From assembly GCF_000151205.2 (NCBI RefSeq), contig NC_016051.1, positions 1,488,001 to 1,552,000 of the forward strand: a stretch of DNA of 64,000 bases, in the 5' to 3' direction. The notes beneath the pieces were generated by a model. That model saw only the letters and a program-made list of their open reading frames with translations. It was not told the origin of the DNA and did not search any database. Each line of letters begins with the position of its first letter. Within the stretch, counting starts at the first letter, position 1. The stretch is from Thermococcus sp. AM4 (lineage in GTDB: Archaea; Methanobacteriota_B; Thermococci; Thermococcales; Thermococcaceae). Positions 1 to 64,000 of this stretch are shown one piece after another. The translations under genes and the position numbers were made by a program.

Positions 1-366
1 TCCGGCGTTAGGCCCTCCTCCGAATACCGGCTCCATCTGGCCGTTTACAGGGCGAGGCCGGACGTTAGGGCAATAGCCCACCTCCACCCGCCGTACTCGA
101 TAGTCGCCTCGACACTACTCGAAGGCGAACTGCCGATAATAACGCCCGAGGCGGAAATCTACCTCGGGAGAATTCCGATAGCGCCCTTCAGACCCGCTGG
201 GACGGAAGAACTTGCGGAAGTAACGGCGGAAGCTTTGAAGGGTGCGGACGCGGTTCTGATGGCGAAGCACGGAATCGTTACCGTTGGAAAAAGCCTGAGG
301 GAAGCTTTCTACAAGGCGGAGCTGGTTGAGGAGAGCACCAGGCTCTGGTACCTGAGCAGGAAATGA
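1..366 (+). CDS. class II aldolase/adducin family protein, C-terminal part (fuculose-phosphate aldolase type)
   Basis: The gene enters from the left edge in frame 1 and stops with TGA at 364-366, so only the last 121 residues are visible. They contain HLHPPYS, the two-histidine zinc motif of class II aldolases, and near the end the stretch MAKHGIVTVG, matching the third zinc histidine region of L-fuculose-1-phosphate aldolase and ribulose-phosphate epimerase-type proteins. Members of this family are zinc-dependent cytoplasmic enzymes that cleave sugar phosphates such as fuculose-1-phosphate to DHAP and an aldehyde; some act on methylthioribulose-phosphate. The true substrate cannot be told from this fragment. 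The start lies outside the window. Confidence 0.85.
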   Translation, partial: SGVRPSSEYRLHLAVYRARPDVRAIAHLHPPYSIVASTLLEGELPIITPEAEIYLGRIPIAPFRPAGTEELAEVTAEALKGADAVLMAKHGIVTVGKSLREAFYKAELVEESTRLWYLSRK

Positions 367-383
367 GCGGAAAAATCAAAGGC

Positions 384-635
384 TCACTTAACCTGCTCGA
401 GTGCTCCGAGGACCTCCCAGATTATGGTCCTCGTGTGCATGGGCATGTTCGGGTCCTCGCTAATCTCCTCGAGAATGGCTATGGCGTCGGCCGCCCTGAC
501 GGCCGGCTCCTTGCTCTCGTCGAGGAGAACCTCTATCGCCTGTTCGGCAGCTCTCCTGATGTTCCTTGGAACGACGGTGTCCTGGACGACCTGCTCCTTG
601 AGAACCTGCACGATCTGCTGAATCAGCTCGCTCAT
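384..635 (-). CDS. UPF0147 family protein
   Basis: This 83-residue acidic, all-helical protein matches the archaeal UPF0147 family in length and in its central stretch [11 protein letters not shown], followed by [15 protein letters not shown]. No biochemical function is known to me for the family. The start ATG at 635 follows a strong GGGGGTGATGG ribosome site on the minus strand. It is convergent with the aldolase gene that ends at 366 and divergent from the ABC transporter operon, with about 200 bases between them. It is a small, conserved cytoplasmic protein with no signal or membrane segment. Confidence 0.85.
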
Positions 636-788
636 TCCATCACCCCCTTCCGATTATCCTAAAAAATTGTTACTAAAATCTCCTCGGCTTATCTTAAGCT
701 TTCCTAACTAAAAAGCTTTTCGGTCGAGTGATATTCCGTTGGCCTTCAAAGCTTTTTTGATTTTGTAAAACTTAGGATGGACCAAAAA

Positions 789-798
789 CAATATAAAC
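789..798 (+). promoter_or_regulatory. TATA box of the amino acid ABC transporter operon
   Basis: AATATAAACG lies about 37-46 bases before the ATG at 835. That spacing fits transcription starting near 815-822 and a short leader carrying the GGTGGT ribosome site at 822-827. It is called from sequence only. Confidence 0.55.
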
Positions 799-834
799 GC
801 AACGACACCTAAAAGCCAATCGGTGGTATCAGCC

Positions 835-1596
835 ATGAACGGGAAAATTATCGGTGGTCTTTTGGTTTTAATGCTCGCTGCCGCGGTTGCCTCCAGCGGC
901 TGCATCGGCGGCGGCTCGAAGGAGAAGGTTTTGATCGTTGGAACCAGCGCCGACTTCCCGCCCTTTGAATACAAGGATCCGCAGACCGGGAACATAACGG
1001 GCTTCGACATAGACCTGATAAAGATGGTGGCCAAGAAGGCCGGCTATGACAAAGTTGAGATAAAGGACATGGACTTCGATTCCCTGATCCCGGCCCTCCA
1101 GACAGGAAAGGTTGACGTGGTCATAGCCGGAATGACGATAACGGAGAAGCGCAAGCAGGTCGTTGATTTCAGCATCCCCTACTGGAAGGCGGACCAGGCC
1201 GTGGTCGTGAGGAAGGACTCGGACATAGCGATCAACTCCCTCGACGATCTGAAGGGTAAGGTAATCGGCGTCGAGAAGGGAACCACGGGTGCAATCTACA
1301 TAAAGGACCACCTCGGCGACCAGGTCACGCTCAAGGAGTACAACAGCTATGTTGCAGCACTGCAGGCCCTCCTGAACGGCCAGGTTGACGTTCTCGTCAT
1401 AGACTCGCCCGTTGCCAACATGTTCACCAACAAGTACGACGTCAAGGTCGTCTACACGATAAACACGAACGAGCACTATGGAATAGCCGTCAAGAAGGGC
1501 AACAAGGAGCTCCTCGACAAGATAAACAAGGCCCTCCAGGATATCATGAACTCCCCCGAGTGGAACAAGCTCGTTGAGAAGTACTTCGGAAGCTGA
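835..1596 (+). CDS. amino acid ABC transporter substrate-binding lipoprotein
   Basis: This is a 253-residue family 3 periplasmic-type solute-binding protein. The N-terminus is a lipoprotein signal with lipobox ASSGC (Cys about residue 23) followed by a glycine-rich linker, so it should be lipid-anchored outside the cell membrane. The family signature GFDIDLIKMVAKKAG follows the first strand, and the ADFPPFEY opening is typical of polar amino acid binders. ATG 835 was chosen because GGTGGT sits seven bases upstream; an in-frame GTG at 823 would bury that site. It is the first gene of a four-gene operon with two permeases and an ATPase. The exact amino acid ligand is unknown. Confidence 0.93.
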   Translation: MNGKIIGGLLVLMLAAAVASSGCIGGGSKEKVLIVGTSADFPPFEYKDPQTGNITGFDIDLIKMVAKKAGYDKVEIKDMDFDSLIPALQTGKVDVVIAGMTITEKRKQVVDFSIPYWKADQAVVVRKDSDIAINSLDDLKGKVIGVEKGTTGAIYIKDHLGDQVTLKEYNSYVAALQALLNGQVDVLVIDSPVANMFTNKYDVKVVYTINTNEHYGIAVKKGNKELLDKINKALQDIMNSPEWNKLVEKYFGS

Positions 1597-1625
1597 TCTC
1601 TTCTCCATTTTTGGAGGTGCAGGGT

Positions 1626-2315
1626 TTGATAACCTCCACCAGCGTTCCGTTAGGCATCGCCCTGAGAATGCTCATCGACGGTGCAAAAACGACGATAATC
1701 CTCTCCGTGCTTTCAATAGCCCTCGGCCTTCTCATAGGCCTCCCCGTTGCGCTCATGGAAACCTACGGCGGCAAAACCCTGAGGCGGATCGCGATGGTCT
1801 ACGAGGGCACGCTGAGGGGCATTCCCCTCCTCGCGATATACTTCGTGATCTTCTACTCGATGCCGATGCTGATAGGTCTCGGCCTCTCACCGTTTCTGGC
1901 GGCCGTTGTCGGGCTGGGAATACGCTCCTCAGCGTATCAGTCCCAGATATTCCGGAGCGGAATACAGGCCGTCGATGAGGGACAGATCGAGGCGGCGGTT
2001 TCACTCGGCATGAGCCAGTGGCAGATAATAAGGCACATCGTTCTCCCGCAGGCGCTGAGGATGTCGATCCCGGCGTGGATGAACGAGTACGTCATAGTCC
2101 TGAAGGACACGTCGATAGCGCTGGCTTTGGGCATAGTCGAGCTCACGAGGCAGGCAACTTACCTCGTCTCGGTAACGGCCGAGCCCTTCAGGTACTACGG
2201 CCTGGCGGCCCTGTTCTACCTCGCGATGGTTCTGCCGCTAACTTACTTCGCGAACTGGATGGGGAAGAAGTACGGAATAAAGGGAACGGGAGGGGCAATG
2301 GATGTCAGACTCTGA
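1626..2315 (+). CDS. polar amino acid ABC transporter permease (first)
   Basis: This integral membrane permease of the HisM/GlnP family has about five predicted helices. The EAA loop that contacts the ATPase is visible as EAAVSLGMSQWQIIRHIVLPQA. The TTG start at 1626 is preceded by GGAGGTG at 1613-1619 with a six-base gap, which decides the start over the upstream in-frame TTG at 1611. It follows the binding protein by 29 bases and overlaps the ATPase gene by 14 bases, so translation is probably coupled. It probably forms a heterodimer with the permease at 3066, because both carry similar EAA loops. Confidence 0.92.
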   Translation: MITSTSVPLGIALRMLIDGAKTTIILSVLSIALGLLIGLPVALMETYGGKTLRRIAMVYEGTLRGIPLLAIYFVIFYSMPMLIGLGLSPFLAAVVGLGIRSSAYQSQIFRSGIQAVDEGQIEAAVSLGMSQWQIIRHIVLPQALRMSIPAWMNEYVIVLKDTSIALALGIVELTRQATYLVSVTAEPFRYYGLAALFYLAMVLPLTYFANWMGKKYGIKGTGGAMDVRL

Positions 2316-3066
2316 CAGGGTTCTTGTAATTAGGAACCTTACGAAAAGGTTCGGCGAAAAGCCCGTTCTGAAGGGCATCTCCTTCGAGGTTGAGAGGGGA
2401 GAGACGAAGGTGATCATCGGGCCCAGCGGGGCCGGGAAGAGCACGCTCCTCAGGTGCATAAACAGGCTCATCGAGCCCGACGAGGGGGAGATAATATTCA
2501 ACGGAACCAACATACTGGACAGGAACGTGGACATAAGGAAGATCAGGGCGAGGATAGGCTTCGTCTTCCAGCACTTCAACCTCTTCAAGCACCTCACGGC
2601 CCTTGAGAACGTCAAGATCGGCCTCAAGGTGGTCAAGGGAATGAGCGACGAGGAAGCCGAGAAGAAGGCCATCGAGGCCCTAAAAATGGTCCACCTCGAG
2701 GAAGATGCCTTCCACAAGTACCCCGCCCAGCTCAGCGGCGGCCAGCAGCAGCGCGTTGCCATAGCGAGGGCGCTGGCCATGGAGCCGGAGATAATACTCT
2801 TCGACGAGCCGACCTCGGCCCTGGATCCGCAGCTGGCGGGGGAGGTTCTCGACGTCATGCGCGAGCTCGCGAGGAAAAAGGTCACGATGCTCGTGGTTAC
2901 GCACGAAATAGGCTTCGCCCTCAACGCCGCCGACGAGGTGCTCTTCTTCTACGACGGCGTCATCTGGGAGAGCGGCAAGCCGGAGGAGATCCTCTACAAC
3001 CCGAAGAAGAAGGAAACCCGGGAGTTCCTGAGGAGAATAGCCGACCTCTCCGTGGGGGGAGGCTGA
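2302..3066 (+). CDS. polar amino acid ABC transporter ATP-binding protein (GlnQ type)
   Basis: This 254-residue ABC ATPase powers the transporter at the cytoplasmic face. Walker A is GPSGAGKST (about residues 38-46), followed by the Q-loop in FVFQHFNLF, signature LSGGQQQR, Walker B IILFDEPTSALD and the switch histidine in VVTHEIGFA. Length and motifs match GlnQ/HisP. ATG 2302 lies after a GGGAGGGG ribosome site, and the gene overlaps the upstream permease by 14 bases and the next permease by one base (TGATG). Confidence 0.95.
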   Translation: MSDSDRVLVIRNLTKRFGEKPVLKGISFEVERGETKVIIGPSGAGKSTLLRCINRLIEPDEGEIIFNGTNILDRNVDIRKIRARIGFVFQHFNLFKHLTALENVKIGLKVVKGMSDEEAEKKAIEALKMVHLEEDAFHKYPAQLSGGQQQRVAIARALAMEPEIILFDEPTSALDPQLAGEVLDVMRELARKKVTMLVVTHEIGFALNAADEVLFFYDGVIWESGKPEEILYNPKKKETREFLRRIADLSVGGG

Positions 3067-3743
3067 TGGTCTGGGAAACGATAGCGCGGTATCTCCTCCA
3101 CGGACTCGTCGTCACGCTGGAGCTCACCGTCGTGGGATTCATAGGCGGCTTTGCCCTCGGGTTTCTCTTGGCGGTCGCAAGAACCTACGGGGGGAAACTC
3201 TCAAAGGCGCTCTCGACAGCCTACATAGAGCTCATAAGGGGAACTCCAATGCTCCTCCAGCTCTACATCATAGGCTTCGGGCTCCCGCTGGTGATAAGGA
3301 ACTACTTCCCCCACTTCGTCATGAACCCGACCCTTGCGGCGGCTCTGGGGATGGTAATCAACAGCGCCGCCTACCAGGCGGAGTACATCAGGGGCGCCTT
3401 CAACTCCGTCGAATACGGGCAGGTTGAGGCGGCCCTCTCGCTGGGGATGACCAAGTGGGGAATAATAAGGCACGTGATCTTTCCCCAGGCCTTCAGGATA
3501 ATGCTCCCGAGCTGGACGAACGAGATGGTCTACCTGCTCAAGTACTCCTCACTGGCGATGCTCCTGGCCGTTCCGGAGCTCATGTACCAGGCGAGCGTTG
3601 CAGCCTCCCAGACGTTCCTCTACGCCCAGATATACCTCGTCGTCGCGGGAATTTACCTCGTCTTCGCCACCCTGATAATAGGGATAATGAGGAAGATAGA
3701 GCTCAGGCTCCACATACCGGGGGTTACGACGATAAAAAGGTGA
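3066..3743 (+). CDS. polar amino acid ABC transporter permease (second)
   Basis: This 225-residue HisQ/GlnP-type membrane protein has the EAA loop EAALSLGMTKWGIIRHVIFPQA. It resembles the permease at 1626, and the two presumably pair to form the channel. The ATG overlaps the stop of the ATPase gene (TGATG), so translation should be coupled. It is the last gene of the operon and stops four bases before the end of the convergent corrinoid adenosyltransferase gene. Confidence 0.92.
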   Translation: MVWETIARYLLHGLVVTLELTVVGFIGGFALGFLLAVARTYGGKLSKALSTAYIELIRGTPMLLQLYIIGFGLPLVIRNYFPHFVMNPTLAAALGMVINSAAYQAEYIRGAFNSVEYGQVEAALSLGMTKWGIIRHVIFPQAFRIMLPSWTNEMVYLLKYSSLAMLLAVPELMYQASVAASQTFLYAQIYLVVAGIYLVFATLIIGIMRKIELRLHIPGVTTIKR

Positions 3744-3747
3744 GGAG

Positions 3748-4287
3748 TCAGTACTCCACGCCCCTCCTCGCTATTACGCCCCTCTGGTAGGGGTGCTTTA
3801 TTTCCCTCATCTCCGTCACGTAGTCGGCCAGCTCGAACAGCTCCTCAGGACAGTAGCGGCCCGTTAAAACGAGCTCGGTGTGGGGGGCTTTGCTCTTTAT
3901 CAGCTCCCGGACTTCCTCGGTATCGAGCATGTTGAAGCCCAGCGCAACGCAGACCTCGTCGAGAATAACAAGATCCCACTCCCCGCTCGAGGCCAGCTCC
4001 CTCGCCCTCGCGAGGGCCCTCTTTGCGGCTTCGATGTCCTCTTCGCTCGGCTTCCCGTGGACGAACTTCGGCAGGCCGAAGGACTCTATCAGGGCTCCAC
4101 ACTCCTCAATCTTCTTCTGCTCGCCGTAGGCCTTTGGCGCCTTCATGAACTGGACTATCGCAACCTTCCCACCTGAGCCGAGCATCCTAACGGCCAGACC
4201 GAACGCCGCGGTTGTTTTACCCTTTCCGTTTCCGGTGTAGATGTGCACCAGTCCGAGCCTTTCCTTCCATGTCACGTGCATCACCAT
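3748..4287 (-). CDS. cobO: ATP:cob(I)alamin adenosyltransferase, CobA/CobO/BtuR family
   Basis: This 179-residue cytoplasmic enzyme transfers the adenosyl group of ATP to cobalt in corrinoids during coenzyme B12 synthesis or salvage. The family P-loop GNGKGKTTAAFG lies near residues 18-29, followed by VAIVQFMK and the DLVILDE strand (Walker B-like), ending with TGR at the nucleotide site. The ATG at 4287 is chosen because GGAGGA (4295-4300) lies seven bases upstream; a further in-frame ATG at 4302 precedes that site. It stands alone, with no other cobalamin gene nearby. The family name is secure; the exact corrinoid substrate is not. Confidence 0.9.
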   Translation of the reverse strand: MVMHVTWKERLGLVHIYTGNGKGKTTAAFGLAVRMLGSGGKVAIVQFMKAPKAYGEQKKIEECGALIESFGLPKFVHGKPSEEDIEAAKRALARARELASSGEWDLVILDEVCVALGFNMLDTEEVRELIKSKAPHTELVLTGRYCPEELFELADYVTEMREIKHPYQRGVIARRGVEY

Positions 4288-4355
4288 GGATAAATCCTCC
4301 AACTCCTTAAAAAACCCACGAAACCGTTAAAAATTGGACCGCTTAATCTGCAACC

Positions 4356-5189
4356 ATGGTCAGGATCTGCTCCCTCGGCTACTTCGTGAGGGACATGATC
4401 GTCCTCCTGCTCTCCCTTGGAATAGTCTTTCTGCTCCTCTCGATAGGCAAGAACACGAAGAGGAACCTCGGAAGCAGGTACTTCGTCCGAAGCTTCAACG
4501 TTCTCGTGGCCTCTTTTATCTTAGTCGCCCTCGCCGAACTTATGGGTGTGCTCATGAGAACGGACGTATTCTGGGAGAATGAAGTTGTCGCGGATGTAAG
4601 GTCAGTTATCCTCACCCTCGGGGCGCTCCTCCTCTTCGTCTCCTCCATAATGGTGTACCTGCCCTTCTCCCGCAACGAGTACACGATAGTACCGATAGTT
4701 ACGGAACCCCTGAACCCTTCGATCTACGGGGCCTACTGGGGCAGCGGGGGCGAGGCTTCAAAGGCCTTCGTCAAGCTCGTCAAAAGCCTCCACCTGCCAG
4801 CGATCGTCCTGAGCAGGGACCCGCCAGAGGTTTTCCGCTCCAAACTCGGCCTGAAGCTCGTTCCGGTCGTGTGGATCTCCAAGGTCAGCCACGATGACGC
4901 AGTCGATCCGAGGAGACTGCCCTACCTCCTGGACCGCATACTCAACTTCCTGAAATCAACGGAGACCGACAAGGTCGTTTACATCGACTGCCTTGAGTAC
5001 CTGATGCTCGAAAACGGGGACGAGGCGATCCTCAAGTTCGTGACGAAGCTCAAGGACCTGGCTTCCCTGCACAGGGGGATAGTGATAATCAACCTCGAAA
5101 AGAGCGCCATTAACGAGAAGACGTTCCACGTGCTCGTTTCAGAGCTCAGGCCCGTTAAGGAGCTGGAGAAGATGCTGGGGGGATCATGA
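4356..5189 (+). CDS. DUF835 family membrane protein
   Basis: This 277-residue protein has three hydrophobic segments near residues 12-30, 47-66 and 84-103, then a soluble C-terminal region of about 150 residues. The C-terminal part (KVVYIDCLEYLMLENG ... IVIINLEKSAINEKTF) fits DUF835, a degenerate RecA/receiver-like domain common in Thermococcales and often joined to membrane or sensor modules. No catalytic residues can be named. There is no clear ribosome site, but a TATA-like GTTAAAAATT at 4326-4335 lies just over 20 bases before the ATG, so the message may be leaderless. A signalling role is only a guess. Confidence 0.75.
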   Translation: MVRICSLGYFVRDMIVLLLSLGIVFLLLSIGKNTKRNLGSRYFVRSFNVLVASFILVALAELMGVLMRTDVFWENEVVADVRSVILTLGALLLFVSSIMVYLPFSRNEYTIVPIVTEPLNPSIYGAYWGSGGEASKAFVKLVKSLHLPAIVLSRDPPEVFRSKLGLKLVPVVWISKVSHDDAVDPRRLPYLLDRILNFLKSTETDKVVYIDCLEYLMLENGDEAILKFVTKLKDLASLHRGIVIINLEKSAINEKTFHVLVSELRPVKELEKMLGGS

Positions 5190-5288
5190 AAATACTAAAC
5201 GGAACCATTTTATTATCTATTGCAGAGAGCTTCAAAACCTTTTGAGGATTCATACTTTAATGGCATCTTCACAGAAAAGTTCCTGTTC

Positions 5289-5366
5289 TGGGGCCGGGGC
5301 CGGGATTTGAACCCGGGCTAGGGGATCCACAGTCCCCTGTGCTGACCAGGCTACACCACCCCGGCC
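5289..5366 (-). tRNA. tRNA-His (GTG anticodon)
   Basis: Read on the minus strand, this is a full cloverleaf with acceptor stem GCCGGGG/CCCCGGC, a TTCAAAT T-loop and an AGGGG/CCCCT anticodon stem whose loop holds GTG, the histidine anticodon. The base at 5366 gives an extra G at position -1 facing C73, the identity pair of histidine tRNA. CCA is encoded (5291-5289). There is no intron. Confidence 0.96.
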
Positions 5367-5391
5367 ACGTCCAGCTTAAGCTTTCGGGTTA

Positions 5392-5402
5392 GATTTATAA
5401 AG
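5392..5402 (-). promoter_or_regulatory. TATA box of tRNA-His
   Basis: CTTTATAAATC on the minus strand ends 25 bases before the tRNA 5' end, the usual archaeal spacing for a transcript that starts at the mature end or just before it. Confidence 0.65.
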
Positions 5403-5507
5403 TTTTCGTCAGATGCCGCGAGAGAAGGTATCTGACCCGGTATTAACCCAATATTGGGGATCAGACGCGATTAAAGGGTCATTGAAAACCTCACAGGGGG
5501 CAGGTGA

Positions 5508-6137
5508 ATGAAGGCGAAGCGAGAAGCGCTCGTCAGTCTCTTCACGGCGATGAGAGAGGGGAAAGTTGATGAGGACATAATTGATCTCCTCCTGCTCATC
5601 AACTCCATCAGGGGAATCTACACAACGAGCTCGTGCTCCGGAAGGATAGGAATCATCGAGGAGCCAGCTTTAGGAGCAAAACCCCTGAGCAGGTGGCTGA
5701 TTAAGGTTCACCGCGAGATGACGTTTCCCGAGGCAAAGAAGGCCCTTGAAAAGGCCAGAGAGGGCTTGATATTCCTCAAGAGCCAGCCCCCGATTTTCCA
5801 CGTTGTCGCTGAAGACTTTGAGAAAGCAAAGAGGCTCCACGAGTTGGGCCTCGCCAGCGGTTTCAAGTACACGACCTTCAAGGTAATCTCCAGCCGCTAC
5901 CTCGTCGAGATAAACGCCACCGAGTATCTAACCGCTCCGCTCGGCAGGGACGGGAAGATAATGGCCGGCGACGAGTACCTTCGCTTCGCCCTCGAAATCG
6001 GCAACTCGATGCTGAGACGCTCGAAGGGCAGGCTTCCGAGGCTGACGAAGAACTTCGAAAATCTCCGCGAGGAGCTCGGCGAGGACGAGCTGTTCTATGA
6101 GCTGACGGAGGAGTTTGGGATAGAACCAGTAATTTAG
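5508..6137 (+). CDS. taw3: tRNA(Phe) wybutosine-derivative methyltransferase Taw3/TYW3
   Basis: This 209-residue protein is a member of the TYW3 family, which uses SAM to N4-methylate the tricyclic wyosine base at position 37 of tRNA-Phe. The family start IRGIYTTSSCSGRIGI (about residues 34-49) and the later FHVVAEDFEKAKRLHELGLASGF region are clear, and the length is normal. ATG 5508 lies after GGGGG and AGGTGA. The gene lies alone between tRNA-His and the toxin-antitoxin operon. The perfect palindrome CCCAATATTGGG sits at 5447-5458, about 50 bases upstream. Confidence 0.9.
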   Translation: MKAKREALVSLFTAMREGKVDEDIIDLLLLINSIRGIYTTSSCSGRIGIIEEPALGAKPLSRWLIKVHREMTFPEAKKALEKAREGLIFLKSQPPIFHVVAEDFEKAKRLHELGLASGFKYTTFKVISSRYLVEINATEYLTAPLGRDGKIMAGDEYLRFALEIGNSMLRRSKGRLPRLTKNFENLREELGEDELFYELTEEFGIEPVI

Positions 6138-6223
6138 AACTTTGGGAGTTTTGGCACTTCTCTTAAGGTTGAGTCTCTCTTTTGAAATCTATCCCCCGCG
6201 TCTCGAGGTAAACACCCAAGCCA

Positions 6224-6592
6224 TCACCTTTTCCGGGGTTTGTACAATTTCACCCCAAAGTCACGCATTCTCTCAAAATGGTCAGTGTTCGTGGTCCACA
6301 CTGTATAGCCTTTAGCTATCGCAGTGGCGCCAATGATTATGTCCGCATCATCGATTAGCTTCCCTTTTCCCTTTAGGTACCTGTATATCTTCGAGGCAGA
6401 GAGGATTATCACGTTGTCCAAGGGTTCAACCTTGAACAGCTTCTCCAATCTCTTCAGAACTGCTACTCTCTTTCTTTCACTTGGAATTCCTCTAACGAAC
6501 TCAAAGAGCGTAACTATCGAGATTGCTGAGCCTGCGTATTCTTCGAGCTTTTTGGCCTTGTAGAGGTCAATCAGAACACTCGTATCAATCAA
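6224..6592 (-). CDS. vapC: VapC-family PIN-domain toxin (probable ribonuclease)
   Basis: This PIN-domain protein of about 122 residues begins LIDTSVLIDLYK, which holds the first catalytic Asp. A middle stretch FEFVRGIPSE carries the conserved Glu, and the end has DDADIIIGATAIAKGYTVWTTNTDHF with the remaining acidic residues, so the Mg2+ site is complete. The TTG at 6592 gives the usual VapC length and overlaps the stop of the upstream gene by eight bases, but its ribosome site is poor and upstream starts remain possible. With the small gene at 6585-6779 it looks like a toxin-antitoxin pair in which the toxin cleaves RNA. Confidence 0.85.
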   Translation of the reverse strand: MIDTSVLIDLYKAKKLEEYAGSAISIVTLFEFVRGIPSERKRVAVLKRLEKLFKVEPLDNVIILSASKIYRYLKGKGKLIDDADIIIGATAIAKGYTVWTTNTDHFERMRDFGVKLYKPRKR

Positions 6593-6779
6593 TATCCCCG
6601 AAGTCCCTGAACGAGACCCTCCTCTTTGAGACCTCCCTTCTGATTTCATCGAGCTCCTCCTCCGATAGAAGTTCATACAACTCGCTCGCCGTCTTCTTAA
6701 TCTCAAGCGCACGCTTTAACTCCCTCACAAGAACCCGCTCCGGAATCGAGCCACCATACACCTTGACCCGGACCCTCAC
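6585..6779 (-). CDS. putative VapB-type antitoxin, 64 residues
   Basis: This small charged protein lies directly before vapC and overlaps it by eight bases. It starts with a beta-like segment RVRVKVYGG, then a helical stretch ELKRALEIKKTASELYELLS, and ends in an acidic/basic tail that could wrap a PIN toxin. The GTG start at 6779 has a GGAGGTG ribosome site nine bases upstream and overlaps the stop of the preceding tiny gene (GTGA). Antitoxin function is inferred from size and position; I see no clear AbrB or ribbon-helix-helix signature. Confidence 0.7.
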   Translation of the reverse strand: MRVRVKVYGGSIPERVLVRELKRALEIKKTASELYELLSEEELDEIRREVSKRRVSFRDFGDID

Positions 6780-6943
6780 TTCTCAAGCACCTCCACTCTA
6801 ACCCTCACCTTTTTCAGCTCCTCCTCACTCGCACCCTTCTCTCGAAGGTACCTGAGGACAATCTCCCTCACAATCTTCCGAATCTCGCTAACGCTCATTC
6901 CCTTAGGAACTTCAACCACGATCTCGCTCTTGGTCACTCCCAT
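6776..6943 (-). CDS. small protein (55 residues) leading the vapC operon
   Basis: A short open frame precedes the antitoxin-like gene. It begins MGVTKSEIVVEVPKGMSV, continues with a helical SEIRKIVREIVLRYLREKG stretch and ends with RVRVEVLEK. ATG 6943 has GGGAG five bases upstream, and its TGA overlaps the GTG of the next gene (GTGA), which indicates translational coupling. Its end resembles the start of the next protein (RVRVEV versus RVRVKV), so the two may be a split antitoxin or a partner pair. It has not been assigned to a family here. Confidence 0.65.
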   Translation of the reverse strand: MGVTKSEIVVEVPKGMSVSEIRKIVREIVLRYLREKGASEEELKKVRVRVEVLEK

Positions 6944-6972
6944 AAAGCTCCCTCACTTCTTGTTCTCGCCTA

Positions 6973-6982
6973 AGTATAAAAC
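6973..6982 (-). promoter_or_regulatory. TATA-like box of the vapC operon
   Basis: On the minus strand GGTTTTATAC lies about 30 bases before the ATG at 6943, which places the transcript start near 6950 and leaves room for the GGGAG ribosome site. Confidence 0.5.
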
Positions 6983-7102
6983 CCTAACGCCAGCCAGGGG
7001 AGAACTGCCCGCGCTACCGCGAGCTCTTCAGGGAGCAGGAGAAAAGGCAAGCGGCTGACTTCTCCCATAAACTTTATCCCTCCTTAATCCAAACTCTCAA
7101 CC

Positions 7103-7171
7103 ATGAGGACATTGAAGGAGATTGAGGAAATCCTGAGGACCCACAAGCGGAGCTTGAGGAGCGCTTTGGCA
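7103..7171 (+). pseudogene. remnant of a MNT/MinT-type nucleotidyltransferase gene (N-terminal fragment, frameshifted)
   Basis: ATG 7103 opens a frame reading MRTLKEIEEILRTHKR, the usual start of small archaeal minimal nucleotidyltransferases that pair with HEPN proteins. After the CAC AAG codons at 7142-7147 the frame turns to RSLRSALAL, but adding one base near 7148-7150 restores ELEERFG, the expected continuation. The homology then stops; the GSxxRG catalytic motif is absent. It appears to be a decayed antitoxin gene cut short by the insertion or rearrangement that placed the lipoate ligase gene next to it. Confidence 0.5.
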
Positions 7172-7216
7172 CTGGAAACCTTTAAAAGTGACGGCCCGTC
7201 ACTAGTGATGGGGTGT

Positions 7217-7966
7217 TCACCTCATCTCGTTCCACTCTGGATTACCGTAGCGCTTCTCAATGAGCTCCTCGGCAAGCTCAAGTTCGTAATCGGTCAGCTC
7301 GCCCTCTTCAAGTTCGAAGGCGTTGAAAAAGCTCTCCCTCAACAGCTCGTAGGCCTCCCAGCGGTTCAGCTTTATTCCCTCGCGCTCCAGGGTCGTAACG
7401 CGCTCCCAGATGCTCGAGACGCCCTTGTCAGCGAGCTTCGCCTTGGAGACTCTCAGGACTTTTCCGAGGATTTCAACGCGCGTCGCATACATGAACGTGC
7501 CGTGCTGAAGGATTACTCCCTTCCTCCTCGTCTGAGCGGAGCCGCTTATCTTCTTCCCGTTGGCGACGATATCGTTTAGGCCTGAGAATCCTGCTTTAAG
7601 CCCGAGGTCGTTTAAGGCATCGACGAGTGGGCCCGCCAGATAGCGGTAGCTCGTCTCAACGTTCTTCAAAGCCGGATGAAAGTTCTCGCCGACGACGACC
7701 GAGTAGGTTATCTCGCCGAACTCGTCGTGGAAGACGCTTCCTCCGCCGGTTATCCTGCGCACGACGGGAATGCCGAGCCTTTTAGCTTCGTCGAGGTTTA
7801 CATCATGCCTCACGCTCTGGAAGCGACCTATCGTTACGGAACTCGGCGAGAAGGCGTAGAGCCTTACCGTGTCGGGAACCCTTCCCTCAATCCTTGCCAG
7901 CATTATCGCCTCGTCTATCGCCATCTGAACCTCCGGTCTGGCAACGATGAGCGGGATGAAGCGCAT
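7217..7966 (-). CDS. lplA: lipoate-protein ligase A family protein (catalytic domain)
   Basis: This 249-residue protein of the biotin/lipoate ligase fold carries the lipoyl-AMP loop VRRITGGGSVFHDEFGEITYS (around residues 71-91) and the conserved lysine region ANGKKISGSAQ. It should activate lipoate with ATP and attach it to lipoyl domains such as glycine cleavage H protein. Archaeal ligases often need a separate LplB accessory domain, which is not encoded nearby. ATG 7966 has GGTGGTGG just upstream and a TATA-like GCTTAAAAAC about 30 bases away, so I reject the longer in-frame extension to 8092, which runs into repeat sequence. Confidence 0.88.
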   Translation of the reverse strand: MRFIPLIVARPEVQMAIDEAIMLARIEGRVPDTVRLYAFSPSSVTIGRFQSVRHDVNLDEAKRLGIPVVRRITGGGSVFHDEFGEITYSVVVGENFHPALKNVETSYRYLAGPLVDALNDLGLKAGFSGLNDIVANGKKISGSAQTRRKGVILQHGTFMYATRVEILGKVLRVSKAKLADKGVSSIWERVTTLEREGIKLNRWEAYELLRESFFNAFELEEGELTDYELELAEELIEKRYGNPEWNEMR

Positions 7967-8853
7967 GGCCACCACCAGGGTTAAAAAGTTCGGTGAGTTT
8001 TTAAGCCCAGCGATGATGACGCCCAAGCCCTCCTGAGGGGTGATGAGAGCGGTCACCACTGAGCAACCTTTGCTTTCGCAAAGCTTGACCAAAATGGTTT
8101 AACTAAACTATATAGATGCAAAAGAAAAGTTGCATGCGTGATTAAACTGTCAATGGATTTAGATTTACACTCACAATATCTCTTAGAGGGTGTTTAACTT
8201 AAAAAGGCGCCCGGAGGGCGCTAACGGGAGAAAACACGCTTAAAACTGGCAAGTTTGGAAGTAAACTCTCCCGAGAACAAGCCATTCAAGGGGCATACCG
8301 ACTTTGATGAAACTTTGCCGGGCAAAGTTTCTTAACGTAGGGCGAAGTCCCGCACCCGAGGTTTGAGAGTCGGGAAGCTTTTAGAAAAAGCTCCACCAAA
8401 AGTTTGTAGCTCCTTGCGGCAGATTTTATTGAGAATTTGTTAGGCAGATTTCTTGGGGGTGTGGGGGCGTTAGCCCCCCGGAGGTTTGGAAGAAAACGGG
8501 GTTGTGGGGCGAAGCCCCACTCGGGGGTTTGAGAGTACAGGAAGCTTTTGGAAAAAGCTTCACCAAAAGTAATATTGAAGGGGAAGGCTAAAGCGTGCAC
8601 TCTAAAACTCCCCCTTGAAGAGGGGATTTAACAACAAAACCAGCTCTTGAACAGTTTCACATTTATTCTGGCGTCCTTCGGACGCCTTGAGAAGAGTGAA
8701 ACACTGTGAAAGTGCCGGTCGAAAATAATCCCAAAAAAGAAAGGGAAGTCTAGTTGCACGCCCTCCTTCCGCCAGCGCTTTCGTCAGAAAGGGCTGTTGG
8801 TCAGGGGCCGATTAGCTCATCACAGCTCAGCTACCTACCCTCACATCATCCCG
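7967..8853. repeat. gene-free stretch holding an inverted copy of a dispersed composite repeat
   Basis: About 890 bases contain no credible gene. Modules shared with 33669-34520 are: 8062-8095, which matches the reverse complement of 34487-34519; a hairpin GCGCCC-GGA-GGGCGC at 8207-8221; a 23-base palindrome at 8309-8331 with 11-base arms (GAAACTTTGCC); and an 85-base core at 8455-8539 that is nearly identical to the reverse complement of 34127-34211. A tandem duplication inside this copy relates 8341-8404 to 8509-8572. A further hairpin GGCGTCC-TTC-GGACGCC lies at 8670-8686. Short open frames inside, such as one reading SQTPEWGFAPQPRF, are repeat translations, not supported genes. Confidence 0.75.
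8455..8539 (-). repeat. 85-base core of the dispersed repeat, copy A
   Basis: The reverse complement matches 34127-34211 with only about two differences by eye (one inserted G, one C/A change). It contains the hairpin GGGGC-GAA-GCCCC and G/C runs. Confidence 0.85.
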
Positions 8854-9324
8854 CTAAAGGTGCTCCCTTATCCAGAGGGGGATCAGGCCTATCTTCGGAA
8901 AGACCATCACGGCCTTTGCATCGACGGCATAAGCCGGAACGCACGGGACTCCACCGTAGGGCGTTGGATAGAGCCTGTACTCGCCCCAATCCGGGACAGG
9001 ATTGTTGTCGCCCCAGGTGACGAAGCACCTCTCGACCTTCCCGCCGAGGTCGACGGTCTTGATCTCCCTAACCCTGTGGATTATCGGGTAGCTGTACATG
9101 GGGGCGTTGTACACGATGACGTCCCCCACGTGAATGTCACTCGGCGGGACCGAACGGAGGAGAACGACGTCTCCCCTGTAGAAGACCGGCTCCATAGAGC
9201 CGCTTATGACGATGACGAGGGGGGAATCAGTGTGCATAACGATCTTGAGGCCGTAGTTTATGCCGGCCACTATGAGAATCGCAATGAAAAACCACGCTAC
9301 GTCCTTTTTCCAGCCCTCATCCAT
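8854..9324 (-). CDS. signal peptidase I, archaeal/Sec11 type
   Basis: This 156-residue membrane protease removes signal peptides from exported proteins outside the membrane. One membrane helix lies near residues 9-30. The catalytic serine sits in ISGSMEPVFYRGDVV, followed by VGDVIVYN and the conserved histidine in PIIHRV, as in the archaeal Ser-His type, which lacks the bacterial lysine. A later acidic box TWGDNNPVPD is also typical. ATG 9324 follows GGAGG by seven bases and lies inside the end of the DUF531 gene, so the two form an overlapping pair. Confidence 0.93.
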   Translation of the reverse strand: MDEGWKKDVAWFFIAILIVAGINYGLKIVMHTDSPLVIVISGSMEPVFYRGDVVLLRSVPPSDIHVGDVIVYNAPMYSYPIIHRVREIKTVDLGGKVERCFVTWGDNNPVPDWGEYRLYPTPYGGVPCVPAYAVDAKAVMVFPKIGLIPLWIREHL

Positions 9325-9848
9325 TTCAGCGCCTCCATGAGCGTTCTTATCCTCGCGGGGATTGCACCTATCGCGGTGCAGGTTTCGAGGCTTATTCTCT
9401 CACCCGTTATGTCCATATGATGACGTGCCAACTTAAAGATTTCCCCCGGAAGACCGTGCCTGCCGAGGCCGACGAGCAGGATAAAGCTCTCGCCCCTGAA
9501 GGCCCTCTCGGCAAGTTCGAGCGGTGAGATCTCCTTTTCTTCCTCGGGTTTTCTTGTGGTCGCCACGACGGTTCCAAACTGAGGGGGGAAGCCCTTCCTC
9601 GGAAAGTCGAGGAGGTGGAAGCGGTTTCTCCTGGCGAGTTCGAGAAGGTAGGTTCCCCCCTCACCGATCGTGGTGTGGGAAGAAACCTCCTCGGCGACCT
9701 CTATGGGTTTTCCTTCGAGCGGAAAACCGACGAGGGCCAGGTGGAAGCCGAAGGCATAAGCTATCGGACCTGCCCTCGCTATGGCCCTGAGGTGAGCCTC
9801 GTGGAGTTTCCTGGCATCGTAGGTGTTGTAGAGCGCGAGCGTCAGCAT
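9297..9848 (-). CDS. DUF531 family protein
   Basis: This 183-residue cytoplasmic protein has length and pattern consistent with the archaeal DUF531 family. The late glycine-rich stretch ILLVGLGRHGLPGEIF resembles the knot region of SPOUT RNA methyltransferases, and LETCTAIGAIPARI near the end fits the cofactor loop position, so an RNA methyltransferase role is a reasonable inference but unproven. The gene overlaps the signal peptidase gene by 28 bases, which suggests co-transcription. The promoter region (9849-9913) is shared with the divergent TPR-like gene. Confidence 0.75.
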   Translation of the reverse strand: MLTLALYNTYDARKLHEAHLRAIARAGPIAYAFGFHLALVGFPLEGKPIEVAEEVSSHTTIGEGGTYLLELARRNRFHLLDFPRKGFPPQFGTVVATTRKPEEEKEISPLELAERAFRGESFILLVGLGRHGLPGEIFKLARHHMDITGERISLETCTAIGAIPARIRTLMEALKWMRAGKRT

Positions 9849-9877
9849 CGCACCACCATCGTGAATTCCCGAGAACC

Positions 9878-9886
9878 CTTATAAAC
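9878..9886 (+). promoter_or_regulatory. TATA box of the TPR-like/dipeptidase/DUF257 operon
   Basis: CTTATAAAC lies 28-36 bases before the ATG at 9914. No ribosome site lies between, which suggests a leaderless or very short-leader transcript. Confidence 0.55.
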
Positions 9887-9913
9887 TGTTGTGGGGTAAA
9901 CAAGACAATAGTG

Positions 9914-11008
9914 ATGAGTATGAGTTCGTACGATGATATACTCGTGCTCGCTTCTAAGGGCCTCTTTGAGGAGGCCGTGAGGGCCGCCGGGGAGATAGAG
10001 GACCCCTTTGAGCGGGCCGACGCGCTTCTGGAAGTGGCATTCAGGGCGAAGGACGAGCGGAAGGACATGGTCCCCCTTCTCCTCGAGGAGATAGAAAGGG
10101 CCCTCAAGAAGATCAAAGACCCCGGGGACAGGGCCTACATCTACTCAAAACTCGCCCGCTTCCACGCGGCCATAGGAAACGGAGACGAGTCAACGGAGTT
10201 CTTCGACAGGGCGGCCGAGGAGATAGCGAGGATAAGGGACGAGGGAGAGAGGGCAATAGCGATGGCCGTTCTGGCCCAGAACCTGGCCCTCACAGGCCTG
10301 ACGGAGGAGGCCATTGAAACCTTCAACGAGGCCTTTGACGCGGTCATCTCCGCCGAGATGGACTACCGGACGAAGCTCGACGTAATAACAGAGATAGCCG
10401 GCCTCATCGAGAGCGCCGGCGACAGCCTCGACTCGCGAGAGGCCATAAGGTTCTACGAGATGGCCTACGACATCTTCGACAAGCTCAGGATAAGCCACAG
10501 GGCCGCGGACGTGGAGAAGAAGCTGAAGATGGCTAAAACACTCTACTATCATGGCCCGCCCGAGGTCAGGGCGGCCCTGCTGGAGGGCAGGTACCACTAC
10601 GCCCTCAAGCTCATGGAGAAGCTCTACAAAGATCCTCAGGAGAGGTTCATAGCGATGCTCGAGATGGCGAGCTGGCTGAAGCAGATAGGCGTTCCCGAGT
10701 ACCTCGACGTGCTCGAGGGGGCCTTCAAGCTCTTCGAGAGGATAGGCCTCTCGGAAACCAACGTCCAGAGGGCGGCCGCGATACTGAGCGGCATGGGGGA
10801 GCTTGAGAAGGCCCTCCGCTTTGCCGTGGACATCAAGGATCCGGAGAAGAGGGACGATGCCCTCGCGGCCATCTCGCTTAAGCTGGCCGAGAGAAAGGAC
10901 TTTCCCGAGGCAAGGGAGGTTGCCAAGCTCATAGGGAACTCCATGCTGAAGGCAAGGCTCCTCGAGGAGATAGCTAGGATTGAGGAGGAGAGCAGGTGGG
11001 AGATATGA
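9914..11008 (+). CDS. TPR-like helical repeat protein
   Basis: This 364-residue all-helical protein is built of roughly 35-40 residue units, each with an LASKGLFEEAVRAA- or LALTGLTEEAIETF-like helix pair and a conserved D/E-P-x-x-R-A turn (DPFERADAL, DPGDRAYIY, DPQERFIAM, DPEKRDDAL). Such solenoids bind other proteins; no enzyme motif is visible. It has no signal peptide. It is the first gene of an operon, and its stop overlaps the dipeptidase start (ATGA). Related solenoid proteins are common in Thermococcales, but I cannot name a partner. Confidence 0.8.
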   Translation: MSMSSYDDILVLASKGLFEEAVRAAGEIEDPFERADALLEVAFRAKDERKDMVPLLLEEIERALKKIKDPGDRAYIYSKLARFHAAIGNGDESTEFFDRAAEEIARIRDEGERAIAMAVLAQNLALTGLTEEAIETFNEAFDAVISAEMDYRTKLDVITEIAGLIESAGDSLDSREAIRFYEMAYDIFDKLRISHRAADVEKKLKMAKTLYYHGPPEVRAALLEGRYHYALKLMEKLYKDPQERFIAMLEMASWLKQIGVPEYLDVLEGAFKLFERIGLSETNVQRAAAILSGMGELEKALRFAVDIKDPEKRDDALAAISLKLAERKDFPEAREVAKLIGNSMLKARLLEEIARIEEESRWEI

Positions 11009-11943
11009 TATGGGTTTTCGACGCCCACTCGGACCTCCCCACCCTCGTCTGGAGGGAGAGGGGGAAGGGCAAGACCGGGATCCTCGAGTCCCGCTTTGAG
11101 GAGTTCTTCGGTGATTACGTGAAGGCCAGGGTTATGTCCGTCTGGACGCCCGTGGACAAGAGGCCCATTGCCCTGCGCTACGGTCTCGAGGCCGTTATGA
11201 GGCTCAAAAAAGACGTTGCCGAGAGCTCAAGGCTCGAAATGGTAACCTCTGTCGAGGGCATGGAGAACGCCATAAAGGAAGGAAGGGCCGCTCTGTGGCT
11301 CGGAATGGAGGGGGGAGAGCCGATAGAGAGCCTCGACGTTCTGGAGGTCTTCCACAGCCTCGGGCTCAGGGTTCTGACCCTCACGTGGAGCCTCAGGAAC
11401 CAGATAGGCGATGGAGTCTTTGAGCGGACCAACGGCGGGCTAACGAACTTCGGAGCGGAGGTCGTTGGAAAGGCGGAGGAACTGGGCATTCTGCTCGATC
11501 TGAGCCACATAAACGAGGCCGGCTTCTGGGACGCCCTTGAGCTGACCTCCTTCCCGGTGATAGCGTCGCACTCAAACGCGAGAAAACTGTGCGACAACCC
11601 GAGGAACCTGACCGACGAGCAGCTGAAGGCAATAGCTGAGAGAAACGGGGTCGTCGGGGCGGTTGCCATTCCGGGCTTCGTGGACGAGAGCAACCCAACG
11701 GTAGAGAGGTACGTCGAGCACATCCTCTACATGGTCGATCTCATAGGCCACAGGAGCGTTGGGCTCGGTTTCGACTTCATCTACTACCTCGAGGGCTGGA
11801 GCGGAAAGGTCGTCAAAGGCCTCGAAAACGAAGCGGGAATACCGCGCCTTCTTGAGCTGCTCGGAGAGAGGCTGAGCGAGAGGGAGGTGGAGGCGATAGC
11901 GTACGGGAACTTTAAGAGGGTTTTTGAAGAAGTAGTGGGGTGA
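11005..11943 (+). CDS. membrane dipeptidase / renal dipeptidase family (peptidase M19)
   Basis: This 312-residue zinc dipeptidase has zinc ligands in FDAHSDLPTL at the N-terminus, a bridging Glu in TSVEGMEN, the LDLSHINEAG histidine region, IASHSNARKL and the final GLGFDFIYY aspartate region. The family hydrolyses dipeptides and some D-residue dipeptides. There is no signal peptide, so it should act in the cytoplasm. ATG 11005 is preceded by GGTGGG and overlaps the stop of the TPR-like gene. The DUF257 gene follows nine bases later. Confidence 0.9.
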   Translation: MIWVFDAHSDLPTLVWRERGKGKTGILESRFEEFFGDYVKARVMSVWTPVDKRPIALRYGLEAVMRLKKDVAESSRLEMVTSVEGMENAIKEGRAALWLGMEGGEPIESLDVLEVFHSLGLRVLTLTWSLRNQIGDGVFERTNGGLTNFGAEVVGKAEELGILLDLSHINEAGFWDALELTSFPVIASHSNARKLCDNPRNLTDEQLKAIAERNGVVGAVAIPGFVDESNPTVERYVEHILYMVDLIGHRSVGLGFDFIYYLEGWSGKVVKGLENEAGIPRLLELLGERLSEREVEAIAYGNFKRVFEEVVG

Positions 11944-11952
11944 GGTGTGGAG

Positions 11953-13086
11953 ATGATAGACGAGCTGCTCGGGGAGATGAAAACCGGGGAGATAGCCCTC
12001 ATTGAGTACGAGCCCACCTCGTCGCCGGAGATGGCTTTCCACAGGATCGTGGAGCACTTCCTTGAGCGGGACGTTCCGGTTCTGGTTGTGGACGTTCTCG
12101 ATACTCTACACACGTTCAACGAGCATCTGAAGCGGCGCGGTCTTCACCTGCCCGTTGAAAAGCTGACGGTGGTCAAGGAAGGCGGAAGGATAAAGCTGGG
12201 AAACGTCATCGGGGAGGTCTTCATACCCTCCGAACCCAGCGAGTTCACCTACCATCAGGTTCAGTACTCGAAAACGGTCAGGCCCTTCTTTGAGGCGGAC
12301 GAAAGGCCAAAGGCGATAATAGTTCTCGGCATGGAGAAGTTCATACTGCCGTTTCAGAACGATCTGAGAAAGGTCGAGATGTACTTCGAGATCATCGAGA
12401 GGCCCCTCATAGCGCCGGGGGGCAAGTACACCTTCCTCTTCATAAACAGGGCGGTTGCAAACGAGTACGTGCTGAAGAACCTTGAGGGCGAGAAGCACTA
12501 CGTCCTCGAGCTGAGCGGAGAGGCCAGGGTCACCAAGACGCCCTTCAGCCTGCTCCAGATCGAGAGCGGACTTCTGCTGGTGGAGTACGGCTCCAAAGAC
12601 CATCCGGAGCTGGTTCTCGGTTCTGCCATCGACGACCTCAGGGCGGGGAACGTTCTCGTTGTGGACGTTGCGGACACGGGAATGGTCGTTGGAAAGCACC
12701 TTGAGGCCATGGAATGGGACGTTGAAGAACAGCCCCGGGTCGTGAAGATCGGGGGAAGGGTCGAGTGGGGGAAGACAATAGCGACGCTTGACGTCTACAA
12801 CGAACCCGCGGTCTTTCTAAGAAAGCTCGACGGAATACTGAAGGGCGAATCCCCAAAGGTCGTCCTCTACTTCGGGATGGAGAGGATTCCGAGGTTCCAC
12901 AGGGATCCGGCGAGGATCATCCTGACGATAGCCAACAGGGCCGCGGCGGAACTCACCGCCCCGTACTCGGCAGTCTACCTCATCAACAGGGACGTTGCAC
13001 CCCCGGAACTCAGGGGGCTCCTCGAGGAGACCGCCGAAGGGGTCATAGCGTTCCGCGACGGAGGATTCGAAAAGCTGAAGGGCTAA
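11953..13086 (+). CDS. DUF257 family protein with two tandem domains
   Basis: This 377-residue protein is made of two related halves. Each opens with a strand-rich start (GEIALIEYEPTSSPE and SGLLLVEYGSKDHPE), has a VLVVDVxDT strand (about residues 40 and 225), a VVK..GRI/VVKIGGRV motif, then IIVLGMEKF versus VVLYFGMERI and FLFINRAVANE versus LTIANRAAAE. The fold is probably RecA/KaiC-like but no Walker A is visible, so ATP binding is unlikely. ATG 11953 follows GAGGTG by five bases. It is last in the operon and overlaps the convergent KaiC-like gene by four bases. Its function is unknown. Confidence 0.78.
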   Translation: MIDELLGEMKTGEIALIEYEPTSSPEMAFHRIVEHFLERDVPVLVVDVLDTLHTFNEHLKRRGLHLPVEKLTVVKEGGRIKLGNVIGEVFIPSEPSEFTYHQVQYSKTVRPFFEADERPKAIIVLGMEKFILPFQNDLRKVEMYFEIIERPLIAPGGKYTFLFINRAVANEYVLKNLEGEKHYVLELSGEARVTKTPFSLLQIESGLLLVEYGSKDHPELVLGSAIDDLRAGNVLVVDVADTGMVVGKHLEAMEWDVEEQPRVVKIGGRVEWGKTIATLDVYNEPAVFLRKLDGILKGESPKVVLYFGMERIPRFHRDPARIILTIANRAAAELTAPYSAVYLINRDVAPPELRGLLEETAEGVIAFRDGGFEKLKG

Positions 13087-13796
13087 ACCGCCTCAAAGGG
13101 GCTCCTCCGCTGAACGACAAGGCCCCTCTGGGTGAACTCCATCAGGAAAAGGCCGGTCTCGTGCTTCGTCCTTCTCATTTTCAGGATCTGAACGGCCCTG
13201 ACCATCTTCTTCTCGAGCAGGAAGTAGTGGAGCATTATGACGCCGCTGACGAGGTAGTGCTCCTCGGTATAGCGGTTGAGGTCGGTCATCTCGGCTATGA
13301 GGTAGGTGGTAACGCCAAGATCCTCGAGACCGCGGACGAAGCGGGCGAGCTCGGCCTTCTTCTCGGCAGGGTTCTCCATCGAGAACTCTATGGCCGTGAG
13401 CGGATCGATGACAAGGCGTGAAATCCGCTCGTCCTCCGCTATCTCCCTTATCCGCAGAAGGACGCTTCTCCAGGTAGGAACGTGCGCCGATTCCCTCCAG
13501 AGAACGGGGCCCAGGTCAAAGAGCAGGAGCCTTTTCGTACCGGCGTAAACCTGGACCGATGGATCGAAGCGTATCATGTCCTTCACTGCCTCGTTGGGAT
13601 CCTGCACGAGGGAAACGTAGGCAACCTTTTCGTTCCTCTTAGCGCCGTCTATGAGGAAGTGCATGCCCATCGTCGTCTTCCCGCTGCCGGGAGGGCCGGT
13701 TATGAGGTACACCTTACCCGGGATTAGGCCACCCTCTATGAGCTCGTCCAGTCCCGAGATCCCGGTCGAGATCCTGTCGGCGAAGGGCATGTTCAT
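13083..13796 (-). CDS. KaiC-like RecA-superfamily ATPase
   Basis: This 237-residue single-domain ATPase has Walker A GPPGSGKTT near residues 28-36 after the family start STGISGLDELIEGGL, and Walker B SRLVIDPLTAIEF. The rest follows the KaiC/RadA fold. Such proteins in Thermococcales are linked to signalling and appendage control, but no specific role is known here. Start ATG 13796 (or 13790) follows GTGAT weakly; a TATA-like GTTTAATACG at 13822-13831 on the minus strand overlaps the AT-rich promoter of the divergent methyltransferase gene. It converges with and overlaps the DUF257 gene. Confidence 0.87.
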   Translation of the reverse strand: MNMPFADRISTGISGLDELIEGGLIPGKVYLITGPPGSGKTTMGMHFLIDGAKRNEKVAYVSLVQDPNEAVKDMIRFDPSVQVYAGTKRLLLFDLGPVLWRESAHVPTWRSVLLRIREIAEDERISRLVIDPLTAIEFSMENPAEKKAELARFVRGLEDLGVTTYLIAEMTDLNRYTEEHYLVSGVIMLHYFLLEKKMVRAVQILKMRRTKHETGLFLMEFTQRGLVVQRRSPFEAV

Positions 13797-13857
13797 CACT
13801 GAATAGTTGGGCGGCAACGTATTAAACCTTTGCCATCTACGGTCCAGGGGTGCGGAA

Positions 13858-14715
13858 ATGGAGGAGATCTACTACCTGACCTCCAGGGAGGCGAGACTCC
13901 TGCTGACCTCCAGGAACTCGGTCAGGGTAAACCTCGATCTGCGAAAGACCGGCAGAACGTGGGAGGTGAAGAGGGAAGGGGACGAGTTCGTCTTCCCCGA
14001 CGGAACGAGGGTTTCCAGAGAGATCATAGAGAGGATCGCGAGGGACGCGGAGAACGTCTACTTCATCAGGAAAGGTGTCTACAAGGCGGCCATCGCCGGA
14101 GAGCACTTCTACAAGCTCGTGCCGACGATTCCGCCGACGATTGAGATAAACGGCATCAGGATGCACAGGACGAAGGGGGTAAACCCGCTCCAGGACACGA
14201 GGAACAAGGTGAACGCGGTTAAGCCGAAGGAGGGCGAGACGGTCTTAGACACCTGCATGGGGCTCGGCTACACGGCAATAGAGGCCTCGAAGAGGGGGGC
14301 CTACGTAATAACGATCGAGAAGGACAAAAACGTCATCGAGCTTGCCAGGATAAACCCCTGGAGCAGGGAGCTCTTCACGGGCGGTAGAATCCAGGTGATC
14401 CACGGCGACGCCTTCGAGGTCGTGAAGCGCTTTAAGGACGAGAGCTTCGATGTCGTAATCCACGATCCGCCGCGCTTTTCCTTAGCCGGCCAGCTCTACT
14501 CGGAGGAGTTCTACCGCGAGCTTTTCAGGGTTCTAAAGCCCGGAGGGAGGCTCTTCCATTACGTCGGCAATCCAGGGAAGAAATACCGCAGAAAGGACCT
14601 CCAGAAGGGTGTCATGGAGCGGTTGAGGAGGGCGGGCTTCGTCGGCGTTAAAAGGGTCGAAGAGGCGCTTGGAGTCGTTGCGAGAAAGCCGGAAAACAAA
14701 GGAGGGAAGAACTAA
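13858..14715 (+). CDS. predicted class I SAM-dependent methyltransferase
   Basis: This 285-residue protein has a roughly 100-residue N-terminal domain (FVFPDGTRVSREIIERIA, then PPTIEINGIRMHRT) and a C-terminal Rossmann methyltransferase. Motif I is TVLDTCMGLGYTAIEA, followed by the acidic ribose-binding end of strand 2 in VITIEKDK. Motif IV is VIHDPPRFSLAGQLY, similar to the DPPY motif of amino-methylating enzymes, and LKPGGRLFHYVG follows. An RNA target is likely but not shown. ATG 13858 follows GGGGTG by six bases; the longer frame from 13807 would overlap the divergent KaiC-like promoter. It overlaps the next convergent gene by four bases. Confidence 0.85.
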   Translation: MEEIYYLTSREARLLLTSRNSVRVNLDLRKTGRTWEVKREGDEFVFPDGTRVSREIIERIARDAENVYFIRKGVYKAAIAGEHFYKLVPTIPPTIEINGIRMHRTKGVNPLQDTRNKVNAVKPKEGETVLDTCMGLGYTAIEASKRGAYVITIEKDKNVIELARINPWSRELFTGGRIQVIHGDAFEVVKRFKDESFDVVIHDPPRFSLAGQLYSEEFYRELFRVLKPGGRLFHYVGNPGKKYRRKDLQKGVMERLRRAGFVGVKRVEEALGVVARKPENKGGKN

Positions 14716-16115
14716 ATCCCTCCGACCTCCTCCAGCTCCTCAAAGGCTTCGAGGTTCGTGTAGTAGTCCATGAGCTGGGCTATCTCCTTCCTCAGCTTGA
14801 AGCTCTTCGCTATCGCTATGCCAAAGCCTATTATCGAGGGCCATATCAGGAGCAGGAGGAGCTTTGCATCGCCTATCGGGATCGGCCTCGGTTCGGTGAA
14901 GCGGTTGAAGTTCCAGATCATGAAGGCTATCATCAGCCAGGCTGTGGAGAAGTTCGTCAAGCCGCTGCCGCTCTCGCCGAGCTTGAAGCCCGGAATGACG
15001 TCCTTTGTGATCGGAGGCAGCAGATTGCTCCCCATGAAGCCGAGCTGGTCCTCGAAGACGTGCAGCCACTGGCCGATCATCGAGGCCAAAGCCAAGTCAG
15101 TGGCGTGGTTGTAGCCAAGTAACTTGAATATCGCGTAGACAACTGCACCTATTATGATGCCCATCGTGAGCGAGTGGCTGAAGCCGTGGTGCCAGGGCAG
15201 GAAACGGTCCTTGACGACCGTTTTACCGTTGAACTTTGCCCTCCTGAAGGCTATCTCCGGGCCGGAGAAGGAATCCACGCGGGTTGGCTTCGGATAGGTC
15301 TTGATGAAGGGAACGTTCACCTTCGCTATTCCGTAGCGCCTGTACTCGGGCGGCTTGTCCGTTATCGCCACGCCACCGGGCGTTACTATCGGCCCCATCT
15401 CAACGCGAACTTCCCTCTTCGGCGGATCGAGATGAACGAAGAACTGCCTGTAAACGTCCCCCGGAAGGCGGATGTTGTGGATCTTGACTATCCTCTCGCC
15501 CCCGTGGTAGGCCTCCTCTATTGCTCTGGCTATTGTCTCGGCTATGCCCTGTGGGTGAGGGGCGTCGCTGACGACGAAGCGGAGCTCGTTATCGACCTCG
15601 TCCACGTCAACGTAGCCGAAGACGAGGATCTCCTTGCCCTCCTCGATCTGACCGAACTCCTCCTCGAAGAACTTGTAGTCGTCCCCAACGGCCTCGACGG
15701 TTATCCTTCCGGTTCCGTCGTTGAGGACGAAGACGATGCTGTTGTACTCCTCCTCAACGGTCCTCTGCTCGCCGTTCTCGTCGAGGATTGTGTAGGTAAC
15801 GGTTCCGGAACCCCTCGTCAGTATCTCCTCGACCTTTCCCTCGATGGCGAAGAACTGGTAGCGGTTCTTCTCGCTCAGCTCCTTTATCTTCACGAGCTTC
15901 GGAGCGTAGTGCTTCTTCTCGTCCCAGGGAGCGGGATCGATCTCGTAGTCCCTCCTGGCGAAGAACTTCCCGAACTTGAAATCGACGAAGTCCGGGAAGT
16001 AGGCGGCGGCAGCCGCTATTACCGGGAGCAGGATCCCCATCCTGAGGTCGGACACCAGCGAGGGGAAGAAGGTCGCAGCGGCGAGACCAGAGATGTAGTG
16101 GGTAAAGCCCCTCAT
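14712..16115 (-). CDS. YdjM-like (DUF457) predicted membrane-bound metal-dependent hydrolase with an inserted OB-fold region
   Basis: This 467-residue protein begins RGFTHYISGLAAATFFPS and has the later pair WHHGFSHSLTMG and GQWLHVFED, which are His/Asp motifs of the YdjM-type predicted metal-dependent membrane hydrolases. Between the first helix pair and these motifs lies a soluble insertion (about residues 65-215) with OB-fold features: YQFFAIEGKVEEILTRG, SIVFVLNDGTGRITVEAVGD, GKEILVFGYVDV. The C-terminus has three or four membrane helices. ATG 16115 lies six bases after the stop of the permease gene. It is the last gene of the OB-fold cluster. Substrate unknown. Confidence 0.8.
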   Translation of the reverse strand: MRGFTHYISGLAAATFFPSLVSDLRMGILLPVIAAAAAYFPDFVDFKFGKFFARRDYEIDPAPWDEKKHYAPKLVKIKELSEKNRYQFFAIEGKVEEILTRGSGTVTYTILDENGEQRTVEEEYNSIVFVLNDGTGRITVEAVGDDYKFFEEEFGQIEEGKEILVFGYVDVDEVDNELRFVVSDAPHPQGIAETIARAIEEAYHGGERIVKIHNIRLPGDVYRQFFVHLDPPKREVRVEMGPIVTPGGVAITDKPPEYRRYGIAKVNVPFIKTYPKPTRVDSFSGPEIAFRRAKFNGKTVVKDRFLPWHHGFSHSLTMGIIIGAVVYAIFKLLGYNHATDLALASMIGQWLHVFEDQLGFMGSNLLPPITKDVIPGFKLGESGSGLTNFSTAWLMIAFMIWNFNRFTEPRPIPIGDAKLLLLLIWPSIIGFGIAIAKSFKLRKEIAQLMDYYTNLEAFEELEEVGGI

Positions 16116-16121
16116 TCCGCA

Positions 16122-17453
16122 TCACCCCAGACCAAGGAGATGCATGAACTCGCCGGTGTGCCCGGTCATGCTTATCAGCACGGGCAGGACGAGGCCGCCG
16201 AGGCAGTAGCTCCTCCTCGTGTTGAAGGCAGCCGCCATCATGCCTATGGCAGTCGAGACGAAGAGGACAAGCACACCCATCGGGCCGGTGAGGACGTAGG
16301 AGATCACTATGAGAACCACCGCAACGACGTAGGAGAGCTTTCTGATGTGGACCACCGTGAAGCTCTTAGCTATGAGCCTGGAGAGGTAGTAGGTGAACAC
16401 GAAGCTTATCCCCGCGCTGAGCAGGATGACGCCTATGGCCGCGAGGTACTCGGCGTAGCTCTTCGGCGTGTAGACCGAGCTCACCAGCCACGCCGCCGCC
16501 CCCCTCGTCAGCCTGAGGTTCGGCAGGAAGAGGAGCGTGAAGGCGCCAACGTAGTAGATCACCCTGTTGACGCCCTGGCTGATGATGAAGGCGTCATCAC
16601 CGCGCTGGCTGGTTATGTGGCCCGCTATGAGAGCCCCCATACCTCCAGTGATTATCGGGTAAACGGCCGCTATCGTGCCTCCTAAGGCCCCTCCAAAGCT
16701 CGCCTTGAGGGTGTTGTAAACGCTGCTCTCGACCTTGTCGTCGACCTTCTGCGGGAGCATCGGCGGGTTGGAGAGGATGTTGAGGAGAACCCACGACATT
16801 CCGAAGAAGCCTATGAACATCGGCGTTAAGCGGGTGTAGGCGCTGGTTGAGGGAAGCAGATTGGTGTTCATGACCGCGAAGCCGAGGACGCCCGAGAGGA
16901 AGAACACCAGCATTCCGCCGAGTATCTGCCTCCAAGCTAACCAGAGTCTCTGGAGGGGCGTTTTACCGCGGTCGCCCTCCTTGGGCCACTCGCTCATGAA
17001 CATGAAGACCACTATGGCGGTGAGGAAGTAGGTTATGTAGGGGCTGGTCGCCTGGTAGATCGGCGGGAGGACCTTGGGGAAGATGAAGAGGGCGCTGAGC
17101 ACGAGTATCAGCGTCCCGGCAACCGCGCCAATTAGGTATAGCAGCACGGCCTCGTGTCCCCTGCCGAGAAGCAGGTAGCGCTGGGTTGGGAAGAGGAGGA
17201 AGACCGCGCTCTCGTCGGCGACGCTGAAGTAGACGCTCGATATCGCGCTCACGTAGGCGTAGGCGACTATCGCGCCGATCGCGAAGAACGGAAAGGCCTG
17301 AACCGGCATCAGCTCGCCGACGCCGAAGACCGCAACGAGTAGGGCCATGATGTTGAAGATGTGAAAGCCGGGGATCCAGGAGATGACCGCCCCAAAGAGC
17401 ACCCCGGCGAGCGACCAGACCAGGATCTCGGAGAGGGGAACCATGGGCATCAC
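16122..17453 (-). CDS. TctA-like (tripartite tricarboxylate transporter family) archaeal membrane protein
   Basis: This 443-residue protein has about ten to twelve hydrophobic helices. The N-terminal GVLFGAVISWIPGFHIFN and the internal repeat-like GGALGGTIAAVYPIITGGMGA match the TctA signature spread over two inverted halves. Bacterial TctA works with TctB and a periplasmic binding protein; here the neighbours are OB-fold proteins instead, so the transported substance may differ. The start (MMPMVPLSE) is one to three codons uncertain; an ATG after GGTGAT is likely. It follows the OB-fold anchor gene by one base and precedes the YdjM-like gene by six bases. Confidence 0.82.
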   Translation of the reverse strand: MMPMVPLSEILVWSLAGVLFGAVISWIPGFHIFNIMALLVAVFGVGELMPVQAFPFFAIGAIVAYAYVSAISSVYFSVADESAVFLLFPTQRYLLLGRGHEAVLLYLIGAVAGTLILVLSALFIFPKVLPPIYQATSPYITYFLTAIVVFMFMSEWPKEGDRGKTPLQRLWLAWRQILGGMLVFFLSGVLGFAVMNTNLLPSTSAYTRLTPMFIGFFGMSWVLLNILSNPPMLPQKVDDKVESSVYNTLKASFGGALGGTIAAVYPIITGGMGALIAGHITSQRGDDAFIISQGVNRVIYYVGAFTLLFLPNLRLTRGAAAWLVSSVYTPKSYAEYLAAIGVILLSAGISFVFTYYLSRLIAKSFTVVHIRKLSYVVAVVLIVISYVLTGPMGVLVLFVSTAIGMMAAAFNTRRSYCLGGLVLPVLISMTGHTGEFMHLLGLG

Positions 17454-17454
17454 C

Positions 17455-19401
17455 TCACTCCTTGATCACCGCGTCTCCCCTGTATGGAACGACCTCAAAG
17501 GTTCCCCTATACTCCGTAACGTAGCCGCCGATCTTCACGGTGTCCCCCTCGCTGAAGGTCTTGTCGCCAAGAACGCTCTTTGGAATGAAGACGACGAGCT
17601 CGCCGCTTCCGTCGTCTATCGTGAGCTTGACGAAGAAACTCCCCGTGTAGACGCTCTTAACCGTTCCCTGAACGACGACGGTCTTTCCGAGCATGTCCTT
17701 GGAAACCTTCCCGGTCTCGACCAGGGGTGAGGCAACGGCCTTGACGACGTCAATCGAAACGACCTTGGAATCGTCGGCGTTGTAGGTTATCTCGAGCTCG
17801 CTTCCAGTTCCGGCCTTGAGCGGGTTGGGTATCATGTCGCGCGGAACCGTGAGGTTCGCCTTTCCGGTGTCGTCGGAGACCTCAATGAGGTAGTTCGGCT
17901 TGGAGTAGTAAACGGCCTCCCACTTCACCTTCAGCTTAACGGTGCCGCTTGCAGAGGAGAGTTCGGAGAGTGTTATCGTTCCGTTTCCGCCCTGGCCCTG
18001 GTTGGGGGTCGTAGTTTCGGTCGTTCCGCCGATTGGCTTTCCGTAGGCGACTATGGCGTCAGGGGTGTAGGGTATGACCTCGAGCGTTCCCCTGTACTCG
18101 TCGAGGTAGCCGGCGACCTTGACGCCGAGTCCGGCCTTGAGCTGGCCCTTCACGTTCTCGTCGAGCTCCTTGACAACGGATCCCGGAATGAAGACGGCTA
18201 TCTCGCCTGTTCCATCGCTGATGACGAGCTTGAGGTTCGAGCCAACGTTGGCAGTGCTCACCACGTTGCCCTCCACAACCACTATCCTTCCGAGCATGTC
18301 GGCGGAGAGGTCCTTGATCTTGCTCAGCTCGGGCCTGACCGGGTTGATAACCTCGAACTTCGAGACCTTGAGCGTGCCGTTGTCGCCAACGAGGCCAATG
18401 GCCTTGATCCTCGATCCTGAACCGGCCTGGAACGGGTTTATCTCGGCCAGCACGTCCCTTGAGGTGTACAGAACGGCCGAAACGCCTCCGTCGCTGACGG
18501 TGACGAGGTATTGCCCGGACTTGTAGGTTATCTTCTCGAGCGTGGCCTCGACCGAAACGGTCTCCCCGACGTGGTCCTTGAGCTCGTTCAGCGAAACCTG
18601 CGGAACCTGCTGGGCTCCCATCACCCTGAAGTCCTTAAGATCCCTCACGACGATCTCGGGCGAGCTGCCCTTGTAGAGGTAAACCACTCCCGCTGCCTTG
18701 ACCTGATCGCCGAGGGCAACCTCGGGGGCCTTTCCAACGACGAGGAGAACCTTGGGGATGAGAACGGTAACTTTGCCCGAGCCCGTGTCAACCTCCATCA
18801 GGATCCCGCTGCTGACGTTGTTGAGGGACGTAACGAGGCCCTCGGTGTAGACGTACTCGTTGGCCATCTTCTCGGTGAGGGTCGTTACCTTGGGCGGATT
18901 GCTGGAGTAGGCTTTGCTTATGAACTTAAGCCCATCCAGATACTGGAGCATTCCGTAGGTGTAGGTCTCCCTCACGCGGAGCTGGATTTCCGCCTCGATC
19001 CTGTCGCCGGGGAAGGGAACCTTCCCCTCCTCGATGAGCTTTTCCGCCAGCGGGGAATAAACCCTGATGTCGATCGAGCCCGTGCCATCGTTGACGGAGA
19101 AGGTAACGCTCAGCTTGCCGCCGGTTTCGGATACGTAGGGAACGCTCACAACGTTTCCTTCCACCCTAACGACGGCGTAGTTCATCAGGTAGTTGCCGTA
19201 GACGTCGCTTATCTTCGCCATCGGAGCCTGGGCGCCCTGGGCCGCTATGAGGATCAGGGCGACGCCGAGGACAGCTATGACGAGGGAAACGTACTTCAGC
19301 TTCGAGACGTCGATCTTCTTCTGCTCCTTGAGTCCGTGATAGTAAAGCTTCTTTTCCTCCTTTCTGGAGTCGGGATTTCCATTTGAGCCGTTTGAGGTCA
19401 C
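17455..19401 (-). CDS. membrane-anchored surface protein with about six OB-fold repeats
   Basis: This 648-residue protein has a short cytoplasmic start, one membrane helix (VSLVIAVLGVALILIAAQG, about residues 38-56) and a large outer region made of OB-fold units. They are recognisable by V.GNVVS..., DGTGEIAVFIP and GGYVTEYRGTFEVVPY patterns, about 90-100 residues each. A Thr-rich linker (GGTTETTTPNQGQGG) lies near residue 465. The GTG at 19401 is chosen because GGGGGTG lies five bases upstream. Units three to six match the four units of the lipoprotein encoded at 19508-20914. OB folds bind nucleic acid, sugars or proteins; the ligand is unknown. It is probably co-transcribed with the permease and the YdjM-like gene. 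Confidence 0.82.
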   Translation of the reverse strand: MTSNGSNGNPDSRKEEKKLYYHGLKEQKKIDVSKLKYVSLVIAVLGVALILIAAQGAQAPMAKISDVYGNYLMNYAVVRVEGNVVSVPYVSETGGKLSVTFSVNDGTGSIDIRVYSPLAEKLIEEGKVPFPGDRIEAEIQLRVRETYTYGMLQYLDGLKFISKAYSSNPPKVTTLTEKMANEYVYTEGLVTSLNNVSSGILMEVDTGSGKVTVLIPKVLLVVGKAPEVALGDQVKAAGVVYLYKGSSPEIVVRDLKDFRVMGAQQVPQVSLNELKDHVGETVSVEATLEKITYKSGQYLVTVSDGGVSAVLYTSRDVLAEINPFQAGSGSRIKAIGLVGDNGTLKVSKFEVINPVRPELSKIKDLSADMLGRIVVVEGNVVSTANVGSNLKLVISDGTGEIAVFIPGSVVKELDENVKGQLKAGLGVKVAGYLDEYRGTLEVIPYTPDAIVAYGKPIGGTTETTTPNQGQGGNGTITLSELSSASGTVKLKVKWEAVYYSKPNYLIEVSDDTGKANLTVPRDMIPNPLKAGTGSELEITYNADDSKVVSIDVVKAVASPLVETGKVSKDMLGKTVVVQGTVKSVYTGSFFVKLTIDDGSGELVVFIPKSVLGDKTFSEGDTVKIGGYVTEYRGTFEVVPYRGDAVIKE

Positions 19402-19507
19402 GCTAACACCCCCCAACTTTCGGGATTTCGGGACGTAGCAAGGGAGTAGAAGGGCCGGGCTTTTAACAGTTTCGTGTATAACCCTGACCAGCGAAAAAAT
19501 GAAAGGG

Positions 19508-20914
19508 TCAGGTCAGTATCTCGATGCCCTCGACGGAGTAGGGTATGATCTCTATCGTGCCCTTGTACTCCGTAACGTAGCCGCCGATCTCAACGGTGAC
19601 CCCGTTCTGGAGCTTTGACTTCACGTCCTCCGGCAGCTTGGAAGCGACTGAGGAAGGCACGAAGACGGTTATGTTGCCGCTGCCGTCAACGACGAGGAAC
19701 TTAAGGTTCGCGCCGAGGGTCTTGAAGTCCGAAACGGTTCCCTGAACGACGACGGTCTTTCCGAGGAGTTCTGTGGTAACGTTGGCCGTGCTGAGGAGCG
19801 GCGACGGCTGCGGGCTGACGACGGTGAGGTTGAGAACCTTCATCGAGGAGGCATCGACTACCAGGTGGAGCACGCTTCCCGTTCCGGCCTTTACAGGGTT
19901 CGGGAGGAGCTCCCTCTCCGCCGTGAGGTTCGCCTTCCCGGTGTCGTCGGAAACTTCAATGAGGTAGTTCGGCTTGGAGTAGTAGAGCCTGACCCAGGTG
20001 GCGTTGAGCTGAACCGTGCCGCTGGCCGAGGAGAGGCCGGAAACCGTAACCCACTGGACTTCAGTCTGGGTGGTCGTCGTGGTCTGCTGAGAGGTTGTTG
20101 TCGTTGTGGTTGTCGTCTCTATCTCGAGGGGCTTTCCGTAGGCAACTATTCCCTCTGGAACGTACGGGATAACCTCAAGTGTCCCCTTGTACTCGTCGAT
20201 GTAGCCGCCTATCTTAACGCCGAGGCCCTCCTTCAGGCCGGAGAGGGTCTCGTTTGAGAGCTCCTTGACAACGGATCCCGGAATGAAGATGGCTATCTCA
20301 CCGGTTCCGTCGGTGACGGTCAGCTTGAGGTTTGAGCCTATCTTCTTCGTGCTGACGATGTTGCCCTCGATGACGACGATCTTCCCGAGCATGCCGGCGG
20401 AGAGGTCCTTGATCTTGCTGATCGTTGGGGCCTTCTTCTCCACGACCTCGATTTCACCGGCCGAGAGCTGCTCCCGGGACTTCACCTCGCCGGTAACGAG
20501 GATCTTTGAGCCAACGCCGACCTCGAGCGGGTTGAGAACGGACAGGAGCTCACGCTTCGCCGTGACGTTTACCTTTGCCCCGTTTTCGCCGATCGATATA
20601 ACGTAGACGTGGTTCGCTGAGTCGTAGGAGAGGCCGAGGAGAAGGCCCTCAACGCTGACGTTCTTTCCGACGTAGTTTCCTATTTCACCTATCGGTACCC
20701 TCGGAACGGAGGGCGTTGAGGTTGTGGTTGTGGTCTGCTGAGACGTCGTTGTGGTTGTTGTAGTTGTCGGGGCGGAGGAAGTGCTCGTTGTCTGGGCCTG
20801 AGAGCTGGTCGATGAGCTCGTTGGAGTGCCCTCTTTGGAGCCGCCCCCGATACAGCCGGCGGAGATCACGACCAGGCCTATCAGGAGCAGGGCTAAAGCA
20901 AACTTTGCCCTCAT
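19508..20914 (-). CDS. lipoprotein with four OB-fold repeats and two Thr-rich linkers
   Basis: This 468-residue protein starts with a lipoprotein signal ending at lipobox SAGC (Cys about residue 21), followed by a Ser/Thr-rich spacer to about residue 68, likely O-glycosylated and spanning the S-layer. Two OB-fold units follow (VPIGEIGNYVGKNVSVEG, ISKIKDLSAGMLGKIVVIEG), then a second Thr-rich linker near residue 270, then two more units. The second unit is nearly the same as one in the 17455-19401 protein. It lies about 100 bases before that gene, same strand, so the two are probably one system, with a separate promoter possible. Confidence 0.85.
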   Translation of the reverse strand: MRAKFALALLLIGLVVISAGCIGGGSKEGTPTSSSTSSQAQTTSTSSAPTTTTTTTTSQQTTTTTSTPSVPRVPIGEIGNYVGKNVSVEGLLLGLSYDSANHVYVISIGENGAKVNVTAKRELLSVLNPLEVGVGSKILVTGEVKSREQLSAGEIEVVEKKAPTISKIKDLSAGMLGKIVVIEGNIVSTKKIGSNLKLTVTDGTGEIAIFIPGSVVKELSNETLSGLKEGLGVKIGGYIDEYKGTLEVIPYVPEGIVAYGKPLEIETTTTTTTTSQQTTTTTQTEVQWVTVSGLSSASGTVQLNATWVRLYYSKPNYLIEVSDDTGKANLTAERELLPNPVKAGTGSVLHLVVDASSMKVLNLTVVSPQPSPLLSTANVTTELLGKTVVVQGTVSDFKTLGANLKFLVVDGSGNITVFVPSSVASKLPEDVKSKLQNGVTVEIGGYVTEYKGTIEIIPYSVEGIEILT

Positions 20915-20984
20915 GGAGATTCACCTCTACCCAGTTCCGAGAAGCGGTATATAGCTCTTTCTGAAGAAAGTTGAGAAAAGGGGA

Positions 20985-22856
20985 TCACTCCTTCCCGGAC
21001 TTCAGTATCTTCTCGACGTCGAAGCCCTCCTCGTACTTTCTAAGCTTCCTCTCGAAGAACTCGATGAAGAGCTTGTAGCGCTTCGAGCGGTGCTTCGGGC
21101 TTCCGCGGATGCTGTGGCCGTGCGGGCCCCTCTTGAAGACAGCTATGTAGGCCTCCTTGCCGAGGTCCTTGAGCACGTTGTAGAACATCAGGCTCTGGTC
21201 GAGCGGACAGCGGTAGTCCTCGAGCGAGTGTATAAGCAGTATCGGGGCCTTCACGTTCTTCGCGTAGAACAGCGGGCTGAGCTTCCGGTAGTTCTCGTTT
21301 TCGAGTGGGTTCGGGCCGATGACCTCGACGTCGAACCAGAGGCCGATGTCCGAGAAGGCATAACTTGTCAGCCAGTAGCTTATGCCGTTCTCGCTGATTC
21401 CGGCCTTGAAGAGGTCGCTCTGCGTTAGCGCCCAGTTGGTCATGAATCCGCCGTAGCTTATTCCCGTTATGCCAACCCTCTCCCTGTCGGCCTGAGGCTC
21501 GAGCTTGAAGAACTCCTCTATTCCTGCCATTATGTCCTCGAAGTCCTCCAGGCCGGTTCTCTGGAGGACGCGGAGCGCGAAGTCTTCGCTGTAGCCGTCG
21601 CTGCCGCGCGGGTTGACGTAGACAACGTAGTAGCCCTTGTTCGCCATCAGCTGCATCTCGTAGACGAAGCGGTGGCCGTACATTCCCTTCGGCCCGCCGT
21701 GGACGGAGACTATCACAGGGGCCTTCTCGTCCTCCTTGAGCTCCGGTTTGAGGTACCAGCCGTCTATCTCAAGGTCCTTGCTCCCGAACCTGAAGTGCCT
21801 CGGCTCGAAAGTCTTGAGCTTCCTGAATATTGGCCCGTTGTAGTCGGTGACCTGCTTGAGCTCGCCGTCGTAGAGGTAGAGCTCGCCTATCCTCGTTGCC
21901 GTCATTATGAGGAGCAGTGCCTTTCCGTTGCTGGCATCCAAGCCGTAAATCCAGTGGTCGCCAACGACGACCCTCTCAGCTTTACCGTCCCAGAGCCAGA
22001 GGTGAACGCTGCCAGCGTCTGGCGTCAGGAAGTAGACCTTGCCTTCCGTTAGCTTCGCACCCCAGACGTCGAGCGGGCCCTCGTAGACGGGCTTGAGCTC
22101 GCCGTCGTAGATGTAAAGCCAGTCGTGCTCGCTCATGAACTTCTTTTCCCTCTTGCCGCTCAGGAGGATAGCTTTTCCGTCGGAATCAACGGCCCTGAGG
22201 GAAACGCGCTCGAAGAGCTTCTCCTCGTTTCCGTCCTTCCAGAGGTAGATGTCGTAGAACTTGAAGAGGGCCGGCTTGCCGTCCTCGCGGTGCGGGACGT
22301 TGATGAGTATTCCATCCCCGTGCCAGAGGCCGGAGCTAAAGCGGGGCTTCTCGAACTCTTCTATAACCTCTTCGGCCTCGGTGTCGAGGACCCAGAAGGT
22401 CGTCTTCTCGCCGTCGAGGAAGCCCATACTGTCGAACCAGAAGGGAACGTCGTCGTCGAAGACGAAGTCGTCATCGTCGTGCCTCTTGAAGCCGACCACC
22501 AGAAGCCTCCTTGAGTCGTCGTTCCACTGGAGGGAGCGAATGTTCTTGGCCGAGAGAACCTTCTTAGCCGAGAGAGTCTCAAGCTCGGCAACCCAGACCT
22601 CTGTTTCCTTCTTCTCCTCGTTGGGCCTCGTGAAGGCGAGCTTTCTGCCGTCCGGCGAGAGTCTCGGCATGGAGGCGTTCTCGATGAAGCGCTTTGAGCC
22701 GGTCTCAAGGTCCTCAACGACTACAGTGCTCTCGTACCTGTTGTCCTTCATGTTCACCTTGGTCAGGGTGTAGGCTACTTTCGAGCCTTCGATCCTCGGG
22801 TCGTTCACGTAGGCGAACCGAGAAAAGGTCTTCTCGTTCCATTCGATACCGCTCAT
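20985..22856 (-). CDS. acylaminoacyl-peptidase-like serine peptidase (family S9)
   Basis: This 623-residue prolyl oligopeptidase-family enzyme has an N-terminal beta-propeller (about residues 1-360) and a C-terminal alpha/beta hydrolase. The catalytic triad can be seen: Ser about residue 467 in GITGISYGGFM, Asp in HSLEDYRCP (about 545) and His in GPHGHSI (about 579). VHGGPKGMYG forms the oxyanion region. It removes N-acylated residues or short peptides in the cytoplasm; no signal peptide is seen. ATG 22856 is preceded by GGTGAT, and a TATA box CTTATATACC lies at about 22889-22898 on the minus strand. It stands alone. Confidence 0.92.
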   Translation of the reverse strand: MSGIEWNEKTFSRFAYVNDPRIEGSKVAYTLTKVNMKDNRYESTVVVEDLETGSKRFIENASMPRLSPDGRKLAFTRPNEEKKETEVWVAELETLSAKKVLSAKNIRSLQWNDDSRRLLVVGFKRHDDDDFVFDDDVPFWFDSMGFLDGEKTTFWVLDTEAEEVIEEFEKPRFSSGLWHGDGILINVPHREDGKPALFKFYDIYLWKDGNEEKLFERVSLRAVDSDGKAILLSGKREKKFMSEHDWLYIYDGELKPVYEGPLDVWGAKLTEGKVYFLTPDAGSVHLWLWDGKAERVVVGDHWIYGLDASNGKALLLIMTATRIGELYLYDGELKQVTDYNGPIFRKLKTFEPRHFRFGSKDLEIDGWYLKPELKEDEKAPVIVSVHGGPKGMYGHRFVYEMQLMANKGYYVVYVNPRGSDGYSEDFALRVLQRTGLEDFEDIMAGIEEFFKLEPQADRERVGITGISYGGFMTNWALTQSDLFKAGISENGISYWLTSYAFSDIGLWFDVEVIGPNPLENENYRKLSPLFYAKNVKAPILLIHSLEDYRCPLDQSLMFYNVLKDLGKEAYIAVFKRGPHGHSIRGSPKHRSKRYKLFIEFFERKLRKYEEGFDVEKILKSGKE

Positions 22857-22972
22857 AACGCTATCACCGTGTTATGATAAGCGCCGAGGTATATAAGCTT
22901 AACCCCGATGAACATCAATGGACATGGGAACCTTTAAAAAGAGCCCGCCGATAACGCTGGAAGGTGAGGGCG

Positions 22973-23308
22973 ATGAAGGAAACAACGGCCGTTGCGGTGA
23001 TATTCAGCACGGGACTGCTGCTCTCGCTCGCGCTGAGGACGTACTGGGGGGTTGTCTTCGCGGCGATGGGAATTCCCGTTTATCTCGCCTACATAGCGAG
23101 GGAGCAGAACATCCTCGCGAAGTCGAGGCTCTACGACAGGGACCTCTTCGTGATGATCGGAATAGCCATAGCGGTCATACTGGGCTTCGACTACTTCTGG
23201 GATCCAAGGGCTGGCTTAATAACGCTCGCGATAGTCGTGCCGGTCATAGCGGCTCTCCACGACAGGATGAGACGCTCAAAGGGTGGCCAGAACGTCCAGC
23301 ACGGCTGA
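22973..23308 (+). CDS. small membrane protein of unknown function
   Basis: This 111-residue protein has three or four hydrophobic segments (about residues 5-22, 26-38, 58-75, 79-95) and a basic C-terminal tail. I do not recognise the family. ATG 22973 follows GGTGAGG by a few bases, which is preferred over the GTG at 22964 that forms part of that site; a TATA-like CTTTAAAAAG lies at about 22930. Its 3' end overlaps the end of the kinase-like gene on the other strand by 33 bases. Confidence 0.7.
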   Translation: MKETTAVAVIFSTGLLLSLALRTYWGVVFAAMGIPVYLAYIAREQNILAKSRLYDRDLFVMIGIAIAVILGFDYFWDPRAGLITLAIVVPVIAALHDRMRRSKGGQNVQHG

Positions 23309-23923
23309 GAGCTTCCCCTCCCTCTTGTAGAGTCTAAGGGCGCTTTTCATAGCCTCTCGAAAGCTCTCGTCGAGGTTGAACCTCTCATAAAGCCTCCTGG
23401 ATATCGCGTTCTTCCCTATGAAGAGCATTGCCATCGCCGAGGTCAGGTTGTTGGGCTTCCTCCAGTTGGCCTTCTCGAAGTCGATGATGTAAACGCGATC
23501 GCCGATTATGATGTGCTTGCCCCCCTGGATCTGGCCGTGATCGAGGTAAAGCCTGTCAAGTAAGGCAGTTTTCTCCGCTATCTGGAAGAGGTGCCTCTTC
23601 TCGACCTCGGCGTAAAGGATCGGCTCCCCCTCAGCGAACTCTCGAACGATGTAGCTCAGATTCTCTATCCTGCCCCGTGTGATGAGCGGGGGTGAAACCC
23701 CGAAGGGTGCTATGGCCTCGAGTATTCCAGCTTCCCTCGAGAAGTTGTCCCTGGGTGAATCCGGCCTCTGGAGCTTGACGATTACCCTCTTTTCCCCGAG
23801 CCTCCCGAGAAAAACGACGCTGGTCGTGCCCTTGGAGTACGGCTGGAGGGCCTCGATTCCAAGCCCCGAAAGCTCCCGGAAGAGGTTATCCCTTATGCGC
23901 TCGGGTATCAGGTGGTCGAACAT
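23276..23923 (-). CDS. protein kinase-like protein (small RIO/Ser-Thr kinase fold)
   Basis: This 215-residue single-domain protein has kinase landmarks: a glycine-poor loop KGTTSVVFLGRL, the ATP lysine in KRVIVKLQRP, a helix C-like region SREAGILEAI, a catalytic loop LDHGQIQGGKHIII and the metal-binding IIDFEKANW. The catalytic loop has HGQ in place of HGD/HRD, with Asp just before the His, so catalysis may be unusual. Archaeal relatives are annotated as putative serine/threonine kinases. A TATA-like TATTTAAGG lies about 20 bases before the ATG at 23923, so the start or promoter may be offset and the message leaderless. Confidence 0.8.
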   Translation of the reverse strand: MFDHLIPERIRDNLFRELSGLGIEALQPYSKGTTSVVFLGRLGEKRVIVKLQRPDSPRDNFSREAGILEAIAPFGVSPPLITRGRIENLSYIVREFAEGEPILYAEVEKRHLFQIAEKTALLDRLYLDHGQIQGGKHIIIGDRVYIIDFEKANWRKPNNLTSAMAMLFIGKNAISRRLYERFNLDESFREAMKSALRLYKREGKLSAVLDVLATL

Positions 23924-23977
23924 GGCCCTCGATAACCTTAAATACCCCCTCCAATAAAATAGTTTTGGTGATAGCCC

Positions 23978-24205
23978 ATGGTGACGGCTTTTATTTTGAT
24001 GGTTACGGCCGCTGGAAAGGAAAGGGAGGTTATGGAGAAGCTTCTCGCCATGCCAGAGGTTAAAGAGGCCTACGTTGTTTACGGCGAGTACGACCTCGTT
24101 GTTAAGGTCGAGACCGACACGCTCAAGGACCTTGACCAGTTCATAACGGAAAAGATAAGGCGCATGCCGGAAATCCAGATGACCTCGACGATGATAGCGA
24201 TCTGA
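23978..24205 (+). CDS. stand-alone Lrp/AsnC ligand-binding (RAM) domain protein
   Basis: This 75-residue protein consists only of the RAM effector-binding domain of Lrp/AsnC regulators: FILMVTAAGKEREVMEKL, then EAYVVYGEYDLVVKVET and MTSTMIAI. There is no helix-turn-helix, so it cannot bind DNA alone. Such proteins form ring-like oligomers that bind amino acids and may modulate full-length Lrp proteins. ATG 23978 follows GGTGAT by seven bases. It is divergent from the kinase-like gene with a 54-base shared promoter region. Confidence 0.9.
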   Translation: MVTAFILMVTAAGKEREVMEKLLAMPEVKEAYVVYGEYDLVVKVETDTLKDLDQFITEKIRRMPEIQMTSTMIAI

Positions 24206-24229
24206 TTTCGTTCTTCTCTTCTTCCGCGC

Positions 24230-24904
24230 TCACTTGTTCATCATCAGCCTTATCCTCTCGGCGGCGTCTTTGGCCTTGTCCGAGATGTTGCTGAGCGTTC
24301 TCGCGATGTTGAGAATGTAGGTTCCGTCGCCCCACGTCAGCCTGTCCTCGTTTCTGAAGACGAGCCTCATCAGCTCGGTGTCAAGGCCGTCTATGTTCTT
24401 CTCAACCCCCTCGATCTCCCTGATGAGCCCGTACTCCCTCTCGATCTCCTTCTCGGCAAAGCCGCTCTCTATGACCCGGTCCATCTGGACTATGGCCTCG
24501 TAAACGAGCTTCGCGGCCTTGATGCTCTCCTGCCCCATCCTGAGTATCACGTCCTTGATCTCCTCCGGTATATCCCCCGGTCTCTTCACGAGCAGCCACT
24601 TGGCGGTGTCCTCGGCGGCGTCGGCAACCTTGTCCTGCATGTGGAGGTATATGAGCACGTCCTCCCTGGCAACGGCCATCATGAGCCTCGAACTGAGCGA
24701 GTCCCTTATCTCCTCCTTTATCCTGTCGGCCACGTCCTCGAGCCGGTCGACCTCAACCGCGAGCCTCTCCATCTCCCCGTAGTTTCCGGCACGCCACGCC
24801 TGGAGGGCCCTCTCAAGGGTTTCAACGGTCTCGATGACCACTTCCGCGTGCTTTATGAGGGGTTTGAAGGGGCTCTTCGCGAAGAGCTTCGTCCACACCT
24901 GCAT
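24230..24904 (-). CDS. DUF47/PhoU-like phosphate transport regulator
   Basis: This 224-residue all-helical protein belongs to the DUF47 (TIGR00153) family of PhoU-like proteins. Repeated acidic metal-binding helices are visible, for example EVDRLEDVADRIKEEIRDSL and HMQDKVADAAEDTAKWLL. Members sit next to PiT transporters and are thought to gate or regulate them at the membrane inner face. ATG 24904 follows GGGGTGAT, four bases after the stop of the PiT gene, so the pair is one operon. Confidence 0.9.
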   Translation of the reverse strand: MQVWTKLFAKSPFKPLIKHAEVVIETVETLERALQAWRAGNYGEMERLAVEVDRLEDVADRIKEEIRDSLSSRLMMAVAREDVLIYLHMQDKVADAAEDTAKWLLVKRPGDIPEEIKDVILRMGQESIKAAKLVYEAIVQMDRVIESGFAEKEIEREYGLIREIEGVEKNIDGLDTELMRLVFRNEDRLTWGDGTYILNIARTLSNISDKAKDAAERIRLMMNK

Positions 24905-24908
24905 ACGA

Positions 24909-26120
24909 TCACCCCGCGAGCATCAAAACCTCGAAGATGAGGGCGCTTATAACCGCCGCAACGGGAACGGTCACGAACCACGAAATTACTATGTCACGCA
25001 CGATGTCCTTGTTTATTGCCTTTACTCCCCTCGCAAGCCCTATCCCTATGACCGCCCCGACGACGGTGTGAGTGGTCGAAATCGGAAGGCCCAGCCAGCT
25101 GGCAACGAGAACCACTGTTGCGGCCGAGAAGTCGATCGTAAAGCCGCGAGTGTTCGTCAGCTCCGTTATCCTCTTACCGACTGTCTCCATAACGCGGTAG
25201 CCGTAGGTGGCAACCCCAACCGCTATGCCAAGGCCTCCCATGGCCAGAATCCACCTGGGCACTGGAACCTTCATGCCGCTCAGTCCCATCGAAGCCACCG
25301 CGTAAACGGCCGCAACTGGCCCTATGGCGTTGGCAACGTCGTTCGCACCGTGAGCCAAAGCCACGTAGCCTGATGTTAAAACCTGAACCCTTTTGAAGAC
25401 GCTCTCCACGCCGATGAATGGATCGCTGCTCGGGAACCTCACCCGCAGAACCGCGTAGAGGATCAGAAAAACTGCAAAACCGGCTGGAAGGCCGTATTTC
25501 ACAACCCCGGTCGCGAGGTCCTTCCCGTGGAGGACCTTGAGGTAGAACATCGTGCCGATGACCACGAAGGCCAGCCCGATCCAGAAGGGAGACCAGATAC
25601 GCGAGTTCCTAACTGGATCCTCTGCCTGAAAGATGCTCCTCGTCAGAGCCTTGAACACGAGGTAGGCCATGACCGCACCGACGATCGGGGAGAGTATCCA
25701 GCTGAGCACAACCTGCGTCATCTTGCCCCAGTTGACGATGGAAAGCCCCGCGTAGACGATTCCGTAGCCGACTATACCGCCGATTATCGAATGGGTCGTT
25801 GAAACCGGAAGGCCGAACTTGGTCGCGATTATCAGCCATACGGTCGCGGCGAGCAGGGCCGCAACCGAACCGTAGATGAGAACGTTCGGGTCCGTTATCC
25901 TGTCCGGGTAGATAATGCCCTTGCGTATCGTCTCCGTAACGCTCTTCCCGAAGAAATAAGCACCGGTGAACTCAAGAACTCCAGCTATCAAAACGGCCTG
26001 CTTTGCCGTTATCGCGCCCGCCCCAACGGCGGTGCTCATGGAGTTCGCGGCATCGTTGGCACCAATCGCCCAGGCCATCGCGAAACCGACGACGATCGTG
26101 ACGAGCAACCATGGATCCAT
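24909..26120 (-). CDS. pit: inorganic phosphate transporter, PiT family
   Basis: This 403-residue membrane protein has ten to twelve helices and the duplicated PiT signature GANDAANSMSTAVGAGA near the N-terminus and HGANDVANAIGPVAAVYA in the second half, each with the paired GAND motif for phosphate/cation binding. It imports phosphate with a cation. ATG 26120 follows GGTGGGGG; the GTG-like start three codons earlier is not needed. DUF47 follows in the operon. A TATA-like TATTTATTTTC lies on the minus strand near 26150-26160, with repeated CTATAT elements upstream of it. Confidence 0.94.
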   Translation of the reverse strand: MDPWLLVTIVVGFAMAWAIGANDAANSMSTAVGAGAITAKQAVLIAGVLEFTGAYFFGKSVTETIRKGIIYPDRITDPNVLIYGSVAALLAATVWLIIATKFGLPVSTTHSIIGGIVGYGIVYAGLSIVNWGKMTQVVLSWILSPIVGAVMAYLVFKALTRSIFQAEDPVRNSRIWSPFWIGLAFVVIGTMFYLKVLHGKDLATGVVKYGLPAGFAVFLILYAVLRVRFPSSDPFIGVESVFKRVQVLTSGYVALAHGANDVANAIGPVAAVYAVASMGLSGMKVPVPRWILAMGGLGIAVGVATYGYRVMETVGKRITELTNTRGFTIDFSAATVVLVASWLGLPISTTHTVVGAVIGIGLARGVKAINKDIVRDIVISWFVTVPVAAVISALIFEVLMLAG

Positions 26121-26221
26121 GTCCCCCACCGGGGGAAGCTGAGGAAGAGAAAATAAATACCTTGCCGCAGTAGAATATAGACAGCCATATAGGCTAAATA
26201 GCTAACGATAGAAAATATAGA

Positions 26222-27163
26222 TCAGGGCAGAACCTGCGTCCCGGTCTTCCCCTCAAGGGCCTCCACCGCTTTATCGAGCGAGGCTATGATCCCCCTCTCA
26301 CCTCCCCACTCGACGAACCTGATAACGGCTAAAACCTTCGGCCCCATGCTTCCCTTCTTGAAGTGGCCTTCCGCGTAGTATTTCTTCAGCTCCTCAACCG
26401 TAACCTTTCCGAGCCACCTCTCGTCCGGCTTTCCGAAGTTTATTGCCGCGCCGTTGACGTCGGTAAGAATCATGAAGATATCCGCCTCAACCTCCTCGGC
26501 AAGCCTCTCACCGGCCAAATCCTTGTCTATAACCGCCTCAACGCCCTTCAGCCTTCCGTCCTCCTCGACGACCGGAACGCCACCGCCGCCGCTCGCGATG
26601 ACTATGAAGCCCTTCTCGACGAGATCCTGGATTACGGGGGCCTCGACGTGCCCCTTGGGGTCAGGGCTCGGCACCACCCTTCTCCAGCCCCTACCGGAGT
26701 CCTCAACGACGACCCAGCCCTTCTCCCTCGCGAGTTTTTTGGCCGTCTCCTCGTCGTAGAAGGGCCCAACGGGCTTGCTCGGGTTCTGGAAGGCAGGGTC
26801 GTTTTTATCCACAAGCGTCTGGGTCACTATCGTCGCGACTGGCTTCTCAATCCCGCGCGCGCGGAGTTCGTTGATTAGGGCCTGCTGTATCATGTAGCCG
26901 ATCTGCCCCTGCGTCATCGCTCCTGCAACGTCCATTGGCTGTGCGGGAATTCCATAAACTTGCTGGCCTACGTCCATGTGGAGGAGTAAAGCACCGACCT
27001 GCGGGCCGTTTCCGTGGGTTATAACGACCTCGTAACCCCTCTCGATTATGTCCGCTATCTGCCTGGCGGTTTTCCTCACGTTCTCCATCTGCTCCTCGTA
27101 AGTGCCCTTTTGACCTCGCTGGAGGATCGCGTTACCGCCGAGGGCTATGACGACTCTCTTCAT
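26222..27163 (-). CDS. arcC: carbamate kinase
   Basis: This 313-residue amino acid kinase-fold enzyme interconverts carbamoyl phosphate + ADP and carbamate + ATP. The N-terminal nucleotide/phosphate loop [16 protein letters not shown] and the [14 protein letters not shown] loop are both diagnostic, followed by [10 protein letters not shown] and [13 protein letters not shown]. In Thermococcales the enzyme has also been described as making carbamoyl phosphate for arginine and pyrimidine synthesis. ATG 27163 follows GGAGGTGAT. No ornithine carbamoyltransferase or arginine deiminase gene is nearby. Confidence 0.95.
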
Positions 27164-27305
27164 GAGCATCACCTCCGGGATGAAAGGTTTCGTACTTGGG
27201 CATAAAAACGTTCGTTAGAAGCCACTGGTGTTCACTGGAAAAAGGTTCGAGAGCTGGAAAAATAAGTTGTCAAAGGTAAAGAAGAGCTGGGTGAAAGGGG
27301 GTAGC

Positions 27306-28568
27306 TCAGAGGTACCATTCCGAAAAGCTCCCAAAACCGAGCCTCTCAAGCGTCCTCATCACACCCAGGGCTATTCCTTCGACCTCTATCCCGCCGGGGG
27401 GTTTGTAGGCGTCGCCGACGACGTAGACATCTTTTACCGGAAAGTCCTCCACAACCTGACCGCTGGCAACCCTGTTCACCGGATTTCCGTCGAGGTACGT
27501 CTGTACCAGCAGGATTTCGCCCTCGCTATCGAGGTTCGGGAGGAGTCTGTAAATGTCCTCGATGCCCTTTCTCCGCTCGGCCTTGACGTTTTTACTCTGC
27601 AAAGCGTGGTGGAGCATTATCAGGGTGTAGCCTTCCCTGGCAAGCTCGGGGCTGAGCGAGGAGGGCTCGTTGTAGCCGTTTATCCTCTCGGTGTCGAGGG
27701 TAAACACGACGGTGTTGCCTATCCTCGGCTTCCCCTTCAGGGCGACGTTGTACTTTATCCCCTCGCTCGGCTTGAGGGAGTCAACGCGCTTAAGGTAATC
27801 GCTGTCGAAGTTGTCCCGACCTATCAGCTCAACAGTTTCTTTGATTCCAACGTTGGATACAAGAATATCGTAGGCGAACTCCTCACCATCGGCTGTGACG
27901 ACTTTTTTCTCATCCGGGTCTATCCCGACAACCTTCTTCCGAGTGAGGACTCTTCCACCGTTGGCCCGGGTTATCCTTGCGAGTTCATCGGTTACTGCAC
28001 TGCAACCGCCCTTGATAAGTCCCGGACCGCCCCACCTAAGTGCCGCCTTGATTTCCCTCGCCAGCTCTCCGGCCGGGACGTCCAAGACGCTGTCGGCCCA
28101 GCCGAGGAAGCTCCTGATGAAGAGATCAACGAACTCGTTGTCGCCTATCTTCTCTCGAATCCACTCGCGCCCGCTCATCTCGGCCTCTTCTCCCTCTGGG
28201 AGTTTGTTCCTCTTCACGTCGATGAGCAACTTCGTCGCCTTGGCCTTCTCGGTGAAGCTCAAATACTTCCAGCCCTCGCGGTAGTGGAAGGTCCTGCCCT
28301 CGTAGAAAATCATACCCTTCGGGTTAGAGTTGACTATCTGGACTTTTGCGCCAAGCAGTTTTAGGAGATGTGCCAGAGGCCCGTCCTCGCCGTGCGGGAG
28401 CATGTGGAAGGCACCGGTGGAGAGGCCGAAGCCCCTGTAGGGAAGGTTGGCGAACCTGCCGCCGATTCTCGGGGACTTTTCGAGAACTGTAACATCATAG
28501 CCGTTTTTGGCGAGAAATGAAGCGGTTAAGAGTCCGCCGATGCCCGAGCCTATTATCACAGCCCTCAT
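27306..28568 (-). CDS. FAD-dependent oxidoreductase, phytoene desaturase-like
   Basis: This 420-residue flavoprotein begins MRAVIIGSGIGGLLTASFL, the FAD dinucleotide-binding GxGxxG, followed by VTVLEKSPRIGGRFAN, the acidic ribose-binding strand and GGR motif of phytoene desaturase/amine oxidase-like enzymes. The C-terminal VYVVGDAYKPPGGIEVEGIALG is the second FAD motif. The substrate is not evident; geranylgeranyl or other lipid/isoprenoid substrates are possible. ATG 28568 follows GGTGGT; the longer frame is rejected because it crosses the TATA box and the palindrome upstream. No carotenoid genes are next to it. Confidence 0.85.
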   Translation of the reverse strand: MRAVIIGSGIGGLLTASFLAKNGYDVTVLEKSPRIGGRFANLPYRGFGLSTGAFHMLPHGEDGPLAHLLKLLGAKVQIVNSNPKGMIFYEGRTFHYREGWKYLSFTEKAKATKLLIDVKRNKLPEGEEAEMSGREWIREKIGDNEFVDLFIRSFLGWADSVLDVPAGELAREIKAALRWGGPGLIKGGCSAVTDELARITRANGGRVLTRKKVVGIDPDEKKVVTADGEEFAYDILVSNVGIKETVELIGRDNFDSDYLKRVDSLKPSEGIKYNVALKGKPRIGNTVVFTLDTERINGYNEPSSLSPELAREGYTLIMLHHALQSKNVKAERRKGIEDIYRLLPNLDSEGEILLVQTYLDGNPVNRVASGQVVEDFPVKDVYVVGDAYKPPGGIEVEGIALGVMRTLERLGFGSFSEWYL

Positions 28569-28597
28569 TCTACCACCGGGAAGAGAAGAGAGGGGAA

Positions 28598-28633
28598 GGA
28601 TATAAGGGTTTGGCTGTTGCATGACTATGCAAC
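28598..28633 (-). promoter_or_regulatory. TATA box plus upstream 18-base palindrome of the FAD oxidoreductase gene
   Basis: On the minus strand the TATA box CCCTTATATCC covers 28598-28608. Directly upstream, 28616-28633 is a perfect inverted repeat with seven-base arms GTTGCAT and ATGCAAC and a four-base spacer. Its place before the BRE/TATA suggests a regulator-binding site, perhaps for an activator. Confidence 0.5.
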
Positions 28634-28813
28634 TCCTCATTCTAGCTTCGAAAACTTCGAAAATTTTGGGTAGACTAAACCTACAACTATCGCTTGCCAC
28701 ACTTAGAAAAGGGAAAAATCCCACTCAAAGTAAGAGAAAGTTTATAAGAAAAAGTTATAACAGAAAAATCAAGAAACCCAGAGCATAGCAGGACTTCGGG
28801 GGAGGTGATTCTG

Positions 28814-29245
28814 GTGATTTCTTATTTATTTTTTGCAATCTTGGTCGGCCTTGCAAGGGGGACGTCGCTTCTAATCCTCGGCCTAATTGGAGTGTTGATT
28901 TCACTCCTGAAGCCACATACGCTTAGAAAAAAGATTGTGTCCCTTGTTTTCGTCCTGTCTCTACTGTCCCTTAGGATAATCTATATCGCCAGAGACATAA
29001 TGTTGCCTTATCTTCTACTTGCCCTTTTGGCATCCATTGTGTATGTGACAGTTGGTGTTGAAAGCGTAGAAACCATGAAAAAGTTCGCGGCCGGACTTTT
29101 TGTCTTCACAATCGCTTCTACTGTTAGTTCAGGTTCGTACGTTCCTACAATAGTTATATCCGCGCCTGCACTCCTCGGACTTCTTGTTCTTTATGGTATT
29201 GAAACAATTATTGGAGGGAACAAAGGATGGACAGAAAGAAGGTGA
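28814..29245 (+). CDS. hypothetical multi-helix membrane protein
   Basis: This 143-residue, very hydrophobic protein has four to five predicted helices and a short basic C-terminal tail. I do not recognise a family. The GTG at 28814 lies five bases after GGAGGTGA and is preferred over the upstream GTG at 28805. It overlaps the next gene by 19 bases, so the two are probably translated as a pair. Both look AT-richer in codon use than the surrounding genes, which hints at recent acquisition. A TATA-like GTTTATAAG lies at about 28739-28747. Confidence 0.65.
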   Translation: MISYLFFAILVGLARGTSLLILGLIGVLISLLKPHTLRKKIVSLVFVLSLLSLRIIYIARDIMLPYLLLALLASIVYVTVGVESVETMKKFAAGLFVFTIASTVSSGSYVPTIVISAPALLGLLVLYGIETIIGGNKGWTERR

Positions 29246-29844
29246 TGGGACTGCTTTTGTTGGGAATACTGATGATGTTGGGTTATGGGCTTTGCGAGAA
29301 TATCACCAACATTACAATAAGAGCCACAATAAATGAGAACTGGACGCAGTTCAACCTGACGCCGGGAGACGTTATGATAATAAAGATTTTGAACCTCAGC
29401 ACCGCCAACGTGACCTTCATAAAAGGGCCAGAAATCCTTGTGTCCCTAATAGGCAGGGAATATCCCTCTCCGGCACCGATAGTGACGCTCTACTTTGACC
29501 TCAACGGCAGCGTTTATGCGTTCTTCCCATCAAAAACCCTCAGCCTGGGAGAATGGAAAAAGGGTGGGAATGTTACCCTTATATTGGCCGACAGAACAAT
29601 AATGCTAGAAAACGGGAACATGATTAAATCCTTTGAAGCCCCGACCAGAATTGAAGCCGTCCACTATCTGGCAGTCAGAACAACATCGAGGATGATGAAC
29701 GCCACATTGCAGATTGAAAGAATCAGCCTCTTCAGCAAAAAGCCGCAAACAACAGGCAACACAATTATTTCGATGAGCTTCGTCTATTTCTTGGCGATAC
29801 TCGGTGTGGGAGTCCTGGCACTTGTCATTTACAAGAAAAAGTAG
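29227..29844 (+). CDS. hypothetical secreted protein with C-terminal membrane anchor
   Basis: This 205-residue protein has an N-terminal signal peptide (GLLLLGILMMLGYGLC), a beta-rich outer region with many Asn-X-Ser/Thr glycosylation sites (NIT, NWT, NLT, NLS, NVT, NAT) and a C-terminal helix (FVYFLAILGVGVLALVIY) followed by KKK, which would hold it in the membrane facing out. The family is unknown. ATG 29227 follows GGAGGG by eight bases and overlaps the upstream membrane protein gene. The pair probably works together at the cell surface. Confidence 0.68.
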   Translation: MDRKKVMGLLLLGILMMLGYGLCENITNITIRATINENWTQFNLTPGDVMIIKILNLSTANVTFIKGPEILVSLIGREYPSPAPIVTLYFDLNGSVYAFFPSKTLSLGEWKKGGNVTLILADRTIMLENGNMIKSFEAPTRIEAVHYLAVRTTSRMMNATLQIERISLFSKKPQTTGNTIISMSFVYFLAILGVGVLALVIYKKK

Positions 29845-29873
29845 AGGGGTCAAAGTTCTTGGTTCTTTCCCGT

Positions 29874-31832
29874 TTATAACCTCCACTCAACCCCCAAAAT
29901 CTCGCTGTAGGCTTCCAGGACTTTGCTCAGGTACTCCTTCGCAGTGCCGACCTTGTCGGCCCTGAACTTCTCGGCCCACCTTTCGTTTCCGAACTCCTCA
30001 CTGCCGGCCGAAACGAGGTCTATGACGCGCATGCTGTCCCAGAAGACCGGGGTGTAGCCGGCCTTTCTGGCGTACTCGATGAGCCTCTTTATTTGCTTTT
30101 TCGCGTGCTCCTCCATGTCGATGTTCTTTCCGTAGGCCTCAAGGAAGAGGGCCTTCAAGACGGGCTTCATCCACTTCCTGTGGAAGCGGCACCAGCCGAC
30201 GTTGTCGTACCAGAACTCCCAGAGGGCTGAAGCGACTATCTTCTGCGCCAGCTCCTCCGGCTCAAGGAAGACGCCGAACTGGTAGAAGGTCCAGTATCTT
30301 CCTTGAATCGGGAGCGGTATGTAGTTGCCTATCGCCCAGTACATCGTCGGCGTTATCTCGCCGTCCTCGCCGAGCGGAGTAAATACCGCGTAGTCCTTGA
30401 AGCTCTCGCCATACTCCAGCCTGTCCTTGAAGCGCTCGTCGAAGATTACGCTCGCCTTCCTCTTGCCGAGGCCAACTATCCTGGCTATCTCGTTCTCGCC
30501 GAAGGCAACCCGGTGGGCCAGTTCAGCCACGAGCTTCGCGTTGGTCTCGCTCGCCTCTATCGGTCTGTTGATGAGGGCATCCTTTGTGAAGTCCGGCTTG
30601 CCGCTTAAGCCAACCTCCTCCGGCTTGAGAAGCCCGCGGTGAAGCAGTTCGAGAACCCACGCGGCGGTTCCTCCGAACTCTATCGCGTCGAAGCCCATAG
30701 CATCGGCCGCGTGGACGCTTATGTCGCTCGCCCTCAGAACGATGCTCCCGCTGAGCGGACCGTTGGCCTCGTAAGGTTCGTACTCGACGTGGTGGCCGTT
30801 GCGGTACTTCTTGCAGACGACGGGACAGGGCTCGCCACAGGTCGTCCAGTTCTTGGGCTTTATGGCCTCCTCGTTGAAGGGCTCCCAGTAGTGCTTCATT
30901 ATGTTCTCGTGGATTTTTATGCGCTCCTCCTTTGGAATGTAGGGCATCTGCCAGTTGAGTATCGGAACGAAGTCGCCCTCAGCCGGGTAGTTGCCTCCGA
31001 AGGTTCCGCCGGTGTTGAGCTTGGGGTTGAAGCGGTACTTGGTGGTCTTCTCGGCAATAATCTCGTTGTAGGGCTTCTTGTGCACGCCCTCGACTATGTC
31101 CTTCGCCGTCCTGAAGTTCGAGATGTCCTCGCCCGGGAATTTCCTCTTCCTCGGCTTTCCTCCGAAGATTATACCCACGACGTTGTGCGCCCTGAGCAGA
31201 ACGCTTCCAGAGCCACCTCGCGCAGCCCAGTCCTCGCTACCGGCGAGGCGCTGGCCCTTCCTGAGGGCCTGAGAGAATATCGCGCCGTAGTTGGAGTTCA
31301 GCGCGGCCGGACCGACGACCGCTATCCTGTACTCAAAGTCAAAGCGCCCTCCAAAGGTGTCTATTAGGTACTGGGTGAGGGCATAGACACCCTCCTCGCC
31401 CTTGTAGCCCCTCCAGACATCGATTACCTTCTCAAGCTCAATCTCATGGAGCTCGACCCTAACGTTCTCGCCGTCGTTGTAGAGGAGAACCACGACGGGC
31501 TTCTCGGCTTTTCCCTCGAAGGTCACGAAGTCAACGCCGACGTTCTTGAAGGCGTAGGCGGCACCGCCCATCGCCGAGGGGAAGAGCGTGCCGTAGAGCG
31601 GTGAGCGGAAGAAGAACATGAGCCTATGTGCCCCAGGAAGAACCGAGCCCGCGAAGGGACCCATGCCCATTACAACGACGTTCTTCGGGTCGTAGGGATC
31701 AACGCTGTGGGTCTCGAGAGCCTCGTGGAGCTCAAGACCGTAGTCGATGATACCGTAAACGTTATCCCTCTCAAATTCCTCGCTCTCAACTCTGTTCTCG
31801 TCCAGCTTGAGCCTGAGAACCGTGAACCTCAT
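29874..31832 (-). CDS. gor: glyceraldehyde-3-phosphate:ferredoxin oxidoreductase (GAPOR), tungsten enzyme
   Basis: This 652-residue member of the tungsten aldehyde ferredoxin oxidoreductase family has the length and N-terminal pattern (VDPYDPKNVVVMGMGPFAG, HRLMFFFRSPLYGTLFPS) of Thermococcales GAPOR. GAPOR converts glyceraldehyde-3-phosphate directly to 3-phosphoglycerate and reduces ferredoxin, replacing GAPDH and PGK in glycolysis. The 4Fe-4S cysteines CGEPCPVVC lie near residue 334, with pterin-binding segments such as DAMGFDAIEFGGTAAW later. ATG 31832 follows GGGTGGGAG. A Thermococcales glycolytic motif lies between TATA and start, fitting repression under gluconeogenic growth. It lies beside the FBP aldolase/phosphatase gene. 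Confidence 0.93.
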   Translation of the reverse strand: MRFTVLRLKLDENRVESEEFERDNVYGIIDYGLELHEALETHSVDPYDPKNVVVMGMGPFAGSVLPGAHRLMFFFRSPLYGTLFPSAMGGAAYAFKNVGVDFVTFEGKAEKPVVVLLYNDGENVRVELHEIELEKVIDVWRGYKGEEGVYALTQYLIDTFGGRFDFEYRIAVVGPAALNSNYGAIFSQALRKGQRLAGSEDWAARGGSGSVLLRAHNVVGIIFGGKPRKRKFPGEDISNFRTAKDIVEGVHKKPYNEIIAEKTTKYRFNPKLNTGGTFGGNYPAEGDFVPILNWQMPYIPKEERIKIHENIMKHYWEPFNEEAIKPKNWTTCGEPCPVVCKKYRNGHHVEYEPYEANGPLSGSIVLRASDISVHAADAMGFDAIEFGGTAAWVLELLHRGLLKPEEVGLSGKPDFTKDALINRPIEASETNAKLVAELAHRVAFGENEIARIVGLGKRKASVIFDERFKDRLEYGESFKDYAVFTPLGEDGEITPTMYWAIGNYIPLPIQGRYWTFYQFGVFLEPEELAQKIVASALWEFWYDNVGWCRFHRKWMKPVLKALFLEAYGKNIDMEEHAKKQIKRLIEYARKAGYTPVFWDSMRVIDLVSAGSEEFGNERWAEKFRADKVGTAKEYLSKVLEAYSEILGVEWRL

Positions 31833-31847
31833 GCTCCCACCCCTTTG

Positions 31848-31864
31848 TATCACTCCAAGTGTTA
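31848..31864 (-). promoter_or_regulatory. Thermococcales glycolytic motif (TGM) at the gor promoter, repressor position
   Basis: The plus strand reads TATCAC-TCCAA-GTGTTA, one mismatch from the consensus TATCAC-N5-GTGATA bound by the Tgr regulator. It lies downstream of the TATA box CTTAAATAC (31879-31887, minus strand), the place used for repression of glycolytic genes. Confidence 0.85.
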
Positions 31865-31878
31865 GGTAGAGAAGGAAC

Positions 31879-31887
31879 GTATTTAAG
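31879..31887 (-). promoter_or_regulatory. TATA box of gor
   Basis: CTTAAATAC on the minus strand lies about 47 bases before the gor ATG, with the glycolytic motif between. Confidence 0.6.
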
Positions 31888-31963
31888 TTTTTCCTGTTTC
31901 GCGGGGGACACGGGAGAAATGGACACTCCTGAACAGCGAGAAAGGGGAGCAAAAAGGAAAGGA

Positions 31964-33091
31964 TCACTCGATGTCCTCGAAGCGCTCCTCAAGCCTCTTC
32001 AGCACACCCGGCAGGGTGGTGTACTCCATGTCCTCGAGCGGGAGCCTGTGCGGCTCGAACGGGCCGTGCCTGCGCATGTACTCGGTTATCTCAAGGGCCT
32101 TCTGCCTGGCGTAGTCGTAGGCAGGGTCGTCGAAGAGGTCAACCGGACCGACGAGCTTTCCTTCGGGGCTTATCTGCCAGCCGAGCGCGACAACCCTCGG
32201 CGGGCCGTCAAAGCGGGTCGGGTTGGCGTAGTTCATCGGAACGGGCATTATCGGGCCGTTGTGGGAACCGCGCATCCATCCGCTGACGAGGTGCGGGAAG
32301 GCGAAGGGCTCGAGGACCTCACCAAGGGCCGGAAGTCCGCTCTGGGCCCTGACTATGGCGACCGGGTCGTCCTTGCCGACGTATTCTCCAGCGATCTCGT
32401 AGAGCTTCTCGGTGCTGACGACAGCTACCGGCTCGTCCTTCGGAATCGGGTGGCCCTCCTTCGGATAAACGCGCTTGATGACGTAGCGGCTCTTGGCACC
32501 GATGAGTGCGAGAAGGTCGTAGACCTCCTCCGGGGTGTTGAGGATGACGCGCTTGTGCTTGAGGATGTCCCAGACCTCGAAGCGGAAGCCCATGTGCATC
32601 TTGGGGTCGATGACTAAGCCAGCGGTGTTGAACGGGTCGGCGAACATCCTGAATATCGGCAGGTTAAACGCGCCAGGCTCGGTCTTGTCCATGTGGAAGG
32701 TCACTATCGGCTCGCTCTTCCTCAGCGTTATCTCCATCTCAGCCACACCGGGCCCCATTCCGCGGACGTTTCCGCTGAATGCATCTTTGAGAAGGTCCTG
32801 TCCGGCACCGTAGAGGCCGAGCTCCTTAGCTACCTTGGTTGCCTCCTCGAAGGCCTTCCAGGCGAGCCCGTGAACGTCGGGGCTGTCAACGCCCTTCTTG
32901 TGGGTCATTATCAGCTGGAGGTCGTCGCCCGCGTAGGCCACGTAGAAGTCTATTATTGTACCCTCCTCCTTGGCCTTGGCGAGGATCTCTTCAGCGGTCT
33001 CAATGAGCTGCGGGTGCACCCTTGAGTGTCCCGGCCAGCCGCCTATGTCGGCCTTTATTACACTGATCGTTATCTTTTCTCCAACGGCCAT
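31964..33091 (-). CDS. fbp: fructose-1,6-bisphosphate aldolase/phosphatase (archaeal type V)
   Basis: This 375-residue bifunctional gluconeogenic enzyme condenses DHAP and GAP to fructose-1,6-bisphosphate and then removes the 1-phosphate. The N-terminal VIKADIGGWPGHSRVHP is diagnostic, followed by YAGDDLQLIMTHKKG with metal ligands, and GGWQ/WQISPEGKLVGPVDLFDD later. ATG 33091 follows GGTGGT and gives the usual family length. The promoter carries a glycolytic motif upstream of TATA, fitting activation by Tgr in gluconeogenesis. The downstream gor gene starts about 130 bases after the stop, on the same strand, with its own promoter. Confidence 0.96.
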   Translation of the reverse strand: MAVGEKITISVIKADIGGWPGHSRVHPQLIETAEEILAKAKEEGTIIDFYVAYAGDDLQLIMTHKKGVDSPDVHGLAWKAFEEATKVAKELGLYGAGQDLLKDAFSGNVRGMGPGVAEMEITLRKSEPIVTFHMDKTEPGAFNLPIFRMFADPFNTAGLVIDPKMHMGFRFEVWDILKHKRVILNTPEEVYDLLALIGAKSRYVIKRVYPKEGHPIPKDEPVAVVSTEKLYEIAGEYVGKDDPVAIVRAQSGLPALGEVLEPFAFPHLVSGWMRGSHNGPIMPVPMNYANPTRFDGPPRVVALGWQISPEGKLVGPVDLFDDPAYDYARQKALEITEYMRRHGPFEPHRLPLEDMEYTTLPGVLKRLEERFEDIE

Positions 33092-33121
33092 GGCAACCAC
33101 CGATAAGAATGGGAGTTTTAT

Positions 33122-33130
33122 GCTTATAAA
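33122..33130 (-). promoter_or_regulatory. TATA box of fbp
   Basis: TTTATAAGC on the minus strand lies about 31-39 bases before the ATG, directly downstream of the glycolytic motif. Confidence 0.7.
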
Positions 33131-33137
33131 ACGTTAA

Positions 33138-33154
33138 TATCACCGCCGATGATA
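33138..33154 (-). promoter_or_regulatory. Thermococcales glycolytic motif (TGM) at the fbp promoter, activator position
   Basis: The plus strand reads TATCAC-CGCCG-ATGATA, one mismatch from TATCAC-N5-GTGATA. It lies seven bases upstream of the TATA box, the placement reported for genes activated by Tgr during gluconeogenesis. Confidence 0.88.
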
Positions 33155-33200
33155 CACACAAATCCGTCAAAATTAGGGAAGCAAAAATGGAGTTATGAAC

Positions 33201-33437
33201 TCACTCGCAGATGTCGGTCCATCCGAACTGCTCTTTGACGACCTTGATGAGGTTTTTGAGCTCTTCCTTCTTGATGTTGACGCTTGAGCTCGCGCCAACG
33301 AGGGCTATGATGCCGTGAACTTCCTCCTGAACCTGTATGACGTCGTCGTGAACCTTAACGACCCTGAGCTCCCTCCTCGCCGTCTCGTCCTCCCCGATCC
33401 TAAATTTATCCTTGCCGATGACAATTGGCTCGGCCAT
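33201..33437 (-). CDS. conserved small hypothetical protein (78 residues)
   Basis: This short cytoplasmic protein begins AEPIVIGKDKFRIGEDE, followed by a predicted beta segment and a central glycine turn (HGIIALVGASSSVNI) and a C-terminal helix. I know of no function. ATG 33437 follows GGTGGT. It lies between fbp and tRNA-Trp on the opposite strand to the tRNA and shares the 33438-33528 promoter region with it. Confidence 0.75.
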   Translation of the reverse strand: MAEPIVIGKDKFRIGEDETARRELRVVKVHDDVIQVQEEVHGIIALVGASSSVNIKKEELKNLIKVVKEQFGWTDICE

Positions 33438-33494
33438 TGGAACCACCGTTAGACTTATTGATGTCCAAAGTTAATAAAATTTGCCATCACAAAA

Positions 33495-33503
33495 TTTATA
33501 AAC
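33495..33503 (+). promoter_or_regulatory. TATA box of tRNA-Trp
   Basis: TTTATAAAC lies 26-34 bases before the tRNA 5' end, the expected archaeal spacing. Confidence 0.7.
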
Positions 33504-33528
33504 CTCCCCCCGCTAAGGTTGGTCGGAC

Positions 33529-33668
33529 GGGGGCGTGGTGTAGCCTGGTCCATCATCGCGGGCTCCAGAGGTATGAGGACTTGCGGGTTTGCTGATTGGG
33601 GATGAGCCTTTGGAGCTCTGACCCGGAGAAACCCGCGGACCGGGGTTCAAATCCCCGCGCCCCCACCA
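33529..33668 (+). tRNA. tRNA-Trp (CCA anticodon) with a 62-base intron
   Basis: The acceptor stem GGGGGCG/CGCCCCC, the TTCAAAT T-loop, discriminator A and an encoded CCA are present. The anticodon loop holds CCA at 33565-33567. The bulge-helix-bulge splice motif can be read directly: a CTCC/GGAG four-pair helix (33563-33566 with 33625-33628), a three-base bulge AGA cut after AG, and AAA cut after AA. This gives an intron of 33569-33630. Other archaeal tRNA-Trp introns carry a box C/D guide, as here. Confidence 0.95.
33569..33630 (+). ncRNA. box C/D guide RNA within the tRNA-Trp intron
   Basis: The intron holds a C-like box ATGAGGA (33573-33579), a D' box CTGA (33592-33595), a C'-like GATGAGC and a D box CTGA (33618-33621). 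In euryarchaea this intronic guide directs 2'-O-methylation of the tRNA-Trp precursor at positions 34 and 39, in cis or trans. Guide complementarity was not worked out fully here. Confidence 0.75.
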
Positions 33669-34012
33669 TTGAAACTTTGCCTGGCAAAGTTTCATCAAAG
33701 TGAAGCATGCGTTTTAGAAGGGCTCATTTTCGGGTGGGTTTGCTCTCAAACTCGCCGTTTTCGAGCGTGTTTTCCCATTAGCGCCCTTCGGGCGCGTTTC
33801 AAGTTTAAACACCTTTCCCAAGAGCCCTTATTAAAACAAACCCAAAAACCAACGGATCACTTGGAAAGGCATGCACTCTATCCTTGCCCCTTGTGAAGGT
33901 TTGACTTTTTGGCCAAGTTTTGTTAAAGCTTGTTCCTCAGCCCCTCCTAAGGGGTGTGTTCAAACACCCGTCCTAAACTTTATAAGTTTCCTCTCAACTT
34001 TCTCCATCGGGC
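33669..34012. repeat. repeat-containing spacer between tRNA-Trp and tRNA-Gln
   Basis: No gene is supported. It starts with a 23-base palindrome (33671-33693, arms GAAACTTTGCC) identical in its arms to 8309-8331, placed directly after the tRNA and possibly acting as a processing or termination hairpin. A hairpin GCGCCC-TTC-GGGCGC lies at 33781-33795. The stretch at 33868-33885 (GCATGCACTCTA) resembles 8594-8604. The TATA box of tRNA-Gln lies at 33978-33986. Confidence 0.65.
33978..33986 (+). promoter_or_regulatory. TATA box of tRNA-Gln
   Basis: CTTTATAAG ends 26 bases before the tRNA 5' end at 34013. Confidence 0.65.
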
Positions 34013-34088
34013 AGCCCCGTGGTGTAGCGGCCAAGCATGCGGGACTTTGGATCCCGCGACCCGGGTTCGAATCCCGGCGGGGCTACCA
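34013..34088 (+). tRNA. tRNA-Gln (TTG anticodon)
   Basis: The cloverleaf has acceptor stem AGCCCCG/CGGGGCT, a GCGGG/CCCGC anticodon stem around CTTTGGA with TTG as anticodon, a TTCGAAT T-loop, discriminator A and an encoded CCA. There is no intron. Confidence 0.96.
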
Positions 34089-34517
34089 CAACGAAAGACA
34101 AGGGGGCTCCGCCCCCTTATCTCTCTGTACTCTCAAACCCCCGGAGTGGGGCTTCGCCCCACAACCCCGTTTTCTTCCAAACCTCAGGGGGGCTAACGCC
34201 CCCACACCCCCAAACTTTATCTGCGCGAAGTTTGACCAAGGTCTGTGATTCTTCCTGAAAATTGCGATTTGAAAAAGGATTTTTCACTCAAACTTCACGA
34301 TTCCAACCAGAATTCACTTCCAAAAGAGCAACATCCATAGGGGGTTCAAAACCTTTTAGCGCTCCTTTGGAGCGCGGTTCAAGTAGAACCATTGCAAAAA
34401 GGACCTTTGTTGGGGAATTCCTCTTCTAAGGGCTAAAGAAGTAGTAAAATCCTTTTTCAGGAGGGTCTTGTAAAGGAATCACAAACTTTTGGTCAAGCTT
34501 TGCACAAGCAAAGGTTG
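34089..34517. repeat. dispersed composite repeat, copy B (inverted relative to 8.06-8.54 kb)
   Basis: No gene is supported. Modules run in the same order as the reverse complement of copy A: the 85-base core (34127-34211), hairpin GCGCTCC-TTT-GGAGCGC (34359-34375) and the end module 34487-34519 with CAAGCTTTGC and AAGCAAAGGTTGCT, which runs into the stop codon of the next gene (34518-34520). Confidence 0.75.
34127..34211 (+). repeat. 85-base core of the dispersed repeat, copy B
   Basis: This is nearly identical to the reverse complement of 8455-8539, with GGGGC-TTC-GCCCC forming a hairpin. It lies 38 bases after tRNA-Gln. Confidence 0.85.
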
Positions 34518-35204
34518 CTAAAATGCAAACTCCTCGACGCTGAACTGCTCGACGACCCTCTCGAAGTCGCTTTCCGGCGCGTAAACGAATCCACAGCGGG
34601 TGCACTTTAGGATACCGTTCTCCTCCGCGAGCGGGGAGAAGCAGACCGGACAGCGATACTCCTCCCGCCTCAAAGAGTCATAAACCTCGTCCCTCATGAC
34701 GAGCAGGTTGAGCTCGCTCTCCCAGTCCTCGTGGAGCATTCCCCAGTAAGGGGTCTCGACGGGGTAGAAGTCCTCGAGGATTAGGGCCTTAATCCCTATC
34801 CCTCTGATTCCCGGCGGAAGTTTTTCAGCCGGCTCGATGGAAACGACGAACTGGTCGTAGAACTCTATGTTCTCGGCCCTAACGGTTAAACCCCTTGACA
34901 GCCTTGAACGGAGCGGAATCACCTGGAGGAACAGGCTTTCCCGCTCGACGTCCCAGCTCGCGCTTATTGAAACGCCCCCCTTCACGAAGAACTGGGTTAT
35001 CGAGCGCCCGTCCCGCTCCTCTCCAGCGAAAGAAAAGCCCAGCTTCCTCATAGCCCTTCCGAGGAAGTTCGGCCGGGGGAGCTTTCCATAGTTAATCAGA
35101 TACTCCCCTATCCAGCCGGCTAAGGGCATGGAGTAGCCGATGAAAGCCTGCCTCTCGACGCGCAGGTAGGCAACGCTGGGGAGGAGCTTGAACTGGTCGA
35201 GCAT
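34518..35204 (-). CDS. hypothetical protein with C-terminal zinc ribbon
   Basis: This 228-residue protein ends in a zinc ribbon with CPVCFSPL and CTRCGFVY (about residues 187-213). The first 180 residues form an unrecognised domain rich in beta strands (SISASWDVERESLFLQVIPL). A nucleic acid or protein-binding role is possible. It lies 31 bases after the PolD large subunit start region on the same strand downstream of the polymerase genes, so it may be read with them. The stop codon lies inside the end module of a dispersed repeat. Confidence 0.7.
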   Translation of the reverse strand: MLDQFKLLPSVAYLRVERQAFIGYSMPLAGWIGEYLINYGKLPRPNFLGRAMRKLGFSFAGEERDGRSITQFFVKGGVSISASWDVERESLFLQVIPLRSRLSRGLTVRAENIEFYDQFVVSIEPAEKLPPGIRGIGIKALILEDFYPVETPYWGMLHEDWESELNLLVMRDEVYDSLRREEYRCPVCFSPLAEENGILKCTRCGFVYAPESDFERVVEQFSVEEFAF

Positions 35205-35235
35205 CGGAAGAAATAGGCGGAGGGACTATAAATAG

Positions 35236-38200
35236 CTAACCCCCGAAGAACTCGTCGAGGCTTATGCGCTTCTTCCGCTTTGCCTTAGCCTTCTCCCTCT
35301 TGACTTCCTTCTTGAGGTCTTTCGACTTTTCGGCCTTAGATTTCTTCTCCTTCTTGGCCCCGTTCTCTGCCTTCGCTTTCTTCGCCTTCCCGTTCTTCCC
35401 GTTGAAGCCATCTAGATAGCCGTTCTTTCCGTTTGAAGAGCCAGTGCGCTCCTTAATCATCTTCTCGCACACATCTGCCGAGAAGCCGAGTAAGGTCCTC
35501 TGCTTTTCGGGCAAAACCGTCTCGAAGAGCGTCTTTATGTCCTTCTCCGTCAGGCAAATCCTCTGCCTCGTGTAGTCCTTGACTTTATAGCGGGTAACCA
35601 GCATCTTCGCCGTCGGCAGGTACTTCTCGACCGCGCCCTTGCTCACCGTCAGGACGATTTTTCCACCGCACTTGGGACAGCGCCCGATGAGCGGAGGCCT
35701 CCGATATTTCGTGTTGCACTTCACACAGCGGAACTCCTGCCTCGTGAAGCTCCTCAGGTTACCTCTCAAATCGGGAATCAGGTGGGAGTTGAGTATGGTT
35801 TCCGCAACGTGGTGCTCATCGACCGCGCGAATGCGCTCCGCCAAAGCGAGCTGTCTCTCGACCTTCTCGACCATGTCGCCGAGCTGTTTGTACAGGCTCA
35901 TCTTCGGGCCGAGGCCGATGTCGTCGGTATCGTGGGTGAACTTTATCCCTTCGTACATCTCCGGTTTGCCGAGTCTATCTTCAACGCGCTCGATGAACTT
36001 GATTTCCTTCGGCGATTTCATCTCGTAGGTGGCCTTGTAGAACTCAAGGGGATAATAGCGGACGACGTCCATGTTGTGGACCTCGCTGTCCACCTCGCGC
36101 GGGTCGAGCCTCGTCGTAACGACCAGCGGTGCGTCCATCTTGCCACCGCGTTTTTCGGGCAAATAGTAACGAGAAAAGTTCAACAATGCATCCATAAGTA
36201 ACATTACACTATCCTCATCCCCGTCGCAGTTGCGTCTTTTGGCCGCATGATAATACGGGTGCGCGTAGCCGACCAGAACATCGGAGAAGCCGATTATCCT
36301 GCCGATGATTCCGGCCGAGGTGTGGGGTGCCAAACCGATGACGAGGTGCCCTATCAAATCCTCCATCTTCTCGGCGTTGTAGAACCTCGGCAGGCCGTAG
36401 AACTTCTCGAGCAGGTCGTCTACGAAGCGCGCGACCTTGAGGAGGTATTTCCCTGCCTCGTAGGAGAGGATTATGTCCTGAACCTTCAGCTCGACTATCT
36501 GGTCGTCCCGCTCGAGGGGTTTGCCCTCGAAGTCGTGGGTGTAGCCGAGCTCGCGAAGCTTTTCAACGCTGACCCCTATCTCCTTCGGCTTGAAGTGCGT
36601 TATCGGCGCATCCGTCGCGTCAAAGCGGATTGTGCCGTCCTTGAAAACGTAGACGTCGTTCTTAACCCTCAGGAGGCCCTTTTCGAGGGGCTCGGCCATT
36701 TTGTAGCCGGAAGTCATACCCTTGACGCCCTTGAGCCTGTCGATGCCGTAGACCTTGACGTTGTCCATGGCCCGCCTCAGCAGTTCAGAGGGCTTTATCT
36801 CCCTCTGGGCGTAGGGCTTCAGCTCGACGTCACAGCGCGGACAGCGGAAGCCGAACTCCTTCGCCTCGCTCTCGGGATAATCAACGTTGCACTTCGGGCA
36901 GTGCCAGAGGAGTTCCTTCCTCGTCCCGCAGACCGGGCAGAGGTGCTCCGGGCCGGTATGACCGCACTTTGGACACTTAAAGAAGGCTATCTCGACCTTA
37001 GCTGTTTTTCCTTCCTCCGCGGCCTTCTTAATGTCCCTGCTCTGCCCCCCGGCGAGGCCAATCGGGAACAGCACCTGAACCGGTGGTTTCATCTTCCTCT
37101 CCTTGGCCTTCTCGGGCCTGCCCATTCTGGCCCCTATCCAGCTTATTCCCCTGTCCCTGAGTTTTATCGGGTTGTTCTCGTTGATGACGTCTATGACCGT
37201 GAAGAAGGGCTTGGCTTTGAACTCCCACTCGAGGTTGCCGAGGGGCGTGAGCAGGGCTGAACTCCAGGGGTAGTCAACGACGATGACCTTCCTCCCCCCC
37301 TCTGTCCTCTCGAGCCTGTGGGGCAGGCCGAGGAGCTCAAGGTAGCGCTTGATTCTCGGGTCGTTTTCGAGGATTATTCTCTTCGCGAACTTCAGCTTCC
37401 TGAACTCGTCCCACTCGATTTGGGCGTTGAGAAGAGCCTTTTGAAGTTCCTCCACTTCCTCAGGCTTCAGAGTGTTCCAGTAGAGAGTGTAGTAGGGGTG
37501 GAAGGGTATGTCCAGAACCTTCGAGAGGTGTATCGCCAGCTCAACGCTCGGCTTAACCCTGAGCGGGTCTCTCAAAAGGCCCTCAAGGAAGTCCGCACTT
37601 ATCTCAAGGTATTCGGCAACTTCCTCAACGGCCTCGCGCGGGTTGTCGGAGAACGGCTTGAGCTCGACCTCGTAGAGCTCCCCAATTGCCTTGGCAAGCT
37701 CCTGAACCCACCATTCCTCGGCGTAGTTAGCAGGCAGAAGCGTCTGGTTGTTCTCGACAAAGTCTCCGAAGTTGATGAGCGCGTCGCCAACATAGAGAAT
37801 CTCATCGAGGTCGTTTCTGACCTTTAGAGCCGTCTCGTAGTCGTCAACCCGTATAACACTTCCGTCCTTGAGCTTGACTATCGGCCCTTCCACCGTTGTT
37901 GCAGGCGTTACGATACAGCCCTTTCCGGGCCTCTCGGTTTTCATCTGCGTTCCTATCGCTATGAACTCGTCGAGGATTAGCATGGTGGCAGGGTTAACGC
38001 TCCACGTCGCGAAACCGCTGACGCGACTCCTCCCGTAGCGCAGGCGGAAGCCACCGTTCTCTGAAGGCTCGGCGAAAAGGGGCCTTCCACCGATTATCTC
38101 CTTCGTGTACTTCTTGTTCGGGGCTATGTTGGCCCTAAACTTCTCGTAGAGCTCGTAGTAGAAGCCCTTCTCGACTTTTTCTGCCACTTCTTCCCTCGCC

Positions 38201-39114
38201 CCGGAATCCTCGGCCTTGGATTCGTCGGCCTTGGGTTCCTCGGAGCTCTTGCCCTTCTCTTTGGCCTCAACGAACTCCTTTATCCAGTCCCAGCCTTCCA
38301 CGCCCATCTTGTCTATGTACTTGACGAGCTTCTTGGCCTTCTGGAGGACACCTTCAGCCAAAACAAGAATCGCTCCACCACGCAGGTGGTTGGTCTCGAC
38401 GCCGGGGACGTTCCTGTGACTCACTTCCACCTTATCTGTCTCTTCACCGGTTATCTCGATGGGGATGTTCCTCATCGCGAGCCTCACTTCATCGGCTTCC
38501 GGATGATACTGCAAGCGCGTAACGGCTCTATGATAGAGGTCTATCTCCTCGACCATCCTCTCAATGTGCTCCTCGCTCGGCTTGAAGCGGTCGAGGCCGA
38601 GCTTTTTCCTCACGTAGTCGCCGACGAGGACGCTCAGGGCCTGAGCAGTTCCGCCGGAGCTCCTTATCGGCCCGGCGTAGTAGAGGGCCAGGTATTCGGA
38701 ATTGTCGGCCCAGGTGTTGCGCTTGATTTTGACGTCGGCGATTCCCTCAAGCGGGGCGGAAACGATACCCTCCGTGAGTATCGCGAGGGCGGTTCTGACG
38801 GCCTGCTCCGCGTACTTCTCCTTGCTCCCAAGGTCGCCGAACTTACCCTCGATGATTTCGTCGACAATTTTCAGGGAGGCAAGCTCCTTGCCGTACTCCT
38901 TGACGAGAACCCTGATCCTCTCGGCGACGCCTTTTGGCCCAACGAGGCTCTCAACACGGCCGGCCATGTCGGTCGCCTGGGGCACCTCGACCTCCAAGCT
39001 GGGGTCCTTCCCCTGGGAGCGGGCTTTCCTCGCTATCTCATAGGCTTTGTCGATCTCCCTCTGGAGTGATTCGAAGTAATTCTTCATCTCGGGTGAGTAT
39101 AGCTCTTCTCCCAT
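35236..39114 (-). CDS. polC: DNA polymerase D large subunit DP2
   Basis: This 1292-residue catalytic subunit of the archaeal replicative polymerase PolD has the active-site aspartates NCDGDEDSVM near residue 960. Zinc modules are CPKC..CPVC..CPKC..CPRC (about residues 717-770) and CVKC..CPKC near 1140-1165. There is no intein, unlike several relatives. The last 100 residues are a Lys/Asn/Gly-rich tail, then RISLDEFFGG, the C-terminal PCNA-binding PIP-like box. ATG 39114 directly follows the TGA of the small subunit (TGAATG), so the two are coupled. It works with DP1 in replication fork synthesis. Confidence 0.97.
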   Translation of the reverse strand: MGEELYSPEMKNYFESLQREIDKAYEIARKARSQGKDPSLEVEVPQATDMAGRVESLVGPKGVAERIRVLVKEYGKELASLKIVDEIIEGKFGDLGSKEKYAEQAVRTALAILTEGIVSAPLEGIADVKIKRNTWADNSEYLALYYAGPIRSSGGTAQALSVLVGDYVRKKLGLDRFKPSEEHIERMVEEIDLYHRAVTRLQYHPEADEVRLAMRNIPIEITGEETDKVEVSHRNVPGVETNHLRGGAILVLAEGVLQKAKKLVKYIDKMGVEGWDWIKEFVEAKEKGKSSEEPKADESKAEDSGAREEVAEKVEKGFYYELYEKFRANIAPNKKYTKEIIGGRPLFAEPSENGGFRLRYGRSRVSGFATWSVNPATMLILDEFIAIGTQMKTERPGKGCIVTPATTVEGPIVKLKDGSVIRVDDYETALKVRNDLDEILYVGDALINFGDFVENNQTLLPANYAEEWWVQELAKAIGELYEVELKPFSDNPREAVEEVAEYLEISADFLEGLLRDPLRVKPSVELAIHLSKVLDIPFHPYYTLYWNTLKPEEVEELQKALLNAQIEWDEFRKLKFAKRIILENDPRIKRYLELLGLPHRLERTEGGRKVIVVDYPWSSALLTPLGNLEWEFKAKPFFTVIDVINENNPIKLRDRGISWIGARMGRPEKAKERKMKPPVQVLFPIGLAGGQSRDIKKAAEEGKTAKVEIAFFKCPKCGHTGPEHLCPVCGTRKELLWHCPKCNVDYPESEAKEFGFRCPRCDVELKPYAQREIKPSELLRRAMDNVKVYGIDRLKGVKGMTSGYKMAEPLEKGLLRVKNDVYVFKDGTIRFDATDAPITHFKPKEIGVSVEKLRELGYTHDFEGKPLERDDQIVELKVQDIILSYEAGKYLLKVARFVDDLLEKFYGLPRFYNAEKMEDLIGHLVIGLAPHTSAGIIGRIIGFSDVLVGYAHPYYHAAKRRNCDGDEDSVMLLMDALLNFSRYYLPEKRGGKMDAPLVVTTRLDPREVDSEVHNMDVVRYYPLEFYKATYEMKSPKEIKFIERVEDRLGKPEMYEGIKFTHDTDDIGLGPKMSLYKQLGDMVEKVERQLALAERIRAVDEHHVAETILNSHLIPDLRGNLRSFTRQEFRCVKCNTKYRRPPLIGRCPKCGGKIVLTVSKGAVEKYLPTAKMLVTRYKVKDYTRQRICLTEKDIKTLFETVLPEKQRTLLGFSADVCEKMIKERTGSSNGKNGYLDGFNGKNGKAKKAKAENGAKKEKKSKAEKSKDLKKEVKREKAKAKRKKRISLDEFFGG

Positions 39115-41070
39115 TCAAACCCCCTCGCAGAACTGCTCGAAGTTTATAACCGCTCTCAAACGGGCCGTTTCAACGTCGATTATCGGCACACGCGCCGGCG
39201 TTGGGACTATGTTCACCATCTTCTGGAACTCGGTCTGGGCCTGCCAGGTGCCGGTGTTTATGACGAAGACGCCGTTGTAGATCTTGTACTGCATGACGTG
39301 GACGTGGCCGGCCTGGAAGAGGTCCGGGACGCTCTCAATGACGAGCAGATCCTCAGGATCGGGGGCAACGGGCACTTTTCCGCCGAAGGTCGGGGCCAGG
39401 TGACGGAGCTTCAAAAGCTCAACCATCGCCTCCGCCGGCCGGTGGTGGCTCCTGTTGGGTATCTCGGTGACGACGTCCTCTATTCCCCTGCCGTGGGCTA
39501 TGAGGAAGTCCCTGCCATGGAGCCTTATCACCGCGGGGTTGCTTATTATGGTCACGTTCTTGAGGCGGTAGATTGGCCTTGCGTACTCCTCGTAGAAACC
39601 TGGCTGCGGCAGGGCAGTTCTCGCGGCGTCGTGGTTGCCGGGGCCGATGAAGGTGTGGATGTGCCCTGGAACGTTGCGGAGGAGATTGGCCAAAGCCTCG
39701 TACTGGTCAAAGATGTCCGGGATGGCGAGTTCGTCGTACTGGCCGGGGTAGATTCCAACTCCATCCACCACGTCCCCGGCTATGATCAGGTACTTTATCC
39801 TGCTGACGAGTTCAGCATGGGCTTCGTTCTCGACGTTGCCGTTGAGCCATTCGAGAAACTTCTCAAAGGCATTCTCACAGAATTTGTTGCTCCCAACGTG
39901 GATGTCGCTCAGAAGAACCGCGTAAACCTTCTCCTTGAGGGGAGGCTTCTGGGAACGAACCTTTGGAACGTCGGGAAGGTAGATGTGGTCCGCGAATATC
40001 ATGCCCTTGCCCGAGTACTTGCCGGAAACGGCGACGGCCGAGTCGTGCATTATGTTCATAACGAGCTTCGCGTCCTCCCGGTTCCTGTTGATGAAGACCT
40101 TTATCCTGCCCGTTGCGTCCTCGATCTCGAGAACGTAGCCCTTACTCGTCTCCCTCTTGTCAGTGAGCAAACCAACGACCGTTACCTCGGAACCCGGCTG
40201 AACGTAGCTGAGCTTCCCTATATCGATTATCCCGCCTATCTCGGGATTTTCCCGGAAAATCCGGCGCATCTTCTTCAGGCGCGAGCGGAAATGAAGACGG
40301 TAGGCCTCAACGAGGAACTCCCCCTCCTTACCGGCGGCGCTCTTGGCCTTGGGAGGGGAGAACTTCACGTTTTTGACGTCGAAGATGACCTCGGATTCAT
40401 CGGGCATCTCTGCGGCGCGGTAGTGGAAGTCCGGGTTGGGGGTTATGACAACGTCTTCGTAAACGGAGTACGTCTTTTCCTCCTCGGGTACCTCGTCCCC
40501 AACGTAGGCTATCGGAATGCCGTAGTCCCCGTAGATGATCTTAGGCTTGATCCCGTTCCCGTTTTCCACAGAGACCCCGTTCAGTTCCCCGTTGGGTTCG
40601 TCGTCGATGGATTCCTCGTAAGGTTCCGTAACCTCAACAACGTCCCCCACCGTTTCCACTGGAAAAGGCTCTGGGGAGGCCTCCTCCTGCACTGGCTCGA
40701 TGGGCTCAGGGAGGGGCTCCGATGACGATTCCTCGACATCAGTTCCAGTGGAAATGAAACTCTCCCCCTCAGAAAAGCCCTCGGTTTCGACCATATTTTG
40801 ACCAATGGAGGAATTAAAGGGGCCTGTTTCAGGGGGTTCTCCAGTGGAAATAGAGGTTTCATGCCCTTCAGCTTCACCCGAGCCGGGGATGAGGCCCCTG
40901 GATGAAAGGAACTCCTCAGCTATTGAGGAAGTTATAACGAACGATCCCCTGGCCTTGGCGAACTTTATCAGCTCGGCCAGGGAGAAGTCCTTTTTGTAGT
41001 ACTGCTCCAGAAGGTAGTAGGCGGAGGGGGTTATGAGGTACTTATTCCTCATTAGATCCTCAACCAGCAT
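39115..41070 (-). CDS. polB: DNA polymerase D small subunit DP1 (3'-5' exonuclease)
   Basis: This 651-residue protein has an N-terminal helical domain, an acidic Ser/Glu/Pro-rich linker (about residues 70-190), an OB fold (near 265-365) and a C-terminal Mre11-like phosphoesterase. Metal motifs are DIHVG (about 388), GDVVDG (433), GPGNHD (476), HGRG (520) and GHVH (590), so the proofreading site is intact. The linker is encoded by DNA that contains three ORB-like sequences (40652, 40742, 40838), which give repeated ISTG residues. ATG overlaps the cdc6 stop (TAATG) and the stop abuts the DP2 start. Confidence 0.97.
   Translation of the reverse strand: MLVEDLMRNKYLITPSAYYLLEQYYKKDFSLAELIKFAKARGSFVITSSIAEEFLSSRGLIPGSGEAEGHETSISTGEPPETGPFNSSIGQNMVETEGFSEGESFISTGTDVEESSSEPLPEPIEPVQEEASPEPFPVETVGDVVEVTEPYEESIDDEPNGELNGVSVENGNGIKPKIIYGDYGIPIAYVGDEVPEEEKTYSVYEDVVITPNPDFHYRAAEMPDESEVIFDVKNVKFSPPKAKSAAGKEGEFLVEAYRLHFRSRLKKMRRIFRENPEIGGIIDIGKLSYVQPGSEVTVVGLLTDKRETSKGYVLEIEDATGRIKVFINRNREDAKLVMNIMHDSAVAVSGKYSGKGMIFADHIYLPDVPKVRSQKPPLKEKVYAVLLSDIHVGSNKFCENAFEKFLEWLNGNVENEAHAELVSRIKYLIIAGDVVDGVGIYPGQYDELAIPDIFDQYEALANLLRNVPGHIHTFIGPGNHDAARTALPQPGFYEEYARPIYRLKNVTIISNPAVIRLHGRDFLIAHGRGIEDVVTEIPNRSHHRPAEAMVELLKLRHLAPTFGGKVPVAPDPEDLLVIESVPDLFQAGHVHVMQYKIYNGVFVINTGTWQAQTEFQKMVNIVPTPARVPIIDVETARLRAVINFEQFCEGV
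40742..40770 (+). repeat. ORB-like element inside the DP1 coding sequence
   Basis: GTTCCAGTGGAAATGAAACTC is identical over 21 bases to the origin ORB at 43086. Two shorter matches lie at 40652-40666 and 40838-40850, all within the disordered linker of DP1. Confidence 0.8.
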
Positions 41071-42314
41071 TAGATCAACCTCCTCTGGCGGGAGAGGTTA
41101 AGGGTGAGGAGAGGCCTTAGCTGATCGTCCTGACTGAAAACCTTCTTGACCTTGTGGGGGGTGACGTTCAGACGGATCTCCTTGGTTCTGCCGTAGCGGC
41201 CCTTGCTCACGACCTTGGCGTTGATTATACCGAGCATGTCGAGCTCGTTTATCAGATCGCTTATCCTGCGCTGGGTGAGGGGATCGAGGTCGATGTAATC
41301 GCAGAGGGATTTGTATATGGAGTAAACGTCCCCCGTGTTGGCGGGGAGCTCGCCGTTTTCGTCGAGGAGAACGACGGCGTGAAGCAGAACCTTTGAATGG
41401 AGGGGAAGGGTTTTTATAACCTCCTCCATGGTGTCCTGCTCTATCTTCTCCTGCGCGAGCCACACGTGCCGTTCGGTTACCTTGCTCGCCCCCTCGCGCT
41501 CCGCGATTTCCCCAGCGACGCGGAGCAGATCAAGGGCCCTTCTCGCGTCGCCGTGTTCGCGAGCCGCCAAAGCCGCACAGAGGGGAACGACCGCATCGTC
41601 GAGGACGCCCTCGTTAAAGGCATCTTTCGCACGCTGCATGAGAATATCCCTGAGCTGCGTGGCGTCGTAAGGCGGAAAAACGACCTCCTCCTCGCTCAAG
41701 CTCGACAGAACGCGCGCATCCAAGTACTCCTTGAATTTGAGGTCGTTCGAGATGCCTATTATGCTGACCTTCGCCTTAGAGAGCTCGGTGTTGATCCTAG
41801 TGAGCGAGTAGAGTATATCGTCACCGCTCTTCTTCACGAGCTTGTCTATCTCGTCGAGAACTATTATCACGAAGCGCTCCTTGGAGTCGATTACCTCCTT
41901 AAGCCGGGCGTACACTTCGTCGGTCGGCCAGCCGACGAGGGGCACCTCAACGCCGCTTTCCTCCTTGAAGTGATTGACGATATTGGCCAGAACGCGATAT
42001 TGAGTATCCACAATCTCACAGTTGATGTAGATGACCTCGACCGGGACGTTGTACTTATCGGAGATCTTTTTGAGCTCCTCAGTGACAAACTTAATGGTAA
42101 CTGTCTTTCCGGTCCCGGTCTTACCGTACACAAAAACGTTCGAAGGAGTCTCACCCCTCAAAACGGGAACGAGGATGTGGGCCAGCTCTTCTATCTGCTC
42201 CCTCCTGTGGGGGAGCTCCTTGGGAGTGTAACTGTGCCTCAACACCTCCTTGTTTTTGAAGATCTTCTTGGCGTGGAGGTACTTCTCAAAGATCGAGCCG
42301 AGGTAGTCGTCCAT
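41070..42314 (-). CDS. cdc6: Orc1/Cdc6 replication initiator
   Basis: This 414-residue AAA+ origin-recognition protein has Walker A VYGKTGTGKTVT near residues 61-72, Walker B VIIVLDEIDK, sensor and arginine regions, then a C-terminal winged helix (LTQRRISDLINELDMLGIINAK). It binds the ORB repeats just upstream and recruits the MCM helicase. ATG 42314 follows GGTGGTG; the frame open upstream to 42362 is rejected because it reads through an ORB. It heads a cdc6-DP1-DP2 operon with one-base overlaps. The ORB at 42333-42355 lies between the probable promoter and the start, so it may control its own gene. Confidence 0.97.
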   Translation of the reverse strand: MDDYLGSIFEKYLHAKKIFKNKEVLRHSYTPKELPHRREQIEELAHILVPVLRGETPSNVFVYGKTGTGKTVTIKFVTEELKKISDKYNVPVEVIYINCEIVDTQYRVLANIVNHFKEESGVEVPLVGWPTDEVYARLKEVIDSKERFVIIVLDEIDKLVKKSGDDILYSLTRINTELSKAKVSIIGISNDLKFKEYLDARVLSSLSEEEVVFPPYDATQLRDILMQRAKDAFNEGVLDDAVVPLCAALAAREHGDARRALDLLRVAGEIAEREGASKVTERHVWLAQEKIEQDTMEEVIKTLPLHSKVLLHAVVLLDENGELPANTGDVYSIYKSLCDYIDLDPLTQRRISDLINELDMLGIINAKVVSKGRYGRTKEIRLNVTPHKVKKVFSQDDQLRPLLTLNLSRQRRLI

Positions 42315-42332
42315 AGGCACCACCGATTTTAC

Positions 42333-42355
42333 TTCCAGTGGAAACGAAACTCCCC
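42333..42355 (+). repeat. ORB element upstream of the cdc6 start
   Basis: TTCCAGTGGAAACGAAACTC followed by CCC matches the ORB core of the origin and lies 19 bases before the cdc6 ATG on the opposite strand. Confidence 0.85.
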
Positions 42356-42796
42356 GCATCACATCCGGGTTGATTAAATCTTGTGTTCCGCAATATGAGA
42401 CGCAATTAGGCGAGAGATCATGACACTATGCTCATTAATTCCACGGATATTGAGCAGATGTTGCAGTACTTTCCACCCGAAGCACCGGACACAGTGGAAA
42501 GCTAACCAATCTACGATGAGGGGTTTATAGCCTTTGCTTGTCAGGAACCTGTTCAAAGGAGGAGAAAGTTTCCACTGGATAGGCAAGGTGTTCCAAAGGA
42601 AACGGGAACTTTTAATGATCAGAGATGAACATTGAATTGTACAAACGTAAAATGAACAAGGCAGCGCATTTCAAATTTCCACTGAAAGAAAAATGAACAT
42701 AAATGGCTATCAACTTTAGTTCATTGACGCACTGCTTTGGGCAGACGGGGTAAGCAGAAATAGTTAAAATTTAAGTAAAGTTAAACGGATTTGTAG

Positions 42797-42825
42797 CCCC
42801 AGGGGGTTTTGTTTCCACTGGAACC
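42797..42825 (-). repeat. full ORB element, reverse orientation
   Basis: The segment reads CCCCAGGGGG, then TTTTG, then TTTCCACTGGAACC, the reverse of the GTTCCAGTGGAAACAAAA core with its G/C string. It faces the ORB at 43085. Confidence 0.88.
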
Positions 42826-42910
42826 GGGATAATGCTACACCCTTTCTATCCTCGTAGTTTTGGTGAAAACACTCCCACTTTCTCTACGTTTTTGGCTTTT
42901 AATCTTTTGC

Positions 42911-42925
42911 ATGAACAATGTTCAT
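42911..42925. repeat. palindrome of the ATGAACA origin motif
   Basis: ATGAACA-A-TGTTCAT is a perfect 15-base palindrome in the AT-rich part of the origin. Single copies of ATGAACA lie at 42625, 42652, 42693 and 42994, and an inverted copy at 43162-43168. Confidence 0.7.
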
Positions 42926-43084
42926 ATTATACTCGATGATTTAAATGAAAATAGGGAGCTCCTGAACACATTCAAATTAACTCCAAAAGTGTGATGAACA
43001 GCATACTATTTACGTACTAAAAATCCCAACCAAAACGACTTTTTCAAATGCAATGTCCCCCTAACCCGTCCATTTCCGTATCCC

Positions 43085-43113
43085 GGTTCCAGTGGAAATG
43101 AAACTCTGGGGGG
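43085..43113 (+). repeat. full ORB element, forward orientation
   Basis: GGTTCCAGTGGAAATGAAAC is followed by TCT and a run of six G. The first 21 bases of the core equal the ORB inside the DP1 gene at 40742. Confidence 0.9.
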
Positions 43114-43230
43114 TCTTTTCGATGACGATCGAAAAAGACCTTTGTTTCCACTGGAGCTAAATGTTCATCGGAGCTCATTCCCCGGGTCTGGTGTACCAAT
43201 GTTTTTAAGCCCTCTTCTCGATTTCACTAC

Positions 43231-44250
43231 ATGCTGCCGGTTACCGTCGTGAGGCGACTGCTTCGAATGCGGGTTAAGGTGAGCAGGAACCGGCTCATCC
43301 AGATAGCACTTGCAGTTCTCCTTTTGGCGGTCGCTTTTGCAGTTGCCTTCGCGTACTTTGAGGGTGTTGACTTCTTCACCGCCTTCTACTGGGCGGTCAT
43401 AACGATGGCGACCATCGGCTACGGTGACGTTACGCCGAAGACAGAGGCCGGGAGAATAGTTGCCATGATAGCCTCCGTTGCGGGCATCTCGACCTTTACC
43501 GCCCTCGTTTCCCTCCTGGCGGAAAACTTCATATCGTCGTCTCTGAGGAGGATGATGGGTATGCACAGGGTTAATTATTCCGGCCATTATCTGATAATTG
43601 GCCAGGGAAGCAGCGTTTCAACCTGCGTTAACGAGCTTATCGGTGCAATCGAGCGCGGTGAGCTGGGGCTGGCTCCGATAGTTGTGGTCTTCCCCAGCGA
43701 GGAGGAGCGAAAGAAAGTTGAACTTCCAGAGGAAATAGAGGTCCTCATTGGGGATCCTACAAACAGGGAGACACTCGAACGTGCCCGGGTTGGTAAAGCT
43801 TCCCACGTAATCCTCGCCTTGGAAGATGACTCAAAGGCAGTCTTCGTGACGCTCATGGTGAAGAGGATGTCAAATGCAAAGGTTCTCGTCGAGGTCTTGA
43901 GCGAGGACAGCGTTGAGCTCCTGAAGGGTGCCGGAGCAGACAGGGTCATCGTGAGCAGGAGCTTGGCGGGAAGGCTTCTCGCCAGCTCGGTGTTCGAGCC
44001 GGAGGTAGTTGACGTCATAGATGACATAACGAGCTCGGTTAAGGGCTACGACGTCACCGTGATGGACGGTCGGAACTTCTGGGGCAGGCCGTACATAGAG
44101 GCATTTCGAGAGCTCAAGGAGACAAAGAACATGTTTCTCCTTGGTTACTACTTCAACGGCCCGGTTCTCAATCCCCCTCTCGACGAGCCGATTCCGGAGG
44201 GTGCCAGACTGATAGTTCTGAGGAGTTCCCTTTCCACTGGAGAACCGTGA
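43231..44250 (+). CDS. potassium channel with RCK/TrkA domain
   Basis: This 339-residue protein has two membrane helices (about residues 24-44 and 85-105) around a pore loop with selectivity filter TIGYGD, the mark of K+ channels. Cytoplasmic RCK (TrkA-N) domains from about residue 118 begin HYLIIGQG, the nucleotide-binding turn, and a TrkA-C part (GYDVTVMDGRNF) follows. This is the MthK-like design, gated by cytoplasmic ligands. ATG 43231 has no ribosome site but a TATA box TTTTTAAGC at 43202-43210, which suggests a leaderless transcript; ATG 43267 is an alternative. The last codons overlap an ORB-like TTTCCACTGGAGAAC. Confidence 0.92.
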   Translation: MLPVTVVRRLLRMRVKVSRNRLIQIALAVLLLAVAFAVAFAYFEGVDFFTAFYWAVITMATIGYGDVTPKTEAGRIVAMIASVAGISTFTALVSLLAENFISSSLRRMMGMHRVNYSGHYLIIGQGSSVSTCVNELIGAIERGELGLAPIVVVFPSEEERKKVELPEEIEVLIGDPTNRETLERARVGKASHVILALEDDSKAVFVTLMVKRMSNAKVLVEVLSEDSVELLKGAGADRVIVSRSLAGRLLASSVFEPEVVDVIDDITSSVKGYDVTVMDGRNFWGRPYIEAFRELKETKNMFLLGYYFNGPVLNPPLDEPIPEGARLIVLRSSLSTGEP

Positions 44251-44431
44251 TGTTTGGGCTTATCTTGCCGAGTTTTCTTTTTTCTGGGTTTTCTAGTAAG
44301 ATCTAGGAGCTTTTAAGGTTTGTTTTTCGAAAAGGGCGAAAGTCTTAAAAGATTGGACTTCCGAGTTTTCCGGGAAAAGCTATTTAACCCCCAAACTTTA
44401 CCTCCATTAAGGGTATTCCCGGGTGAGTCTC

Positions 44432-45490
44432 ATGGCGAAGAAGAAAGTTGATGAGGTTAAGGAGCTTGAGGAGTTCGAGGAGCTTGAAATAGCCGAGAGC
44501 TCACAGTCATCGTCCTCAAAGAAGAAAAAGGAAAAGGAAATAAAAACTCTTGAGGACCTGCCCGGTGTCGGCCCTGCCACCGCCGAAAAGCTTCGCGAGG
44601 CAGGCTACGACAGCATAGAGGCCATAGCCGTCGCCTCACCGCTCGAGCTCAAGGAGATAGCCGGAATAAGCGAAGGCGCTGCCCTCAAGATAATCCAGGC
44701 CGCGAGGGAAGCGGCCAACATAGGAACCTTCATGCGCGCCGACGAGTACATGGAGAAGAGGAAGACCATCGGCAAGATTTCCACTGGAAGCAAGAGCCTC
44801 GACAAGCTCCTCGGAGGCGGAATAGAGACGCAGGCCATAACAGAGGTCTTCGGTGAGTTCGGAAGCGGAAAGACTCAGCTCGCACACACCCTTGCCGTCA
44901 TGGTCCAGAAACCGCCCGAGGAAGGTGGGCTCGGCGGTTCGGTGATATGGATTGACACCGAGAACACCTTCAGGCCCGAGAGGATAAGGCAGATAGCCGA
45001 GGCCCGCGGTTTGGACCCTGACGAGACGCTCAAGAACATCTACGTGGCGAGGGCCTTCAACAGCAACCACCAGATGCTTCTCGTTGAGAAGGCTGAGGAG
45101 ATAATCAAAGAGAAAGCGACAACCGACAGGCCGGTTAAGTTGCTCGTCGTTGACTCGCTTATGGCCCACTTCAGGAGCGAGTACGTTGGAAGGGGCTCCC
45201 TCGCCGAAAGACAGCAGAAGTTGGCCAAGCACCTCGCCGATTTGCACCGTCTGGCCGACCTCTACGACATAGCGGTCTTCGTGACGAACCAGGTGCAGGC
45301 GAAACCGGATGCCTTCTTCGGCGACCCGACGAGGCCCGTCGGTGGCCACATACTCGCTCATTCCGCGACGCTCAGAATCTATCTCAGAAAGGGTAAGGCC
45401 GGAAAGAGGGTTGCAAGGCTCATAGACAGCCCGCACCTGCCCGAGGGCGAGGCCGTCTTCAGGATTACTGAGAGGGGAGTTGAGGATTAA
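44432..45490 (+). CDS. radA: DNA repair and recombination protein RadA
   Basis: This 352-residue archaeal RecA/Rad51-family recombinase has an N-terminal helix-hairpin-helix domain ([16 protein letters not shown], about residues 40-55), the polymerisation/linker [11 protein letters not shown], Walker [10 protein letters not shown] (near 137) and Walker [12 protein letters not shown]; the L1/L2 DNA loops follow ([24 protein letters not shown]). There is no intein, unlike some Pyrococcus relatives. It forms filaments on single-stranded DNA for strand exchange. ATG 44432 follows GGGTGAG. It lies about 1.3 kb from the origin and just before nucS. Confidence 0.98.
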
Positions 45491-45492
45491 CC

Positions 45493-45500
45493 TTTTTAAT
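45493..45500 (+). promoter_or_regulatory. TATA box of nucS
   Basis: TTTTTAAT starts three bases after the radA stop and ends 20 bases before the nucS ATG; with no ribosome site this points to a separate, leaderless transcript. Confidence 0.6.
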
Positions 45501-45520
45501 CCCCTCCCCTACTCTTCTCC

Positions 45521-46270
45521 ATGCCCAAGGTTGAGCTCAGGGAGAACCCGTCTCCAGAGGAAATAAAGCTCCTCGTCGATTCGGCCGTTTCCTCCGAGGG
45601 AGTGCTCACCATCTTCGCCCGCTGTCGGGTTCACTACGATGGCCGGGCAAAGAGTGAGCTCGGCCCCGGCGACAGGGTTATAATCGTCAAGCCCGACGGT
45701 TCGTTTCTGATACACCAGAAGGAGAAGCGCGAACCCGTTAACTGGCAGCCGCCAGGGAGTGTGGTTAGGCTGGAGCTCCGCGAAAAGCCCGTTCTTGTCT
45801 CCGTCAGGAGAAAGCCGAGGGAAACGCTGGAGGTCGAGCTTGAGGAGGTTTACCTCATCACTGTCTTCCACGCAGAGGACTACGAGGAGCTCGCTTTGAC
45901 CGGCAGCGAGGCCGAGATGGCCGAGCTCATCTTCGAGAACCCCGAGGTTATAGAGCCCGGCTTTAAGCCCCTCTACCGCGAGAAGCCCATTAAGCACGGC
46001 ATCGTTGATGTTCTCGGCGTTGACAAAGATGGAAACCTCGTAGTTCTCGAGTTGAAGCGCAGGAGGGCGGATTTGCACGCGGTCAGCCAGCTCAAGCGCT
46101 ACGTCGAAACCCTTCGCGAGAAGCACGAGAACGTCAGGGGTATTTTAGTTGCCCCTTCGCTCACCTCCGGCGCCAGAAAACTGCTTGAAAAAGAGGGTTT
46201 GGAATTCAGAAAGCTCGAACCGCCGAAGAGGGGCAGAAAATCGAAGGGGAGACAGCTCAAGCTGTTTTAG
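45521..46270 (+). CDS. nucS: mismatch-specific endonuclease NucS/EndoMS
   Basis: This 249-residue PD-(D/E)XK nuclease cuts both strands at mismatched bases and takes part in non-canonical mismatch repair. The N-terminal dimer/DNA domain is followed by the catalytic motif: HGIVDVLGVD, then LVVLELKRRR (Asp and Glu-x-Lys, about residues 160-180), and QLKRYVE. The C-terminal GRQLKLF is a PCNA-binding PIP-like box. ATG 45521 lies in a region with no ribosome site, just after a TATA-like box, so a leaderless message is likely. The neighbours RadA, PolD and Cdc6 fit a DNA maintenance cluster. Confidence 0.96.
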   Translation: MPKVELRENPSPEEIKLLVDSAVSSEGVLTIFARCRVHYDGRAKSELGPGDRVIIVKPDGSFLIHQKEKREPVNWQPPGSVVRLELREKPVLVSVRRKPRETLEVELEEVYLITVFHAEDYEELALTGSEAEMAELIFENPEVIEPGFKPLYREKPIKHGIVDVLGVDKDGNLVVLELKRRRADLHAVSQLKRYVETLREKHENVRGILVAPSLTSGARKLLEKEGLEFRKLEPPKRGRKSKGRQLKLF

Positions 46271-46650
46271 CCCATGCTCATCTCGTGCGGGAACAGTTCC
46301 CTGACCCTCGCCACGAGGATTCCGTCCCTTCTCTCGACCTCCACAACCCGCCCGAGGCCGACCAGCTTCACCTTTGCCCTGCAGACGGTGATTTCTCTCT
46401 CGTCGCTCTCCTCCCAGGGAACCCTCGTCTCAAGCTCTTTAGCTTCTATCAGCTCCGCGAGGAGACCTTCGGTTCCAGTGGAGACGTCGTCGAAGGGGTC
46501 GTAGGTGAGGAACAGCCTGAGGGCCTCGTCTATCGCCTCCTCGATGGCCAAGACGTTCCGCGCGCTCCTAAGCTCTATCGTCCTGTAGGGGTTCCTCAGG
46601 AGCTCGTCCAAAACCCGTCTCGCGATTCCAGCGAGGATTACCGCCTCCAT
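46267..46650 (-). CDS. hypothetical protein (127 residues)
   Basis: This cytoplasmic protein has a helical first half (LAGIARRVLDELLRNPYRTIE) and a beta-rich second half that ends VVEVERRDGILVARVRELF. I do not recognise the family. ATG 46650 follows GGTGGTAGC and lies nine bases after the stop of the PAC2-type gene, so both are probably in one transcript. It overlaps the end of nucS by four bases on the other strand. The site GTTCCAGTGGAGAC near 46470 is an ORB-like match within it, possibly by chance. Confidence 0.72.
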   Translation of the reverse strand: MEAVILAGIARRVLDELLRNPYRTIELRSARNVLAIEEAIDEALRLFLTYDPFDDVSTGTEGLLAELIEAKELETRVPWEESDEREITVCRAKVKLVGLGRVVEVERRDGILVARVRELFPHEMSMG

Positions 46651-46659
46651 GCTACCACC

Positions 46660-47385
46660 TCACAGGTAGATGCTCTCGTACTGCTTCATCTCCTTCTTCC
46701 GCGCCTGCTCCATCTGCTCGTGCATCTTCCTGAGCTGTTCCTCAATCATCTCCGCCTCCTTGATGAGCGGTTCCGTCGAGACGTCAATAGGCGTGAGCTT
46801 CTTGAGGACCTCGATGACGTTGGCAGCGGCCCTCGGATCCGGTCTGTCGCCGAACGTCTCGCCGAGGAGCACGTAGGCGTTCAGCCCTCTCTTCCCGGCT
46901 TCCCAGAGGAGCTTTCCGCTCATCCCCATAATCGAGCCGTACTGGAGTATCTTCGCTCCGGCCTCTTCGAGCTCCCTGTTGAGTTCTTCCCTTGCGCCAA
47001 CGCCCCACACTTCCATCTTCTCCTTGAAGAAGCCTATGCCGATTCCGCCTATGGAGATTACTTTCTCGGCCTTCATCTCGCTGAGGTAGCTCGCCACTTC
47101 CCGTGCTATCTCGTTTACCAGCGTCGGGGGCACGTAGACGTCCGCTATGGCCACGATTACGTTGTCCTTGCCGTAGAAGCGGAGCGGTGGGTTGGGTTTT
47201 CCCTCAAGGACTATGCTCATCGGCGGGATGAACGGGCTCTCGACGTAGCCTATCATCTCCATTCCGAGTTCCTTCGCGAGGAAGTTGCCCGCTATGTGGC
47301 CCACGAGGCCTATTCCCGGGTAACCCTCGATGAATATCGGGTTCTTTACCTCCGGCAGGACGAGCTTGACGGGTTTCTCCTCCAT
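46660..47385 (-). CDS. PAC2-family proteasome assembly chaperone-like protein
   Basis: This 241-residue protein has the PAC2 opening FIEGYPGIGLVGHIAGNFLA, FIPPMSIVLEGKPNPP and IGGIGIGF motifs and a C-terminal charged helix (MIEEQLRKMHEQMEQARKK) that could be a coiled coil. Archaeal PAC2 proteins (Pba family) bind proteasome-like C-termini and other partners. ATG 47385 follows GGTGGTGAG; the longer frame to 47415 would start before this site. It precedes the hypothetical gene at 46267-46650. Confidence 0.88.
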   Translation of the reverse strand: MEEKPVKLVLPEVKNPIFIEGYPGIGLVGHIAGNFLAKELGMEMIGYVESPFIPPMSIVLEGKPNPPLRFYGKDNVIVAIADVYVPPTLVNEIAREVASYLSEMKAEKVISIGGIGIGFFKEKMEVWGVGAREELNRELEEAGAKILQYGSIMGMSGKLLWEAGKRGLNAYVLLGETFGDRPDPRAAANVIEVLKKLTPIDVSTEPLIKEAEMIEEQLRKMHEQMEQARKKEMKQYESIYL

Positions 47386-47479
47386 CTCACCACCCCCGGA
47401 ATATTTAGTTCCCAAAGGTTATTAAAGTTTGCGTGCCATGCCGGAAGAAGAGAACCAAAAATGGAAAAGGATGCCGAAT

Positions 47480-48760
47480 TTAAGTTCCCCTCGTGGTTAT
47501 CACGGTGAAGTAAGTGGCCACTTCTCCCCCGTCTTCGCCGCCGGGTAGTTTGATTGGGATTTCAGGGGTTGCCACTATGTAAGCGGCGTTGGGCGTTGCC
47601 CTTATTATCGTGATAGAATACGTCAGGAAGGACTTTGAATACGGGGAGTAGCTTATGGTGAGGAAACGCTGGGCGCTGGCTTCTCCGGATGGGTTATCAT
47701 CGCTCCCGCCAACGGGAAAGGTGTAGAAATACCCACTGCCTCCCTGAAAGTCGAAAACGACGTTTGTGTAGTGGCCATTCTGTACCACCCTTATCTGTCT
47801 GGTTGAGTTCATTATTGGGAACAGGCCTTTTTTGATGGGGTGATCCGTGAGAATAGAGCCCTCCACACCTGTGCTGGATGTGATCTCCTTGTTGAGCTGC
47901 CCTTCGGTGAGATTGTACTCTCCCGTCAGCTGGATTTCAATGGGATAGGTGCCCGAAATCGGAATGTGGGTGTACTCTCCGGTGTATCTATCGTAGCACG
48001 CGATCTCCATCCGGAAGGTGAGGTACCTGAGGGGCAAGTTCACGTAGCGTTCAATGCTGCCGTTCGAAGTCCGAAGCCCTATGCCCTCGGGACTGTACGC
48101 TATTCTGAGCTTCTCCCCATCGTATTCGTTGCCCGGCACTGCCGCCGGTGTGCCCGCCACGTCAAGGGTGTAATCCGCGACGGCCGTACTGTCGAGGATT
48201 ATCCCCCAAGAGAGGCTGACCACGTTGATCGGTTCCTCGGCGGTGTCGATCTTCATGCCCATGAACGGTACCCACTCCTGAACCAGCTTCACACGTCCCT
48301 TAACCACGGGTTCGTTTTCATCAATGCAGTACCTATCCGAAACCTGTACGTATCCTTTGGGACACTCAGAAACTCCCTTTCCGGCGTTTCCGCTCCCTGC
48401 GCGCTCCAGCAGTTTGGTTAGGTTGAGTTCGACGGTTTGGCCTAACTTTCCGTCCTTCACCGTTCCCACAACGATCCTGTTGTCGCTGGTGAAGTAAAGA
48501 ACTATTGGTGCCGGAACGCTCTTCAGAACGTGTGAGTCCTCCTTTAGATAGTCTGCCCATTCTCCGTTGCGGGGCTTCGCCCCGAGAACCTTTCCGAGGG
48601 GTCCTTTCTCAAGGACTGCGACCTTTCCGTCGGGCAGTGGCTGGAGTGCGAGGGCGAACGTGGAGGGGTTTTCCATTTTCCCAGAGTGCCGCTCGTAGGC
48701 GAGGGCGATGGATGAGATGAGGAAAACGATAACGACCGCGGCGATCCATTTTCGCCCCAT
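47480..48760 (-). CDS. secreted hypothetical protein
   Basis: This 426-residue protein begins with a signal peptide (KWIAAVVIVFLISSIALAYE) and the rest is beta-rich and extracellular, with glycosylation sites (NLT, NGS, NST, NLT) and two cysteines near ECPKGYVQVSDRYC. I see no enzyme motif and no C-terminal anchor, so it may be shed or bound to the surface by other proteins. ATG 48760 follows GGTGAT; an upstream in-frame ATG at 48769 lies close but before that site. No operon partner. Confidence 0.65.
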   Translation of the reverse strand: MGRKWIAAVVIVFLISSIALAYERHSGKMENPSTFALALQPLPDGKVAVLEKGPLGKVLGAKPRNGEWADYLKEDSHVLKSVPAPIVLYFTSDNRIVVGTVKDGKLGQTVELNLTKLLERAGSGNAGKGVSECPKGYVQVSDRYCIDENEPVVKGRVKLVQEWVPFMGMKIDTAEEPINVVSLSWGIILDSTAVADYTLDVAGTPAAVPGNEYDGEKLRIAYSPEGIGLRTSNGSIERYVNLPLRYLTFRMEIACYDRYTGEYTHIPISGTYPIEIQLTGEYNLTEGQLNKEITSSTGVEGSILTDHPIKKGLFPIMNSTRQIRVVQNGHYTNVVFDFQGGSGYFYTFPVGGSDDNPSGEASAQRFLTISYSPYSKSFLTYSITIIRATPNAAYIVATPEIPIKLPGGEDGGEVATYFTVITTRGT

Positions 48761-48911
48761 GCGTATCACCCGCTACCTGCATGTTATACTCGATGAAGGT
48801 TATATTCTTTTCGTTCTAATCTCTCAGTGAAAGCACCATCTCCGATAGTACTTCTTCACCGGAAAGGCAACCCTTATATGAGTGGAGCGAGCATTTAACA
48901 CGGTGATGACC

Positions 48912-49685
48912 ATGCCGAGGATAGGCATCATAGGCGGTTCCGGGGTTTACGGCGTCTTCGAGCCGAAGGAAACTCTAAAGGTTCACACACCCTACGGCAG
49001 GCCCTCTGCTCCTGTGGAAATCGGCGAAATAGGGGGCGTCGAGGTGGCATTCATACCGAGGCACGGCAAGCACCACGAGTTCCCGCCCCATGAGGTTCCA
49101 TACCGCGCGAACATCTGGGCGCTCAAGGAGCTGGGAGTCGAGAGGGTCATAGGAGTTACAGCAGTTGGCTCGCTCCGCGAGGAGTATAAGCCGGGCGACA
49201 TAGTGATAACCGACCAGTTCATTGACTTCACCAAAAAGAGGGACTACACCTTCTACAACGGACCTAAAGTGGCCCACGTTTCGATGGCCGACCCCTTCTG
49301 CCCCGAGATGAGGAAAATCTTCTACGAGACGGCAAAAGAGCTAGGCTTCCCGGTCCACGAGAAGGGCACATACGTCTGCATCGAAGGCCCGAGGTTCTCA
49401 ACGCGCGCCGAGAGCTTCATGTTCAGGCAGTACGCCCACATCATCGGAATGACGCTCGTTCCCGAGATAAACCTGGCCAGGGAGCTCGGAATGTGCTACG
49501 TGAACATCGCAACGGTCACCGACTACGACGTCTGGGCCGACAAGCCGGTGGATGCCCAGGAGGTCCTAAAGGTCATGGCCGAGAACAACTACAAGGTTCA
49601 GGAGCTTCTCAAGAAGGGCATCCCGAGGATTCCAGAAGAGAGGAAGTGCGGCTGCGCCGATGTCCTGAAGACGATGTTTGTTTGA
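48912..49685 (+). CDS. mtnP: S-methyl-5'-thioadenosine phosphorylase
   Basis: This 257-residue member of the MTAP family splits 5'-methylthioadenosine with phosphate to adenine and methylthioribose-1-phosphate in methionine salvage. The family marks are [12 protein letters not shown] at the start, [21 protein letters not shown] (phosphate/base site) and the conserved [17 protein letters not shown] and TDYDVW stretches. A CxC near the C-terminus (CGCADVL) fits the disulfide-rich hyperthermophilic type. ATG 48912 follows GGTGATG and a TATA box near 48872-48880. An MTA/SAH deaminase gene lies 1.35 kb downstream. Confidence 0.95.
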
Positions 49686-49802
49686 GCTGGTGGTTACTTG
49701 GTTTTCCATTTTTATGTTGAATTCTGCTTTGGCTCATCACTATCTCGCCGGGAATTTGGAAAACTTTAAAATCTTCAGTTCCCTCTTGAAGCGGTGGTCG
49801 CC

Positions 49803-50261
49803 GTGAGGAAAGCCCTTGCGATTGCTCCGGTGGTGTTCTTTCTCCTGATTTCGGGATTTGTCTCTGCCTACGAGTTTCAGGCCTACGGCTACGTAACAAA
49901 GGTGGTAGATGGAGACACCGTTTGGTTCCACTCATACTACGGTTACAGGGCCGGAGAAACCTTCAAGGTTCGCTTCGCCGACGTAAACGCTCCCGAACTC
50001 TACACGGCGGAAGGTAAGGAGTCTAAGGCTGCCCTTGAGTGGCTCTTCGATGCATATGGACGTCACGTTTACCTCGACGTCGATGACGTTTACGAAACTG
50101 ACCACTACGGCAGGGTCGTCGCGGTCGTTTACCTCCCATTCTGGGATTACGGCTACGCCCTCAACGTCAACGAATGGCTGGTGGAGAGCGGCTGCGCGAG
50201 CGTTTGGAACCATTACAACGAGTTTAACCCCTATTCATGGAGCCTCTGGGTTCCTATTTGA
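49803..50261 (+). CDS. secreted thermonuclease-like (SNase) nuclease
   Basis: This 152-residue protein has a signal peptide (VVFFLLISGFVSA) and a staphylococcal nuclease-type OB fold. Catalytic residues are present in order: KVVDGDTVWF (Asp), KVRFADVNAPELYT (Arg, Asp, Glu) and ETDHYGRVVAVVY (Arg). It should hydrolyse DNA or RNA outside the cell. The GTG at 49803 follows GGTGGT by four bases and is preferred over the GTG at 49794. It is about 115 bases after mtnP. The function may be nutrient scavenging or DNA processing at the surface. Confidence 0.88.
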   Translation: MRKALAIAPVVFFLLISGFVSAYEFQAYGYVTKVVDGDTVWFHSYYGYRAGETFKVRFADVNAPELYTAEGKESKAALEWLFDAYGRHVYLDVDDVYETDHYGRVVAVVYLPFWDYGYALNVNEWLVESGCASVWNHYNEFNPYSWSLWVPI

Positions 50262-50279
50262 GAAAAAAGAAAAGGGGCC

Positions 50280-50894
50280 TTACTTTCGTCTTTTTGCCGC
50301 GAGGATTAGGGGGGTGAGTCCAACGATGAGGGCAGGTCCACAGAGGCCACTTGATGACTTTATCACGCTTGAATCGACTAGCTCCGCCTTAAACGTTATC
50401 TCAACCGATGCTCCCCCGAATTCAAGCTTCCCGTTGGCGGAGAGCTTTTTCAATATTCCAGTCTTAGTATCGTAGTATGCGGTAGCTGTTATGCCCTCCT
50501 CACTGAGGTCCACCTTTCCATCCTTCGGAAGCTGATTCGGATCGGCATAAACGTTGCCTTTTTCAGGGTCTTCGTCCCAGTAGAGGTGGAGAGTGCTTCC
50601 CTTTGTTAGGTCTTCCCAGTCCCCGAAATTGCTTTCCCGTAGTTTATCTATGTCCCCGCTCACATCCACAACTTCAAGGGTAAACCCGTCCTCGTCCACC
50701 TCGGTTACCTTGTACTTTACGTAAATCGTTCCAGAGATCTCGGTCTGTGTATCCTGGGTTTTCCCCTTGACATGAACGTATATCTTGTACTTCATCCAGT
50801 CCCCTTTCTTCAGTGGATGGTCTGCGGCGCTTGCATAGCTTGCACTGACAACAAGAATAGCCACCAAAACTACAAAAATTGCAATCTTTCTCAT
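50280..50894 (-). CDS. CGP-CTERM surface protein
   Basis: This 204-residue secreted protein has a signal peptide (IAIFVVLVAILVVSASYASA), a beta-rich outer part, and the C-terminal sorting signal SSSGLCGPALIVGL followed by a hydrophobic stretch and basic KRRK, the CGP-CTERM of Thermococcaceae. The cysteine there is thought to be lipid-modified or cleaved for anchoring. No catalytic residues are recognisable. ATG 50894 follows a GGGGTG site. It converges with the thermonuclease gene at the 3' side, 18 bases apart. Confidence 0.82.
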   Translation of the reverse strand: MRKIAIFVVLVAILVVSASYASAADHPLKKGDWMKYKIYVHVKGKTQDTQTEISGTIYVKYKVTEVDEDGFTLEVVDVSGDIDKLRESNFGDWEDLTKGSTLHLYWDEDPEKGNVYADPNQLPKDGKVDLSEEGITATAYYDTKTGILKKLSANGKLEFGGASVEITFKAELVDSSVIKSSSGLCGPALIVGLTPLILAAKRRK

Positions 50895-51035
50895 GCGCTA
50901 CACCCCATGGTAACGTATGCAATCTGTTATAATGCTTTCAAGATTTATTAGAATTTCTAAAACTCGCCGGGACATGTTATCGCTAACCTTTTTAACTTCC
51001 AGCGGAAACACACCCCTTTAAAAGGAGGGATCGCC

Positions 51036-52310
51036 ATGAGCGTTCTCATCAGGAACGGTTACGTGGTTTACGGTGAAAACCTTGAAGTTATCAAAGCGGA
51101 CGTTCTAATCGAGGGCAACAGAATAGTTGAGGTAAAGAGGGGAATCAAAGAGAGCGCGGATACGGTAATAGACGCCACCGGAAAGGTAGTTTCTCCCGGC
51201 TTCATTAACCTGCACACCCACTCTCCGATGGGCCTTTTCCGCGGCCTCGCCGACGATCTGCCGCTGATGGAGTGGCTGGAGAAGCACATCTGGCCGAGGG
51301 AAGCCAAACTAACGCGCGACCACATCAAGGTCGGCGCTTACCTTGGAGCGCTCGAGATGATTAAGACCGGCACTACCACTTTCCTCGACATGTACTTTCA
51401 GATGGACGCCGTTGCAGAGGCAACCCTTGAGGCGGGTCTGAGGGGTTACCTCAGCTACGGCATGATAGACCTCGGCGACCCCGATAGGACGGAGAAGGAG
51501 ATTAAAGAAGCCCTCCGCGAGATGAAGGCCATTGAGGGCCTCAACTCCGACAGGGTTCACTTCGTCTTCGGGCCTCACGCCCCATACACCTGCTCCTTAG
51601 CTCTGCTGAAGGAGGTCAGAAAGCTCGCGGACGAGCACGGGAAGCTGATAACTATTCACGTGGCCGAGACGATGGCCGAGCTCGGCAAGATTCAAGAGCG
51701 CTATGGAAAGAGCCCCGTCGTGCTCCTCGAAGACATTGGCTTCTTCGGGAGCGATGTGATAATAGCGCACGGCGTCTGGCTAGACAGCAGAGACATAGCG
51801 ATTCTCGCGAGGAACGGCGTTACAGTGGCTCATAATCCTGCAAGCAACATGAAGCTCGCCAGCGGTGTGATGCCCCTCCAGAGGCTCCTGAACGCTGGAG
51901 TTAACGTCGGCCTCGGAACCGATGGGAGCGCGAGCAACAACAACCTCGACATGGTCGAGGAGATGAAGTTAGCGGCTCTGCTCCACAAGGTCCACAACCT
52001 CGACCCTACGGTTGCAGATGCAAGGACGGTTTTCAGGATGGCAACACAGAACGGCGCTAAAGCTCTGCGCCTCAATGCGGGCGTCATAAAGCCCGGCTAC
52101 CTCGCGGATATAGTCATCTTCGACTTCAACCGGCCCCACCTGAGGCCGATAAACGACGTTGTGAGCCACATCGTTTACTCCGCCAACGGCAACGACGTGG
52201 AGACGACGATAGTTGATGGCAGGATTTTAATGCTCGATCGCGAGGTTTTGACGCTCGACGAAGAAAAGATATTCCAGAGGGTGGAGGAGGCCGTTGAGAG
52301 CCTCTCCTGA
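51036..52310 (+). CDS. mtaD: 5'-methylthioadenosine/S-adenosylhomocysteine deaminase (amidohydrolase)
   Basis: This 424-residue amidohydrolase-fold enzyme has zinc ligands in INLHTHSPMG (HxH, about residues 65-67), HVAETMAE (His near 211), AHGVW (His near 240) and GLGTDGSASNN (Asp near 300). The sequence fits the MTA/SAH deaminase group, which makes methylthioinosine or S-inosylhomocysteine from the adenosyl compounds. ATG 51036 follows GGAGGGATCGCC. With mtnP nearby it supports two routes for removing methylthioadenosine. Confidence 0.9.
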   Translation: MSVLIRNGYVVYGENLEVIKADVLIEGNRIVEVKRGIKESADTVIDATGKVVSPGFINLHTHSPMGLFRGLADDLPLMEWLEKHIWPREAKLTRDHIKVGAYLGALEMIKTGTTTFLDMYFQMDAVAEATLEAGLRGYLSYGMIDLGDPDRTEKEIKEALREMKAIEGLNSDRVHFVFGPHAPYTCSLALLKEVRKLADEHGKLITIHVAETMAELGKIQERYGKSPVVLLEDIGFFGSDVIIAHGVWLDSRDIAILARNGVTVAHNPASNMKLASGVMPLQRLLNAGVNVGLGTDGSASNNNLDMVEEMKLAALLHKVHNLDPTVADARTVFRMATQNGAKALRLNAGVIKPGYLADIVIFDFNRPHLRPINDVVSHIVYSANGNDVETTIVDGRILMLDREVLTLDEEKIFQRVEEAVESLS

Positions 52311-52312
52311 CT

Positions 52313-52600
52313 TTATCCTCCGAAGTACTCCTCCACGAGCTCCTTCGCGGAGGGCTTGTAAAGTTCCAGAACTTCGATGTCCTCGATGACGTTTCCCTCG
52401 CGGAGTTTGAGCTTTACCTTCCCGCCGTAGACCTGAAGATCGTCCAGCATTCCGTAGATTGCATCCTCTGCCTCCAGGGGGGTTTTAAATTTCATTATGT
52501 ACTCCTCGCCGTCCGGAAGGATGAGCTTGATCCAGTACTCGTTCTTCCTCTTAAAGGGCCTCGTCACCTTGGGCTTGAAGTTCTCAACGATTATTTCCAC
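52313..52600 (-). CDS. conserved hypothetical protein (95 residues)
   Basis: This small cytoplasmic protein begins EIIVENFKPKVTRPFKRKNEY, has a beta-rich middle (IKLILPDGEEYIMKFKTPLEA) and an acidic C-terminal helix ending EYFGG. I do not recognise a named domain. The GTG start at 52600 follows GGAGGTGATCGC. It lies three bases after the end of the convergent mtaD gene. Confidence 0.72.
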   Translation of the reverse strand: MEIIVENFKPKVTRPFKRKNEYWIKLILPDGEEYIMKFKTPLEAEDAIYGMLDDLQVYGGKVKLKLREGNVIEDIEVLELYKPSAKELVEEYFGG

Positions 52601-52658
52601 GCGATCACCTCCGCGCTCGATGACCTTGAGGTTCTCTAACCTTTAGCCCTTTGAATTT

Positions 52659-53546
52659 TTAAGGGTTCCCATCGAACGGAAGGTTCAGATTGAGCTCCCT
52701 GCTCTTCTCCACTATCCTCTCGAGCGGCACGACCGCGCTCCTGGCTCCAACCTTCTGAACGGTCAGGTAAGCCAGCAGCATGCCCAGCTTTGCGGAATCC
52801 TCAAGCGACCACCCCTTCAACGCTCCGAAGATGACGCCGGCAGCGAAGGAATCCCCTGCGCCGGTTGAGTCCACTACCTTCGCGCTCAGCCCCCTGATCT
52901 CCCTTACCCTTCCTTTCCGGTCCCTCACGAGGGCCCCGCCGCCGTTCAGCGTTATTATGAGGTTCTTGGCCTTTGACAGGCCCGGATCGAGCGAGCCGAA
53001 CTTCCTCCGGTACTCGTCCTCGTTCATGAGGAGGTAGTCTATCTTCTCTTCCACGTCCTCGGGGAGAGGGGCTTCTCCAATGTCCACGGAGACAGTTATC
53101 CCGTTCTCACTTGCGAACTCAACCGCTTCTCTGATTATCCTGGGGGGATTGGACGAAAGGTGGACGTGCCTTGCCCTCTTCATGTAGTCGAAGTCCAGCT
53201 CCCTTTTTTCGTTTGCCCCGAGGTACTTCACGATCCTCTTATCCTCCCCGTGAATTATCGCCACCGCTATGCCCGAGGGAACGTCCACCACCTTTATTCC
53301 GCCGGTGTCTACTCCTATTCTCCTGAAGTACTCGATGTGGGCCCTGCCAACGTCATCGTCTCCAACAGCCCCTATGAAGCCCGTTTTCAGCCCCATGTGG
53401 GCGAGCCACGTTATGGTGTTTCCTGCAGCGCCTCCCAGTCCGAAAACGGCTTCCTTCGCCGGGATCTTCTCATGGAACTCCGGAAAGCGGTCCACGAGCA
53501 TTATTATGTCGTAGTTGAGGTTCCCTATTCCGATCACGTCGAACAT
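52659..53546 (-). CDS. PfkB/ribokinase family carbohydrate or nucleoside kinase
   Basis: This 295-residue enzyme has the family marks: [17 protein letters not shown] near the start, the [15 protein letters not shown] glycine loop and the C-terminal [16 protein letters not shown] motif with the catalytic aspartate and anion hole. Substrate residues are not decisive; Thermococcales relatives phosphorylate sugars or nucleosides with ATP or ADP. ATG 53546 follows GGGGGTGAGAGA. Its promoter region is back to back with that of the ATP synthase operon. Confidence 0.9.
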
Positions 53547-53615
53547 TCTCTCACCCCCTTTGATCTTCGTCCTTTGTCCTTTTCTGGTTTTGGGTTTCGA
53601 GGCTTCCCCACCACA

Positions 53616-53627
53616 AATTATTTAAGG
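53616..53627 (+). promoter_or_regulatory. TATA box of the ATP synthase operon
   Basis: AATTATTTAAGG lies about 62 bases before the first ATP synthase ATG, leaving a leader of roughly 35 bases with GGGGGG near the start. Confidence 0.6.
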
Positions 53628-53688
53628 TGAATTAGGTTAGCCAAAGCCGGAAGCTGGAACCTGTTTTCAATTTCATGGGGGGCCAATC

Positions 53689-54000
53689 ATGGAGGACGTC
53701 ATCAAGCGCATTGTTGATGCTGAAAAAGAAGCAGAGGCGAGAATTGAAGCGGCAAAGGCGGAGGCAAAGAAAATCGTTGAAAAGGCAAGGGAAGAGGCGA
53801 AGCTCATTGAAGAGGAAATCATCGAGAAGGCGAAGGCCGAGGGGGAGGAACTCGTTGAAAAGGCCAGGAAAGAAGGCGAGAATGAGGCAAAGAAGATCAT
53901 CGAGGCCGGGGAAAAAGAGATCGAGGAGATGAAGGTTAAAGCCACCCAGAACTTCGAAAAGGCCGTTTCTGCCGCAGTACAACTCGTGAGAGGGAGTTGA
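53689..54000 (+). CDS. atpH: A-type ATP synthase subunit H (peripheral stalk)
   Basis: This 103-residue protein is almost entirely a charged coiled coil (EAEARIEAAKAEAKKIVEKA and similar repeats). It pairs with subunit E to form the outer stalks linking the catalytic head to subunit I. It is the first gene of the nine-gene operon (H-I-K-E-C-F-A-B-D). ATG 53689 follows a GGGGGG ribosome site. Its TGA overlaps by a few bases an upstream possible start of the I subunit. Confidence 0.92.
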   Translation: MEDVIKRIVDAEKEAEARIEAAKAEAKKIVEKAREEAKLIEEEIIEKAKAEGEELVEKARKEGENEAKKIIEAGEKEIEEMKVKATQNFEKAVSAAVQLVRGS

Positions 54001-54002
54001 GC

Positions 54003-56003
54003 ATGTTCCGGCCGGCTGAAATGCTCAAGGTTGAGCTGATAACCCTCGAGAGGTACAGGGATAAGCTACTCACGTACCTCCACGAGGCAGGGGTTGTGGA
54101 GATCAGGGAAGTCGACGTCAAGATCGCCCAGAGGGACGCTCCCAACGAGTTCTACCGCAAGGCTGCATCCTACGCGATCACGATATCGAGAATGGCCGAC
54201 TTTCTGAGGGCCCATCTGCCGGCCAAGGGGGGTGGCATTAAGGAGTTCATCTTTCCAAGGGAGCCGGAGAAGAAGGAGTACCACTACCGCGGCATAGAGA
54301 GGCTCATAAAGGACACGGAGAAGTTTCTTGCTGAAGTTGAACCCCTCGTCAAGGCCGTTGAGGGCAGGATAAGCTCAATAAACACGGAAATTGAGAGGAT
54401 CAAGGCCGACATAGAGATCCTTGAAATGCTCTCCTCTTTCAACATCGACGTCTCCTACCTCAGGCACAGCGGAACCGTCACCGTTCTCGTTGGAACCGTT
54501 GACCGGGCCAAGTTCCCTGCCCTCATGGAGGAGCTCTCCTCCGCGCTCGAGGGAAGGGTTGCCGTTGTTCACAGGGACCTCAAGGACACCGTTGTAATGG
54601 CCCTGGCCTTCCTGACGAAGGACTACGATAAAGCCAACCCGGTTCTCGCGAAGCACTCCTTCGAGAGGCTTGAGATCCCCAAGGGCGAGGGAACTCCCTC
54701 CGAACTCCTCAAGGAGTACCGCAGGATGCTCTCCAAGAAGCTCGACGAGCTGGAGGAGGCGCGCAGGGAGGCCAGCGAGATAGCTGAGAAGTACTACCGT
54801 GACGTTCTGTTCTACCTCGAACTCGTTGAGAACGAGCGCAACAAGGCCAATGCCCTCAGCATGCTCGCCAGAACCAACATGACCTTCGCCCTGACCGGCT
54901 GGGTTCCGGAGGAAGAGGCGAAGAAGGTTGAGGAGGGCGTCAGGGAGGTAACGAACGGGGTCGTCTACGTCTCCTTCAAGAAGCCGGAGAAGGAGGAGCT
55001 GGAGGAGATCCCGATCAAGCTCAAGAATCCAAGCTGGGCGAGACCCTTCGAGATGCTCACCGAGATGTACGGCGTTCCGAGGTACGACGAGATAGACCCG
55101 ACGCCGATAATAGCCTTCACGTACTCGTTCTTCTTCGGCTTCATGCTCACCGACTTCATGTACGGTCTCATCGTCGGCATCGTGGCTGCGCTGCTCGTCA
55201 AGGGACACAGGAAGTTCAACGACGGAACCTACAAGTTTGCCTATACCCTGCTGATAAGCTCGTTCTTCACGATGCTCATGGGAATCCTGTTCGGCAGCTA
55301 CTTCGGCAACGCCGGCGACGTGGTCCTCCAGCACCTCACGGGCAACCCTAAGGCCCAGTTCTGGAGAATAGCAGACCCGCTCAAGCAGCCGATGTTCGTC
55401 TTGATGCTAGCGCTGGCGATAGGCCTTGCTCACCTCTTCACGGGCTACACCATAGGCTTCATAGTCAAGTGGAAGAACGGCGACAGGAAGGGTGCTCTGC
55501 TGGAACAGCTTCCCTGGATGCTCATAATACTCGCCATAGTCCTCTTTGCGGCAACTGGCAGCGCGGTTCTGGCTAAACCTCTCTTCGGAATCGGCATAGT
55601 CCTCTTTGCGATAGGCGAGATAGTGGCCAACGGCGGACTGGCGGCGCTGATGATAATCTCGGACTTCTTCGGCTTCGTGGGAACGTGGCTCAGCTACGCC
55701 CGTTTGATGGCCCTGGCACTGGCAACCGGCGGAATAGCGATGGTCATCAACGTTTTGGCAAGAATGGTCTGGGGGATCAAGATAAGCGTCGTCCCGCTTG
55801 GAATAATCGTGGGGCTCATAATATTCATCGGGGGCCAGTTGTTCTCGACCGCCATAAACGCCCTCGGTGCCTTCGTTCACTCTCTCCGTCTTCAGTACGT
55901 TGAATTTTTCGGGACGTTTTATTCCGGTGATGGAAAGCCCTTCGAGCCCTTCAGGGCAAGGAGGGTATTTTCAAAGCTTAAGCTCGAAAGTGGAAGCGAA
56001 TGA
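54003..56003 (+). CDS. atpI: A-type ATP synthase subunit I (membrane stator)
   Basis: This 666-residue protein has an N-terminal cytoplasmic part of about 340 residues with coiled coils, then about eight membrane helices. The C-terminal membrane half carries GFVGTWLSYARLMALALATGG, which holds the arginine needed for ion passage beside the proteolipid ring. It anchors the peripheral stalks. ATG 54003 follows GAGGGAG, two bases after the stop of subunit H; the alternative TTG at 53997 lies before it. Confidence 0.95.
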   Translation: MFRPAEMLKVELITLERYRDKLLTYLHEAGVVEIREVDVKIAQRDAPNEFYRKAASYAITISRMADFLRAHLPAKGGGIKEFIFPREPEKKEYHYRGIERLIKDTEKFLAEVEPLVKAVEGRISSINTEIERIKADIEILEMLSSFNIDVSYLRHSGTVTVLVGTVDRAKFPALMEELSSALEGRVAVVHRDLKDTVVMALAFLTKDYDKANPVLAKHSFERLEIPKGEGTPSELLKEYRRMLSKKLDELEEARREASEIAEKYYRDVLFYLELVENERNKANALSMLARTNMTFALTGWVPEEEAKKVEEGVREVTNGVVYVSFKKPEKEELEEIPIKLKNPSWARPFEMLTEMYGVPRYDEIDPTPIIAFTYSFFFGFMLTDFMYGLIVGIVAALLVKGHRKFNDGTYKFAYTLLISSFFTMLMGILFGSYFGNAGDVVLQHLTGNPKAQFWRIADPLKQPMFVLMLALAIGLAHLFTGYTIGFIVKWKNGDRKGALLEQLPWMLIILAIVLFAATGSAVLAKPLFGIGIVLFAIGEIVANGGLAALMIISDFFGFVGTWLSYARLMALALATGGIAMVINVLARMVWGIKISVVPLGIIVGLIIFIGGQLFSTAINALGAFVHSLRLQYVEFFGTFYSGDGKPFEPFRARRVFSKLKLESGSE

Positions 56004-56015
56004 GGAGGTGTTTGA

Positions 56016-56510
<495 letters not shown>

Positions 56511-56550
56511 ACCCCTACTTTTTCCTTTACAGCTCAATGGAGGATTGAGA

Positions 56551-57144
56551 ATGGAGGGTGCAGAACTCATCATCCAGGAGATCCACAGGGAGGCGGAGCA
56601 GAAGATTCAGTACATACTCAGTGAGGCACAGCGCGAGGCGGAGAAGCTCAAGGAGGAAGCTAGGAAGAGGGCCCAGGCCCAGGCCGAGTGGATACTCAGG
56701 AAGGCAAAAACGCAGGCCGATATCGAGAAGCAGAGGATAATAGCGAACGCCAAGCTCGAGGTCAGGAGGAAAAAGCTCGCCGTTCAGGAAGAGCTCATAG
56801 GCGAGGTTCTTTCGGCGATGAGGGAGAAGCTGGCGGCCCTTCCGGACGACGAGTACTTTGAGACCCTCGTCAGCCTTACCAAAGAGGCCGTTGAAGAGCT
56901 CGGAACCGAGAAGATAGTCCTCCGCTCGAACGAGAGGACGCTCAGGCTCATCGAGTCCAGAATTGAGGAGTTCTCCGGCAGGGTGGGCGTTGAGGTTTCC
57001 CTGGGCGAGCCCATCGAGTGCATCGGTGGGGTCCTCGTTGAGAGCCCGGACGGCAGCGTTAGGGTGGACAACACCTTTGACGCGAGGATAGAGAGGCTTG
57101 AGAGCGAGCTTAGGGCTACCGTTGCCAAGGCCCTCTTCGGGTGA
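56551..57144 (+). CDS. atpE: A-type ATP synthase subunit E (peripheral stalk)
   Basis: This 197-residue protein has an N-terminal long coiled-coil helix (about residues 10-95) and a C-terminal globular head (ECIGGVLVESPDGSVRVDNTFDARI) that attaches to the A/B head. It pairs with subunit H. The ATG at 56551 was chosen because GGAGGA lies six bases upstream; the frame open from 56494 runs into the end of the K gene. Confidence 0.93.
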   Translation: MEGAELIIQEIHREAEQKIQYILSEAQREAEKLKEEARKRAQAQAEWILRKAKTQADIEKQRIIANAKLEVRRKKLAVQEELIGEVLSAMREKLAALPDDEYFETLVSLTKEAVEELGTEKIVLRSNERTLRLIESRIEEFSGRVGVEVSLGEPIECIGGVLVESPDGSVRVDNTFDARIERLESELRATVAKALFG

Positions 57145-57149
57145 GGACC

Positions 57150-58250
57150 ATGGGAGCCGAGACAGTAACGGCCATCCTCGACACGACCCTGGGCGTGGTC
57201 TTCACTTGGCTTGGCTGGAAAACGGCGAAGATAATCAGGAAGTACACCCCCTACTCCTACCCCAACGCGAGGATCAACGCCATGGAGGCCAAGCTGCTAA
57301 CGGGACAGAGGTTCAACGAATTGGCGGAGAGCAGGACGCTCCAGAACTTCATCGTGAACCTTGAGGACACGGACTACAAGGCTCACCTTTCGGCAGTCGA
57401 AGAGGATCCCGTTGAAATCGAGAGGGCCTTCGAGAGGGCGCTCGCCTCGACGTACCTCCTGATGGAGGAGATCCTTCCGAAGAGGGTCAGTGGCTTCTTC
57501 AGGCTCCTCCTCGAGGAGTGGGACGTCAGGAACATAGCGAGCGTTGTCAAGGCAAAGGTCAGGGGAGAGCCGGCCGTCAACTACGTTGTCGAGATAGGAA
57601 CGATGGTGCCGAAGATCAAGGCGATGGCAGAGGCCAAGACCATGGAGGAGATCCTCGTCATCCTCGAGGGAACGCCCTACGAAGAGCACTATCAGAGGCT
57701 TCTCCTCGGCGAAATAGACGTCGATCAGTTCGAAACCGAGCTCTACAAGGTCTACTACGCTCGACTCCTCGAGTACGCGGCCTCCAGAAAGGAGGAAGAG
57801 CGGTTGATCCTTGAGGAGTTCGTCAGGACGAAGATAGACATCAGGAACATCGTGACGCTGCTCAGGGCAAAGCGCGCCGGACTCCCGGGGGAGGCCATAA
57901 GGAGGCACATGATCCCCGGCGGCAGCGTGAAGCTCGACACCGCTCTGAACGTCGATGACCTCAGCATGGCCCTGGCGGAGCTCGATTCGACCAAGTACGG
58001 CAGGGTTCTCAGGGACGAGAGGGAGAGGATAGAGAACGACCTAACCGTCGTCGAGTCAGTGCTGTGGAACCACCTGCTGAAGCGCATGGAGGAGCTCACG
58101 AGGTTCTACCCCCTCAGCGTCGCAACTCCCCTTAGCTACGTCCTGAAGAAGGAGAGGGAGATAAAGAAGCTCAAGGCCATGGCCAAGCTGATAGCCGATG
58201 GCTTTAAACCCGAGAAGATCAAGGAAATAATCGGGGAGGAGTTGGCATGA
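57150..58250 (+). CDS. atpC: A-type ATP synthase subunit C (central stalk-ring coupler)
   Basis: This 366-residue all-helical, funnel-shaped protein sits on the proteolipid ring and links it to the rotor axle. Three homologous helical domains are visible, with repeated patterns such as [19 protein letters not shown] and [23 protein letters not shown] 57150 follows GGGTGAGGACC, five bases after subunit E ends. The stop overlaps the start of subunit F (ATGA). Confidence 0.95.
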
Positions 58251-58555
58251 AGATCGCGGTCATTGGAGACCCGGACACGGCCCTGGGCTTCAAGCTCGCC
58301 GGGGCCCACGAGGTTTATTCCTTCGGCTCCAGTCCCCTTGAGGTGGAGAGGGCCAACAACAAGCTGAGGGAGCTCGTTGAGAGGGACGATATTGGCATAG
58401 TGCTCATCACCGAGACCCTCGCCCAGAGGGTTGAGGTTCCAGAGGTGGAGTTTCCGATCATCCTTCAGATCCCGGACAAATCCGGTTCGAGGTTTGGAGA
58501 GGCCCAGCTCAGGGAGATAGTTAGAAGGGCCATAGGTGTTGAGCTCAAGAGGTGA
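58247..58555 (+). CDS. atpF: A-type ATP synthase subunit F (rotor)
   Basis: This 102-residue alpha/beta protein begins [18 protein letters not shown], typical for subunit F, and has the strand [14 protein letters not shown]. It binds the D subunit axle and may regulate rotation. ATG overlaps the stop of subunit C by four bases. Confidence 0.95.
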
Positions 58556-58561
58556 AGGGAA

Positions 58562-60319
58562 ATGGGAAGAATAGTTAGGGTTACGGGACCCCTCGTCGTT
58601 GCGGACGGCATGGAAGGAAGCAAGATGTACGAGGTCGTTCGCGTCGGTGAGATGGGTCTCATCGGAGAAATCATCCGCCTTGAGGGCGACAAGGCAGTCA
58701 TTCAGGTTTACGAAGAGACGGCAGGCATAAAGCCCGGTGAGCCGGTCGAGGGAACCGGTTCGTCGCTCAGCGTCGAGCTCGGTCCTGGATTACTCACCTC
58801 GATGTACGACGGAATTCAGAGGCCGCTTGAAAAGCTCCGCGAGCTCAGCGGCGACTTCATAGCGAGGGGTTTGACGGCCCCGGCCCTGCCGAGGGACAAG
58901 AAGTGGCACTTCACGCCAACCGTCAAGGTCGGCGACAAGGTCACCGGTGGAGACATCCTCGGTGTCGTTCCTGAAACCAGCATCATCGAGCACAAGATCC
59001 TTGTTCCGCCCTGGGTCGAGGGTGAGATAGTCGAAATAGCCGAGGAAGGCGACTACACCGTTGAGGAAGTTATCGCCAAGGTCAAGAAGCCCGACGGGAG
59101 CATAGAGGAGCTCAAGATGTACCACAAGTGGCCGGTCCGTGTCAAGAGGCCCTACAAGAACAAGCTCCCGCCCGAGGTCCCGCTCATCACCGGACAGAGA
59201 ACTATCGATACTTTCTTCTCGATAGCCAAGGGTGGAACTGCAGCAATTCCGGGTCCTTTCGGTTCAGGAAAGACCGTCACCCAGCACCAGCTGGCGAAGT
59301 GGAGTGACGCGCAGGTCGTCGTCTACATCGGTTGCGGTGAGCGCGGAAACGAGATGACCGACGTCCTTGAGGAGTTCCCCAAGCTCAAGGACCCGAAGAC
59401 CGGAAAACCGCTCATGGAGAGAACGGTTTTGATAGCCAACACCTCCAACATGCCCGTCGCGGCTCGTGAGGCTTCTATCTACACTGGAATCACTATCGCC
59501 GAGTACTTCCGCGACCAGGGCTACGACGTCGCTCTGATGGCCGATTCAACGAGCAGGTGGGCCGAAGCGCTCCGTGAGATTTCAGGCCGTCTCGAGGAGA
59601 TGCCCGGTGAGGAAGGTTATCCGGCATATCTCGCCAGTAAGATTGCGGAGTTCTATGAGAGGGCTGGAAGGGTTATCACGCTCGGTCAGGAGCCGAGGGT
59701 CGGTAGCGTTTCCGTCATCGGTGCCGTTTCACCGCCGGGTGGAGACTTCAGCGAGCCAGTTGTGCAGAACACCCTGCGTGTCGTCAAGGTCTTCTGGGCC
59801 CTTGATGCCGACCTCGCGAGGAGGAGGCACTTCCCGGCAATCAACTGGCTGAGGAGCTACTCGCTCTACCTCGACGCCATCCAGGACTGGTGGCACAAGA
59901 ACGTTGATCCCGAGTGGAGGAAGATGCGCGACACAGCTATGGCCCTCCTCCAGAAGGAGGCTGAACTCCAGGAGATCGTCAGAATAGTCGGTCCTGACGC
60001 GTTACCCGACAGGGAGAAGGCGATACTCATCGTCACGAGGATGCTCCGTGAGGACTACCTCCAGCAGGACGCCTTCGACGAGGTCGACACCTACTGCCCG
60101 CCGAAGAAGCAGGTCACCATGATGCGCGTTATCCTCAACTTCTACAACAAGACCATGGAGGCCGTGAGCAGGGGCGTTCCGGTTGACGAGATAGCCAAGC
60201 TCCCTGTCAGGGAGAAGATCGGCCGTATGAAGTTCGAGCCCGATATCGAGAAGATTAAAGCCCTCATCGATGAGACGAACAAGCAGTTTGAAGAGCTCTT
60301 CAAGAAGTACGGGGCGTGA
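58562..60319 (+). CDS. atpA: A-type ATP synthase catalytic subunit A
   Basis: This 585-residue catalytic subunit has the P-loop [17 protein letters not shown] near residues 233-249, the inserted non-homologous region (about residues 115-185), the glutamate of [16 protein letters not shown] and the [19 protein letters not shown] signature. Unlike some relatives it carries no intein. It binds and converts ATP in alternation with subunit B. ATG 58562 lies six bases after subunit F ends. Confidence 0.97.
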
Positions 60320-60324
60320 TGATC

Positions 60325-61716
60325 ATGCCGGGAATGGAGTACTCAACCGTTAGCAAGATTTACGGGCCACTGATGATCGTCGAGGGCGTCAAGGGAGTTG
60401 CCTACGGTGAGGTCGTCGAGATAGAGACCGAGAGCGGGGAGAAGAGAAAGGGACAGGTGCTCGAGGCCAGGGAGAACCTCGCGATAGTCCAGGTCTTCGA
60501 GGGAACCCGCGATTTGGACGTCAAAACGACTCGCGTCCGCTTCACCGGCGAGACCCTTAAGGTTCCCGTTTCTATGGACATGCTGGGAAGGATCTTCAAC
60601 GGTATCGGCAAGCCCATCGACGGCGGACCGGAAATCATCCCCGAGGACAGGAGGGACGTTCACGGTGCACCGCTCAACCCCGTCGCGAGAGCCTACCCAA
60701 GGGACTTCATCCAGACGGGTATCTCGGCCATAGACGGTATGAACACCCTCGTCCGCGGTCAGAAGCTGCCAATATTCAGCGGTTCCGGTTTGCCACACAA
60801 CATGCTCGCGGCCCAGATAGCGAGGCAGGCCAAGGTTCTGGGAGAAGAGGAGCAGTTCGCCGTCGTCTTCGCGGCGATGGGTATCACCTACGAAGAGGCC
60901 AACTTCTTCAAGAAGAGCTTCGAGGAGACCGGAGCAATAGAGAGGGCTGTGCTCTTCCTCAACCTCGCAGACGACCCGGCCATCGAGCGTATCATTACCC
61001 CGCGTATGGCCCTGACCGTTGCAGAGTATCTCGCCTTCGACTACGATATGCAGGTCCTGGTCATCCTCACGGACATGACCAACTACGCGGAAGCTTTGCG
61101 TGAGATTTCGGCGGCGAGGGAAGAGGTTCCCGGAAGGCGCGGTTATCCGGGTTACATGTACACTGACCTCGCCACTATCTACGAGCGTGCTGGCCGTGTC
61201 AGGGGCAAGAAGGGAAGCATAACCCAGATGCCAATCCTCACGATGCCCGACGACGACATCACCCACCCGATTCCCGATTTGACCGGTTACATCACCGAGG
61301 GCCAGATAGTCCTCAGCAGGGAGCTCCACAGGAAAGGAATTTACCCGCCAATCGACGTCCTTCCGAGTCTCAGCCGTCTGATGAAGGACGGTATCGGTAA
61401 GGGAAGAACCAGGGAGGACCACCCACAGCTGGCCCAGCAGCTCTACGCGGCCTACGCCGAGGGACGCTCCCTTAGGGACCTCGTCGCCGTCGTCGGTGAG
61501 GAAGCTCTCAGCGAGACCGACAGGAAGTACCTCAAGTTCGCGGACAGGTTCGAGCGCGAGTTCGTCGCCCAGCGCTACGACGAGGACAGGAGCATCTTCG
61601 AGACCCTCGACCTCGGCTGGGAGCTCCTTGCCGAGTTGCCAGAGAGCGAGCTCAAGCGTGTCAGGAAGGAGTACATCCTCAAGTACCACCCCAAGTACAG
61701 GAAGAGGGGCTCTTAA
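60325..61716 (+). CDS. atpB: A-type ATP synthase regulatory subunit B
   Basis: This 463-residue subunit has a degenerate nucleotide site: [19 protein letters not shown] replaces the P-loop, as in all archaeal B subunits. The signature [26 protein letters not shown] follows. It forms the alternating ring with subunit A. ATG 60325 was chosen after GTGATGATC; its upstream in-frame GTG at 60316 overlaps the end of subunit A. Confidence 0.97.
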
Positions 61717-61740
61717 CTTTCAACTTTTTAGGTGGTCGAG

Positions 61741-62385
61741 ATGGCAGAACTGCTCAACGTGAAGCCGACGCGAATGGAGCTCCTCAACCTCAAAAGGAGA
61801 ATCCAGCTAGCTAAAAAGGGCCACAAGCTCCTCAAGGACAAGCAGGACGCCCTCATAATGGAGTTCTTCACGATCTACGACGAGGCCCTCCAGCTGAGGC
61901 GCGAGCTAAACGAAAAGATGAGCGTGGCCTTCGAGACCCTCACCCGAGCCCAGATAGAGGCGGGAACCCTACCGCTCCGGGAAGCCGCTCTGGCCGTCAA
62001 GCCCAACAGGGAGGTCGAGATAAAGAGGAGGAACGTCATGGGCGTTTCCGTCCCGCTCATCGAGGCCGAGAGCTTCAAGAGAAAGGCCAGCGAGCGCGGC
62101 TATGCCTTCGTCTCCACGAGTCCATTCGTTGACGTCGCCGCCGAGAAGTTCGAAGAGGTTCTCGATTTAGCGGTTCGCCTCGCCGAGGTTGAAGAGACGC
62201 TGAAAAGACTGGCCAAGGAGATCGAGGTTACAAAGAGGCGCGTCAACGCGCTTGAGTACATCATAATCCCGCGCATGGAGGCAACGGTTAAGTTCATCAA
62301 GCAGCGCCTCGACGAGATGGAGCGCGAGAACTTCTTCAGGCTCAAGAGGGTTAAGGCCCTCATAGAGGCCCGCTCCAGCGGTTAA
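61741..62385 (+). CDS. atpD: A-type ATP synthase subunit D (rotor axle)
   Basis: This 214-residue protein has long N- and C-terminal helices forming the coiled-coil axle within the A/B ring; the start [19 protein letters not shown] and the later [20 protein letters not shown] are the family marks. It is the last gene of the operon. ATG 61741 follows GGTGGTCGAG. The AlaX gene starts 39 bases downstream and may be read through from this operon. Confidence 0.96.
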
Positions 62386-62424
62386 GCTTTTATTTGACCA
62401 TTTCTATTTCCATCTGGTGGTAGC

Positions 62425-63642
62425 ATGACGGAAAGGCTCTTTTACAGGGACCCCTATCTGAGGGAAGCGAAGGCGAGGGTTATTAGAGTTGAGGAGCGCG
62501 GCAATAAGGTTGGGGTTCTCCTAGATAGGACGATTTTCTACCCGGAAGGTGGCGGTCAGCCCTCCGACAGGGGGGTGATCGAGGGCAACGGCTTCAGAAT
62601 TATCGTTGATAAGGTTCACGGAAAGGACGAGATCTGGCACGAGGGGAAACTTGAGGGAAGACCGCCCCGTGAGGGCGATGAGGTGGGATTAATCCTCGAC
62701 TGGGAGTGGCGCTACGAGAACATGAGGGCCCACACGGGCCAGCACATCCTCTCGGCCGTCATAAAGGACCTCCTCGGGGCGGACACAACGGGCTTTCAGA
62801 TATTCCCCGATCACAGCAAGATCGAGATCGACTACCCCGGGGAGCTGAGCTGGGAGCTGGTAAACGAGATCGAGAGGAAAACCAACGAAATAGTCTGGGG
62901 CGACGTCGAGGTTGAAGTTGAGGTCTACGACGAGCTCCCGGAGGATCTCAAAGCCCGTCTGAGGAAGGCCCTCTCCGAGAAGGTAAAGCCCCCGATAAGG
63001 ATAGTGAAGATTGGAACAGTCGATGTCACCCCCTGCGGCGGAACCCACGTGGGGAGCACGCGCGAGATCGGTATCGTGAAGGTTCTCAACTTCTACCGCA
63101 AGAGCAGGAAGCTATGGCGCATAGAGTTCGCCGCTGGAAACAGGGCTTTGAGGGCTCTGAACGAAATCCTTGAGGATTACTGGGGATCTCTGAGCAGGAT
63201 GCCCAACAAGAACAGGCCCCTTATGGAAAGGGTCGTTGAGCTCAGGGACGAACTTGAGAGGCTTGAGGAGGATAAGTCGAAGCTGAGACGCGAGCTCTGG
63301 CGCTGGAAGGCGGAGGCGCTCCTCAGCAACGCTCGCGAAATCAAAGGAGTCAGGGTTATCACTCTCGTTGAGGATTTGCCGATGAAGGACGCGCAGGCCT
63401 TCGCGATCTACCTCGTCGAGCACAATCCTGACACAATAGCCCTCATCGCCGGTGAAAACTACGTCGTCTTCGCCAAGAACGAGGATCTCGACGTTTCGAT
63501 GAGATCGCTTTTGAGGGAGGTTCTGGCAGAAGTCGGCGGTGGGGGCGGCGGAAGCGACAACCTCGCCAAGGGAGGCGGCTTTAAAGTTTTCCCGGAGGAG
63601 GTTCTCTCTATCGCAGTGAAAAAACTTGAGGAGATGCTCTAG
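62425..63642 (+). CDS. alaX: alanyl-tRNA editing protein AlaX (long form)
   Basis: This 405-residue trans-editing enzyme hydrolyses Ser- or Gly-tRNA-Ala. An AlaRS-like editing domain has the zinc ligands HTGQHILSAV (about residues 97-106) and CGGTHVGSTREIG (near 197), with a preceding OB/beta domain (YPEGGGQPSDRG). A C-terminal DHHA1-type domain with the glycine-rich GGGGGGSDNLAKGGG motif makes this the long AlaX form. ATG 62425 follows GGTGGTAGC. It converges with the next permease gene. Confidence 0.94.
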   Translation: MTERLFYRDPYLREAKARVIRVEERGNKVGVLLDRTIFYPEGGGQPSDRGVIEGNGFRIIVDKVHGKDEIWHEGKLEGRPPREGDEVGLILDWEWRYENMRAHTGQHILSAVIKDLLGADTTGFQIFPDHSKIEIDYPGELSWELVNEIERKTNEIVWGDVEVEVEVYDELPEDLKARLRKALSEKVKPPIRIVKIGTVDVTPCGGTHVGSTREIGIVKVLNFYRKSRKLWRIEFAAGNRALRALNEILEDYWGSLSRMPNKNRPLMERVVELRDELERLEEDKSKLRRELWRWKAEALLSNAREIKGVRVITLVEDLPMKDAQAFAIYLVEHNPDTIALIAGENYVVFAKNEDLDVSMRSLLREVLAEVGGGGGGSDNLAKGGGFKVFPEEVLSIAVKKLEEML

Positions 63643-64000
63643 CTACATCTCCAGAAACCTCTCCTCCATCTCCAGGTTTATCAGCACGAAGGCCATCGCG
63701 AAAAGCGCGAGGGCCGTTCCGATGGGCAGGACTATCCACCACGCCATGCTGAAGAGCTGGTGCTCCGTTATCATGCTCCCGAGCAGGGTTCCCCAGTTGA
63801 AGCCCGGAATCGCCTCGAAGAACCCGAGCAGTGAAACCAAGGCCACGACCTTGGGCATGAGGGTCGAGAACTGGTAGACGCTGTAGGGCAGCACGGCCTT
63901 TGAGATGTGGTACCTCAGTATCCACCACTTTGAACCTCCAAGGCTCCTGGAGGACTCGACGTACTCCTTGCTGAGCTCCGTTTCCACGAGGGCCCTGACG
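63643..64000 (-). CDS. oligopeptide/dipeptide-type ABC transporter permease, C-terminal part
   Basis: The gene enters from the right edge and stops at 63643. The visible 118 residues have the EAA loop ESSRSLGGSKWWILRYHISKAVLP, the coupling helix for the ATPase, followed by two hydrophobic helices and FFEAIPGFNWGTLLGSMI, a typical DppC/OppC-type end (LG...P..WG...). The rest of the transporter lies beyond the window. The substrate cannot be known; peptides or sugars are both possible in Thermococcales. Confidence 0.85.
   Translation of the reverse strand, partial: VRALVETELSKEYVESSRSLGGSKWWILRYHISKAVLPYSVYQFSTLMPKVVALVSLLGFFEAIPGFNWGTLLGSMITEHQLFSMAWWIVLPIGTALALFAMAFVLINLEMEERFLEM

Follow-up and report, generated by a model that had tools for sequence, protein, structure and literature searches.

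The analyzed window, a stretch of 64,000 nucleotides from the genome of Thermococcus sp. AM4, contains adjacent genes for an OB-fold membrane protein, a TctA-like permease, and a YdjM-like membrane protein. Judging by protein families and gene order, OB-TctA-YdjM is a conserved archaeal envelope gene set that occurs in three phyla. By the position of its TctA protein in the phylogenetic tree, the set is a paralogous variant of the archaeal OB + TctA gene pair, which has been known since 2023 (PMC10133366). What is new is the B branch of TctA proteins, together with the tandem OB array and predicted hydrolase that accompany it; the OB + TctA kind itself is already known. The preliminary description spoke of a possible undescribed envelope system. 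The conservation of the set in three phyla agrees with the system part of this claim, but "undescribed" is too strong, as a related OB + TctA pair has already been described (PMC10133366). In the literature searched, which takes in few subscription articles and not the subscription surveys of uncharacterized archaeal genes, we found no publication on the OB-TctA-YdjM set; an earlier mention is possible.

Four genes had been placed on one strand in the preliminary description. Their coordinates were confirmed, all of them lie on the minus strand, and the gaps between the last three are indeed 1 and 6 bases. The order of transcription is lipoprotein, OB membrane protein, TctA, YdjM. The features of the locus are:

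20985..22856, minus strand: acylpeptide-hydrolase-like gene (a name that we presume from its sequence), left cassette border in transcription order, outside the system; adjoins the methyltransferase gene in eight cassette-free genomes
19508..20914, minus strand: lipoprotein, 468 aa, with Thr-rich linkers and four OB units (alpha-beta-alpha-beta); PF01336, E=2.9e-17
20129..20428, minus strand: OB unit l_b1, lipoprotein residues 163-262; structure model and Foldseek
19417..19507, minus strand: spacer between lipoprotein and OB membrane protein, with a T-run (19494-19499) and TATA-like stretches, read by eye
17455..19416, minus strand: OB protein with one N-terminal membrane helix (residues ~42-62) and six OB units predicted outside; PF01336, E=3.9e-19
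16122..17453, minus strand: TctA-like polytopic membrane protein of clade B, 443 aa; PF01970, E=2.1e-43; SH-aLRT 100
14712..16115, minus strand: YdjM-like membrane protein, predicted metal-dependent hydrolase, 467 aa; PF04307, E=3.4e-13
15558..15887, minus strand: OB insertion in the YdjM-like protein (residues ~77-186), very acidic, Thermococcus only; weak PF01336 match and charge
13807..14715, plus strand: methyltransferase-like gene, the other cassette border, convergent with YdjM, outside the system; neighborhood comparison

The TctA-like protein covers nearly the whole PF01970 profile, and the YdjM-like protein scores 49.9 bits against PF04307 (curated cut-off 29). The lipobox of the lipoprotein, read by eye, ends at Cys21. 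The OB membrane protein as called has 653 aa; the GTG at 19401, located behind GGGGGGTG and yielding 648 aa, is likely a better start than 19416.

A search of 61 genomes for the TctA protein revealed two forms, A and B. The window form, TctA-B, is 80-96% identical in 19 other Thermococcus members. All 21 Thermococcus loci read (the own locus, L032-L050, and L141) hold the genes for the OB membrane protein, TctA-B, and YdjM side by side. Thus, the gene order is not scattered in relatives but conserved, as the preliminary description would require, both in this genus and in two further archaeal phyla. Profile-confirmed TctA-B is present in 27 of the 50 Thermococcus genomes that are at least 90% complete; a profile search of 25 genomes from other Thermococcaceae genera yielded none. 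In eight Thermococcus genomes without B, the methyltransferase-like and acylpeptide-hydrolase-like flanking genes are directly adjacent, and hence gain or loss has involved the entire set. It is an all-or-none cassette at a single location. No glycosyltransferase, sortase, or lipid gene is conserved with the set in the neighborhoods compared.

The lipoprotein had been counted as a member of a four-gene system, and this part of the preliminary description was not borne out. Only four of the 21 Thermococcus loci encode it as a separate gene, and most other members of the genus encode one OB membrane protein of ~990 aa with ~10 OB units in the repeat map, which is the sum of both window OB proteins. 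The window array is thus split over two proteins, and the lipoprotein is an accessory rather than a core part of the set. The T-run at 19494-19499 follows the lipoprotein stop codon, so that the lipoprotein may end its own transcript apart from the downstream genes; by this by-eye reading, the spacer 19417-19507 may separate two transcripts.

Outside the genus, the TctA-B profile was searched in 396 relatives, in 293 genomes of the phylum of G176 (presumably Aciduliprofundum boonei), and in 28 genomes of the phylum of G133. Full-length B-type matches had E-values of 1e-96 or better, and all non-B TctA proteins in the phylum of G176 were at 1e-50 or weaker. B-type TctA was found in seven genomes of this phylum (families f52, f130, and f115) and in four genomes of f32 (Hadesarchaea). 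Here the operon encodes a zinc-ribbon/helix/OB protein (~270-320 aa), a second one (~360-495 aa), TctA-B, and YdjM; two zinc-ribbon/one-helix/OB proteins stand in for the single OB membrane protein in two further phyla. A large secreted protein heads the operon in other phyla, carrying OB and PKD domains in f52 and f130; it was not seen beside the Hadesarchaeal operons read. YdjM adjoins TctA-B in nine of the 11 loci of the two other phyla, and in f130 B is present with no YdjM beside it. The TctA-B proteins of the three phyla share the same gene order at identities as low as 33-36%, with operon gaps of 1-6 bases or 4-base overlaps. Most B-carrying genomes also hold an A-type TctA.

In the tree of 69 TctA proteins, B forms one side of a single branch (SH-aLRT 100, stem 1.07). 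The A side includes the Methanoculleus proteins and those of family f25 (L254-L256), which we take to be the Methanococcus family. M. maripaludis is represented in the tree by these relatives from its presumed family and not by its own sequence. In M. maripaludis, natural transformation is abolished when either MMJJ_13020, encoding an OB protein with one helix, or MMJJ_13030, encoding a TctA-like protein, is deleted; deleting a TctA homologue has the same effect in Methanoculleus thermophilus (PMC10133366). Since B and the relatives of the tested methanogen proteins lie on opposite sides of the branch, B is a paralogue of the tested pair rather than that pair itself. The M. maripaludis pair resembles the window set in having a one-helix OB protein directly upstream of the TctA-like protein and in lacking a TctB or TctC partner. 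The differences are that it has one OB domain versus ~10 units in the window, that no YdjM has been reported, and that its relatives L254-L256 belong to clade A whereas the window belongs to clade B.

The host genome itself contains a second TctA, of clade A (371 aa, 25% identical to the window TctA). It is located behind a one-helix OB protein of ~398 aa and two RecA-fold (KaiC/RadA-like) ATPase genes; the OB protein and TctA occupy positions 5498-7791 of locus L051. As in the window, a one-helix OB protein is combined with TctA, here with overlapping genes; unlike the window, this pair has RecA-fold ATPase genes and no YdjM upstream or downstream. By profile search, TctA-like proteins occur in 199 of 257 archaeal genomes and in 102 of 145 genera. 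Of the 50 archaeal loci read, mostly one per family, 20 have a one-helix OB gene immediately upstream of TctA. Some of these loci were used to build the OB profile, but Pfam independently finds PF01336 in 19 of 24 upstream OB partners. The profile scan of genome contigs yielded A-type loci only, with no Methanococcus.

The repeat unit map agrees with the preliminary counts of four OB folds in the lipoprotein and six in the membrane protein. Two unit types, alpha and beta, alternate over most of both arrays: the lipoprotein reads alpha-beta-alpha-beta, and in the membrane protein this series is preceded by two N-terminal units. Unit l_b1, a beta unit of the lipoprotein, was modelled with the ten OB units of the window as the alignment (pLDDT 93.8, pTM 0.83). 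Foldseek against the PDB matched this model to OB domains (E ~1e-5, TMq 0.63-0.81 among the matches listed), the closest of those listed being class II tRNA-synthetase anticodon-binding OB domains and an archaeal RPA domain. For the one unit modelled, therefore, the answer to a question set beforehand, whether the OB regions are unrelated beta folds, is no: the model is a confident OB-fold. By charge count, the OB domains of the window are mildly acidic, and the OB insertion of YdjM is strongly acidic. The N-terminal helix and first OB of the membrane protein match PF13567 weakly (E=1.8e-5; 24.9 bits, curated cut-off 31.6). PF13567 is the ComEC OB family (PMC12455585).

All 13 members of the YdjM alignment, drawn from three phyla, match PF04307, and residues H6, D42, D45, H309, H314, H352, and D356 are invariant in them. 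This His/Asp set fits the predicted function of a metal-dependent hydrolase. We take its spacing to suggest a fold like that of nuclease P1 or zinc phospholipase C. One of the 13 members has a weak Pfam match to zinc phospholipase C (E=0.21), the profile search matched no relative of solved structure, and the single-sequence model of the YdjM-like protein has a pLDDT of 38. Hydrophobic segments cover residues ~9-40, 319-349, and 391-431, and basic stretches follow the first hydrophobic hairpin (KFFARR) and occupy the C-terminus (KSFKLRK). Judging from these charges, the simplest topology would have both the His/Asp set and the OB insertion facing the cytosol. The OB insertion noticed in the preliminary description is present, albeit as a weak match: in the window protein it falls below the PF01336 curated cut-off (E=2.6e-4), and the best of the four Thermococcus YdjM proteins carrying it and scanned reaches E=2.3e-7. 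As it probably lies in the cytosol, a role in capturing ligands outside the cell is unlikely. Nor is it a general feature of the YdjM partner, as it is absent from YdjM proteins outside Thermococcus in the 13-protein alignment of three phyla.

We also compared the set with further known systems. Bacterial TctABC shares the PF01970 membrane protein with the window, but TctB (PF07331) and TctC (PF03401) have no match in the own genome, while control genomes were positive for both. The preliminary remark that no TctB or binding-protein partner lies near TctA thus holds for the whole genome, and a TctABC tripartite tricarboxylate transporter was rejected. ComEC combines an outer OB fold (PF13567) with a channel and a metal-dependent nuclease (PMC12455585). 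The window set resembles it in the division of labor between an outer OB fold, a membrane channel, and a metal-dependent hydrolase, all assigned here by prediction; it differs in that these functions would reside on separate polypeptides, with no PF03772 channel in the genome (10 control genomes were positive) and, in a Pfam scan, no beta-lactamase-like nuclease (PF00753) in the four window proteins. ComEC membership was rejected for want of the PF03772 channel. Like the PF04307 family of YdjM inner membrane proteins, the window protein has a conserved His/Asp set beside membrane helices. Unlike that family, it has a long soluble stretch between the membrane parts, with the OB insertion in Thermococcus, and, with one family as the exception, the B-associated YdjM always adjoins TctA-B. 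A TctA profile match to the plant protein At4g28210 (entry 8xku, E=3e-4) was dropped as a membrane-helix match.

Tentatively, we favor a model in which an outer OB array, a TctA path, and an inner-face metal hydrolase would bring in and cleave a chain-like ligand that may be DNA. Here, ~10 OB units outside the cell would hold the ligand close to the membrane, TctA-B would form a transmembrane path without TctB or TctC, and the YdjM-like enzyme at the cytosolic membrane face would cut the incoming ligand with bound metal. The division of labor would be that of ComEC, spread over separate proteins. As in the preliminary description, a common ligand for the OB proteins, permease, and hydrolase is what we infer, together with the joint action of the proteins, the inward direction, the nucleic acid nature of the ligand, and the action of the hydrolase on it. 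Observations in line with this model are (i) the order kept in 21 of 21 genus loci and nine of 11 loci elsewhere; (ii) the sister position of TctA-B to A-type members needed for transformation (PMC10133366); (iii) the likeness of OB units to nucleic-acid-binding OB domains and the invariant YdjM His/Asp residues; (iv) the PF13567 match, weak and below cut-off, in a genome without the ComEC channel; and (v) the genome-wide lack of TctB and TctC and the presence or absence of the cassette as a unit. On the other side, f130 holds B without YdjM, and the nuclease activity of YdjM is a prediction. The mildly acidic OB domains and the very acidic YdjM OB insertion speak against a DNA ligand, and the OB-fold family also binds glycans and proteins. 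The B-free genomes of other Thermococcaceae genera include one that is presumably that of the competent species Pyrococcus yayanosii. B is therefore probably not required for competence, and the probable lack of the set in competent Pyrococcus argues against DNA as the ligand. The narrower version, a DNA-import and processing complex that follows ComEC logic with unrelated parts (OB array, TctA channel, and inner-face YdjM membrane nuclease), is improbable in our estimate.

Another possible, though doubtful, explanation is a solute importer: the OB array would take over the part of TctC as outer binding protein, with an organic acid, a metal chelate, or a glycan as the solute, TctA-B would import it, and YdjM would hydrolyze the solute or its derivative. 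Members of the TctA family transport small organic acids, which we count in favor of this scheme, as are the mild acidity of the OB domains and the patchy, accessory distribution of B, resembling that of a nutrient system. However, TctB and TctC are nowhere in the genome, ten tandem OB units fit a long ligand better than a small one, and A-type relatives act in DNA uptake (PMC10133366). The latter also disagrees with an envelope-building, remodeling, or export system, as the A relatives are needed for uptake and not for export. In such a system, which we consider unlikely, YdjM would act on a lipid-linked or phosphoester substrate, TctA-B would flip or export it, and OB/PKD surface adhesins would receive it. 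The large secreted PKD/OB proteins adjoining the operon in other phyla, the Thr-rich lipoprotein of the window, and the YdjM active-site residues placed at the membrane face by the topology would suit this function, but no glycosyltransferase, sortase, or lipid gene is conserved with the set. That unrelated genes lie together by chance is highly improbable. Each family also occurs alone, and the OB partner is directly upstream of TctA in only 20 of the 50 archaeal loci, but the order persists across three phyla despite the low TctA-B identity, with tight gaps and an all-or-none cassette. Chance clustering of the OB protein, TctA, and YdjM was thus rejected by synteny and clean cassette boundaries, the lipoprotein excepted.

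Genome G010, which we take to be T. kodakarensis KOD1, carries both the A and B branches; T. kodakarensis KOD1 is genetically tractable and naturally competent. No ComEC homologue is known from naturally competent archaea, nor has their DNA import channel been established; a TctA-like protein is the sole membrane transporter from the one genetic screen (PMC10133366). Within the TctA family, a second and well-separated branch accompanies a tandem OB array and a predicted metal hydrolase in three phyla, and the set provides a testable lead on how archaea may transfer large molecules such as DNA across the membrane.

The features read around the two clades of TctA-like proteins, A-type and B-type (TctA-B), are as follows.

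L307 1790-5920 and L308 1858-5976, strand opposite TctA-B: zinc-ribbon/BNR-repeat protein of ~1375 aa, family f130
L314 3859-4500, convergent to A-type TctA: small putative YdjM-like membrane protein, genome G309
L255 5472-6077: OB partner of A-type TctA, Methanococcus-like genome
L051 7845-9334, L267 737-2244, and L312, L313 and L316: two RecA-fold (KaiC/RadA-like) ATPase genes near A-type TctA
L116, L121, L122, L130 and L132: class III signal peptide genes, at most four genes from A-type TctA

In f130, where TctA-B occurs without YdjM, the zinc-ribbon/BNR-repeat gene overlaps the end of the TctA-B gene. The assignment of the G309 protein as YdjM-like was made by eye, as was the reading of a C-terminal Cys/His motif, HINPNCPYGKKI ... 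CKWCSKN, in the OB partner at L255; this tail resembles the metal-binding tails of secreted nucleases.

The TctA match is split in two pieces in four genomes: the pieces lie in separate frames in G196 and G194, and are parted by a gap within a single open frame in G214 and G228. Possible explanations are gene decay, insertions or assembly errors.

The ATPase pair is found near A-type TctA both in Thermococcus and in f52, a family from another phylum. By raw count, five archaeal families have, close to the A-type OB and TctA pair, genes whose products carry a signal peptide of class III (type IV pilin-like); their presence is consistent with a link to pilus-dependent DNA uptake.
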